A stretch of DNA of 38,412 bases from Bacillota bacterium (GCA_029008595.1 JAQXJH010000060.1:1-38412), one strand, 5' to 3'; counted from the stretch's first letter, positions 1-38,412 are shown. Numbers and translations are program-made. The notes: generated by a model not told the origin, from the letters alone.

Positions 1-454
1 ATGTTTCCGGCTTGATGTTGCAGCCGGTGCGGCTCGGCACATTGTAGAGGATGCAGGGAAGGTCAACGCGCTCGGCAACATAGTTGAAGTGCTTGATCAA
101 CCCCGCCTGCGAGGTTTTGTTGTAATAGGGCGAAACCAGCAGCAGAGCGTCCGCACCCATTGCCGCGGCCTCCTGCGAAAGCTTCAGCGCATAGGCGGTG
201 TCGTTGCTTCCGGTTCCTGCAATCACCGGAACGCGATGATTGATTTTTTCAATGGTGTGCCGCATAACATCGCAATGCTCCGTGTGGTCGAGCGTTGCCG
301 ATTCGCCGGTCGTACCGCAGGTGACAATGGCGTCTGCACCGTTTGCGATCTGATACTCGATCAGCCGGTCAAGCGCCTCATAGTTGACGGAGCCGTCCGG
401 AAAGAAGGGGGTGATGATCGCAGTAGCAACGCCGGTAAAGACGGTTTTCTTCAT
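1..454 (-). CDS. dapA: 4-hydroxy-tetrahydrodipicolinate synthase, N-terminal part (cut by window edge)
   Basis: Condenses pyruvate with aspartate semialdehyde, the first step committed to diaminopimelate and lysine. Only about 151 codons are inside the window and the C-terminus lies beyond position 1. The visible part begins MKKTVFTGVATAIITPF and contains the family hallmarks: the GTTGES loop near residue 45-50, the AGTGSND stretch, and SPYYNK near residue 108-113. The YNVPSRTG segment holds the Tyr and Arg of the active site. The Schiff-base lysine would be further downstream and cannot be checked. The start is the ATG at 454, with GAAAGGA about 10 bases upstream. It lies 56 bases behind asd on the same strand, so both are probably one transcript under the lysine riboswitch at 1762-1938. 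Family assignment is secure. Confidence 0.96.
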   Translation of the reverse strand, partial: MKKTVFTGVATAIITPFFPDGSVNYEALDRLIEYQIANGADAIVTCGTTGESATLDHTEHCDVMRHTIEKINHRVPVIAGTGSNDTAYALKLSQEAAAMGADALLLVSPYYNKTSQAGLIKHFNYVAERVDLPCILYNVPSRTGCNIKPET

Positions 455-510
455 ACCGAATCACAAATCCTTTCAAAACAATCAAATAATCATCCGGTTA
501 TTCCCGAAGT

Positions 511-1590
511 TCAGTCCATATACCCTTCTGCGCACAGCAGCTCCGCCAACAGAACGGCGCCGCCGGCCGCACCGCGAAGCGTGTTATGCGAAAGGCAGAC
601 GAATTTAATGGTGTACTGCGTGTCGGGGCGGAGCCGTCCGATAGAGACCGCCATGCCGCCTTCCAGCATACGGTCAAGCTTTGCCTGCGGGCGGTCGGCT
701 TCGGTAAAGTAATGCAGAAACTGCTTCGGCGCGCTCGGCAGCTCAAGCTCCTGCGCGCGGCCGCGGTAATTTTCCCAGCGGGAAATGATCTCATCCATGG
801 TGGCCGGTTTTTCAAAGGAGCAGAAAACTGCCGCGGTGTGTCCGTCGGAAACGGGAACACGCAGGCACTGCGCTGTAACGGAGGGAGAAACCGCGTTCAC
901 AATGACGCCGTTTTCCACATGTCCCCAGATCTTCATCGGCTCCTGTTCGGATTTCTCTTCCTCGCCGCCGATATAGGGGATCACGTTATCCAGAATTTCG
1001 GGCCAGCGCTCAAAGGTTTTTCCTGCGCCGGAGATGGCCTGATAGGTGCAGGCGAGCACCTTGGTCACGTTCAGATCCATCAAGGGCTGAATTGCGGGCA
1101 CAGAGCTCTGCAGCGAGCAGTTGGATTTTACGGCAATAAAGCCGCGTTTGGTGCCAAGCCGTTTGCGCTGAGCCGGGATGACCTGAATGTGGTCTGCGTT
1201 GATCTCCGGCACGACCATCGGAACATCCGGGGTAGAGCGGTGAGCGCTGTTGTTGGAAACAACGGGGCACTCCTCTTTTGCGTAAGCCTCTTCCAGCGCC
1301 CGGATCTCTTCCTTTTTCATATTGACGGCGCAGAATACAAAATCGACCATGGAGGCGATCTTCTTCACGTCCTTTTCTGCGTCAAACAGAACCATATCGG
1401 CGTATTTCTGCGGCATCGGGGTCGTCATGGCCCAACGGCCGCTGACTGCCTGCGCATACGTTTTTCCGGCGGAATTTGCGCTTGCCGCCAGTGCTTTGAC
1501 GGTGAACCACGGGTGGTTTTCCAGAATCGTGAGGAACCGCTGACCGACCATACCGGTTGCGCCGATAACGCCGACTTCATATTTTTTCAT
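511..1590 (-). CDS. asd: Aspartate-semialdehyde dehydrogenase
   Basis: Reduces aspartyl phosphate to aspartate semialdehyde in the cytoplasm, supplying lysine/DAP, threonine and methionine synthesis. The 359-residue product starts with a Rossmann loop GVIGATGMVGQ. The catalytic cysteine sits in KSNCSLQ near residue 158 and the catalytic histidine in RVPVSDGHTA near residue 251. The SNNSAHR and VPEIN segments resemble the archaeal/fungal-type branch of the family more than the E. coli type. I chose the ATG at 1590, because GAAAGGA lies 11 bases before it; a TTG two codons upstream is also open. It is first in an operon with dapA and is preceded by an L-box leader and terminator, so expression should fall when lysine is high. 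Confidence 0.96.
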   Translation of the reverse strand: MKKYEVGVIGATGMVGQRFLTILENHPWFTVKALAASANSAGKTYAQAVSGRWAMTTPMPQKYADMVLFDAEKDVKKIASMVDFVFCAVNMKKEEIRALEEAYAKEECPVVSNNSAHRSTPDVPMVVPEINADHIQVIPAQRKRLGTKRGFIAVKSNCSLQSSVPAIQPLMDLNVTKVLACTYQAISGAGKTFERWPEILDNVIPYIGGEEEKSEQEPMKIWGHVENGVIVNAVSPSVTAQCLRVPVSDGHTAAVFCSFEKPATMDEIISRWENYRGRAQELELPSAPKQFLHYFTEADRPQAKLDRMLEGGMAVSIGRLRPDTQYTIKFVCLSHNTLRGAAGGAVLLAELLCAEGYMD

Positions 1591-1693
1591 TTTCAAACCA
1601 TTCCTTTCAACTGAATTGTGCGCGAGTCTATCCCTCGTCTTTTCAAAGATCAGACATTGCTACGCTGCAAGAAAGAGAAAAATAATTCAAGAT

Positions 1694-1720
1694 AATAAAA
1701 AAACCGGTTGTCAACCGGTC
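1694..1720 (-). terminator. Intrinsic terminator of the lysine riboswitch
   Basis: On the minus strand ACCGGTT and AACCGGT pair around a three-base loop (1703-1719) and run into TTTTTTTATT (to about 1694). It lies between the L-box aptamer and asd, the position expected for the expression platform. The antiterminator partner was not traced. Confidence 0.85.
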
Positions 1721-1761
1721 ATCAATGCAATATAATAAAAGCTACATGTGCAGCATACGTG

Positions 1762-1938
1762 TCTGCCGATAGCTCTCCATCACAAAAGCATGATGACAGT
1801 TGCAGGGCTTTCGCCGGAACAACCAGGAAGCTGCCTGCCGCCGGCATTTCCTTCGGCGACAGATACCTTTCACACACGGTCTCGGGCTTTCGGCAGCCTC
1901 GCGGGTGTTACTCATCAGAGTCGCGCCTCTATCTTACG
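1762..1938 (-). promoter_or_regulatory. L-box lysine riboswitch aptamer
   Basis: Read on the minus strand, the segment opens with GATAGAGGCGCGACTCTGA. Next come GCCGAAAG and CGCCGAAGGAAA elements, and it closes with ACTGTCATCATG, a loop, and GATGGAGAGCTATC. The first and last blocks (GATAGAGG.CGCGA and TGGAGAGCTATC) pair to form P1 and are the most conserved parts of lysine riboswitches. The location upstream of asd-dapA fits exactly. Lysine binding should favour the terminator at 1694-1720 and switch the operon off. The assignment rests on motif order and context; no covariance search was run. Confidence 0.93.
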
Positions 1939-1961
1939 GATATTCTAATGTCCTGCATATT

Positions 1962-1990
1962 ACTATAGCATTCCGCAGAGCCGATGTCAA
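1962..1990 (-). promoter_or_regulatory. Promoter of the lysine leader-asd-dapA transcript
   Basis: On the minus strand TTGACA (1985-1990) is followed after 17 bases by TATAGT (1962-1967). This is a near-consensus sigma-A promoter placed about 20 bases before the L-box aptamer. Confidence 0.88.
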
Positions 1991-2122
1991 TTTATTATTC
2001 CGGCCGTACAAAAATTTTGGCAGGAAACCAAAAATCAGCTCTTTTGCCGCAAAATTTTAGGATAAAACCATCCTCATTTTTTCTGAGGAACAAGCAAAAA
2101 ACAGAAAGGAACCTGATGACCC

Positions 2123-3148
2123 ATGCAGCGCAGCGAGTTTTTTTATGATCTTCCGGAGGAATTGATCGCGCAGACTCCGGTGGAACCGCGCGACCACAGC
2201 CGGCTGATGACGCTGGACAGAAAGACGGGAGCGGTGACGCACCGCCATTTTTACGATATTGAAACGCTGCTTCGCCCCGGAGACTGCCTGATCGTGAACG
2301 ATTCCCGCGTTCTGCCGGCAAGGATCTTCGGCGTCAAGGAGGATACCGGTGCGAATGTGGAATTTCTTCTGCTGACGCCGAAGGGAGGCAGCCGTTGGGA
2401 GGTGCTTGCCGGGCCGGGACGCCGCGCCAAACCGGGCAGCCGTTTCGTGTTCGGCGAAGGTCTGCTCCGCGCCGAGGTGCTGGAGGTGCTCGAAGGAGGG
2501 AACCGTCTGGTGGAATTCTCCTGTGACGGCAATTTTTTTGCCGTTCTGGATCAGATCGGCCAGATGCCGCTTCCGCCGTATATCCATGAAAAGCTGCAGG
2601 ATCAGGAGCGTTACCAGACGGTCTATTCCCGCGAGGTCGGGTCAGCCGCCGCGCCGACCGCCGGCCTGCATTTTACGCCCGAGCTGCTGGAGCGGCTGCA
2701 GCAGAAGGGCGTTTCCGTCGGCCGCGTCACGCTTCATGTCGGCCTCGGAACCTTCCGCCCGGTCAAAGTGGACGATATCACTCAGCATAAAATGCATGCC
2801 GAGCATTACCACCTGCCTGCCGAAACCGCGGAGCTGATCAATCGCACCAAAGCGCAGGGAGGAAGAGTGATCGCGGTGGGAACGACCAGCTGCCGCACGC
2901 TGGAATCGGTCGCAGCTTATGAAGGGAAGATCTGCGAATCGGACGGCTGGACCAGCATCTTTATCTATCCCGGCTATTCGTTCAAGGTGCTCGACGGCCT
3001 GATCACGAATTTTCATCTGCCGGAAAGCACGCTGATCATGCTCGTTTCCGCCTTTGCCGGCTATGATCATACTATGCAGGCCTATCGGGAGGCGGTACAG
3101 GAAAAATACAGATTTTTTTCATTCGGAGACGCAATGTTCATTGTGTAA
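2123..3148 (+). CDS. queA: S-adenosylmethionine:tRNA ribosyltransferase-isomerase
   Basis: Transfers and isomerises the ribosyl part of SAM onto preQ1-modified tRNA to give epoxyqueuosine. At 341 residues it has the usual length. Diagnostic stretches are the N-terminal [13 protein letters not shown], the [14 protein letters not shown] block, [16 protein letters not shown], the [17 protein letters not shown] block, and [18 protein letters not shown] near the C-terminus. The start at 2123 has AAAGGA 12 bases upstream; the ATG at 2115 is out of frame. No clear sigma-A promoter was found between the divergent asd promoter and this gene. The partner enzyme gene tgt lies 9 kb downstream at 12150, separated by the moxR operon and the AT-rich insert. 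Confidence 0.97.
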
Positions 3149-3167
3149 AACTGCATTTTTGTTTCAG

Positions 3168-3206
3168 GGGAGTTTTCCGTTCAGGGCGGAAGGCTCTCTT
3201 TTTTTT
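3168..3206 (+). terminator. Intrinsic terminator after queA
   Basis: GGGAG..TTCCG pairs with CGGAA..CTCTC around a seven-base loop, with a TT/GG internal mismatch, and is followed by eight T residues (3199-3206). It ends the queA transcript before the moxR promoter. Confidence 0.8.
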
Positions 3207-3268
3207 GTGGCGCGCGGTCTGACAAAAAAGCTTCAGAAAAAATATTTTCGGGTATAAACGGATATGAC

Positions 3269-3296
3269 TTGACATTTTTCTGTTTTTCGGTAATAC
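3269..3296 (+). promoter_or_regulatory. Promoter of the moxR-DUF58-tgpA operon
   Basis: TTGACA (3269-3274) is followed after 16 bases by TAATAC (3291-3296). The moxR start codon lies about 60 bases downstream. The -10 is imperfect; the -35 is exact. Confidence 0.7.
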
Positions 3297-3355
3297 TGTT
3301 GTTATATATTCGTGGCGTTTTCCTTGAAAATCAAAGAGCAGTTAGGGTGAATTTA

Positions 3356-4282
3356 ATGGAAGATGCAAAAAAAGTAATCGATGAAGTAAAAAAAGCAGTA
3401 GTCGGGAAGGATGACGTTCTGGAAAAGGTTCTGATGGCGATTCTGGCGAAGGGCCATGTTTTGCTGGAAGACGTGCCCGGCGTCGGCAAGACCACAATGG
3501 CGATTGCATTTTCCCGGGCGATGGAGCTTTCGTATAAGCGGCTGCAGTTTACCCCGGACGTTATGCCGTCCGACGTAACAGGATATACCGTGTTTCAGCA
3601 TGCGGAAGGAACCAGCGTTTTTGTTCCCGGCGCGGTGATGTGCAATCTGTTTCTGGCGGACGAGATCAACCGTACCTCCAGCAAAACGCAGTCTGCGCTG
3701 CTGGAGGTCATGGAAGAAAGCGCCGTGACCGTGGACGGCGTGACCCATCCGGTGCCGAAGCCGTTTCTTGTGATCGCAACGCAGAATCCGGTCGGTTCGT
3801 CCGGAACGCAGCCGCTGCCGGAATCGCAGATCGACCGGTTCATGGTTCGCCTTTCTCTGGGCTATCCGGACCGGCAGAGCGAAATGGAGATGCTGCGCCG
3901 CCGCAAACAGAATGCCGTCGAACCGATCGGGCAGGTGATCCCCCCCGAACGGCTGATCGCGATGCAGGAACAGGCTTCGCAGGTCTTTGTCTCCGACGCA
4001 TTGTATGATTATATCACTGCGCTGACCGCCTGGACGCGTGAGCAGCCGGAGATCCGGCTCGGTGTCAGTCCGCGGGGATCCATTGCTCTGATGGAAATGG
4101 CAAAAGCGTGCGCCGTTCTGCGCGACCGGGATTATCTGGCGCCGGAGGACGTCCGCGAGGTGTTTGCCGATGTCTGTTCTCACAGAATCATTCCCGGGCC
4201 AAAAGCGCGCATCGGCGGTGTGGGTGTGCCGGAGCTGGTCGCGCGCGCTCTGGAACAGGTCAAGGCTCCGCCCGCCGTATAA
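3356..4282 (+). CDS. MoxR-family AAA+ ATPase
   Basis: A cytoplasmic AAA+ ATPase of the MoxR/RavA group, proteins thought to act as chaperones for assembly or activation of partner complexes. The 308-residue product has Walker A in DVPGVGKTTM (about residues 41-50), Walker B in LFLADEINR (about 101-108), a sensor-1 ATQNP motif and the C-terminal lid with GVSPRGSIAL. I chose the ATG at 3356 because AGGGTGA lies just upstream and the predicted promoter overlaps the earlier part of the open frame. Its stop overlaps the first ATG of the next frame by one base. A DUF58 protein and a transglutaminase-like membrane protein follow, a common triad in bacteria. No substrate can be named from sequence. 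Confidence 0.95.
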   Translation: MEDAKKVIDEVKKAVVGKDDVLEKVLMAILAKGHVLLEDVPGVGKTTMAIAFSRAMELSYKRLQFTPDVMPSDVTGYTVFQHAEGTSVFVPGAVMCNLFLADEINRTSSKTQSALLEVMEESAVTVDGVTHPVPKPFLVIATQNPVGSSGTQPLPESQIDRFMVRLSLGYPDRQSEMEMLRRRKQNAVEPIGQVIPPERLIAMQEQASQVFVSDALYDYITALTAWTREQPEIRLGVSPRGSIALMEMAKACAVLRDRDYLAPEDVREVFADVCSHRIIPGPKARIGGVGVPELVARALEQVKAPPAV

Positions 4283-4326
4283 TGTTCCCGGCCGAATCAA
4301 CTGCGCAGAAAGGGATGATCGAAGCA

Positions 4327-5520
4327 ATGGCGAAGCAGAGGGTGGCTTATCTGTTGGTGCTGACCGTTTCCTTCGGCCTGTTTCTCTGGTGGGAGGATTA
4401 TATCGTACATCTGCTTTTTTATTTTCTGCTCCTGCTGCCGCTGATCTCGCTGGCGGTTTCGCTTCCGCTTTGTTTTCTGCTGCGGTGCAGGGTCGAATTC
4501 CCGGGAGCTACGGCAGAAAAAAATCGCGCGGTAACGCTGCGCCTTTGTCTGCGGAATCGCTGGATCGTTCCGGCCCCGTGTATCCGTGCCGTTGTGACCT
4601 GTGAAAATGCGCTGGGCGGGTTCGGAACGAAAGCAAAGCAGAAGGTGTGTTTTCCGGTCGGCTTCGCTTCCGAAAGCGAACGGCCGGTGACGTTTGAATT
4701 TCCTTATTGCGGAAAAATAACGGTGTGCGTGCGGCATCTGCGCGCCTGCGATCTGCTGGGGATTTTTCCGCTGCCGGTTCTGCACCGCAAACCGTTCACC
4801 GCCTGTCTTTATGTTCTGCCGGAACGGCAGGAACTGGAATGTGCAGCGGACAGCGGAGCCGATCTGGGGCAGGAAAGCTCGGTTTATTCCGAAAAAAAGC
4901 CCGGCAATGACCCGGCGGAAATTTTCCGTCTGCGGGATTATCGCCCGGGCGACCGTCTGCACGCGGTTCATTGGAAGCTCAGCGCCCGGCTCGAACGCCT
5001 GATAGTCAAGGAATTCGGTCTTCCGCTGAACACGTCTGTCCGTTTTTTGTTCGAATTGGGCCGGGACGCGGATCTTGCTCAGGCCGACCGGCTGCTGGAA
5101 GCCTTTTTTTCCATCGCTGCATTTCAGGTGGAAGAGGAAATGATCCTGACGGTGCAGTGGCTGATGCCGTCCCGCCAACTGGAAACACGCACCGTTGAGG
5201 ATGAGGACACTTTGGCAGAAGCGCTGCACAGGCTGCTGAACCTGCAGTCCTCGCCGGACAGCGACGGGGCGCTGGAAGCCTTTTCAAAGGAAGAGATCCC
5301 CGCAGGCTGTCATCTGATCTATCTGTCGGCGGTGCAAAACGGCGCTCCCGCGGCGGATTTGCTGGAAGAATTGCTTCAGACGGGGGTCTGCGGCCGCGTT
5401 TCCGTGCTGACGGCCGGCGGCGAAAAGGACTTTTCCGTTCTGCAGGGCATTCCCGGCTGCGGCGTCTATTCTTTGAACGACGGAGTGCTGAACGCCGGTC
5501 TGGAAGAAATGAAAGTGTGA
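4327..5520 (+). CDS. DUF58 domain membrane protein
   Basis: About 397 residues. Two hydrophobic segments near the N-terminus (roughly residues 7-22 and 27-53) anchor it, followed by a cytoplasmic or exposed region. The DUF58 signature YRPGDRLHAVHWKLSAR lies near residues 204-220. DUF58 proteins are coupled to MoxR ATPases and often resemble a von Willebrand A fold, but their biochemical role is unsettled. The start is ambiguous: the frame is open from the ATG at 4282, which overlaps the moxR stop, and there are ATGs at 4315 and 4327. AGAAAGGG at 4308-4314 fits 4327 best. It overlaps or abuts the next gene, consistent with translational coupling. Confidence 0.88.
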   Translation: MAKQRVAYLLVLTVSFGLFLWWEDYIVHLLFYFLLLLPLISLAVSLPLCFLLRCRVEFPGATAEKNRAVTLRLCLRNRWIVPAPCIRAVVTCENALGGFGTKAKQKVCFPVGFASESERPVTFEFPYCGKITVCVRHLRACDLLGIFPLPVLHRKPFTACLYVLPERQELECAADSGADLGQESSVYSEKKPGNDPAEIFRLRDYRPGDRLHAVHWKLSARLERLIVKEFGLPLNTSVRFLFELGRDADLAQADRLLEAFFSIAAFQVEEEMILTVQWLMPSRQLETRTVEDEDTLAEALHRLLNLQSSPDSDGALEAFSKEEIPAGCHLIYLSAVQNGAPAADLLEELLQTGVCGRVSVLTAGGEKDFSVLQGIPGCGVYSLNDGVLNAGLEEMKV

Positions 5521-5537
5521 AAAGGAATGGTTCGTCA

Positions 5538-8132
5538 ATGAAAGACAAGCATGCGGCAGCACCGGCGCAGTTTTTGCCGGATTCTTTTCCGCCGGACCGG
5601 GGGCCGGTCCCCAAACAGGAAACTGCAGCCTCGGTTCTGCTGTGCAGCGGTGTTTTCGGGCTGGCGCTTTTCGGCTGCCTGTTTCTGTTTCTGAATGTTT
5701 TTGATCTTCCGGTCGTTCTTTTTCCGTGCGCTGCGGCAGCCGTTGTCTGCTGGGCGCTCTGGACGGCAATGTTCGCTTTGCTGAAAGGCAGGCGGAAGCT
5801 CTGGCTGACGGTTCCGGTTCTGCTGATGATCCTGCTGGCCGTTCTGCTTCGGCAGCCGCTGCAGCAGGGACTTTTGCGGTATTACAACCGCCTGGCCGAT
5901 ATGCTGAACATGACGACCTACTGGACGTTTCCGCGCGCGCCGCTGCAGCTGTCCGACCAATCGGCAGCCGTGGTGCAGAATACGCTGGCGGTCCGCTTCC
6001 TGTTTTTCTGGGTATCGCTTTTTGCGGGATACGCTGCGGTCGGACGCCGGAGCACCGGGCTGCTGTTTGCCGTCACGGCGGTATTTCTGTGGGCGCCGGT
6101 CGGGTTTCGTCTGCCGGTTTTGCTTCCGGCCTTTTTTGCCGTTCTGATCTCGTATTTTACACTTTATTCTTTCCGGCTCGGCACACGGCGGCAGCCCGGC
6201 TTTCGTCCGGGGCGAAAAAGGCGGCGCGGCGAAGGCCGTTTCCGCGCTTCGCGGATGCAGACCTTTGCGGTGATGCCGGCTGCGGCAGCGGCGGCGGTGC
6301 TTGCGGTGCTGATCCTTCCGCAGCAAGGCTACCGGCGGCCGCAGTCCATGTCACAGCTGCGCAGTTATGTGGAAAATTTTGAATGGTCAAAGGTGGACTG
6401 GAACAGCGTGTTCGGGATCCGCTTTCAGGGCTTTGGGGACGGCGATCTGCGGGATCTCGGTACGCTGAATCTTTCGGATCGTGTCGTTCTGAAGGTCAGA
6501 ACGGAACCGGGGCATACGGTATACCTGCACGACTTTGTCGGCGCAAAGCTGGAAAACAGAAAATGGGAAGCTATTACCGAACCGGAGTATCAAAGCGCCT
6601 CCGCCGCTTTTCCGGATCTTATTCCGCAGCGGCTTGGGGCAATGCTGTATGAATTCGAAGACGACTATCCGACCTACTGGGATGGCTCGTCTTTCTGGGA
6701 TGTTCCGGAAGCGTATCAGATCCGGATGCTGAATACGGGACTTCCCGAAGGAACGGCCTTCCTCAGCAGCTTTCTGTGTGAGGCGGACGAGCAGACGCTT
6801 GCGTTTTCGGCGGATGCGATGGCGTACACACGCGGCGGAGACGAGTTTTCCTTCTCCGTTTATCCGTTGTCCGGCTCTGGAATGGTCAGTTCATACCTGT
6901 CTATGTGGGGTCAGTTTGAGGATTATCGCGATTATTATCTGAACGTTTCCCGGGTCTATCCGGATGTTCTGTGCGTCCCGGAGGATGCACAGAACCGGCA
7001 GGGAGTCAGTTTCAGCGATTTTTATGCACAGCTGGAGGCATATCATCAATATCTTTACGACACCTATACCGAACTGCCGGAGGACACCCGGCAGGCGGCG
7101 CAGAGGTTGCTGGAAGAGTACAGGCTGCAGCGGAGGAATATCGATATTGAACGGGCGATCTGCGATGTGCGCGATCTGCTGCAGAAAACCTGCCGTTATT
7201 CGCTTTCCCCCGGGCAGATCCCGCCCGATGCAGATTTTACGACCTATTTTCTGGAGAAAAGCAGGGAGGGCTACTGCGTTCATTTTGCCACTGCGTCGGC
7301 AGTTCTGCTGCGCGCCATGGGGATCCCCGTCCGGTATGCCGAAGGCTTTGTGCTCACCAGATTCGATTCCGCCGAAAGAACCGATCCGGACGATTATATC
7401 TGGATCAGGGAGAACAGAGCGCATGCATGGATCGAAGTGTATGATCCGGTTCGTCTGGAATGGATCCCGGTCGAGATGACACCGGGATTCAGCGATATGA
7501 GCGGGACGGTAAATCCGAACGCAGCCCCGGCAGTCAGCTCCTCTGCTCCGAGGCCTTCCTCTGCTCCGTCCTCTTCCCGGGAAGAAGAGTCTTCTTCTTC
7601 CAGACCGCCGGTCGAGTCGCGTCTGCCGCTTTCTTCGGCGCAGACTTCCTCCTCCGCAGCGGTGCCGCAGAATCCGTCGGAAAACGGCTCCTCTTTCGAT
7701 CTTCGCGGCTGGATCCCGTTCTTTGCTGTGCTGGCGGCTGCCGTTCTCGCCGTCCTGCTGCTGTGCAGCATCCGCCGCGCAAGAGCCTTGCTGCGGCAGA
7801 AAAAACTTTTCCAGCAGGATACCGATCAGGCAGTGCTGTACGGCTGCCGGTTCCTGATCGCCATGCTGCGCGCGGCAGGCTGTCCGGTGCCGAAAAATGA
7901 CGATACGCCGGAAAGCTATACCAAAAAAGCGCTTGCTGTGATCTCCTGGCTGCCGCGCCGCCATCTCCGTGCTGTGCTGGAGTCCGGGCAGAAGGCCCGC
8001 TTCGCGGAAAAACCGTGTTCTGCCGAAGAACAGCAGGCTGCTGCGGATCTGGTCAGCGAGCTTCTGACCATGCTCCCGAACCAGATGCCGAGGCTGCGCG
8101 CCGCATGGTTCCGGATGCGTTTCCCGCGCTGA
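5538..8132 (+). CDS. TgpA-like membrane transglutaminase domain protein
   Basis: A large (864-residue) membrane protein with several N-terminal hydrophobic segments in the first 260 residues, then an extracytoplasmic transglutaminase-core region. The catalytic triad can be read as Cys580 in GYCVHFATASAV, His629 in RAHAWIEVYDP and Asp636. A Ser/Pro-rich linker (about residues 660-715) leads to another membrane segment and a C-terminal cytoplasmic domain resembling DUF4129. The order matches TgpA/YebA-type proteins encoded with MoxR and DUF58. The start at 5538 follows AAAGGA by 12 bases; a GTG at 5517 overlapping the previous stop is the alternative. Its last 15 bases, including the TGA, recur exactly at 12014-12028, at the far end of an AT-rich insert. 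The actual substrate is unknown. Confidence 0.92.
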   Translation: MKDKHAAAPAQFLPDSFPPDRGPVPKQETAASVLLCSGVFGLALFGCLFLFLNVFDLPVVLFPCAAAAVVCWALWTAMFALLKGRRKLWLTVPVLLMILLAVLLRQPLQQGLLRYYNRLADMLNMTTYWTFPRAPLQLSDQSAAVVQNTLAVRFLFFWVSLFAGYAAVGRRSTGLLFAVTAVFLWAPVGFRLPVLLPAFFAVLISYFTLYSFRLGTRRQPGFRPGRKRRRGEGRFRASRMQTFAVMPAAAAAAVLAVLILPQQGYRRPQSMSQLRSYVENFEWSKVDWNSVFGIRFQGFGDGDLRDLGTLNLSDRVVLKVRTEPGHTVYLHDFVGAKLENRKWEAITEPEYQSASAAFPDLIPQRLGAMLYEFEDDYPTYWDGSSFWDVPEAYQIRMLNTGLPEGTAFLSSFLCEADEQTLAFSADAMAYTRGGDEFSFSVYPLSGSGMVSSYLSMWGQFEDYRDYYLNVSRVYPDVLCVPEDAQNRQGVSFSDFYAQLEAYHQYLYDTYTELPEDTRQAAQRLLEEYRLQRRNIDIERAICDVRDLLQKTCRYSLSPGQIPPDADFTTYFLEKSREGYCVHFATASAVLLRAMGIPVRYAEGFVLTRFDSAERTDPDDYIWIRENRAHAWIEVYDPVRLEWIPVEMTPGFSDMSGTVNPNAAPAVSSSAPRPSSAPSSSREEESSSSRPPVESRLPLSSAQTSSSAAVPQNPSENGSSFDLRGWIPFFAVLAAAVLAVLLLCSIRRARALLRQKKLFQQDTDQAVLYGCRFLIAMLRAAGCPVPKNDDTPESYTKKALAVISWLPRRHLRAVLESGQKARFAEKPCSAEEQQAAADLVSELLTMLPNQMPRLRAAWFRMRFPR
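8118..8132 (+). repeat. Left 15-bp direct repeat of the AT-rich insert
   Basis: CGTTTCCCGCGCTGA, the last codons and stop of the transglutaminase gene. The identical 15 bases occur at 12014-12028, where they no longer belong to a gene. Composition changes sharply inside the pair. Confidence 0.85.
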
Positions 8133-8174
8133 CAAATATTTTTGATATTTTACATAATTTTTAACATCTGTAAG

Positions 8175-8203
8175 TTGACAAAAATCACACCGTATAATAT
8201 AAT
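8175..8203 (+). promoter_or_regulatory. Perfect consensus promoter of the insert operon
   Basis: TTGACA (8175-8180), a 17-base spacer and TATAAT (8198-8203) match the sigma-A consensus at all 12 positions. It lies just inside the left repeat and should drive the five-gene cluster that follows. A second TATAAT at 8193 has too short a spacer. Confidence 0.9.
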
Positions 8204-8242
8204 AAATTATAACAAAAAAGGAAAATTGCCTTAAATTTGCCT

Positions 8243-8278
8243 GAAAGAGAAAGGCCTTTCTGATGGCCTTTCTCTTTC
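8243..8278 (+). promoter_or_regulatory. 14-bp perfect hairpin in the leader of the insert operon
   Basis: GAAAGAGAAAGGCC (8243-8256) and GGCCTTTCTCTTTC (8265-8278) are exact reverse complements with an eight-base loop. It lies about 33 bases after the predicted transcript start and 31 bases before the first start codon. No T tract follows, only AAGCAG, so simple termination is doubtful. Attenuation, mRNA stabilisation or a protein-binding site are alternatives. Confidence 0.75.
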
Positions 8279-8309
8279 AAGCAGAATGGGACTGAGGGAT
8301 GTTGCTGTT

Positions 8310-9140
8310 ATGAATATGTCGTTAATCAGATTTCATATGACCAATATGACCAAACGAAATGAATACAAATTTTCGCTTCTTATGTTGGGAGTCATTCTTA
8401 CAGCCATGTTTACCGAAGAATGCTTCTATTTGCGGGGAATCGATCAAAGCTGCAATATTTCTGCTGCAACAGGCTGGTGCTTTTATCTTGATACATATGA
8501 AAACCAGGCAGGAAGAATATTTGTATTTGTCTTTTTCGGTTTTCTTGCGTCGCTCATGTATTCGGATTTTTTTATGACAGAAAAACAATACCGTATTTTT
8601 TCAATCTCGACGGTTCGTTCCTCTGGGTTTCAAGAGTATTTGCGTGCCGGTGGGATCGTGATATTCGTGGGAGTTTTTTTGACTTATTTATGCTTCTTTT
8701 TAGTTTCCCAGCTGCTAATGTTTATTCTCTTTCCTGCTGATGGGCATTTTTTTGGGCATATCAATACACCGGAATATCGTGTGCCTATCACTTTGGATAT
8801 GGGCGTATTTCCCGAATTAAGATATAACTTTCCTTATCTGCATAATTTAATTTTTATTTTCTGGTCTTCAATTTGGGCAGGCATCCTTGCATTGATTTCT
8901 TTTGCTTCATCCTTTTTCATCAAGAATCGGTTAGTCGTTCTTGCCGTTCCACAGTTACTCCTGCTTTTTCTCAGCATGATACTTCCGATGAAGTATCAGC
9001 CGATCTATCAATTATATCCCGGCGTTAATTATATGGGATCAAGCGCGTTAGGCTTTTTCATCCTTCCGCTTTTACTGCTGTCGGGTGCTGTTGCAGTGAT
9101 TTGGAATCAAACAAAAAAAGGAAAAGAACTGATTTTATGA
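8310..9140 (+). CDS. Polytopic membrane protein, probable ABC-2-type permease subunit (1 of 3)
   Basis: A 276-residue protein with about six hydrophobic segments (roughly residues 20-36, 75-95, 115-148, 187-212, 218-238, 252-272). It has a basic, Met-rich N-terminus (NMTKRNEYK), as expected for a cytoplasmic start. No family motif was recognised with certainty. The permease role is inferred from six membrane spans and from co-location with an ABC ATPase (10560-11207). I chose the ATG at 8310 because GAGGG lies 11 bases before it; the ATG at 8286 has no ribosome site. Its stop overlaps the next start as ATGA. Codons are AT-rich compared with the flanking genes. Confidence 0.7.
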   Translation: MNMSLIRFHMTNMTKRNEYKFSLLMLGVILTAMFTEECFYLRGIDQSCNISAATGWCFYLDTYENQAGRIFVFVFFGFLASLMYSDFFMTEKQYRIFSISTVRSSGFQEYLRAGGIVIFVGVFLTYLCFFLVSQLLMFILFPADGHFFGHINTPEYRVPITLDMGVFPELRYNFPYLHNLIFIFWSSIWAGILALISFASSFFIKNRLVVLAVPQLLLLFLSMILPMKYQPIYQLYPGVNYMGSSALGFFILPLLLLSGAVAVIWNQTKKGKELIL

Positions 9141-9835
9141 TTGGAACAGAAAAAAGATATATCGCATATTTTACTGCCGCAGTTGTTGCACTCAGAATAT
9201 ATCAATATTTGACGTTTGATTTGACGTTTGGAAACGCAGCGGCCATGATGACAGAAGGTCTTTATTCGTGCCTGAATCCGCCCGGCTTTTTTTGCATCAT
9301 ATTTCCGATAGTCTTCGGCTGGGTAATTTTTCAAAGGAGCAAGATGATTTTTTCCGATATTGTCGTAGTGCGATATCGAAAAAGAACAGATTATCTTTGG
9401 CTTTTGATGCAAACAGCGCTGATACAGGCTTTTTTGTTTTTCGGAATCGCCAATGCTACATCCTTCGGATTGAGCCTGCTTTTAGGATGTCCCATAACTG
9501 TTTCCGTTCTGTCGTTTTATTCTCTTGTGCAGATCGTTGCAACCGTTTTCTTCGCCTTTATTGCGTTGCTTTACTTTTTGATTGTAATTGTTACAAAAAA
9601 CAATGCAGCAGCTTTTATAGGGATTGCATTGTATTGCATATATGACTTTATGACATTCTTTCTGCCATACGATTTGTTCCACATAGGGTGGAGGCGTGTT
9701 GCCGGCATAGGAACGGAGACTTCCGTTTTTAGCAGCATAGGATTCTTTTCCGGATGCTTTGCATTGTTGAGTGTTCTTGTTTTAATCGGTATCTCAAAAA
9801 TAGATTTTTTAAACAGGAGTACGGAGAATGAATAG
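9137..9835 (+). CDS. Polytopic membrane protein, probable ABC-2-type permease subunit (2 of 3)
   Basis: A 232-residue protein with about six hydrophobic segments. Between the second and third spans lies VVVRYRKRTDYLW, a cytoplasmic basic loop ending in Trp that resembles the R-x-x-R-x-x-W loop of the third subunit. I do not recognise a named family. The start ATG at 9137 overlaps the preceding stop by four bases, and the stop overlaps the following start by eight, so the three membrane genes are translationally coupled. It is similar in size and topology to the third subunit but not obviously a recent duplicate. Function is inferred from context only. Confidence 0.7.
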   Translation: MIGTEKRYIAYFTAAVVALRIYQYLTFDLTFGNAAAMMTEGLYSCLNPPGFFCIIFPIVFGWVIFQRSKMIFSDIVVVRYRKRTDYLWLLMQTALIQAFLFFGIANATSFGLSLLLGCPITVSVLSFYSLVQIVATVFFAFIALLYFLIVIVTKNNAAAFIGIALYCIYDFMTFFLPYDLFHIGWRRVAGIGTETSVFSSIGFFSGCFALLSVLVLIGISKIDFLNRSTENE

Positions 9836-10547
9836 ATCGTATGATAAAAGAATGCTTTTAGCTGCCGCGGCTGCTCTTATCACATCCTATTTTTTGATCA
9901 GAAATTTTTCGGTCGGTCCATCGGAGAGTCTTCTGTCATTTTTTGATGGCACTTATTTGAATGCGGAGTCTAATCCCTTTCTTATCATCCTTCTTCTGCT
10001 TCCATCAACGCTCTTTTTGTATCTATGGGGCGATTTCTTCAAAAGTGATTTTGAAAGTATGTGTGTTTACATATTTACACGTACAAAAAACCGGACAAAA
10101 TGGTTGATGAAGAAAGTGCTGATTCTGTTTTCCTATTGGTTGGCGTTTTACTTGATGTATGCCGTGAGCATGTTCGTACTGTTAGCGATCAAAAACAAAA
10201 ATTTCTTTTTCCTTATCAAAGAAGTACCCATGCTGTTATGGATTGTGCTGTGGAATGTGCTGATGATGTTTCCGATCCTGTTGCTTGAAAATTTGTTGTC
10301 CATTAAAATCGCTCCGGTTAAGTGTGTGTCCATCGTTATTTTGCTGCATCTTATTTCTGTTTCTTTGCTGATTATGTCCCCAAACGCTTTGCTGTTTATC
10401 CTTCCTTCTGCTCAGGCTGTGTATCAATGGCACTTTTCTGTTTTACCAAATTTTACGATTTTGTATTCCGTCTTTTATTTTCTGTTAATCATTACGGTCG
10501 AATTAGGTATTGGAACTGTGCAGTTAAAAAGAATTGATTTACTATAG
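9828..10547 (+). CDS. Polytopic membrane protein, probable ABC-2-type permease subunit (3 of 3)
   Basis: A 239-residue protein with about six hydrophobic segments. The cytoplasmic loop VYIFTRTKNRTKWLMKK resembles loops seen in uncharacterised permeases encoded beside small ABC ATPases in Clostridia. The start ATG at 9828 has ACGGAG immediately upstream and overlaps the previous gene by eight bases. Twelve bases separate the stop from the ATPase start at 10560. Its position directly before the ATPase supports a membrane-subunit role. Substrate unknown. Confidence 0.7.
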   Translation: MNRSYDKRMLLAAAAALITSYFLIRNFSVGPSESLLSFFDGTYLNAESNPFLIILLLLPSTLFLYLWGDFFKSDFESMCVYIFTRTKNRTKWLMKKVLILFSYWLAFYLMYAVSMFVLLAIKNKNFFFLIKEVPMLLWIVLWNVLMMFPILLLENLLSIKIAPVKCVSIVILLHLISVSLLIMSPNALLFILPSAQAVYQWHFSVLPNFTILYSVFYFLLIITVELGIGTVQLKRIDLL

Positions 10548-10559
10548 GAGGTGCGGTCG

Positions 10560-11207
10560 ATGAACGACGGTATTGAACTTTGCGGAGTAACAAAAAAGAT
10601 CAAAGAAAACTTAATTCTTGATAATATATGCTTGTCGCTGAAAAAAGGAGAAGTATATGGTTTTTGCGGAACAAATGGATCAGGGAAAACGATGCTGTTC
10701 CGGGCAATCGCAGGTCTGATTCATCTCACAGAGGGAGAAATATCTGTTTTTTCAAAACGAATTGGTGTCGATGTGTCTTTCCCGGAAAGTCTGGGGATTA
10801 TTATTGAATCGGTTGGATTTTGGCCGGATTATACGGGATTTGAAAATTTGAAGTTGTTGGCTTCAATAAGAAATAGCATTAATGAGAATCAAATAGAAGA
10901 ATCGCTTTATCAAGTCGGCCTTTCTCCGAAGGACACAAGAAAATACAAGAAATATAGCCTTGGTCAGAAGCAGCGGCTTGCTTTGGCGCAGGCAATTATG
11001 GAAAAACCCGAGTTGTTGATTTTAGATGAGCCAACAAACGCCTTGGACGAAGAAGGAATTGAACGTTTTTACTCTATTATTCAGAAAGAACATGAACGTG
11101 GGACTACAGTATTGATTGCGAGCCATAACAAAGCAGATCTTTACCAGCTGTGCAGCCGTGTCTATACGCTTTCCGCCGGAAAAATCGTAAATGAAGAAAT
11201 ACGGTAA
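10560..11207 (+). CDS. ABC transporter ATP-binding protein
   Basis: A 215-residue ABC ATPase that should energise the three upstream membrane proteins. Walker A is GTNGSGKTML (about residues 36-45). The signature is degenerate, YSLGQKQRLALAQ instead of LSGGQ. Walker B is LLILDEPTNALDE and the switch histidine lies in IASHN. This pattern is common in ABC-2 exporters and in self-protection transporters. The start ATG at 10560 has TAGGAGGTG seven bases upstream; an in-frame GTG at 10551 lies inside that ribosome site. It is the only ATPase of the cluster. No peptide precursor or modification enzyme lies nearby, so a bacteriocin link is not supported. Confidence 0.93.
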   Translation: MNDGIELCGVTKKIKENLILDNICLSLKKGEVYGFCGTNGSGKTMLFRAIAGLIHLTEGEISVFSKRIGVDVSFPESLGIIIESVGFWPDYTGFENLKLLASIRNSINENQIEESLYQVGLSPKDTRKYKKYSLGQKQRLALAQAIMEKPELLILDEPTNALDEEGIERFYSIIQKEHERGTTVLIASHNKADLYQLCSRVYTLSAGKIVNEEIR

Positions 11208-11265
11208 AACGCGAATGAATTTTTAGTGAGACAGCAGAGAGAGGTTCGCAAACAAGGAGGCTGTT

Positions 11266-12006
11266 ATGAAATACAGATATTGCGTAATAGTTTTATCGTT
11301 GCTTTTGTGTATTTGCATATTCACAGGAATGACGACACGGTCAAATTTTACGGATAACAGTAAAGCCGATATGAATGAATTAGGCTATAATTATTTTTCA
11401 AATGATTTTGAAGAGGTTGATATCGAAAGTCTTTGGGATGAGGCTGATTTGATTGTGGTTGCTAAGTTTACCGGAAATAGAACCGCAAGAAATCGGTGTT
11501 TTTTGTCGGAAGTTGAGGTATTATCGGTCGAAAAGGGAGATAAAAATTTAGAAAAAAACATTATTAGCGTGTACGAAGCGGTTTCATACAGCTCTTTCCG
11601 GATAGACGATTGGATTGCTGACAGCCCGTCAATTTGGAATAAAATTGAGAAAGGATTTCATATTTCTAAAGAAAATAATCTCTACTTACTTCCCGGTCAG
11701 CGGCCATATGAAGTTTCACCGCTTCTAAATCAGGAAAAGGATTATATTCTTTTCCTGAATGCGTATGACCCTGATAACATTTTAAACAGTGACCCTGAAA
11801 AATATATTTTTGTGGAATGTCCGTGTGCGAAGATATGGGCGACAGATTCTGTTGCGATTTCCGAATATCAATTACCGGATGAATATCCGTTGTACAAGGA
11901 TATCAGCACATATGAAATATTGCTCACGGATCAAGACTCATACAGAAAGTTTCTTTCTGTTAAGCAGAAGATCATGGATAGAATATCTTATAATCAGAGC
12001 AATTAG
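11266..12006 (+). CDS. Exported protein of unknown function linked to the ABC cluster
   Basis: A 246-residue protein with a signal-like N-terminus: MKYRYC followed by a hydrophobic run to about residue 22. There is no clear lipobox; cysteines lie inside the hydrophobic core. The mature part contains WDEADLIVVAKFTGN, then SEVEVLSVEKGDKNLEKN, and later DYILFLNAY. This resembles a loosely defined group of Gram-positive exported proteins of the form 'ADLIVVGKV ... VEKGD ... YLLFL'. The resemblance is from memory and no function is known. The start ATG at 11266 has AAGGAGG eight bases upstream. It is AT-rich like its neighbours and is the last gene before the right 15-bp repeat. Confidence 0.75.
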   Translation: MKYRYCVIVLSLLLCICIFTGMTTRSNFTDNSKADMNELGYNYFSNDFEEVDIESLWDEADLIVVAKFTGNRTARNRCFLSEVEVLSVEKGDKNLEKNIISVYEAVSYSSFRIDDWIADSPSIWNKIEKGFHISKENNLYLLPGQRPYEVSPLLNQEKDYILFLNAYDPDNILNSDPEKYIFVECPCAKIWATDSVAISEYQLPDEYPLYKDISTYEILLTDQDSYRKFLSVKQKIMDRISYNQSN

Positions 12007-12013
12007 CTCATTC

Positions 12014-12028
12014 CGTTTCCCGCGCTGA
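12014..12028 (+). repeat. Right 15-bp direct repeat of the AT-rich insert
   Basis: CGTTTCCCGCGCTGA, identical to 8118-8132. Here it is intergenic, directly after the exported-protein gene and just before the tgt promoter. The copy next to tgt may be the relic of the original end of the transglutaminase gene. Confidence 0.85.
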
Positions 12029-12043
12029 GCTGCAATTTTTACG

Positions 12044-12072
12044 TTGACTTCCTGCACAAAAGCCGATATAAT
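12044..12072 (+). promoter_or_regulatory. Promoter upstream of tgt
   Basis: TTGACT (12044-12049), 17 bases, then TATAAT (12067-12072). It lies 16 bases after the right repeat. Transcription should start near 12079, only a few bases before a terminator-like hairpin. Confidence 0.88.
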
Positions 12073-12074
12073 AA

Positions 12075-13280
<1,206 letters not shown>

Positions 13281-13315
13281 AAAAGCAAAAAATTTGTTAA
13301 CTCGTGTGAACTCCC

Positions 13316-13344
13316 TTGCAGGAGCGCCGGATTGTTGTTATAAT
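13316..13344 (+). promoter_or_regulatory. Promoter of yajC
   Basis: TTGCAG (13316-13321), a 17-base spacer and TATAAT (13339-13344). The yajC start codon lies 34 bases downstream. Confidence 0.8.
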
Positions 13345-13377
13345 GAATGCATAACTTTTTGAGGAGTGTACAAACAA

Positions 13378-13740
13378 ATGATGATTTCGCAAATGATTTC
13401 CCTTGCAAGCACAGCGGCTGAGTCGACAGCGGAACAGGGCAGCTCCACAATCTCCCTGCTGGTCAGCCTGCTCCCGATCCTGCTGATGGTCGTTCTGATG
13501 TACTTTATGCTGATCCGTCCGCAGAACAAGCGCAAAAAGGCCGAACAGAAAATGCGCGATAATCTGCAGATCGGCGATGATATCACGACGATCGGCGGAA
13601 TTATGGGCCGTGTGGTCAGCATCAAGGAGGAAACCGATTCCATCGTGATCGAAACCGGTGCCGACCGCAGCAAGGTGCGCATCAAAAAATGGGCTGTCGG
13701 CAGCTGTGACACGGTGCATGACGAGGCTGAAACCAAATAA
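13378..13740 (+). CDS. yajC: Preprotein translocase accessory subunit YajC
   Basis: A small single-span membrane protein that associates with SecDF and the Sec translocon. The 120-residue product has one hydrophobic segment (about residues 22-42) ending in the conserved YFMLIRPQNKRKK. The cytoplasmic part reads GDDITTIGGIMGRVVSIKEE, as in the family. The start ATG at 13378 has GAGGAG 11 bases upstream; a second ATG follows directly. It is somewhat longer at the N-terminus than typical YajC. secD and secF are not adjacent in this window. Confidence 0.96.
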   Translation: MMISQMISLASTAAESTAEQGSSTISLLVSLLPILLMVVLMYFMLIRPQNKRKKAEQKMRDNLQIGDDITTIGGIMGRVVSIKEETDSIVIETGADRSKVRIKKWAVGSCDTVHDEAETK

Positions 13741-13816
13741 GTCCGGGTATTTTTTCTTTTCCCCCGCAATATAAATGAGACAGGATCGATCATTTGCTAT
13801 GGAAGGGGGAACTGCC

Positions 13817-14236
13817 ATGCGTTCCGGAAAATCTGCCGCCCGGGAAAATGGGTTCTGGCATCCTATTCGCGCCGTTTGTTGGGGGACTGCCGCAGGAGCT
13901 GCCGTAATCATGCTGCTGATCCTGCTGTTCACGTTTGCTTTTGTGAAGCTGCGGCAGGTTCCGCAGGCGGCTGCAGTTCCGCTTACGATTGCAGCAGCTT
14001 CTGCCGGTGCGTTTGTCGGCGGTTGTGTATCCGGCGGGATTGCCCGACAGAAAGGGATCCTTTACGGATTTTCATCCGGGTTGCTTCTGTTTGTGCTGTT
14101 GTTTCTCTGCGGGGTCATTCTGGTGCGGGAGCCGTTGGCGCCGGCAGCTTTTATCAAGCTTGCGCTGATGATTTTTTTCGGTGTTGCCGGCGGAATATTG
14201 GGCGTCAACCGCAGGAGCAGAGTACGAATCCGCTGA
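13817..14236 (+). CDS. TIGR04086-like small membrane protein
   Basis: A 139-residue protein with four hydrophobic segments. The central AASAGAFVGGCVSGGIARQKG and the C-terminal GVAGGILGVN glycine-rich stretches resemble the TIGR04086/YrzE-type membrane family, often found beside yajC in Firmicutes. The function of the family is unknown. The start ATG at 13817 has GGAAGGGGGA eight bases upstream; the open frame extends further up without a better ribosome site. No clear terminator separates it from yajC, so co-transcription is likely. Confidence 0.82.
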   Translation: MRSGKSAARENGFWHPIRAVCWGTAAGAAVIMLLILLFTFAFVKLRQVPQAAAVPLTIAAASAGAFVGGCVSGGIARQKGILYGFSSGLLLFVLLFLCGVILVREPLAPAAFIKLALMIFFGVAGGILGVNRRSRVRIR

Positions 14237-14265
14237 TTTGCGGTATCACATGACTGGAGGAACTG

Positions 14266-14439
14266 TTGCAGAAAAGGATCGCTGCGGCAATGTTTCCGGC
14301 CCGGGATGTCCTGGAAGCTCCATGGCGTCCGCAGACGGAAACGGCGCTGCATCGCCCTGTTTTGCAGCAGTTCTTTTTCAAGTTCGCGCCTTGCGCAGAT
14401 TTGCCGCCTGTCAAAAGCGCAGTAAAAAAAGGAAGATGA
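14266..14439 (+). CDS. Possible 57-residue protein with TTG start (uncertain)
   Basis: A TTG at 14266 has GGAGG five bases upstream and opens a frame of 57 codons that stops five bases before the proC start. The product begins MQKRIAAAMFPARD and ends SAVKKGR. It has no recognised motif and no membrane span. It fills the only gap between the TIGR04086-like gene and proC. The good ribosome site is the sole support, and the frame may be chance. Confidence 0.3.
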   Translation: MQKRIAAAMFPARDVLEAPWRPQTETALHRPVLQQFFFKFAPCADLPPVKSAVKKGR

Positions 14440-14443
14440 GCAA

Positions 14444-15244
14444 ATGAAAAGATCGGTTGGCTTTATTGGAGCCGGCAATATGGCTACGGCCATTATCGGC
14501 GGGATCGTCCGTTCAGGGATCGCAGAGCCTTCGGAGATCGTTGTATGTGACAAAAGCGCCGAAAAGTGCGCATTGATGCAGGAAAAAGGATGTCGGGTCG
14601 CTGCGGATGCCGCCGAAACCGTTCGGTTGTGCCGGACTGTTTTTCTTGCGGTGAAGCCGCAGAATTATGCCGAGGTACTGGAATCTGTCCGACCCGCCGT
14701 TACGGCGGAAAAGCTGTTTGTCTCGATCGCGGCAGGCATTTCCACCGCTTATGTAGCGCAGGAATCCGGCTGCGAAAAGGTGATCCGCGTTATGCCGAAT
14801 ACGCCCCTGCTGCTGGGTGCGGGCGCAACGGCGCTCTGCCGCGGCAAACGCGTGTCGGACGAGGAATTTGAGCAGGTGCGGGCGATTTTTGCGGCTTCCG
14901 GAATGGTCGAAGTGCTGCCCGAAGAGCAGATGAACGCGGTGATCGCCGTAAACGGCAGCAGTCCGGCCTATGTGTATCTGATGGCAAAAGCGATGATGGA
15001 CGGCGCCGCAGAACAGGGGATCGACCCGGCGACGGCGCTCCGGTTGATTGCCGGCACTCTGGAGGGCAGCGCAAAGATGCTCACGGATTCCGGTCATTCG
15101 CCCGATGAACTGATCCGGATGGTTTCCTCCCCCGGGGGAACGACGCTGAAAGCGCTGGACGTGCTGTATGAACGCAATTTTGAATCAGCGCTGAAGGACG
15201 CCATGCAGGCCTGCACACGCCGCGCAGAGGAGCTGGGCCGCTGA
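14444..15244 (+). CDS. proC: Pyrroline-5-carboxylate reductase
   Basis: Last step of proline synthesis, reducing pyrroline-5-carboxylate with NAD(P)H in the cytoplasm. The 266-residue product has the usual length. The Rossmann loop is VGFIGAGNMATAII. RVMPNTPLLLGAGATAL and the C-terminal EQGIDPATALRLIAGTLEGS and VSSPGGTTLKALDVL blocks are diagnostic; the last forms the dimer and substrate site. The start at 14444 has AAAGGAAGA ten bases upstream. The glutamate-kinase and glutamyl-phosphate-reductase genes are not in the window. Confidence 0.97.
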   Translation: MKRSVGFIGAGNMATAIIGGIVRSGIAEPSEIVVCDKSAEKCALMQEKGCRVAADAAETVRLCRTVFLAVKPQNYAEVLESVRPAVTAEKLFVSIAAGISTAYVAQESGCEKVIRVMPNTPLLLGAGATALCRGKRVSDEEFEQVRAIFAASGMVEVLPEEQMNAVIAVNGSSPAYVYLMAKAMMDGAAEQGIDPATALRLIAGTLEGSAKMLTDSGHSPDELIRMVSSPGGTTLKALDVLYERNFESALKDAMQACTRRAEELGR

Positions 15245-15315
15245 CTGCAGGGTATATTTTCACCATTTTTTGCATAGGTATTTCCGTACTGAAAAAACGG
15301 GAGGACTTGTGCATC

Positions 15316-15960
15316 ATGAAAAGAATCAGAAAAAAACTGCCTGCTTTCAGCCGTCTGCAGCGGCCGGGCACTGTGCGCAGCCTTGCGGAACAGCGCGGCT
15401 GGCTGCTTTTGTGCGGAGTCCTGATTTTCGGCATGGCGCTGGGAGCGCTGCTCTGCCGGAAAACCCCGGAGCTTTCGCAAAGCGGAATTGCGCTGCTGGC
15501 GGACGAGTTTCAGGCGCGGCGGAGCGATCAGAGCTTCTGGCTCACCTTCGCTTCCTCTTTTGAAGCCTTGTTTGTCCTGTTTTTGATTCTGTTTCTCAGC
15601 GGTGTTTCGGCGGTTGGAATTGCGGCGGTGCCGCTGGTGCTGTTGTTCCGGGGCGCGGGGCTGGGCCTTGTCATGGGGTATTTTTATGCGGCCCATGCGT
15701 TCCGCGGTTTTCTTTATGTGCTGGTGCTGATTCTGCCGAATGCGTTTCTGTCCACCTTGACGTTTCTGGTGCTGGGGCGGGAAAGCATGCAGCTCTCCTG
15801 CAGGATCTTTCGTTTTTTTCGTCCGAATGCGCCCGCAGGGTCGCTCTGGCCGGGGTTTCGTCTTTACTGTATCCGCAGCGGCCTTCTGCTGATCCTGCTC
15901 TGTGTTTCCGCTTTGCTGGACAGTGTGCTGGCTGTCGCGTTCGGATCGTTGTTTTTGTGA
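15316..15960 (+). CDS. Stage II sporulation protein M-like membrane protein
   Basis: A 214-residue protein, the same length as B. subtilis SpoIIM as I recall it. It has about five hydrophobic segments and the pattern PLVLLFRGAGLGLVMGYFYA followed by LILPNAFLS, as in SpoIIM/DUF95. SpoIIM belongs to the complex that drives septal peptidoglycan hydrolysis and forespore engulfment. Some clostridial paralogues are not sporulation-specific, so the gene name is not given. The start ATG at 15316 has GGGAGGA 11 bases upstream; a TTG at 15307 is also in frame. It lies between proC and a DUF624 gene with no obvious functional link. Confidence 0.72.
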   Translation: MKRIRKKLPAFSRLQRPGTVRSLAEQRGWLLLCGVLIFGMALGALLCRKTPELSQSGIALLADEFQARRSDQSFWLTFASSFEALFVLFLILFLSGVSAVGIAAVPLVLLFRGAGLGLVMGYFYAAHAFRGFLYVLVLILPNAFLSTLTFLVLGRESMQLSCRIFRFFRPNAPAGSLWPGFRLYCIRSGLLLILLCVSALLDSVLAVAFGSLFL

Positions 15961-16011
15961 TATAAGGAAGAGCAAATAGCCGGAAACGATATAATCAAAG
16001 GAGATGTCAAT

Positions 16012-16968
16012 ATGGGTCTTTTCTCAAACAGATATTCCAAGCCGGGGCCCGGCGTCGGAAAAGATGAACCGGAAAAAAGACGGATCGTTGTATTTTTCGA
16101 AATCTTTTTCCGGAAATTCTGGAAGCTGGAACAGATCAATCTGCTCTTTTTGCTGCTTTGTATCCCGATCCTTCTGTTGGTTTTCGGGCTGAACATGTTA
16201 ATGCTGAGTGTTCTGAAGGTCAATAATGCGCTTTTAAGCAATTTTGTCAGCTTTCTGCCGCTTGGCCTGCTGGGGATCCCTCTGACCGGCATGACCTATA
16301 TCACGCGCAATTTTGCCCGCGAAGAGCACGCATTTATCGGGTATGATTTTTTTGATCAGATCAAGAAAAACTGGAAGCAGGGCCTGCTCCACGGCATGAT
16401 CACCTATGTGCTCGTTTTCGTTGCGTATTATGCGCTGACGTTCTATTTTGCGGCTGCAGCGACCAGGGGATGGCTCTTTATGATTCCCGGTGTGCTTTGC
16501 TTGCTGCTGCTGATGGCCTTTACCTTTTCGCAGTATTATGTTTTCCAGATGATCATTACCTTTGAACTTCCCTATAAAAATATGCTCAAAAACGGCCTGA
16601 TCTTTTCAATCGCAGCTTTTTTGCGTAATCTGCTGCTGACGGTGCTGCATGTTGTCGTGTGGGGCTTTACGATCCTCCTGCTTGCAACGCCGGAAACCTG
16701 CATTCTCGGCATTCTTCTGCTTCTGGTCGGTACGCCCGCCTTTTCTTCGTTCATCACGAATTTTGTCACCTATCCGGTCATTGTCCGTTACATGATCAAA
16801 CCGATGTATGAAAAGGATGAAGACGGCGGACAGGCTGCTTCCGCAAAGGATACGGATCATTATCATCCGATCGAGGAAGATCCGGACAAAGAAGAATATG
16901 TCTTTGAAAACGGCCGCCTGATCAAAAAGATGGATCATGTGGAAAGCGTATTTGAAGACAGAAAATAA
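16012..16968 (+). CDS. DUF624/YesL-like membrane protein
   Basis: A 318-residue protein with an N-terminal soluble stretch and five or six membrane spans between about residues 45 and 260. A charged acidic C-terminal tail follows, rich in Asp, Glu and Lys. The arrangement and the FFRKFWKLEQINLLFLL segment suggest DUF624, the YesL family often found near sugar transporter genes. No sugar transport genes are adjacent. The function of the family is unknown. The start at 16012 has AAAGGAG eight bases upstream. A strong terminator follows at 16987-17021. Confidence 0.72.
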   Translation: MGLFSNRYSKPGPGVGKDEPEKRRIVVFFEIFFRKFWKLEQINLLFLLLCIPILLLVFGLNMLMLSVLKVNNALLSNFVSFLPLGLLGIPLTGMTYITRNFAREEHAFIGYDFFDQIKKNWKQGLLHGMITYVLVFVAYYALTFYFAAAATRGWLFMIPGVLCLLLLMAFTFSQYYVFQMIITFELPYKNMLKNGLIFSIAAFLRNLLLTVLHVVVWGFTILLLATPETCILGILLLLVGTPAFSSFITNFVTYPVIVRYMIKPMYEKDEDGGQAASAKDTDHYHPIEEDPDKEEYVFENGRLIKKMDHVESVFEDRK

Positions 16969-16986
16969 ATTCTGCTGCAGCACAGG

Positions 16987-17021
16987 GGAGGAGCGCCGGG
17001 TTCGGCGGCTCCTCCGTTTTT
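16987..17021 (+). terminator. Intrinsic terminator after the DUF624 gene
   Basis: GGAGGAGCGCC pairs with GGC.GGCTCCTCC around GGGTTC with a one-base bulge, followed by GTTTTTA. Confidence 0.85.
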
Positions 17022-17035
17022 ATGCAAAAAAGCGG

Positions 17036-17064
17036 TTGACCGTGCCTGTCCGGCGTGATATAAT
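17036..17064 (+). promoter_or_regulatory. Promoter of the YgjV-like gene pair
   Basis: TTGACC (17036-17041), a 17-base spacer and TATAAT (17059-17064), about 15 bases after the preceding terminator. Confidence 0.87.
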
Positions 17065-17110
17065 CATTTGGATTTTGAATGAAACGGTTGACAGGAAGGC
17101 AGAAGACGGT

Positions 17111-17686
17111 ATGAAGACCATCATGATCTTTGCGCAGATTCTCGGTTTTGTCGCAGCGGCAATCGAGATCAGTTCTTTTCAATGGAAAGACAGTAAAAAG
17201 CTTTTTTTGATGCAGATTATTTTTATGTCCGTCTTCTCGGTTCATTATCTGCTGCTGGCGGCCGAAAATCCGTCCGCCTATACCGGAGTGCTTCTCAATT
17301 TGGCCGGTATAGTCCGCGCGGTGTTTTTGTTTTTCGGCGACCGGCAATGGGCGCGCAGCCGGATCGCGCTGATCGGCATTATGCTGCTGATGGCTGTCTG
17401 CGGCATCGTCACCTGGGAAGGCTGGATCAGCCTTCTGCCGACGGCTGCCGCGGTGGTGGGTACGCCGTTTCTGTGGACGAGAAACGGCAAAACGCTGCGT
17501 CTGGCGCAGCTGTTTCTGATTTCGCCCTGCTGGCTGGTCTATAATGCGATCGTGTTCTCTGTTGCCGGTGTGCTGACAGTGAGCTTTGATATGGTTTCGG
17601 TGATCGTCTCGATCTGCCGCTTCGGACTGAAGGGACTGGATTACTCCATGGAGCTGCAGACGGAAAACAAAACGGAAAAGAACTGA
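17111..17686 (+). CDS. YgjV-family inner membrane protein, copy 1
   Basis: A 191-residue membrane protein with about five to six hydrophobic segments. The stretch FAQILGFVAAAIEISSFQWK and the central AYTGVLLNLAGIVRA and RNGKTLRLAQLF segments resemble the YgjV/Imp-YgjV family of uncharacterised membrane proteins. The start ATG at 17111 has AGGAAGG 11 bases upstream. The open frame extends upstream through the promoter and terminator, so the longer version is not credible. It is followed 74 bases later by a paralogue of equal length, about 86 percent identical by my count. Confidence 0.82.
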   Translation: MKTIMIFAQILGFVAAAIEISSFQWKDSKKLFLMQIIFMSVFSVHYLLLAAENPSAYTGVLLNLAGIVRAVFLFFGDRQWARSRIALIGIMLLMAVCGIVTWEGWISLLPTAAAVVGTPFLWTRNGKTLRLAQLFLISPCWLVYNAIVFSVAGVLTVSFDMVSVIVSICRFGLKGLDYSMELQTENKTEKN

Positions 17687-17760
17687 CCGGTTTCGGTCAG
17701 AAAAACAGACCGGACGCATTGTGAAGAAAGCACCGGTGAAGCAGAAAGGCGGTCAAAGCA

Positions 17761-18336
17761 GTGAATCCCATCATGATCCTTGCGCAGGTTCTCGGTTTTG
17801 TCGGAGCGGCAATCGAGATCAGTTCTTTTCAGTGGAAAGACAGTAAAAAGCTTTTTCTGATACAGATCATTTTTTCAACGATCTTCTCGGTTCATTATCT
17901 GCTGCTGGCGGTCGAGAATCCGTCCGCCTATACCGGGGTGCTTCTCAATCTGGCCGGCATGATCCGAGCGGTGTTTTTGTTTTTCGGCGACCGGCAATGG
18001 GCGCGCAGCCGGATCGCGCTGGTCGGCGTTATGCTGCTGATGGCTGTCTGCGGCATCGTCACCTGGGAAGGCTGGATCAGCCTGCTGCCGACGGCTGCCA
18101 TGGTAGTGGGAACGCCGTTCCTGTGGACGAGAAACGGCAAAACGCTGCGTCTTGCGCAGCTGTTTGTGATTTCGCCCTGCTGGCTGATTTATAATGCGGC
18201 TGTGTTTTCCGTTGCCGGTGTGCTGACAGAGTGCTTCAATGTTGGTTCGGTGATCGTCTCAATCTGCCGCTTTGGACTGAAGGGGCTGGACAGATCAATG
18301 GAGCTGCAGACGGAAAAGAAGACAGAGCAAAAATGA
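17761..18336 (+). CDS. YgjV-family inner membrane protein, copy 2
   Basis: A second 191-residue copy. I count about 27 differences from the upstream protein over the full length, clustered at the N-terminus, around residues 34-41 and at LTECFNVGSV near the C-terminus. The spans and the RNGKTLRLAQLF segment are unchanged. The start is a GTG at 17761 with AAAGG about 11 bases upstream. No terminator is visible between the copies, so they are likely co-transcribed from 17036. A bidirectional terminator follows. Role unknown. Confidence 0.82.
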   Translation: MNPIMILAQVLGFVGAAIEISSFQWKDSKKLFLIQIIFSTIFSVHYLLLAVENPSAYTGVLLNLAGMIRAVFLFFGDRQWARSRIALVGVMLLMAVCGIVTWEGWISLLPTAAMVVGTPFLWTRNGKTLRLAQLFVISPCWLIYNAAVFSVAGVLTECFNVGSVIVSICRFGLKGLDRSMELQTEKKTEQK

Positions 18337-18373
18337 AAAAATCCCGGGGAAGTGAATCTCTCCGGGATTTTTT
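18336..18373. terminator. Bidirectional terminator between YgjV copy 2 and galM
   Basis: AAAAAATCCCGG pairs with CCGGGATTTTTT (18362-18373), giving a T run on both strands. The two genes converge here. Confidence 0.9.
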
Positions 18374-18391
18374 GCGCGCTTTCGCTGTGCT

Positions 18392-19435
18392 TTATGCGGT
18401 ATAAAAACGGAAGATCGTCGTCGTGTCGTACAGCTCTCCGGGCTTCAGAACGGTGGTCGGGAATTCCGGATGGTTCGGGGAATCCGGATAATGCTGCGTT
18501 TCCAGGCAGATCGCGGCGCGCGGCTGCTGCGGACGGCCGCCGCGAAGCGGAAGCTCTGCACAGTTCAGAAAATTGGCGCTGTAAACCTGCATGCCGCACT
18601 GATCGGTCAGAACGTCCATGCAGCGCCCGGTATCAGGCGCGCAAAGAGTCGCCACACGGCGCAGTCCCTTGCCGCGCAGCACAAAATTGTGGTCGTACCC
18701 GCCGGCAAGCTTTAACTGCTTATCGCCGCAGCGGATATCGCGGCCGATTTTTTTCGGTTTGGTAAAATCGAACGCAGTCCCTCCGGTGGAGAGCAGCTTT
18801 CCGGTCGGGATCAGTTCCGGGTTTGCCTCGGTGATAGCGTCGCTTTCCACCTGCAGCGTGTGCTCCAGTACATCGCCGCTGCTGCAGCTGCTCAGATTGA
18901 AATAGCTGTGATTTGTCAGATTGATCACCGTTTCCCGATCGGTCCGGGCGGTATAATGAATCCTCAGCTCATTCTCGTCCGTCAGGGTATAGCTGACGGC
19001 AATCTGCAGGGTACCGGGATAGTTTTCTTCTCCGTCCGGGCTGAAAAGGCGCAGCGTAACGCTGTTGTCTCCGGTGATCCCGGCATCCCAGACGCGTGCG
19101 GAATAGCCGGTGCTGCCGCCGTGCAGGTGGTTGCGCCCGTCGTTCTGCGCCAGGTGATAGGTTTGTCCGTTCAGGGAAAATTGCGCGCGGGAGATCCGGT
19201 TGCCGTAGCGGCCGATCAGCGCGCCCTGACCGGAAGAATCTTTTTCATAGGACTCCAGATCGTCAAATCCCAGAATCACTTCGGATAATTTTCCGCTTCG
19301 ATCCGGCATTTTCAGCGAGATCAGCCGTCCGCCGTAGGTGATCACAGTAGCGGATGCGCCGGATGCGTTTGTGATGCAGAAGGCCTTCACCACAGTTTCC
19401 TGGCAGCTGCCGAACGGTTTGGTTGTTACGCTCAT
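18392..19435 (-). CDS. galM: Aldose 1-epimerase (mutarotase)
   Basis: Interconverts alpha and beta anomers of galactose and related hexoses. The 347-residue product has NRISRAQFSLNGQTYHL with the substrate Arg, the NDGRNHLHGG motif with catalytic His, the LTNHSYFNL motif with the second His, and the C-terminal ICLETQHYPDSPNH with the catalytic Glu. The ATG at 19435 is chosen because GGAAAGGA lies 11 bases upstream; the ATG at 19447 is directly on that ribosome site. It is a single-gene unit with its own promoter, and no other galactose genes lie nearby. Confidence 0.96.
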   Translation of the reverse strand: MSVTTKPFGSCQETVVKAFCITNASGASATVITYGGRLISLKMPDRSGKLSEVILGFDDLESYEKDSSGQGALIGRYGNRISRAQFSLNGQTYHLAQNDGRNHLHGGSTGYSARVWDAGITGDNSVTLRLFSPDGEENYPGTLQIAVSYTLTDENELRIHYTARTDRETVINLTNHSYFNLSSCSSGDVLEHTLQVESDAITEANPELIPTGKLLSTGGTAFDFTKPKKIGRDIRCGDKQLKLAGGYDHNFVLRGKGLRRVATLCAPDTGRCMDVLTDQCGMQVYSANFLNCAELPLRGGRPQQPRAAICLETQHYPDSPNHPEFPTTVLKPGELYDTTTIFRFYTA

Positions 19436-19482
19436 CGGGGTATCCATTCCTTTCCTGAATCAGAAAATCATTGTTCTTCCTT

Positions 19483-19511
19483 ACAGTATCACAGTTTCTG
19501 ACGAAAGACAA
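19483..19511 (-). promoter_or_regulatory. Promoter of galM
   Basis: On the minus strand TTGTCT (19506-19511), 17 bases, then TACTGT (19483-19488). Both boxes deviate from consensus but the spacing is ideal. Confidence 0.65.
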
Positions 19512-19614
19512 GCGTTTGAACAGAATTTCGGCTGCAGCGGTGTATGATGATGCCGGTGAGGTACAGAATAAACACGGGCAGAAAAAATCGATTTGCAAGA
19601 TCTTGCCGTAACGC

Positions 19615-19643
19615 TTGACTTTTTTTCGTCAATGTATTATGAT
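19615..19643 (+). promoter_or_regulatory. Promoter of the valS leader transcript
   Basis: TTGACT (19615-19620), 17 bases, then TATGAT (19638-19643). It precedes the T-box by about 15 bases. Confidence 0.82.
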
Positions 19644-19654
19644 AAATAAAATTA

Positions 19655-19938
19655 AATGCGAAAATAGGCGTTGAAGGGAAATCGCGTTTCTGCCGGATTC
19701 AGAGAGCCTGCGGTCGGTGCAAGCAGGTGTTCGGCGCGGCGTGCCAGTCATCCCGGAGCTTTCCGCTGAAGGGCCTTTTGCCTGTGTAAGCGCGAACGGT
19801 TCGTCCCCGTTAACCGACAGGCTGCGCAGTTCTGCGCAGAGAGTGACTGTCCGGTGCAAAGCCGGTGGTAATGAGAGTGGTACCGCAGAGTGTTGATTCA
19901 AACCTTTGTCTCTTCAGGGAGACAAAGGTTTTGTTTTT
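19655..19938 (+). promoter_or_regulatory. T-box leader of valS
   Basis: The leader contains AGAGAG followed by GGTCGGTGCAAGC (19696-19726 region), the AG-bulge and distal part of Stem I. GAGAGTGGTACCGCAGAG at 19873-19890 carries the T-box core that pairs with the uncharged tRNA acceptor end. A terminator follows. GTC at 19747-19749 before a purine is a reasonable valine specifier codon, but I did not fold Stem I in full. Uncharged tRNA-Val should favour read-through into valS. Confidence 0.92.
19901..19937 (+). terminator. T-box-controlled terminator before valS
   Basis: AACCTTTGTCTC (19901-19912) pairs with GAGACAAAGGTT (19919-19930), followed by TTGTTTTT. It is a 12-bp perfect stem. Confidence 0.92.
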
Positions 19939-19997
19939 GCATGAAATCAAAAAATCGGGCGCCGGTCGTCCGGCGTTCTTGAGGAGGAACAGACGCA

Positions 19998-22625
19998 ATG
20001 AGCAAGGAGCTCGCGAAAACGTATGAGCCGCGCGAGGTGGAAGACAGGATTTATGACTCCTGGATCTCCGGCGGATATTTTCATGCGGAAGTTGACCCGT
20101 CCAAAAAACCATATACGATCGTGATCCCGCCGCCCAACATCACCGGCCAGCTGCATATGGGCCATGCGCTGGACGAAACGCTGCAGGATATCCTGATCCG
20201 TTTCAAGCGGATGCAGGGCTACAGTACGCTCTGGCTGCCGGGAACCGACCATGCGTCCATTGCAACCGAAGCAAAAATTGTGGAGGCAATGCGCAAAGAG
20301 GGCCTGACCAAGGAAGAGATCGGCCGCGATGCATTTCTGGAGCGTGCGTGGGCGTGGAAGGAAAAATTCGGCGGACGCATCATTGAGCAGCTGAAAAAGC
20401 TGGGTTCTTCCTGCGATTGGGAGCGCGAGCGCTTTACGCTGGATGAAGGCTGCAGCAAGGCGGTTCGGGAAGTGTTCTGCCGCCTGTACGAAAAAGGGCT
20501 GATCTACCGCGGCGAACGCATCATCAACTGGTGCCCGAAATGCTGCACCTCTATTTCCGACGCCGAGGTTGAATTTACGGAACAGGACGGCTCCTTCTGG
20601 CATCTGCGCTATCCGCTGACCGACGGCAGCGGTTATCTGGAGCTTGCGACCACCCGTCCGGAAACGCTGCTGGGCGATACGGCCGTCGCGGTTCATCCGG
20701 ATGACGAACGCTATCAGAAATATGTCGGCAAAACGGTCACGCTGCCGCTGGTCGGCCGCGAGATCCCGGTCATTGCCGATTCCTATGTTGAAATGGATTT
20801 CGGAACCGGTGTTGTCAAGATCACACCGGCACACGATCCGAACGACTTTGAAGTCGGTCTGCGCCATGATCTCGAAGTGATCAATGTTCTCAACGAGGAC
20901 GCCACGATCAATGAAAACGGCGGGAAATATCAGGGTATGGATCGCTACGCGGCACGCAAACAGATCGTTGCCGATCTGGAAGCGGGCGGTTATCTGGTGC
21001 GCGTCGAGCCGATCAAGCACAATGTCGGTACCTGTTACCGCTGCCATGAGACCGTTGAGCCGCGTGTTTCGCGCCAGTGGTTTGTTAAAATGGCGCCGCT
21101 CGCCGAACCGGCGATCAAAGCAGTGCGCGACGGAGAGATCCGCTTTATTCCGGAACGCATGGAAAAGGTGTACTACAACTGGATGGAAAACATCAAGGAC
21201 TGGTGCATTTCCCGTCAGCTGTGGTGGGGCCACCGCATTCCCGCGTGGTATTGTGCCGACTGCGGAGAAATGATCGTTGCCCGCGAAGATCCGTCCGTCT
21301 GCCCGAAATGCGGCGGAACGCACCTGCATCAGGACGAGGATACGCTGGACACATGGTTCTCTTCGGCTCTGTGGCCGTTCTCAACGCTCGGCTGGCCGGA
21401 CAAAACGCCTGAACTGGAATATTTTTACCCGACCGATACGCTGGTCACCGGCTATGATATCATTTTCTTCTGGGTTGCCCGCATGATCTTTTCCGGGTTG
21501 GAGCATACGCAGCAGCCGCCGTTCAAAACGGTATTTTTCCACGGACTCGTGCGTGACGCTCAGGGGCGCAAGATGTCCAAATCACTTGGAAACGGCATCG
21601 ATCCGTTAGAGATCATCGATCAATACGGTGCGGACGCACTGCGCTTTACCCTCGCGACCGGCAACAGCCCCGGAAACGACATGCGCTTTTCCGATGAAAA
21701 GGTGGCTGCAAGTCGCAATTTTGCCAACAAGATCTGGAACGCCGCCCGCTTTATCCTGATGAATATCGAGGGCAAAGAGGTTCCCACCGGGCTGCCGGAG
21801 CAGCTTTCCACTGCCGATCGCTGGATCGTGAGCCGTCTGAACCGTGTCATCGGTGAAGTGACCGACAATCTGGAGCATTTTGAACTCGGCGTTGCCGTGC
21901 AGAAGCTCTATGATTTCATCTGGGACGAATTCTGCGACTGGTATATTGAATTTGCCAAGATCCCGATGCAGTCCGGGGATGAATCGGATGCGCAGAATAC
22001 GCGCCGTGTGCTGGTATATGTGATGACCACCACGCTGCAGCTGCTGCATCCGTTTATGCCGTTCATCACGGAGGAGATCTGGCAGTCGCTGCCGCACGAA
22101 GGGGAATCCATCATGGTGTCGCAGTGGCCGCAGCCGTGTGAAGCCAACCATTATGCTGCGGAAGAGGAAGCGATGGCACATGTGATGACTGCCATCCGCG
22201 CGATCCGCAACCGCCGCAGCGAAATGAATGTGCCGCCGAGCAAAAAAGCGCATGTCAGCATCGCCACGCAGGAGACCGCAATGTTTGAACGCTGTGTGCC
22301 GCTGATGATGCGTCTGGCGTATGCCAGCGGTATCGCGATCGGCGAATCGTTCGATCTGCCCGGCGCAGTGACGATCGTGACCGACTGCGCGAAGATCTAT
22401 ATCCCGATGGACGAACTGGTGGACAAAGCCGCAGAAACGGCCCGCCTGACCAGGGAACTGGAATCGGCGCAGAAACAGCTGGCACAGACGGAGGCCAAGC
22501 TGAACAATCCCGGATTTGTGGATAAAGCGCCGGCCAAGGTCGTGGAAGGAGCCCGCCAGAACGCGGAAACCCTCCGCGGACGGATCCGCCTGATTCAGGA
22601 AAGTCTTCAATCTCTGAATCATTAA
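19998..22625 (+). CDS. valS: Valyl-tRNA synthetase
   Basis: A class I aminoacyl-tRNA synthetase that charges tRNA-Val. The 875-residue product is full length. The ATP site motif HMGH lies at residues 53-56 after PPPNITGQL, and KMSKS at residues 525-529. The editing (CP1) insertion lies between them, with [14 protein letters not shown] zinc-type pair CADCGEM...CPKCGG occurs in the connecting region. The C-terminal 70 residues form a coiled coil rich in Glu, Gln and Lys ([19 protein letters not shown]), as in bacterial ValRS. The start at 19998 follows GAGGAGGAA. Expression is under the T-box leader. A PHP-domain gene and folC lie downstream. Confidence 0.98.
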
Positions 22626-22780
22626 CTCAATGCAGCAGGGGCGAGCGATGCTCTCCGCAGAATTGGCAGCACGCAGCATACAGCATGCGCGGCACAGATT
22701 CGGCAGGGCAGCGCAAGCCCCGTTTGCTGTTGTAATATGCTTTCGCTTTGTACAGAAGCTGCAAGGAAAGGATGAGAAGA

Positions 22781-23668
22781 ATGTATACGGATGCAAACGG
22801 GGCAAAGTGGTTCAAAGGGAATCTTCACACCCACACCACGCGTACCGACGGGGTAAAAACGCCGGAAGAAGCTATTGCGCTTTACCGCGGCGCCGGTTAT
22901 GATTTTTTGGCATTGACCGATCACTGGGTTCGTTCCGAAACGGTGGAGGAAGAAAATTTCCTGCAGCTTTCGGGCTGCGAATTTGATATCGGAACCAATG
23001 TGCAGGAAGGCATTTATCACATTGTCGCCATCGGAACGCAGCGGATGCCGGCACTGGAGCGGGGAAACTTTACGGTGCAGGGCGCCGTGGATGCCATTCA
23101 TGCCTGCGGCGGAGAGGCCATTCTGGCGCATCCGGCGTGGTCGCTGAACCGCGCAGAACAGATTCTTCCGGTGCAGGGCTTTGCGGCCGCGGAAATTTAC
23201 AATTCCGTTTCGGCAACGCCGTGGAACGCCCGTCCGTATTCCGGTGTATTTATCGATGATCTGGCTGTGCTCGGCAAGCTGATGCCGTGCTCGGCCGCCG
23301 ATGACGCCCATTTTTATAACGGCGATCAGACACGCTCCTTTATCATGCTCCGCGCAGAAAGCCTTACGCGCGAAAATGTGCTGGCGGCGCTGCGCGGCGG
23401 CGATTTCTATGCAACGCAGGGGCCGCTTTTCTCCTGGAGCCTTTCCGGAAGCAAGTTGACGGTCCGGTGCAGCCCGGTGGAAGAAGTCGTCTTCTTTTCC
23501 GATACGGTCTACGCTGCCGACCGTGTTACAAGAGCGCATGGATGCACTGAGGCGGAATACTGCCTGAAGCCGAACGATCACTTTGTCCGCTTTGAACTGC
23601 GGGACAGCGAAAACCGTATGGCGTGGTCATCGCCGATCGCCGTTTCCGCCGGTTACGCCGGAAAGTAA
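22781..23668 (+). CDS. PHP-domain metal-dependent phosphoesterase
   Basis: A 295-residue protein with the four PHP motifs: HTHTTRTDG near the N-terminus (about residues 15-23), LALTDHW, AILAHPAWS and SAADDAHFY, which supply the His and Asp ligands of a multi-metal site. The family includes nucleases, histidinol phosphatases and phosphoesterases; the substrate is not indicated here. The C-terminal part (GDFYATQGPLF onwards) resembles that of stand-alone PHP phosphoesterases. The ATG at 22781 is preferred because AAGGAAAGG ends ten bases before it; the ATG at 22772 abuts that site. It lies between valS and folC, with 155 bases after valS holding no clear gene or terminator. Confidence 0.9.
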   Translation: MYTDANGAKWFKGNLHTHTTRTDGVKTPEEAIALYRGAGYDFLALTDHWVRSETVEEENFLQLSGCEFDIGTNVQEGIYHIVAIGTQRMPALERGNFTVQGAVDAIHACGGEAILAHPAWSLNRAEQILPVQGFAAAEIYNSVSATPWNARPYSGVFIDDLAVLGKLMPCSAADDAHFYNGDQTRSFIMLRAESLTRENVLAALRGGDFYATQGPLFSWSLSGSKLTVRCSPVEEVVFFSDTVYAADRVTRAHGCTEAEYCLKPNDHFVRFELRDSENRMAWSSPIAVSAGYAGK

Positions 23669-23709
23669 GCGTTCAAATTTTACAGCGAAGCGGAGAAGGG
23701 GAGATCCAT

Positions 23710-24984
23710 ATGAATGAAACAGAGGCGCTGGCGTGGATCCATTCCATGAGCCGCTTTCCAAAGCACCCGGGGCTGGCGAGAATGCGCCGTCTGATGGCGC
23801 TGCTCGGTGACCCGCAAAAGCAGCTGCGGTGCTTCCACGTGGCGGGTACAAACGGCAAAGGCTCCACCTGTGCCATGCTGGCTTCCTGCCTGCGCAGCGC
23901 AGGATACCGCACCGGCTTATACATTTCTCCGTTCGTGGTCGATTTCCGCGAACGGATGCAGATCGACGGGAACATGATCGCGCCGCAGGAGCTGGCGATG
24001 CTGGCGGAACAGGTTCGTCCGGCAGTAGACCGGCTTTGTGCAGAAAACGATCCTCCGGCGGAGTTTGAAGTGGTGACCGCCATCGCCTTTTGCTGGTATG
24101 CCCGGCAGCGCTGCGACTATGTCGTGCTGGAGGTCGGGCTGGGCGGCAGGCTGGACGCCACCAATGTGATCGACGCGCCGGTCGTTTCCGTGATCTGTAC
24201 GATCGATTACGACCATACGGCAGTTCTCGGCGATACTTTGACAAAGATCGCATGGGAGAAGTGCGGGATTCTGAAAGAAGGGGGAATCGCAGTCTTTTCG
24301 CCGCAGACGGATGAGGCCGAAGCGGCGATCCGCGCTGCGGCAGAGGAAAAGCACGTCAGCCTTTTCCGCCCCGATCCGTCGGAGTTCCGGGTTTTTGCGG
24401 AGGATCTTTCCGGAAGCGACGTGCAGCTTTGCGGCATGCGGCTCAGGATCCCGCTGATCGGCCGCCACCAGCTGATCAACTGTGCGACGGCCGTTGCGGC
24501 GCTGCTTGCTGCGAAAGATACCGGCGTACGGATCAGCGAAGAACAGATCCGGCAGGGAATCGCAGCGGTGCGCTTTCCGGCGCGGCTGGAACTGCTCGGT
24601 GACCATCCGGCCGTATTGCTGGACGGAGCGCACAATCCCAGCGGCGCGCGTGCGCTGGCAGACGCCATCCGGCAGCACCTGAACGGGAAACGCTGTGTGG
24701 CCGTCATGGGAATGCTGCGCGACAAGGATTATACCCATGCGCTTGCGGCGCTGGTGCCGTGTTTTGATAAGATCCTGACGCTGACGCCGGATTCTCCCCG
24801 TGCGCTTCCGGCAGAAGAGCTTGCTGCATCGGCCCGCCTGCTCGGCGGAGATGCCGAAGCGATGGAGACGCCGTCTGCTGCCATTGCGCACGCCGTCGGT
24901 CTTGCCGGAAAAGACGGTGCAGTGGTGGTATGCGGTTCGCTGTTTCTGGCGGCTTCCCTGCGCCCGCTGCTGCAGCAGCTGTAA
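23710..24984 (+). CDS. folC: Folylpolyglutamate / dihydrofolate synthase
   Basis: Adds glutamate to folates and may also make dihydrofolate from dihydropteroate. The 424-residue product has the P-loop VAGTNGKGSTCAML (about residues 42-55), the YISPFVVDFRERM block, the EVGLGGRLDATNV motif and the C-terminal LLDGAHNPSGARAL. The start ATG at 23710 follows GAGAAGGGGA by about seven bases. It is 41 bases after the PHP gene and probably in one transcript with it. In many Firmicutes folC follows valS directly; here the PHP gene sits between them. A strong terminator ends the unit. Confidence 0.97.
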   Translation: MNETEALAWIHSMSRFPKHPGLARMRRLMALLGDPQKQLRCFHVAGTNGKGSTCAMLASCLRSAGYRTGLYISPFVVDFRERMQIDGNMIAPQELAMLAEQVRPAVDRLCAENDPPAEFEVVTAIAFCWYARQRCDYVVLEVGLGGRLDATNVIDAPVVSVICTIDYDHTAVLGDTLTKIAWEKCGILKEGGIAVFSPQTDEAEAAIRAAAEEKHVSLFRPDPSEFRVFAEDLSGSDVQLCGMRLRIPLIGRHQLINCATAVAALLAAKDTGVRISEEQIRQGIAAVRFPARLELLGDHPAVLLDGAHNPSGARALADAIRQHLNGKRCVAVMGMLRDKDYTHALAALVPCFDKILTLTPDSPRALPAEELAASARLLGGDAEAMETPSAAIAHAVGLAGKDGAVVVCGSLFLAASLRPLLQQL

Positions 24985-25005
24985 AAAGTATCAATCAAAG
25001 AAGAA

Positions 25006-25052
25006 AACACCCCCGGAAACAGGTCTCTCCGACTTGTTTCCGGGGGTGTTCT
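25006..25052. terminator. Strong bidirectional terminator between folC and the ceramidase-like gene
   Basis: AACACCCCCGGAAACA (25006-25021) pairs with TGTTTCCGGGGGTGTT (25035-25050), and the inner bases extend the stem. The two genes converge here. The T tract is short on the plus strand and better on the minus strand (TTTTCTTC). Confidence 0.85.
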
Positions 25053-25087
25053 GCAGCGGAACAAAACGATCCGCTGGGCGGTAAAGC

Positions 25088-26353
25088 TCAGCAGAGTTTT
25101 TTGGCGTGTGAAAGAATAACGGACTCAATGCTGGGATCAAAGCCCTCATGAACAAAATAGCAGGAGCAGCTTTCGTGCGGTTCATAGCCGCCGTAGGGGT
25201 ACATGTCCGCGGTGCAGATATAGCCGGGCATTCCGTTGGAATAGCCGGCGGTCACCACGCGGCGTTCCGGCAGCAGGTTCTTCATGTGATAATCGTATTC
25301 CACACAGACCTCGCCTTCGAGCGCCATGAATGTCAGAAGATCGCCGAGATCGATCCGCTGAACGGAATAAACTCGCTCTGTCGGCAGGTGGTCGTAATCC
25401 GTAATGTATTTTGCATAAGCGAACCGGGTATGATACGGCGTTTTCGGGTCGGCAAGCAGCGCCTGATACTCGCCGAACGGGCGTTTCGGCTGCATGGGAA
25501 CGGAAAAATCGATCGTTTTGCCGCAGATCGCGCCCTGCAGCTTCTGTGTGGAGGTGAGCGCTTTTTTTACCGCTGCAGCCAGCAGGGTGCCGAAACGTTC
25601 CACATCTTCGGTTTTTCCTCCGCGGAATTCCAGCCCTGTCTCGTCCACTGTGCGTACACGGATGTTTCCGCAGCAGCCCTGCAGGAAGATCGCGGCGGCT
25701 CCCGGGAATTCCCGCTCAACAAGACGGCGGGCGACGCCGGGATAATCGGCAGAGATCTCGTCAAAACCGGTGGTGGAAGGATGGCAGGTATACTGGAACA
25801 GGATCGCCTTGGTCCGTCCGCCGCAGACAGCCTCCAGAACCGTGACCTCGTCGTTGCGCACGCCGTCCTCATACGGTGCAAATTCATAGTGTCCGCTGGA
25901 GATCCGGCGGCGGTTAACGCCGATCCCGTAGCATTCCGCCGTTCCGTAAAGCAGATCGCCTTCTTCGGCGTCGTCGTAAGCGGCGCAGACGGCGTCCAGA
26001 ACGGTGCGGTAAAAGAATTCGCCGTATTCAGCGTCGTACGCGCCGATCCCGGGGCTGCATTCCTTCAGAACCTGGGGCGCGCTGTGCGTATGGCTGGCGT
26101 TGAACAGAACGGCTGCTCCGGGGATTCCGGTGCGCGCGGTGATCTCGCGGCGCAGCTCCGCCACGCGGTTGTGGTCAAAGCCGAGCACATCTGCCGTAAC
26201 AATAGCGGCTTTCTGACGTTCGTTCTCAACCACAAGGGCGGAAACGAAAATATCGTCATGAACGCCGGTGAATTTACGCGCCGGGTTTCCGAATCCGGTC
26301 AGATGGATAGGGAGCGCCGTAGAAATGCATTTTTTACAAACTCCGATTTTCAT
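25088..26353 (-). CDS. Neutral/alkaline ceramidase-like hydrolase (N-terminal domain family)
   Basis: A 421-residue protein resembling the catalytic domain of neutral/alkaline non-lysosomal ceramidases (zinc amidases). The metal-binding motif is NASHTHSAPQ, with further candidate ligands in QYTCHPST and in ALEGEV near residue 350. A Cys-rich segment LQGCCGNIR occurs in the middle. There is no signal peptide and no C-terminal immunoglobulin-like domain, so it is shorter than secreted ceramidases (about 600-700 residues) and probably cytoplasmic. Many such short homologues in gut bacteria are uncharacterised, and a sphingolipid substrate should not be assumed. The start ATG at 26353 has GAGGA about nine bases upstream. 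It is a single gene behind a perfect promoter. Confidence 0.82.
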   Translation of the reverse strand: MKIGVCKKCISTALPIHLTGFGNPARKFTGVHDDIFVSALVVENERQKAAIVTADVLGFDHNRVAELRREITARTGIPGAAVLFNASHTHSAPQVLKECSPGIGAYDAEYGEFFYRTVLDAVCAAYDDAEEGDLLYGTAECYGIGVNRRRISSGHYEFAPYEDGVRNDEVTVLEAVCGGRTKAILFQYTCHPSTTGFDEISADYPGVARRLVEREFPGAAAIFLQGCCGNIRVRTVDETGLEFRGGKTEDVERFGTLLAAAVKKALTSTQKLQGAICGKTIDFSVPMQPKRPFGEYQALLADPKTPYHTRFAYAKYITDYDHLPTERVYSVQRIDLGDLLTFMALEGEVCVEYDYHMKNLLPERRVVTAGYSNGMPGYICTADMYPYGGYEPHESCSCYFVHEGFDPSIESVILSHAKKLC

Positions 26354-26428
26354 CAAACAGGTTCCTCACTTTCTTTGCAAAAACAGGATCAGGATACGAA
26401 TGGGGCGTCTCAGCCTCATCTTAGCCCC

Positions 26429-26457
26429 ATTATAAGAAGGCGTCTTCGGTTTGTCAA
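26429..26457 (-). promoter_or_regulatory. Perfect consensus promoter of the ceramidase-like gene
   Basis: On the minus strand TTGACA (26452-26457), 17 bases, TATAAT (26429-26434). Directly downstream the first bases contain TGGGGC and, 17 bases later, GCCCCA (26401-26429), a short inverted repeat around the expected transcript start. Confidence 0.9.
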
Positions 26458-26569
26458 TGAAAAAAGCCGCCGTTTTTTTGGTATACTTTTTACAAAGTAC
26501 AGCATACAAATCAAGGTACGATACAGAAAAAAAGAATATAAAAAATATAAAAAATACGAGGATTAAATC
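26458..26569. other. AT-rich intergenic stretch between divergent promoters
   Basis: The region between the minus-strand promoter at 26429 and the plus-strand promoter at 26570 is strongly A-rich on the plus strand, with repeated AAAAAATATA units at 26536-26555. No gene is visible. It probably serves as upstream promoter DNA for both sides. Confidence 0.5.
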
Positions 26570-26598
26570 TTGAAAATCTATCTATATTGTGATATGAT
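26570..26598 (+). promoter_or_regulatory. Promoter of the phosphoribosyltransferase-like gene
   Basis: TTGAAA (26570-26575), 17 bases, TATGAT (26593-26598). A palindrome TCAGGA-AAA-TCCTGA (26609-26623) begins near the expected transcript start. Confidence 0.75.
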
Positions 26599-26701
26599 AA
26601 TTCCGTAATCAGGAAAATCCTGAAAGGAATGGTTCCCATGTACTGAGCAGAGAGTTGCTTCCGGCAGAAATCAGAATGATTACGATTAAAGGAGGAGCTT
26701 C

Positions 26702-27340
26702 ATGGAAAGCCGTTCGATCAAAATCAAATCCGCCAAAAACAGCAGGATGTCGATCGACATTATTCCGGGTCATTTTGCCACCAGCCACTCCCATGTCAAT
26801 TATTATGTGGATATGACCAAGATCAAGCACCGCATTGCAATGGCGCAGGAAGCGGCGTCCACGCTGGCTGCCAGTTACAGCGGCATGCCGCTGGATACCA
26901 TCGTTTGCCTCGAAGGCTGCGAAACCATCGGTGCGCTGCTGGCCCGTGAGCTGACCAGCGCCGGTTTTGTTTCAATGAATGAGAAAAAAGAGCTTTGCGT
27001 GGTGACTCCGGAATTTGTTCCGGGCGGTCAGCTGATCTTCCGCGACAACATTCAGCCGATGATCTGGAACAAAAACGTTCTGGTGCTGCTTTCCTCTGTA
27101 ACGACCGGCAAAACGGTCAACCGTGTTCTGGAATGCATCCGGTATTACAGCGGGAACGTTGAGGCGGTTTCCGCCATCTTCAGCGCGATCGGGCAGATCG
27201 GGGAGATCCCGATCCATTCGATCTTCACGGCGGACGATCTGCCGGGCTACCAGACGTATTCGCCGAAGGAATGTCCGGAATGCGAAAAACAGCACAAGAT
27301 CGACGCCATGATCAACAGCTACGGCTATTCCCGCGTCTGA
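26702..27340 (+). CDS. Phosphoribosyltransferase-like protein with altered PRPP loop
   Basis: A 212-residue protein with the overall pattern of a type I phosphoribosyltransferase, probably what automatic annotation calls orotate phosphoribosyltransferase. DTIVCLEGCETIGALLARELT resembles the early pyrophosphate-loop region. VLVLLSSVTTGKTVNR (about residues 127-142) aligns with the PRPP motif, but the usual acidic pair before the TTG is replaced by two serines. The C-terminus carries CPECEKQHKI, a possible metal-binding pair of cysteines. The start ATG at 26702 follows AAAGGAGGA. No pyrimidine genes are adjacent. A regulatory rather than catalytic role is possible; that is inference. Confidence 0.7.
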   Translation: MESRSIKIKSAKNSRMSIDIIPGHFATSHSHVNYYVDMTKIKHRIAMAQEAASTLAASYSGMPLDTIVCLEGCETIGALLARELTSAGFVSMNEKKELCVVTPEFVPGGQLIFRDNIQPMIWNKNVLVLLSSVTTGKTVNRVLECIRYYSGNVEAVSAIFSAIGQIGEIPIHSIFTADDLPGYQTYSPKECPECEKQHKIDAMINSYGYSRV

Positions 27341-27375
27341 TCCTGTACGCTGTCCGGCAAAACGCCGTCCGTCCG

Positions 27376-27395
27376 CGTTTTCTCCCGAAAAAATG
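27376..27395 (+). repeat. Direct repeat copy 1 upstream of rpsB
   Basis: CGTTTTCTCCCGAAAAAATG, matched by 27401-27420 with one base changed and five bases between them (period 25). Confidence 0.8.
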
Positions 27396-27400
27396 CTACA

Positions 27401-27420
27401 CGTTTTCTCCTGAAAAAATG
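27401..27420 (+). repeat. Direct repeat copy 2 upstream of rpsB
   Basis: CGTTTTCTCCTGAAAAAATG. It ends nine bases before the rpsB -35 box. Confidence 0.8.
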
Positions 27421-27429
27421 AAAAAAAGC

Positions 27430-27458
27430 TTGTAATCGGCATTCTTCCGTGTTATAAT
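27430..27458 (+). promoter_or_regulatory. Promoter of rpsB-tsf
   Basis: TTGTAA (27430-27435), 17 bases, TATAAT (27453-27458). Confidence 0.85.
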
Positions 27459-27464
27459 ATGAAA

Positions 27465-27558
27465 CGCAATTCACACGCCCGTGTTTGCGTGGGTCGGTGT
27501 TGCTCAAAAATAGCAATGGCTTACAGTTGCATGGGCGGAGGAAAAAACCAAGGAGGTT
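27465..27558 (+). promoter_or_regulatory. Leader RNA of rpsB (possible autoregulatory site)
   Basis: About 100 bases of untranslated leader hold short stems: ACACGC with GCGTGG near 27473-27493, and GTTGCT with AGCAAT near 27500-27517. The strong AAGGAGGT follows. Ribosomal protein S2 represses its own mRNA in several bacteria, so a binding site here is plausible, but no known leader consensus was recognised. Confidence 0.4.
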
Positions 27559-27565
27559 ACAAACA

Positions 27566-28309
27566 ATGGCAGTCGTATCTATGAAACAGCTTTTGGAGGC
27601 CGGTGTTCATTTCGGCCACCAGACCAGAAGATGGAACCCGAAAATGGCGGAATACATCTTCACCGAACGCAATGGTATTTATATCATTGACCTGCAGAAG
27701 ACCGTAAAGAAGCTGGAAGAAGCGTATATGTTCGTGCGCGATCTTTCTGCGAACGGAGAATCCGTTCTCTTTGTCGGTACCAAGAAGCAGGCGCAGGATT
27801 CCGTTAAGGAAGAAGCGCTTCGCGTTGGCGCCTATTATGTCAACGCCCGCTGGCTGGGCGGTATGCTCACCAACTTCCGCACCATCCGCCGCAGAATCGA
27901 CCGTCTGAATCAGCTGCGCACGATGGAATCCGACGGCACTTTTGATCTTCTCCCGAAGAAAGAGGTCGTCAAACTCAATCTTGAAATTGAAAAGCTTGAA
28001 AAATTCCTCGGCGGTATCCAAGACAGGAAGAAGCTGCCGGGCGCCCTCTTTGTTGTGGATCCCCGCAAGGAAAAGATCGCGGTCGCCGAAGCGCACAAGC
28101 TGCATATTCCGGTAGTGGCAATTGTTGACACCAACTGCGATCCGGATGAAGTGGATTATGTGATCCCGGGCAACGACGATGCGATCCGTGCAGTCAAGCT
28201 GATTGCTTCCACCATGGCAAACGCCATTGCAGAAGGCAAGCAGGGTGAAATGGGCGCTGCAGAAGAAACCGCAGCGGAAGAAGCAAACGCCGAACAGGCC
28301 GCTGAATAA
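27566..28309 (+). CDS. rpsB: 30S ribosomal protein S2
   Basis: A 247-residue small-subunit protein. It starts [20 protein letters not shown] and has the family blocks [45 protein letters not shown] and [20 protein letters not shown]. An acidic Ala/Glu tail of about 20 residues follows the conserved core, as in many Firmicutes. The start ATG at 27566 has AAGGAGGT seven bases upstream. It is paired with tsf, the classical arrangement. Confidence 0.99.
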
Positions 28310-28324
28310 TCTGATTTTCAAGTG

Positions 28325-28352
28325 CGCCTTTTCGGTCAGTTCCGAAAAGGCG
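28325..28352 (+). promoter_or_regulatory. Hairpin between rpsB and tsf
   Basis: CGCCTTTTCGG (28325-28335) pairs exactly with CCGAAAAGGCG (28342-28352) around TCAGTT. No T tract follows, so it is more likely a partial attenuator or mRNA processing/stability element than a full terminator. Confidence 0.75.
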
Positions 28353-28399
28353 TCACTCTCTATCGGGATGAAACAAATGAAATGAACGGAGGAATTTCC

Positions 28400-29314
28400 A
28401 TGAATTTTACAGCAAAAGATGTTGTCGCTCTGCGTGAGAAAACCGGCTGCGGCATGATGGACTGCAAAAAAGCTCTGATCGCTTCCGACGGCAATTTTGA
28501 CGCCGCGATCGATTTCCTGAGAGAAAAGGGTCTGGCCGCTTCTCAAAAAAAGGCCAGCCGCATTGCCGCCGAAGGCGTTGCGTTTGCCAAGGTCAACGCG
28601 GACGCTACGGCCGGCGTTGTGATCGAAGTCAATGCAGAAACCGATTTTGTCGCAAAGAATGCGCAGTTCGGTGCTTTTGTTGAAAACTGCGCCGACACCG
28701 TGCTGGAAAGCAATCCGGCCGATGTAGAGGCTCTGCTTGCCGCAAAGGCTGCCGGCAGCGACCTCACCGTTGCGGACGAACTTCGCGAAAAGATCCTTAC
28801 GATCGGCGAGAACATCAAGATCCGCCGCTTTACCCGTTTTGACGGCGTGGTTTCCACTTATATCCATGCTGCCGGCCGCATCGGCGTCATGGTCAAGTTT
28901 GAAGCGGATGCCGCAATTGCTGCCAAAGATGAGTTCAAAGTGTTTGCAAAGGATATCTGCATGCAGGTCGCCGCGGCAAACCCCTCTTATCTGGATCAGA
29001 AGAATGTCCCGGCCGATGTGCTTGAGCATGAAAAGAAGATCCTGATGGAGCAGGTCATCAACGAGGGCAAACCGGCTCAGATCGCCGAGAAGATCGTTAT
29101 GGGCAAAATTGGCAAGTATTATAAAGAGAACTGCCTGCTGGAGCAGCTCTTTGTGAAAGACAGCGAACTGACGGTTCAGAAGTACGTCGACAAGACTGCC
29201 AAAGAACTCGGCGGAGCGATCAAAGTGGTCGATTTTGTACGCTTTGAAAAGGGCGAAGGCCTCGAAAAGCGCAGCGATAACTTTGCAGAAGAAGTTGCCG
29301 GAATGGTCAAATAA
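28400..29314 (+). CDS. tsf: Elongation factor Ts
   Basis: Nucleotide exchange factor for EF-Tu. The 304-residue product has the N-terminal UBA-like domain with REKTGCGMMDCKKAL, then the core with GVVIEVNAETDFVAKN containing the conserved TDFVA segment that contacts EF-Tu, and two homologous subdomains ending in LLEQLFVKD. The start ATG at 28400 follows GGAGGAA. It lies 90 bases after rpsB with a hairpin between them, and a strong terminator follows. Confidence 0.98.
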   Translation: MNFTAKDVVALREKTGCGMMDCKKALIASDGNFDAAIDFLREKGLAASQKKASRIAAEGVAFAKVNADATAGVVIEVNAETDFVAKNAQFGAFVENCADTVLESNPADVEALLAAKAAGSDLTVADELREKILTIGENIKIRRFTRFDGVVSTYIHAAGRIGVMVKFEADAAIAAKDEFKVFAKDICMQVAAANPSYLDQKNVPADVLEHEKKILMEQVINEGKPAQIAEKIVMGKIGKYYKENCLLEQLFVKDSELTVQKYVDKTAKELGGAIKVVDFVRFEKGEGLEKRSDNFAEEVAGMVK

Positions 29315-29334
29315 AAGCCGTCACCCGGTTTTGG

Positions 29335-29370
29335 GCGGTGCAGTGTTTTCTGCACCGCTTCTTCTTTTTT
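29335..29370 (+). terminator. Intrinsic terminator after tsf
   Basis: GCGGTGCAG (29335-29343) pairs with CTGCACCGC (29350-29358), followed by TTCTTCTTTTTTT. Confidence 0.92.
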
Positions 29371-29385
29371 TGATTTGTGGTTAAA

Positions 29386-29398
29386 AGATTGACAATCT
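29386..29398. promoter_or_regulatory. Palindrome over the aconitase -35 box (possible operator)
   Basis: AGATTG-A-CAATCT is a perfect 6+1+6 palindrome that contains the -35 hexamer TTGACA. Its position would allow a dimeric repressor to block RNA polymerase. It does not match the Rex box as I know it (TTGTGAAnnnnTTCACAA type). Confidence 0.55.
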
Positions 29399-29417
29399 GC
29401 CGGTTTTGTTTCATAAT
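29389..29417 (+). promoter_or_regulatory. Promoter of acn-idh (and possibly rex)
   Basis: TTGACA (29389-29394), 17 bases, CATAAT (29412-29417). Confidence 0.85.
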
Positions 29418-29462
29418 AATACACGATAGGAATTGCTGCGTTCGCAGGAAAGGAAGTCGAAT

Positions 29463-31397
29463 ATGGGGTACACAATTGCTCAGAAGATCATTAAGAATCA
29501 TCTGCTCAGCGGCAATATGACCGTTGGCGAAGATGTTGGTTTGCGCATCGATCAGACCCTGACGCAGGACGCTACCGGAACCATGGCGTATCTGGAATTT
29601 GAAGCTATGGGCGTGCCGCGCGTGAAAACGGAGCGTTCGGTCGCATACATCGATCACAACACGCTGCAGACCGGTTTCGAAAACGCCGATGACCACCGCT
29701 TTATTCAAAGCGTTGCGAAAAAACACGGAATCTGGTATTCCCGCCCCGGCAACGGCATCTGCCATCAGGTTCATCTGGAACGTTTTGGGATCCCGGGTAA
29801 AACGCTGATCGGATCCGACAGCCATACCCCGACCGGCGGCGGCATCGGCATGCTGGCGATCGGTGCCGGCGGTCTGGATGTGGCAGTAGCCATGGGCGGC
29901 GGCGCTTATTATATCACCATGCCGAAAATGGTGCGCATCAACCTCAGCGGAAAGCTTTCGCCGTGGGTTTCCGCCAAGGACGTGATCCTGGAAGTGCTTC
30001 GCCGCATGACGGTGAAGGGCGGCGTCGGCAAGATCATCGAATACGGCGGCGAAGGCGTTAAAACGCTGACGGTTCCGGAGCGCGCGACCATTACCAATAT
30101 GGGAGCCGAGCTGGGCGCCACGACCTCAATTTTCCCGTCCGATGAAATCACCAGAGCATTTCTTGCCGCGCAGGGACGCGAACAGGATTGGACGGAGCTT
30201 TCTGCGGACGCGGATGCTGTTTACGATGAAGTGATCGATATCGATCTGAGCGAGCTGGTTCCGCTGGCGGCATGCCCCCATAGTCCGGACGCTGTCAAAA
30301 CGGTAAAAGAGATCGGAGAGATCCGGGTCGATCAGGTCTGCATCGGCTCCTGCACCAATTCCTCTTATCTGGATCTGATGCGTGTAGCGGCCATTCTGAA
30401 GGGAAAAACCGTTGCGGAAAACGTCAGCCTTTCCATTGCTCCCGGTTCCAAGCAGGTTTACAATATGCTGGCGCAGAATGGTGCGCTGGCCGATCTCATT
30501 GCCGCCGGCGCGCGTGTGCTGGAATGCGCCTGCGGTCCCTGCATCGGTATGGGACAGTCGCCGAATTCCGCCGGAATTTCGCTGCGCACGTTCAACCGCA
30601 ACTTCCTTGGCCGTTCCGGTACTGCCGACGGCCAGATCTATCTGGTTAGCCCCGAAACGGCGGCAGCGTCTGCCATTACCGGCGTGTTCACCGATCCGCG
30701 TACCCTTGGCGCACCGGTGGAAATCAAAATTCCGGAGCATTTTCTGATCAATGACAACATGGTGGCCGCACCGGCGTCCGAAGAGGAAGCCGCAAATGTG
30801 GAGATCCTGCGCGGGCCGAACATCAAGCCGTTCCCGAATGCAGAACCGCTGCAGGGGACGATCGCCGCCAAAGCACTGCTGAAGGTCGGCGATAATATTA
30901 CCACCGATCATATCATGCCGGCAGGCGCCAAGATCCTTCCGTACCGCTCCAATATTCCGCATCTCTCGCAGTTCTGCTTCGCAGTCTGTGACAAGGAATT
31001 TCCGGAACGCTGCAGGCAGGAGGGCCAGGGCATCATCATCGGCGGCGCGAACTACGGCCAGGGTTCTTCCCGCGAACATGCCGCGCTGGTTCCGCTGTAT
31101 CTTGGCATCAAAGCCGTCATCACCAAATCTTTTGCGCGGATCCATTGCGCAAATCTGATCAATGCAGGGATCCTGCCGCTTACCTTTGCAAATGAGGCAG
31201 ACTATGATGCAGTCGATCAGATGGATGAGCTGGAGCTGCCGGATATCCGCAAGGCGGTTGCCGAAGGCGGAAAGATCATTGTGAAAAATAAAACCAAGGG
31301 TACCGAATTTGAAGCGGTCGCGACCCTTTCGCAGCGTCAGAAGGATATTCTGATGGCGGGCGGCCTGCTCAATTACACCCGTGAGCAAACGAAATAA
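29463..31397 (+). CDS. Aconitate hydratase
   Basis: Isomerises citrate to isocitrate with a [4Fe-4S] cluster. The 644-residue product belongs to the shorter, clostridial/mitochondrial-like branch rather than the 900-residue AcnA branch. Cluster cysteines are visible as Cys297 in IGSCTNSS and Cys357/Cys360 in CACGPCIGMG. Active-site stretches include GSDSHTPTGGG, and the C-terminal swivel domain shows NITTDHIMPAG and GGANYGQGSSREHAAL. The start at 29463 has GGAAAGG about ten bases upstream. The next gene starts 26 bases after the stop. Citrate synthase is not in this window. Confidence 0.95.
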   Translation: MGYTIAQKIIKNHLLSGNMTVGEDVGLRIDQTLTQDATGTMAYLEFEAMGVPRVKTERSVAYIDHNTLQTGFENADDHRFIQSVAKKHGIWYSRPGNGICHQVHLERFGIPGKTLIGSDSHTPTGGGIGMLAIGAGGLDVAVAMGGGAYYITMPKMVRINLSGKLSPWVSAKDVILEVLRRMTVKGGVGKIIEYGGEGVKTLTVPERATITNMGAELGATTSIFPSDEITRAFLAAQGREQDWTELSADADAVYDEVIDIDLSELVPLAACPHSPDAVKTVKEIGEIRVDQVCIGSCTNSSYLDLMRVAAILKGKTVAENVSLSIAPGSKQVYNMLAQNGALADLIAAGARVLECACGPCIGMGQSPNSAGISLRTFNRNFLGRSGTADGQIYLVSPETAAASAITGVFTDPRTLGAPVEIKIPEHFLINDNMVAAPASEEEAANVEILRGPNIKPFPNAEPLQGTIAAKALLKVGDNITTDHIMPAGAKILPYRSNIPHLSQFCFAVCDKEFPERCRQEGQGIIIGGANYGQGSSREHAALVPLYLGIKAVITKSFARIHCANLINAGILPLTFANEADYDAVDQMDELELPDIRKAVAEGGKIIVKNKTKGTEFEAVATLSQRQKDILMAGGLLNYTREQTK

Positions 31398-31422
31398 AAA
31401 GAACAGAAAGGATGTTGCAGCA

Positions 31423-32595
31423 ATGGATCAGGAACAGCAGATCAAAAATGCGCTGGACCAGTTTGAAAAGGTCATGCGCAAACAGCTCGCCCGTGTGGAA
31501 CGCATGAAGCAGGAGGGCGACTTTATCGATTACGACAAGCTCGATAAAATCATCATCGGTGTTTGCGGCGGCGACGGAATCGGCCCGGTCATCACCAAGG
31601 AATCCGCGCGTGTGCTGGAGCATCTGCTTCAGAAGGAGGTAGACGCCGGTAAAGTGGAATTCCGTTATATCGACGGGCTGACCATTGAAAACCGCGTAGC
31701 CTGCATGAAGGCAATCCCGGACGATGTTCTTGCGCAGCTCAAGGAATGCCATGTGATCCTCAAGGGGCCGACCACGACCCCGCGTGCCGGCGATCCGTGG
31801 CCGAACATCGAAAGCGCCAACGTTGCAATGCGCAAAGAGCTGGATCTGTTTGCGAACGTCCGCCCGGTCAAGGTGCCGGAACAGGGGATCGACTGGACCT
31901 TCTTCCGTGAAAACACCGAAGGCGCCTATACGCTCGGTTCCGACGGCGTCAATGTGACCGACGATCTTGCAATTGATTTTACGGTTACCACCACACAGGG
32001 CACTGACCGTATCGCCCGCATCGCTTACGACTATGCGCAGAAGAATCACAAAGGCCGCGTCTCCATCATCACCAAAGCAAATATTATCAAAACGACCGAC
32101 GGAAAGTTCCTCAAGCTGAGCCAGAAGGTCGGCGAAGAATATCCGGAGATCGCTACAGACGACTGGTACATTGATATCACGACGGCAAAGCTGGTCGATC
32201 CCAAGCGCCGCTCGGATTTCAAGGTTTTCGTCCTGCCGAATCTTTACGGTGATATTATCACCGACGAAGCAGCAGAATTTCAGGGTGGCGTCGGAACGGC
32301 CGGCAGCGCAAATCTCGGTAAGCGTTACGCCATGTTTGAGGCAATCCACGGCTCTGCACCGCGCATGATCTCCGAAGGCCGCGGCGATTACGCCGATCCC
32401 TGCTCCATGCTTCGCGCGTCGGTGATGCTGCTTTCTCATATCGGCAAGCAGAAACAGGCTGATCTGCTGGAGCGCGCGCTCGATATCTGCATGTTCGAGG
32501 AAAAAAAGCTGAAGATCACCGGGCGCGATACCGGCTGCACCTGCCGTGAATTCGGCGATTATGTGATGCAGACGGTGGAAGCGCTGCAGAAATAA
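31423..32595 (+). CDS. Isocitrate dehydrogenase (NAD-type), isocitrate/isopropylmalate family
   Basis: Oxidises isocitrate to 2-oxoglutarate, inferred from the adjacent aconitase. The 390-residue product has an N-terminal extension of about 40 charged residues. The family blocks follow: CGGDGIGPVITKES, the substrate loop FFRENTEGAYTLGS, DRIARIAYDYA, the FVLPNLYGDIITDEAA metal site with Asp residues, and AMFEAIHGSAPRM of the cofactor region. Isopropylmalate or tartrate dehydrogenase activity is possible from sequence alone; context favours isocitrate. The ATG at 31423 follows AGAAAGGA by ten bases; a GTG at 31381 overlapping the acn stop is the alternative. It is probably co-transcribed with the aconitase gene. 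Confidence 0.88.
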   Translation: MDQEQQIKNALDQFEKVMRKQLARVERMKQEGDFIDYDKLDKIIIGVCGGDGIGPVITKESARVLEHLLQKEVDAGKVEFRYIDGLTIENRVACMKAIPDDVLAQLKECHVILKGPTTTPRAGDPWPNIESANVAMRKELDLFANVRPVKVPEQGIDWTFFRENTEGAYTLGSDGVNVTDDLAIDFTVTTTQGTDRIARIAYDYAQKNHKGRVSIITKANIIKTTDGKFLKLSQKVGEEYPEIATDDWYIDITTAKLVDPKRRSDFKVFVLPNLYGDIITDEAAEFQGGVGTAGSANLGKRYAMFEAIHGSAPRMISEGRGDYADPCSMLRASVMLLSHIGKQKQADLLERALDICMFEEKKLKITGRDTGCTCREFGDYVMQTVEALQK

Positions 32596-32662
32596 TTGAA
32601 TGACGTTCGGGCCGGGCGACCCATGCTGTTCCGGCTCAGAAGAAAGGTATGATGGTTTCGGC

Positions 32663-33313
32663 ATGCAGAAAAAAGATAAGATATCGATGTCCGTGATCCG
32701 GCGTCTGCCTCGGTATTATCGATTTCTTTCTGATCTTGAACGCAGGGGGATCAGCCGTATTTCGTCGCGGGAACTGTCCGACCGGATGGGATTGACTGCG
32801 TCACAGATCCGTCAGGATCTCAACTGCTTCGGCGGCTTTGGCCAGCAGGGGTATGGTTATATGGTGCATCAGCTCAAAGAGGAAATTGGCAGTATTCTGG
32901 GCTTGAATGCCAAATATAAAACGATCCTGATCGGCGCGGGAAATCTGGGAAGAGCCGTGGCGACTCACATGTCGTTTGAAACAAAAGGCTTTTCGCTGAT
33001 CGGCATCTTTGACAGCAATCCCGATCTGATCGGCCAGAAGATCCGGAATATTCCGGTCATGGATCCTGCGGAGCTTGACAGTTTTTGCAGGGCGCATACG
33101 CCCACCGTTGCAATACTCTGCCTGCCGATGGCTGCTGCGGAGGGGATCAGCGAGCAGCTGATCTCGCTCGGGATCAAGAATTTCTGGAATTTCAGCCATT
33201 ATGATTTTTCCGCGTCGCATCCGGATGTGGTCGTGGAAAATGTTCATATGAACGACAGCCTGATGACGCTTTGCTACCGGATCACCAACCGGGAACAGGG
33301 CAATGACGCATAA
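32663..33313 (+). CDS. rex: Redox-sensing transcriptional repressor Rex
   Basis: Binds operators of fermentation and respiration genes and releases them when NADH rises. The 216-residue product has an N-terminal winged helix with RISSRELSDRMGLTASQIRQDL and the FGQQGYGYMV wing. The Rossmann domain has LIGAGNLGRAVATH and FDSNPDLIG, and the C-terminus carries the swapped helix. The ATG at 32663 is the first in frame near AGAAAGG, although the spacing (15 bases) is long; a start at the Met of MSVIRR is possible. It lies 67 bases after idh without a visible promoter or terminator, so it may be read with acn-idh. A strong terminator follows. Confidence 0.96.
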   Translation: MQKKDKISMSVIRRLPRYYRFLSDLERRGISRISSRELSDRMGLTASQIRQDLNCFGGFGQQGYGYMVHQLKEEIGSILGLNAKYKTILIGAGNLGRAVATHMSFETKGFSLIGIFDSNPDLIGQKIRNIPVMDPAELDSFCRAHTPTVAILCLPMAAAEGISEQLISLGIKNFWNFSHYDFSASHPDVVVENVHMNDSLMTLCYRITNREQGNDA

Positions 33314-33335
33314 CACAGGCCGATTTCCAAAAACA

Positions 33336-33369
33336 AAAACCGGTGCCGAAAGGCACCGGTTTTGTTTTG
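33336..33369. terminator. Bidirectional terminator between rex and the ABC exporter gene
   Basis: AAAACCGGTGCC (33336-33347) pairs with GGCACCGGTTTT (33352-33363) around a GAAA tetraloop, followed by GTTTTG. The A-rich left side gives a T run on the minus strand. Confidence 0.92.
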
Positions 33370-33388
33370 TCCGTCTGCCGGGAAATGC

Positions 33389-35131
33389 TCAGGCATTTTC
33401 TTCCCCGTCAAACTGCATATTGTAATACTCTGCATACAATCCGTTCTTTGCAAGCAGTTCTTCATGCGTTCCGCGCTCCTGAATGCCCTCGTCATTGATG
33501 ACCAGGATCTCATCCGCATTGCGGATCGTGCTGAGCCGGTGCGCGATCACCAGCGTAGTCCGACCGACGGAAAGCTGCTCCAGCGCCTGCTGAATATGCC
33601 GCTCGCTTTCATTGTCCAGCGCGGAGGTGGCTTCGTCCAGAATCAGGATCTTCGGATTTTTCAGGAACACGCGGGCAATTGCGATGCGCTGTTTCTGGCC
33701 GCCGGAAAGCCGCACGCCGCGTTCGCCTGCGCTGGTGTCATATCCCTGCGGCAGCGACAGGATAAAATCATGAATGTTGGCGCGCTTGGCGGCGGCAACC
33801 AGCTCCTCTTCGGTAGCATCCGGTTTTCCGTACAGGATATTTTCTCGGATGGTTCCGCCGAACAGATAAACATCCTGCTGAACGATACCGATCGCAGCGC
33901 GAAGCGATTGCAGCGTCAGTCCGCGGATATCGCTCCCATCGACCGTTATGCTGCCATCGGTCACGTCATAAAAGCGGGGGATCAGGGAGCAGATGGTGGT
34001 TTTTCCCCCGCCGGAGGGGCCGACCAGTGCAACGGTTTTGCCGCTTGGAATCGAAAAATTCACATGCTGCAGCACATGCTCGCCGTTGCTGTAGCCAAAC
34101 GAAACGTCATGAAACGCGATCTCGCCTTTTACGTCGGAGAGGGGAGCGGCGTCGGGAGCATCGACGATCTCCGGCTCGGTATCGATCACTTCGAGAAAAC
34201 GCCGGAATCCGGCAAAACCCTTCTGGAACATTTCCGTAAAATTGATCAGCGTTTCGATCGGTCCCATGAAAATATTGATGTACAGCACATACAGAACGAG
34301 ATCGGAAAGCGTCAGCGAGCCGTTTGCAATCGAAATGCCGCCTGTTACCAGAACAGCGGTATAAAGAATACCGAGGAAAAAGGCGTTTCCGGCGTGGAAT
34401 TGTCCCATCACGCGGTAGTTGCTGTTTTTGGATTCCAGAAACTGCTCGTTGGTTCTGCGGAACTTTTCCTGTTCCAGCGCCTCGTTGCCAAAGGATTTTA
34501 CTACGCGGATGCCGGAAAGGCTGTCCTGTACACGGGCGTTGACCTTCGCGATCTTTTTTCGATTGTCCATAAAGGTCGACCGCATCTTTTCATTTTGGAA
34601 CAGAGAAAAAACCACCATCACTGCCGTGACTGCGATCAGGATCAGCGTCATTCTGACGTTCACCAGCATCAGCAGAACAAAGGATCCGATAATTTTCAGC
34701 AGGGAGATAAAAATATTTTCCGGCCCGTGATGCGCCAGCTCTGAAATGTCAAACAGATCGGAGAGCAGCTTGCTCATCATTTCGCCGGTGTTGTTTTTGT
34801 CGTAATAGGAAAACGAAAGGCTCTGCAGATGATCGAACAGATCCTGCCGCATATTGCTTTCCATTCTGGCGCCCATGATATGGCCCCACGTGGTGATAAA
34901 ATACTGGCAGCCGAACCGGATCAGATACAGAACCAGCATTCCGCCGCCGATCCAGAAAACCCACCGCAGGATCTCTTCTCCGGGCCGGGTAAAAAGCCCC
35001 TTGGTCAGTCCGTTCAAAATCTGCGGAAACACCAGGTCGATGGCTGAAAGAAGCAGAGCGCAGAACATATCGAACCAGAACAGAAATTTATATGGTTTAT
35101 AGTAGCTGATAAACCGTTTTAAGATCCGCAT
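33389..35131 (-). CDS. ABC exporter half-transporter (membrane domain fused to ATPase)
   Basis: A 580-residue type IV (MsbA/LmrA-like) exporter subunit. About six membrane spans fill the first 300 residues, beginning RILKRFISYYKPYK. The ATPase domain has Walker A VGPSGGGKTTIC, Q-loop QQDVYLF, the signature LSGGQKQRIAIAR, Walker B ILILDEATSALD and the His in IAHRLSTI. Substrate cannot be read from sequence; homologues export lipids, peptides or drugs. It has no partner half-transporter next to it, so it likely works as a homodimer. The ATG at 35131 follows AGGAGGAA; the frame is open further upstream through the promoter, which is not credible. Confidence 0.95.
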   Translation of the reverse strand: MRILKRFISYYKPYKFLFWFDMFCALLLSAIDLVFPQILNGLTKGLFTRPGEEILRWVFWIGGGMLVLYLIRFGCQYFITTWGHIMGARMESNMRQDLFDHLQSLSFSYYDKNNTGEMMSKLLSDLFDISELAHHGPENIFISLLKIIGSFVLLMLVNVRMTLILIAVTAVMVVFSLFQNEKMRSTFMDNRKKIAKVNARVQDSLSGIRVVKSFGNEALEQEKFRRTNEQFLESKNSNYRVMGQFHAGNAFFLGILYTAVLVTGGISIANGSLTLSDLVLYVLYINIFMGPIETLINFTEMFQKGFAGFRRFLEVIDTEPEIVDAPDAAPLSDVKGEIAFHDVSFGYSNGEHVLQHVNFSIPSGKTVALVGPSGGGKTTICSLIPRFYDVTDGSITVDGSDIRGLTLQSLRAAIGIVQQDVYLFGGTIRENILYGKPDATEEELVAAAKRANIHDFILSLPQGYDTSAGERGVRLSGGQKQRIAIARVFLKNPKILILDEATSALDNESERHIQQALEQLSVGRTTLVIAHRLSTIRNADEILVINDEGIQERGTHEELLAKNGLYAEYYNMQFDGEENA

Positions 35132-35174
35132 AAAAGTTCCTCCTGCCGTATACTGAAAACTTGATGATTCATTT

Positions 35175-35203
35175 ATTATAGCCGATTGTGCCGGCGCTTG
35201 CAA
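35175..35203 (-). promoter_or_regulatory. Promoter of the ABC exporter gene
   Basis: On the minus strand TTGCAA (35198-35203), 17 bases, TATAAT (35175-35180). Confidence 0.82.
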
Positions 35204-35242
35204 GTTATTGACCGCCTGTCCGCCGGGGAGACCTGTGAGCCC

Positions 35243-35271
35243 TTGAATTTTCCAGCACAAACTGGTATGAT
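35243..35271 (+). promoter_or_regulatory. Promoter of the Ser/Ala-tail protein and P-type ATPase genes
   Basis: TTGAAT (35243-35248), 17 bases, TATGAT (35266-35271). The leader of about 100 bases contains a small hairpin CACCG-TTC-CGGTG near 35321-35335. Confidence 0.72.
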
Positions 35272-35377
35272 TATTTCAAGCGCTGTGTTTTGCGGATCAG
35301 CGGCTGCGCCGTGCAGACACACCGTTCCGGTGAACGCGAAAAAGTTTTGAAGATATCAACCGAAAGGATGCTGCTCC

Positions 35378-35842
35378 ATGAAAGATTCACAGGAACAAAA
35401 AATAAACAGTATTTCCCGGGAAACACCCAGAGCGGACAAGCTTCACCTTTCTTATTTGCCGAAGGATGATATAAAAAGGTATCCGTTTCAGGCTCCGGCC
35501 CGCGGGCTTGCCGTATCCGGTTTTGTTTTTTCGCTGTCACATCTGTTTTTTGCCGGTCTCTTTCCGCCGTTGGCCTGTCTGGGCGTCGTTTGTTCGGTGA
35601 TCGCCTTTCTGAAAGGCAACCGGCAGAGCGTTGCCTTTCTCGGCTTGTTTTTCGGTTTGATCGGTCTGGCTTTTTCGCTATGGATCATGCAGAGGCTCGG
35701 CGGTTATGTGGTGGATCCTTCTGCTTTTCTGCAGTTGTTTGAAGATGCCTCATCGGCAGCCTCGTCGGCGTCATCGGTGTCCTCTGCTGTATCTTCTGCC
35801 GTTTCGTCTGCAGCGGCGGCAGCTTCGTCCGTTGCCGGATAA
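35378..35842 (+). CDS. Small membrane protein with Ser/Ala-only C-terminal tail
   Basis: A 154-residue protein. The first 45 residues are polar and charged, then two to three hydrophobic segments follow (about residues 48-66, 68-84 and 88-110). The pattern GLAVSGFVFSLS...LACLGVVCSVIAF resembles DUF4190-type small membrane proteins. The last 30 residues, after LQLFEDA, consist almost only of Ser and Ala with some Val. The function is unknown. The start ATG at 35378 has AAAGGA about ten bases upstream. Twenty-six bases separate it from the P-type ATPase, so the two are probably co-expressed. A role with the pump is speculation. Confidence 0.75.
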   Translation: MKDSQEQKINSISRETPRADKLHLSYLPKDDIKRYPFQAPARGLAVSGFVFSLSHLFFAGLFPPLACLGVVCSVIAFLKGNRQSVAFLGLFFGLIGLAFSLWIMQRLGGYVVDPSAFLQLFEDASSAASSASSVSSAVSSAVSSAAAAASSVAG

Positions 35843-35868
35843 CCTGAAAATTTTCGGAGAAACCATTT

Positions 35869-38322
35869 ATGAAAATCAGAAGAAAAAAGACGGAACAACC
35901 AGTCAGACCAAGCGCAGTGCGCTTTGCGCCGGATCCGCAGCAGGGTCTTTCGGCGGAACAGGCCGCACTTCACGCAAAACAGGGATATCGGAACACGCCG
36001 GTGGAACCGCCGGTGCAAACCACGGCACAGATCATTATCGCGAACGTCTGTACCTATTTCAACCTGATCTTTTTTATCATTGCATTCGCGCTTGCGCTGG
36101 TGGGTGCGTGGGTGCATATGACGTTTCTGATCGTCATCATCGCCAATACGGCGATCGGAATTATTCAGGAGATCCGATCCAAGAAGGTTCTGGATCAGCT
36201 CAATCTGCTGAATGCGCCCCGGGCGGTTGCGGTCAGGGACGGAGAACCGCTTTCTCTTCCGACGGAAGAACTGGTGCTGGACGATATCGTTGTGTTTTCC
36301 GCCGGGAACCAGATCTGTGCCGATGCGGTCGTTCGCAGCGGAGAAATTCAGGTGAACGAAGCGCTGATTACCGGCGAATCGGTGGAAATTACCAAACGAA
36401 GCGGCGATGAACTGCTTTCGGGCAGCTTTGTGGTTGCGGGAGAATGCCGCGCGCAGCTGGAGCGGGTCGGGGCGGATTCATTCGTTTCGCGCCTGACGCT
36501 GGAGTCAAAAAAATCGCGCAGGCGGGTGCAGGGCGCGATGATGAAATCGCTGACACGGCTGGTGCAGGTGATCGGCATTCTGATCCTTCCGATCGGGTTT
36601 TTCATGATCAACAATGAACATTTTGTTCTGCAGCATTCCTGGAAGGATACGGTCGTCGGAACGGCAGCCGCGCTGATCGGCATGATTCCGGAGGGGCTGT
36701 ATCTTCTGACCAGCGTGGCGCTGGCGGTCAGCGTGATGCGTCTGGCAAAAAAACAGACACTGGTGCATGAGCTGAACTGTATCGAAACGCTGGCGCGTGT
36801 CGATGTGCTGTGTGTGGATAAGACAGGAACCATCACCGAAAATAAAATGGACGTGACAGCAGTCGCGGTACTGCATCCGGAATGGGACGAAGAGAGTCTC
36901 TCTTCGGTGCTGTCTGATTTTACGGCTGCTATGTCCGGAGACAATCAGACCATGAAGGCGGTTCGTGCCCGTTTTTCTGCGGAGCACTCCCGCACGGCGC
37001 TGAAGGTTCTTCCGTTTTCGTCCTCCGTCAAATACAGTGCCGCGGCGTTTTCCGCGGCAGAATGCTATGTGCTCGGTGCACCGGAATTTATTCTGAAAGA
37101 ACGCTTTGCAGAGGTGGAGCCTGCTGTCCGTTCCTTTTCGGAAAAAGGCTGCCGGGTTCTGCTGCTTGCGCAGTGCGATGATTTTGCGGAGGACGGTTCT
37201 CTCTGCGGAACGCCTGTCCCGTTGGGGCTGGTGGCGTTGTCCAACCGGGTGCGCCCGCAGGCAAAAGAGACCTTTTCTTATTTCACGCAGCAGGGAGTGA
37301 CCATCAAGGTCATTTCGGGCGACAGCCCGATCACCGCATCGCAGGCCGCTCTGGAAGCGGGGATCCCGAACGCGGAACGGTATATCGATGCATCTCTGCT
37401 CGATACGCCGGAAAAACTGCGCGACGGGGCGGAGCGATATACGGTTTTCGGCCGCGTTACGCCGGAGCAAAAGCGAAAACTGGTGGATGCGCTGAAGGCC
37501 GCAGGTAAAACGGTTGCGATGACGGGGGACGGCGTCAACGATGTTCTGGCGCTCAAAGCGGCGGACTGCAGCGTGGCGATGGCTTCCGGGAGCGAGGTGG
37601 CGTGTCAGGTATCCCAGATCGTTCTGCTGGATTCCGATTTTTCGGCAATGCCGTCCGTCGTGGCAGAGGGCCGCAGAGTCATCAATAATATCGAGCGGAG
37701 CGCCTCACTCTTTCTGGTGAAAAATATTTTTTCATTTCTGCTTGCGCTGGTCTCCGTTTTTGTGGCATTCCGTTATCCGATCCAGCCGGTGCAGATGTCT
37801 CTTATCAGTGCGCTCACCATCGGAGCCCCGTCGTTTTTTCTTGCGCTGGAGCCAAACAGCAGTCTGGTGCGCGGAAAATTTCTGCGCAACGTGCTTTACC
37901 GTGCGGTGCCTGCCGGTCTGACAGATGTTTTTGTCGTTTTGGGAGCGGAAGCGTTTGCCTTTGCGTTCGCCATTCCGGCGGCAGAGCTTTCAACGATCTG
38001 TATGTATCTGATGGCTCTTGTCGGTTTTCTGATGCTGTTCCGGGTTTCGCGTCCGTTCAATCTGAACCGCGGTCTGCTGTACGGTGGTCTGGTTACCGTC
38101 TTTGTGTTTTCGGTGGCGCTGCTGGGCGATCTGCTGCAGCTGGCGGAGCTTTCTCTGGGCGGATGGCTTGTTTTTCTGGTGTTTGCGCTGCTGGCGGTTC
38201 CGGTGATCAGCTATTTTACCAAAGCGCTGGACTGGGTCACGGGGCGCTGCCGCAATGCGCAGGAGCGGCTGAAAAACATGTGGCTGCGCCATGTGCACAA
38301 CGGAGAACACAAAAACCCGTAA
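35869..38322 (+). CDS. Cation-translocating P-type ATPase (CtpE-like)
   Basis: An 817-residue membrane pump. The actuator motif ITGES lies near residues 167-171, the phosphorylated Asp317 in VDKTGTITEN, and the hinge motif MTGDGVNDVLALKAADC near residue 551. The membrane motif GMIPEGLYLLTSVAL, and the lack of N-terminal heavy-metal domains, exclude copper/zinc type pumps. The general pattern resembles the CtpE group, for which calcium transport has been reported, but the ion cannot be fixed by eye. Eight to ten spans are visible, with the last six after residue 610. The start at 35869 has GGAGA about nine bases upstream. Confidence 0.92.
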   Translation: MKIRRKKTEQPVRPSAVRFAPDPQQGLSAEQAALHAKQGYRNTPVEPPVQTTAQIIIANVCTYFNLIFFIIAFALALVGAWVHMTFLIVIIANTAIGIIQEIRSKKVLDQLNLLNAPRAVAVRDGEPLSLPTEELVLDDIVVFSAGNQICADAVVRSGEIQVNEALITGESVEITKRSGDELLSGSFVVAGECRAQLERVGADSFVSRLTLESKKSRRRVQGAMMKSLTRLVQVIGILILPIGFFMINNEHFVLQHSWKDTVVGTAAALIGMIPEGLYLLTSVALAVSVMRLAKKQTLVHELNCIETLARVDVLCVDKTGTITENKMDVTAVAVLHPEWDEESLSSVLSDFTAAMSGDNQTMKAVRARFSAEHSRTALKVLPFSSSVKYSAAAFSAAECYVLGAPEFILKERFAEVEPAVRSFSEKGCRVLLLAQCDDFAEDGSLCGTPVPLGLVALSNRVRPQAKETFSYFTQQGVTIKVISGDSPITASQAALEAGIPNAERYIDASLLDTPEKLRDGAERYTVFGRVTPEQKRKLVDALKAAGKTVAMTGDGVNDVLALKAADCSVAMASGSEVACQVSQIVLLDSDFSAMPSVVAEGRRVINNIERSASLFLVKNIFSFLLALVSVFVAFRYPIQPVQMSLISALTIGAPSFFLALEPNSSLVRGKFLRNVLYRAVPAGLTDVFVVLGAEAFAFAFAIPAAELSTICMYLMALVGFLMLFRVSRPFNLNRGLLYGGLVTVFVFSVALLGDLLQLAELSLGGWLVFLVFALLAVPVISYFTKALDWVTGRCRNAQERLKNMWLRHVHNGEHKNP

Positions 38323-38331
38323 AAACAGCGG

Positions 38332-38365
38332 AATGTGTAGGTTTGTCAATGATGTGTTACACATT
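38332..38365. promoter_or_regulatory. Inverted repeat near the window end
   Basis: AATGTGTA (38332-38339) is the reverse complement of TACACATT (38358-38365), and inside it ATGTGT-T-ACACAT (38352-38364) is itself a 13-base palindrome. It follows the P-type ATPase by ten bases and may be an operator or part of an upstream region for a gene beyond the window. Confidence 0.4.
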
Positions 38366-38412
38366 AGGGAAAGAAAATAAGACAGTCTTAGGCGAGATCC
38401 AGTTGAGAGGAC

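Follow-up and report, generated by a model that had tools for sequence, protein, structure and literature searches.

A probably horizontally acquired LanFEG-like exporter cassette behind a tgpA-like gene of a Bacillota bacterium, bounded by an exact 15-bp direct repeat

Introduction

A 38,412-nucleotide stretch of DNA from a Bacillota bacterium (GCA_029008595.1, JAQXJH010000060.1; "the window" below means this whole stretch) raises the question of how five AT-rich genes came to lie directly behind the stop codon of a tgpA-like transglutaminase gene, between two copies of the same 15-bp sequence. A preliminary description made from the sequence alone took them for a segment that had entered at the 3' end of the gene, as site-specific elements do at their attachment sites, and left the mechanism open. 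Here we ask what the segment encodes, where else its genes occur and how it may have been inserted.

Results

Together with the right repeat copy the segment measures 3,896 bp (8133-12028), and its GC content contrasts with that of the DNA outside it (0.55-0.58; Table 1). In a maximum-likelihood GC segmentation with two borders, the left one fell on 8133 (supported range 8119-8138), immediately past the left repeat copy. The right one fell on 12081 (supported range 12073-12172), beyond the repeat because the neighbouring host intergenic DNA is likewise AT-rich. GC3 is 0.37-0.45 in the five cassette genes versus 0.56-0.70 in host genes, and their codon usage fits the host worse than that of the tested host genes (the DUF58 gene was left out of this comparison), with the exception of a TIGR04086 gene. 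The latter, at 13775-14233, fits host codon usage about as poorly as the cassette genes do. The AT shift in base and codon use claimed in the preliminary description is thus borne out by GC segmentation, GC3 and codon fit alike, and the five genes do point the same way, all being encoded on the plus strand. No inverted repeat is common to the two segment ends. The segment is foreign to its host.

The direct repeat, CGTTTCCCGCGCTGA, matches exactly at the end of tgpA and before tgt, as had been reported, and the pair proved to be the only exact one in the genome: no further copy with up to two mismatches occurs in the window, and the 2.28-Mb assembly (fragmented into 161 contigs) holds these two exact copies alone, with two more sites at one mismatch. 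When 17,609 pairs of random 80-bp stretches lying 3-6 kb apart in the same window were compared, the longest common word was 13, and flanks simulated with a Markov model shared a 15-mer in about 0.3% of cases. The 15-bp repeat is above chance expectation.

Table 1. Coordinates of the cassette, its borders and the surrounding host genes in the window.
Feature	Position	Strand	Remarks
queA	2123-3148		upstream of moxR
moxR	3356-4282	+	name taken from sequence
DUF58 gene	to 5520	+	in moxR-DUF58-tgpA operon; 3356-5520 with moxR
tgpA-like transglutaminase gene	5517-8132	+	3' end is the insertion point
Left copy of 15-bp direct repeat	8118-8132	+	last codons and TGA stop of tgpA
Inserted AT-rich segment	8133-12013	+	3,881 bp; GC 0.38
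Promoter-like site, TTGACA-17-TATAAT	8175-8203	+	12/12, sigma-70-type; consensus match only
Strong hairpin	8238-8283	+	between promoter and permease 1; z = -4.3
Permease 1	8310-9140	+	likely start ATG 8310; predicted fold NosY/PmtD-like (ABC-2)
Permease 2	9137-9835	+	4-bp overlap with permease 1 (ATGA)
Permease 3	9828-10547	+	putative ABC-2-type permease
ABC ATPase, LanF-like	10560-11207	+	likely start ATG 10560; SLGxKQRL signature
ORF5	11266-12006	+	N-terminal membrane anchor, beta-rich extracytoplasmic part; last gene of cassette
Right copy of 15-bp direct repeat	12014-12028	+	intergenic, 5' of tgt
Promoter-like site, TTGACT-17-TATAAT	12044-12072	+	5' of tgt, host side
Terminator-like hairpin with T run	12082-12113	+	now behind the cassette
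tgt	12150-13280	+	right flank

Three of the five genes encode putative ABC-2-type permeases (232-276 aa), the fourth a LanF-like ATPase and the fifth an extracytoplasmic protein anchored in the membrane; among their products the ATPase alone has a Pfam match. Its best curated family is TIGR03740 (lantibiotic-protection ATPase, E 2.2e-44), with a score of 151.8 bits that lies under the curated cut-off of 309.75. At the Q-loop position the window ATPase carries Glu (IIIESVGFW), and Glu is found there in 38 of the 40 cassette ATPases; replacement of the Q-loop Gln by Glu (the E-loop) is a trait of LanF proteins. Permease 1 is recognised by no Pfam or NCBIfam model. Its structure model, built with 10 relatives (pLDDT 77, pTM 0.80), is similar to NosY, from NosDFY, and to PmtD, each belonging to an ABC-2-type transporter (TM about 0.45-0.6), with weak matches to PDB folds (best E 0.016). 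The structure model of ORF5 is poor and of low confidence, showing some beta structure. PADLOC returned generic ATPase matches only, and a literature search found no paper on DUF5028, nor on the cassette by name.

The preliminary description had also credited the cassette with its own perfect promoter, and the promoter-like site behind the left repeat copy indeed agrees with the consensus at every position. Many homologous cassettes begin with a small gene with a Sec-type signal sequence, after which come a hairpin, near the same position as in the window, and then permease 1. A stable fold (z <= -2.4) lies directly 5' of permease 1 in 9 of 16 cassettes and 5' of the ATPase gene in 1 of 16; searches of Rfam gave sub-threshold matches only. 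In the window there is no small gene between promoter and hairpin, and since both of these are kept without it, the window cassette looks to have lost its secreted partner. The small secreted proteins of relatives that were tested matched no Pfam bacteriocin family. The terminator-like hairpin on the host side is probably the original terminator of the tgpA operon, now separated from it by the cassette.

The gene order permease 1, permease 2, permease 3, ATPase, ORF5 recurs at unrelated loci in other genomes of the family (for example L090-L093 and L100-L101, whose ATPases share 57-60% identity with that of the window and whose permease 1 shares about 21-30%). Among 398 genomes of the family, 394 of the order and 391 of the class, relatives of permease 1 were found in 20, 31 and 43 other genomes respectively, counts whose weakest members may be other ABC permeases. 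Relatives of the cassette thus occur in about 5-11% of the sampled genomes, and in none at the site of the window cassette; they lie after ybaK, prfC or flagellin, beside an IS30-type transposase gene or adjoining a kinase gene. A second permease-1-like match in the window's own genome (C110) was set aside, as it looks like an ordinary ABC locus. A single-protein search of plasmids and phages gave no relative of permease 1. ATPase relatives do occur on plasmids (up to 53% identical), and on a Collinsella and a Vescimonas plasmid such a relative has membrane-protein and DUF5028-type neighbours, near a resolvase-family gene in the former and near a tyrosine integrase gene in the latter. The cassette is therefore wide and scattered in its occurrence.

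The preliminary description had proposed a search for the same genes flanked by other direct repeats, and the outcome was divided: significant flanking repeats (p <= 0.0025) were found at 4 of 40 cassettes (the window, L090, L257 and L098), their sequences mutually unrelated, and at the other 36 there was none. As about 0.1 would be expected in 40 tests at this threshold, some of the excess of flanking repeats is real. The repeat at L257 belongs to a fragment of a kinase gene that is present there as a degenerate duplicate, and at a further locus (L264) a repeat is visible only with narrower flanks. In genome G269 a terminator-like hairpin stands on both sides of the cassette, in copies of about 57 bp that have differing loops and are the only ones in that genome; the ybaK site in the G269 genus tells nothing as an empty site, since a different gene adjoins it on the right. 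In genome G330 the cassette lies directly after prfC, and its relative G192, with a PrfC fragment 98% identical, lacks the cassette and carries about 117 bp in its stead, so that here the cassette replaced about 117 bp, with no repeat. Across the 40 cassettes, flanking repeats are not a general feature, and an attachment site common to them is not apparent.

The gene order in the window is queA, moxR, DUF58, tgpA, cassette, tgt. Among 80 tgt loci of named genomes, queA lies within 300 bp of tgt in 43, and neither a DUF58 or tgpA gene between queA and tgt nor a permease 1 gene near tgt was found in any; at other loci in genomes of the family, DUF58 and tgpA occur side by side. By this comparison queA and tgt adjoin in the ancestral state, the moxR-DUF58-tgpA operon parting them in the window. 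Since queA and tgt are neighbours in many relatives, with no DUF58 or tgpA gene between them, the tgpA-tgt junction is itself derived, a point that the preliminary description could not see. A tgpA-based scan of GTDB contigs found no relative, and a tgt-based scan found relatives at 69-76% identity, many with queA and tgt adjacent. The genomes searched, with no congener among them, held no tgpA-tgt junction without the cassette. That a segment entered behind tgpA and left its coding sequence intact, as had been suggested, is well supported by the composition border, the duplicated 15-mer and the 80 tgt loci without permease 1.

No integrase, transposase or terminal inverted repeat had been visible at the outset, and our searches concur, as the tested ORFs of the window include no recombinase or transposase gene. 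Searches of the organism's own genome gave two tyrosine recombinases, both Xer-like, and none of the PF00239 (resolvase) family. A resident integrase able to act in trans is therefore not apparent, although the incomplete assembly could hide one. A related integrative and conjugative or mobilisable element (ICE or IME) with an integrase that uses this tgpA end was found in none of the genomes searched, which include no congener.

Discussion

We consider it quite probable that the segment is a horizontally acquired, ATP-driven ABC-2 exporter operon of the LanFEG kind that entered as a single block behind the tgpA stop codon, the last 15 bp of the gene being duplicated. The block would have arrived in a lineage in which the moxR-DUF58-tgpA operon parts queA from its ancestral neighbour tgt, and would have entered in one event immediately past the tgpA stop codon, leaving a duplicate of the last 15 bp of the gene. 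The recombination may have been repeat-assisted or illegitimate, or may have been carried out by a site-specific recombinase brought with, or acting for, the incoming DNA and since lost. Under insertion with duplication, an empty site would be expected to carry one 15-mer followed by GCTGCAATTTTTACG.

That the repeat is a coincidence and the true border of the cassette lies elsewhere is very improbable: a flanking repeat is absent from most cassettes and so does not belong to the cassette itself, but flanks of this kind would share a 15-mer by chance in only about 0.3% of cases or fewer, and the edge of the repeat is also the left composition border. Transposition with a 15-bp target-site duplication and a transposase acting in trans would explain why each end coincides exactly with a copy of a direct repeat. 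The ends lack the terminal inverted repeat of such a transposon, however, and the search for transposase genes in the window found none; known target-site duplications reach 15 bp only at their upper edge, and we give this route hardly any credence. The reading of the locus as a site of site-specific entry stands in part, for a foreign block does lie behind an intact tgpA gene, but its attachment-site part is less secure, as related cassettes lie at unrelated sites and 36 of 40 are free of significant flanking repeats. A decayed tyrosine- or serine-recombinase element, similar to a CIME, that lost its integrase and transfer genes by deletion and whose cargo remained between attL and attR and could be moved in trans, is nevertheless a possibility of some weight, if on balance doubtful. 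The repeat is exact, 15 bp long and at the composition border, and IMEs with tyrosine recombinases likewise insert into the 3' end of protein genes, where one copy of their 8-60 bp repeats preserves the gene end (PMC5704250). CIMEs are defined by attL and attR retained without recombination genes, and CIMEs or decayed IMEs likewise present cargo at a gene 3' end, short direct repeats that include the end of the target gene and no recombination genes (PMC5704250). Unlike in these elements, there is no evidence here for att function and the homologous cargo elsewhere is mostly repeat-free; the insertion sequence is not common to homologous cassettes, the association with integrase or resolvase-family genes on two plasmids is not general, the 3.9 kb are devoid of integrase, relaxase or transfer-gene remnants, and of the recombinases sought in the genome only the two Xer-like ones are present.

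Illegitimate or homology-assisted integration at the tgpA end, with the 15-bp duplication as a by-product of a single crossover or a strand-slippage scar, comes close to an even chance in our estimation. One-off duplications of differing kinds are seen elsewhere (the hairpin copies in G269 and the degenerate kinase-gene fragment at L257), most cassettes are repeat-free and one is a plain replacement of about 117 bp, yet an exact 15-bp repeat that ends at a stop codon is tidier than this route predicts. Repeat-assisted or illegitimate integration is thus slightly favoured over a recombinase since lost. It would be far-fetched to regard the cassettes as a family of cargo modules that lack a recombinase yet enter gene ends repeatedly, with 15-57 bp of the target duplicated by an undescribed route; if true, such a module would be mobile without a mobility gene of its own. 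We take the case as horizontal acquisition of the ordinary sort, the scar of which is unusually clean.

The cassette resembles LanFEG/CprABC systems (NisFEG, NukFEG-H, CprABC, NsrFE1E2G) in its LanF-like ATPase with adjoining genes for putative ABC-2-type permeases, in its extracytoplasmic membrane-anchored partner and in its occurrence without biosynthesis genes. LanFEG-type systems encode two ABC-2-type permeases of about 250 aa with the ATPase, whereas the cassette has three of full size. It also departs from them in that permease 1 falls outside Pfam and NCBIfam models, the ATPase stays under the TIGR03740 cut-off, ORF5 is no recognisable lipoprotein and lanthipeptide genes are absent nearby, its relatives carrying a small Sec-secreted protein gene instead. 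LanFEG systems without biosynthesis genes occur in many Firmicutes (PMC4239024), and the transporters are known in non-producers that lack these genes (PMC4239024; PMC5786555). By analogy only, the signal-peptide gene followed by transporter genes in many relatives recalls loci for Sec-secreted bacteriocins of the lactococcin 972 type with ABC immunity, although the small proteins tested are without Pfam bacteriocin matches and the window is without the small gene. Lactococcin 972 loci encode one large membrane protein, whereas the cassette has several permeases.

By analogy with these systems, the exporter would expel its substrate, most likely an antimicrobial peptide or a small secreted protein, from the membrane, and ORF5 would occupy the place of LanI or NukH-like partners. 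As the gene for the small secreted protein is missing in the window, an orphan role in immunity or resistance is most likely, and the cassette is best read as a horizontally gained, orphan LanFEG-like immunity or export cassette. We infer the direction of transfer, the substrate and the function, the substrate and the immunity function by likeness to the systems above. If this reading is right, the cassette represents a widespread and poorly annotated LanFEG-like exporter of Clostridia, with permeases that escape Pfam and NCBIfam models, that spreads as a unit and often travels with a small secreted partner, of which the copy in the window is an orphan, and its clean, repeat-flanked insertion offers a good case for how integrase-free cargo blocks enter gene ends.

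Repeats flanking homologous cassettes

Inspection of the cassette in genome G269 (locus L090) revealed a perfect hairpin in two copies, one on each side, with identical arms and differing loops, and no copies of this hairpin were detected in the G269 genome beyond these two. The ORF5 frame of L090 also continues into a second, degenerate small-protein sequence. At L257, another homologous cassette, part of a kinase gene is present as a degenerate duplicate across the cassette, on its far side, an arrangement as after single-crossover integration.

Repeats flanking the cassette at related loci (approximate positions)
Feature	Locus	Coordinates	Orientation
Hairpin copies	L090 (G269:C1)	5076-5131; 9711-9766	reverse complement
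Degenerate duplication of part of a kinase gene	L257	5395-5527; 10461-10664	reverse complement

Genomic surroundings and regulatory signals

While queA and tgt are neighbours in many relatives, in the window they are parted by the moxR-DUF58-tgpA operon (region 3149-8132), an earlier rearrangement whose GC content resembles that of the host. A 122-aa ORF at 3640-4005 was rejected as a gene because it is an out-of-frame reading within moxR, and its matches in relatives derive from the moxR gene. The stretch upstream of tgt (12044-12113) is oddly arranged: at most about 10 bp after a near-perfect promoter-like site comes a hairpin that resembles a terminator and carries a T run. On a Eubacterium eligens plasmid (L143), the genes for a related ATPase and membrane proteins belong to a single run that also encodes a cyclic lactone autoinducer, AgrB, a LytTR regulator and a sensor kinase.

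A strong hairpin also precedes permease 1, at 8238-8283 in the window and within the preceding 90 bases at L090-L093, L100, L257, L265 and L269. These hairpins are similar in position and unrelated in sequence, and each is probably an attenuating terminator that separates the gene for the small secreted protein from those for the transporter.
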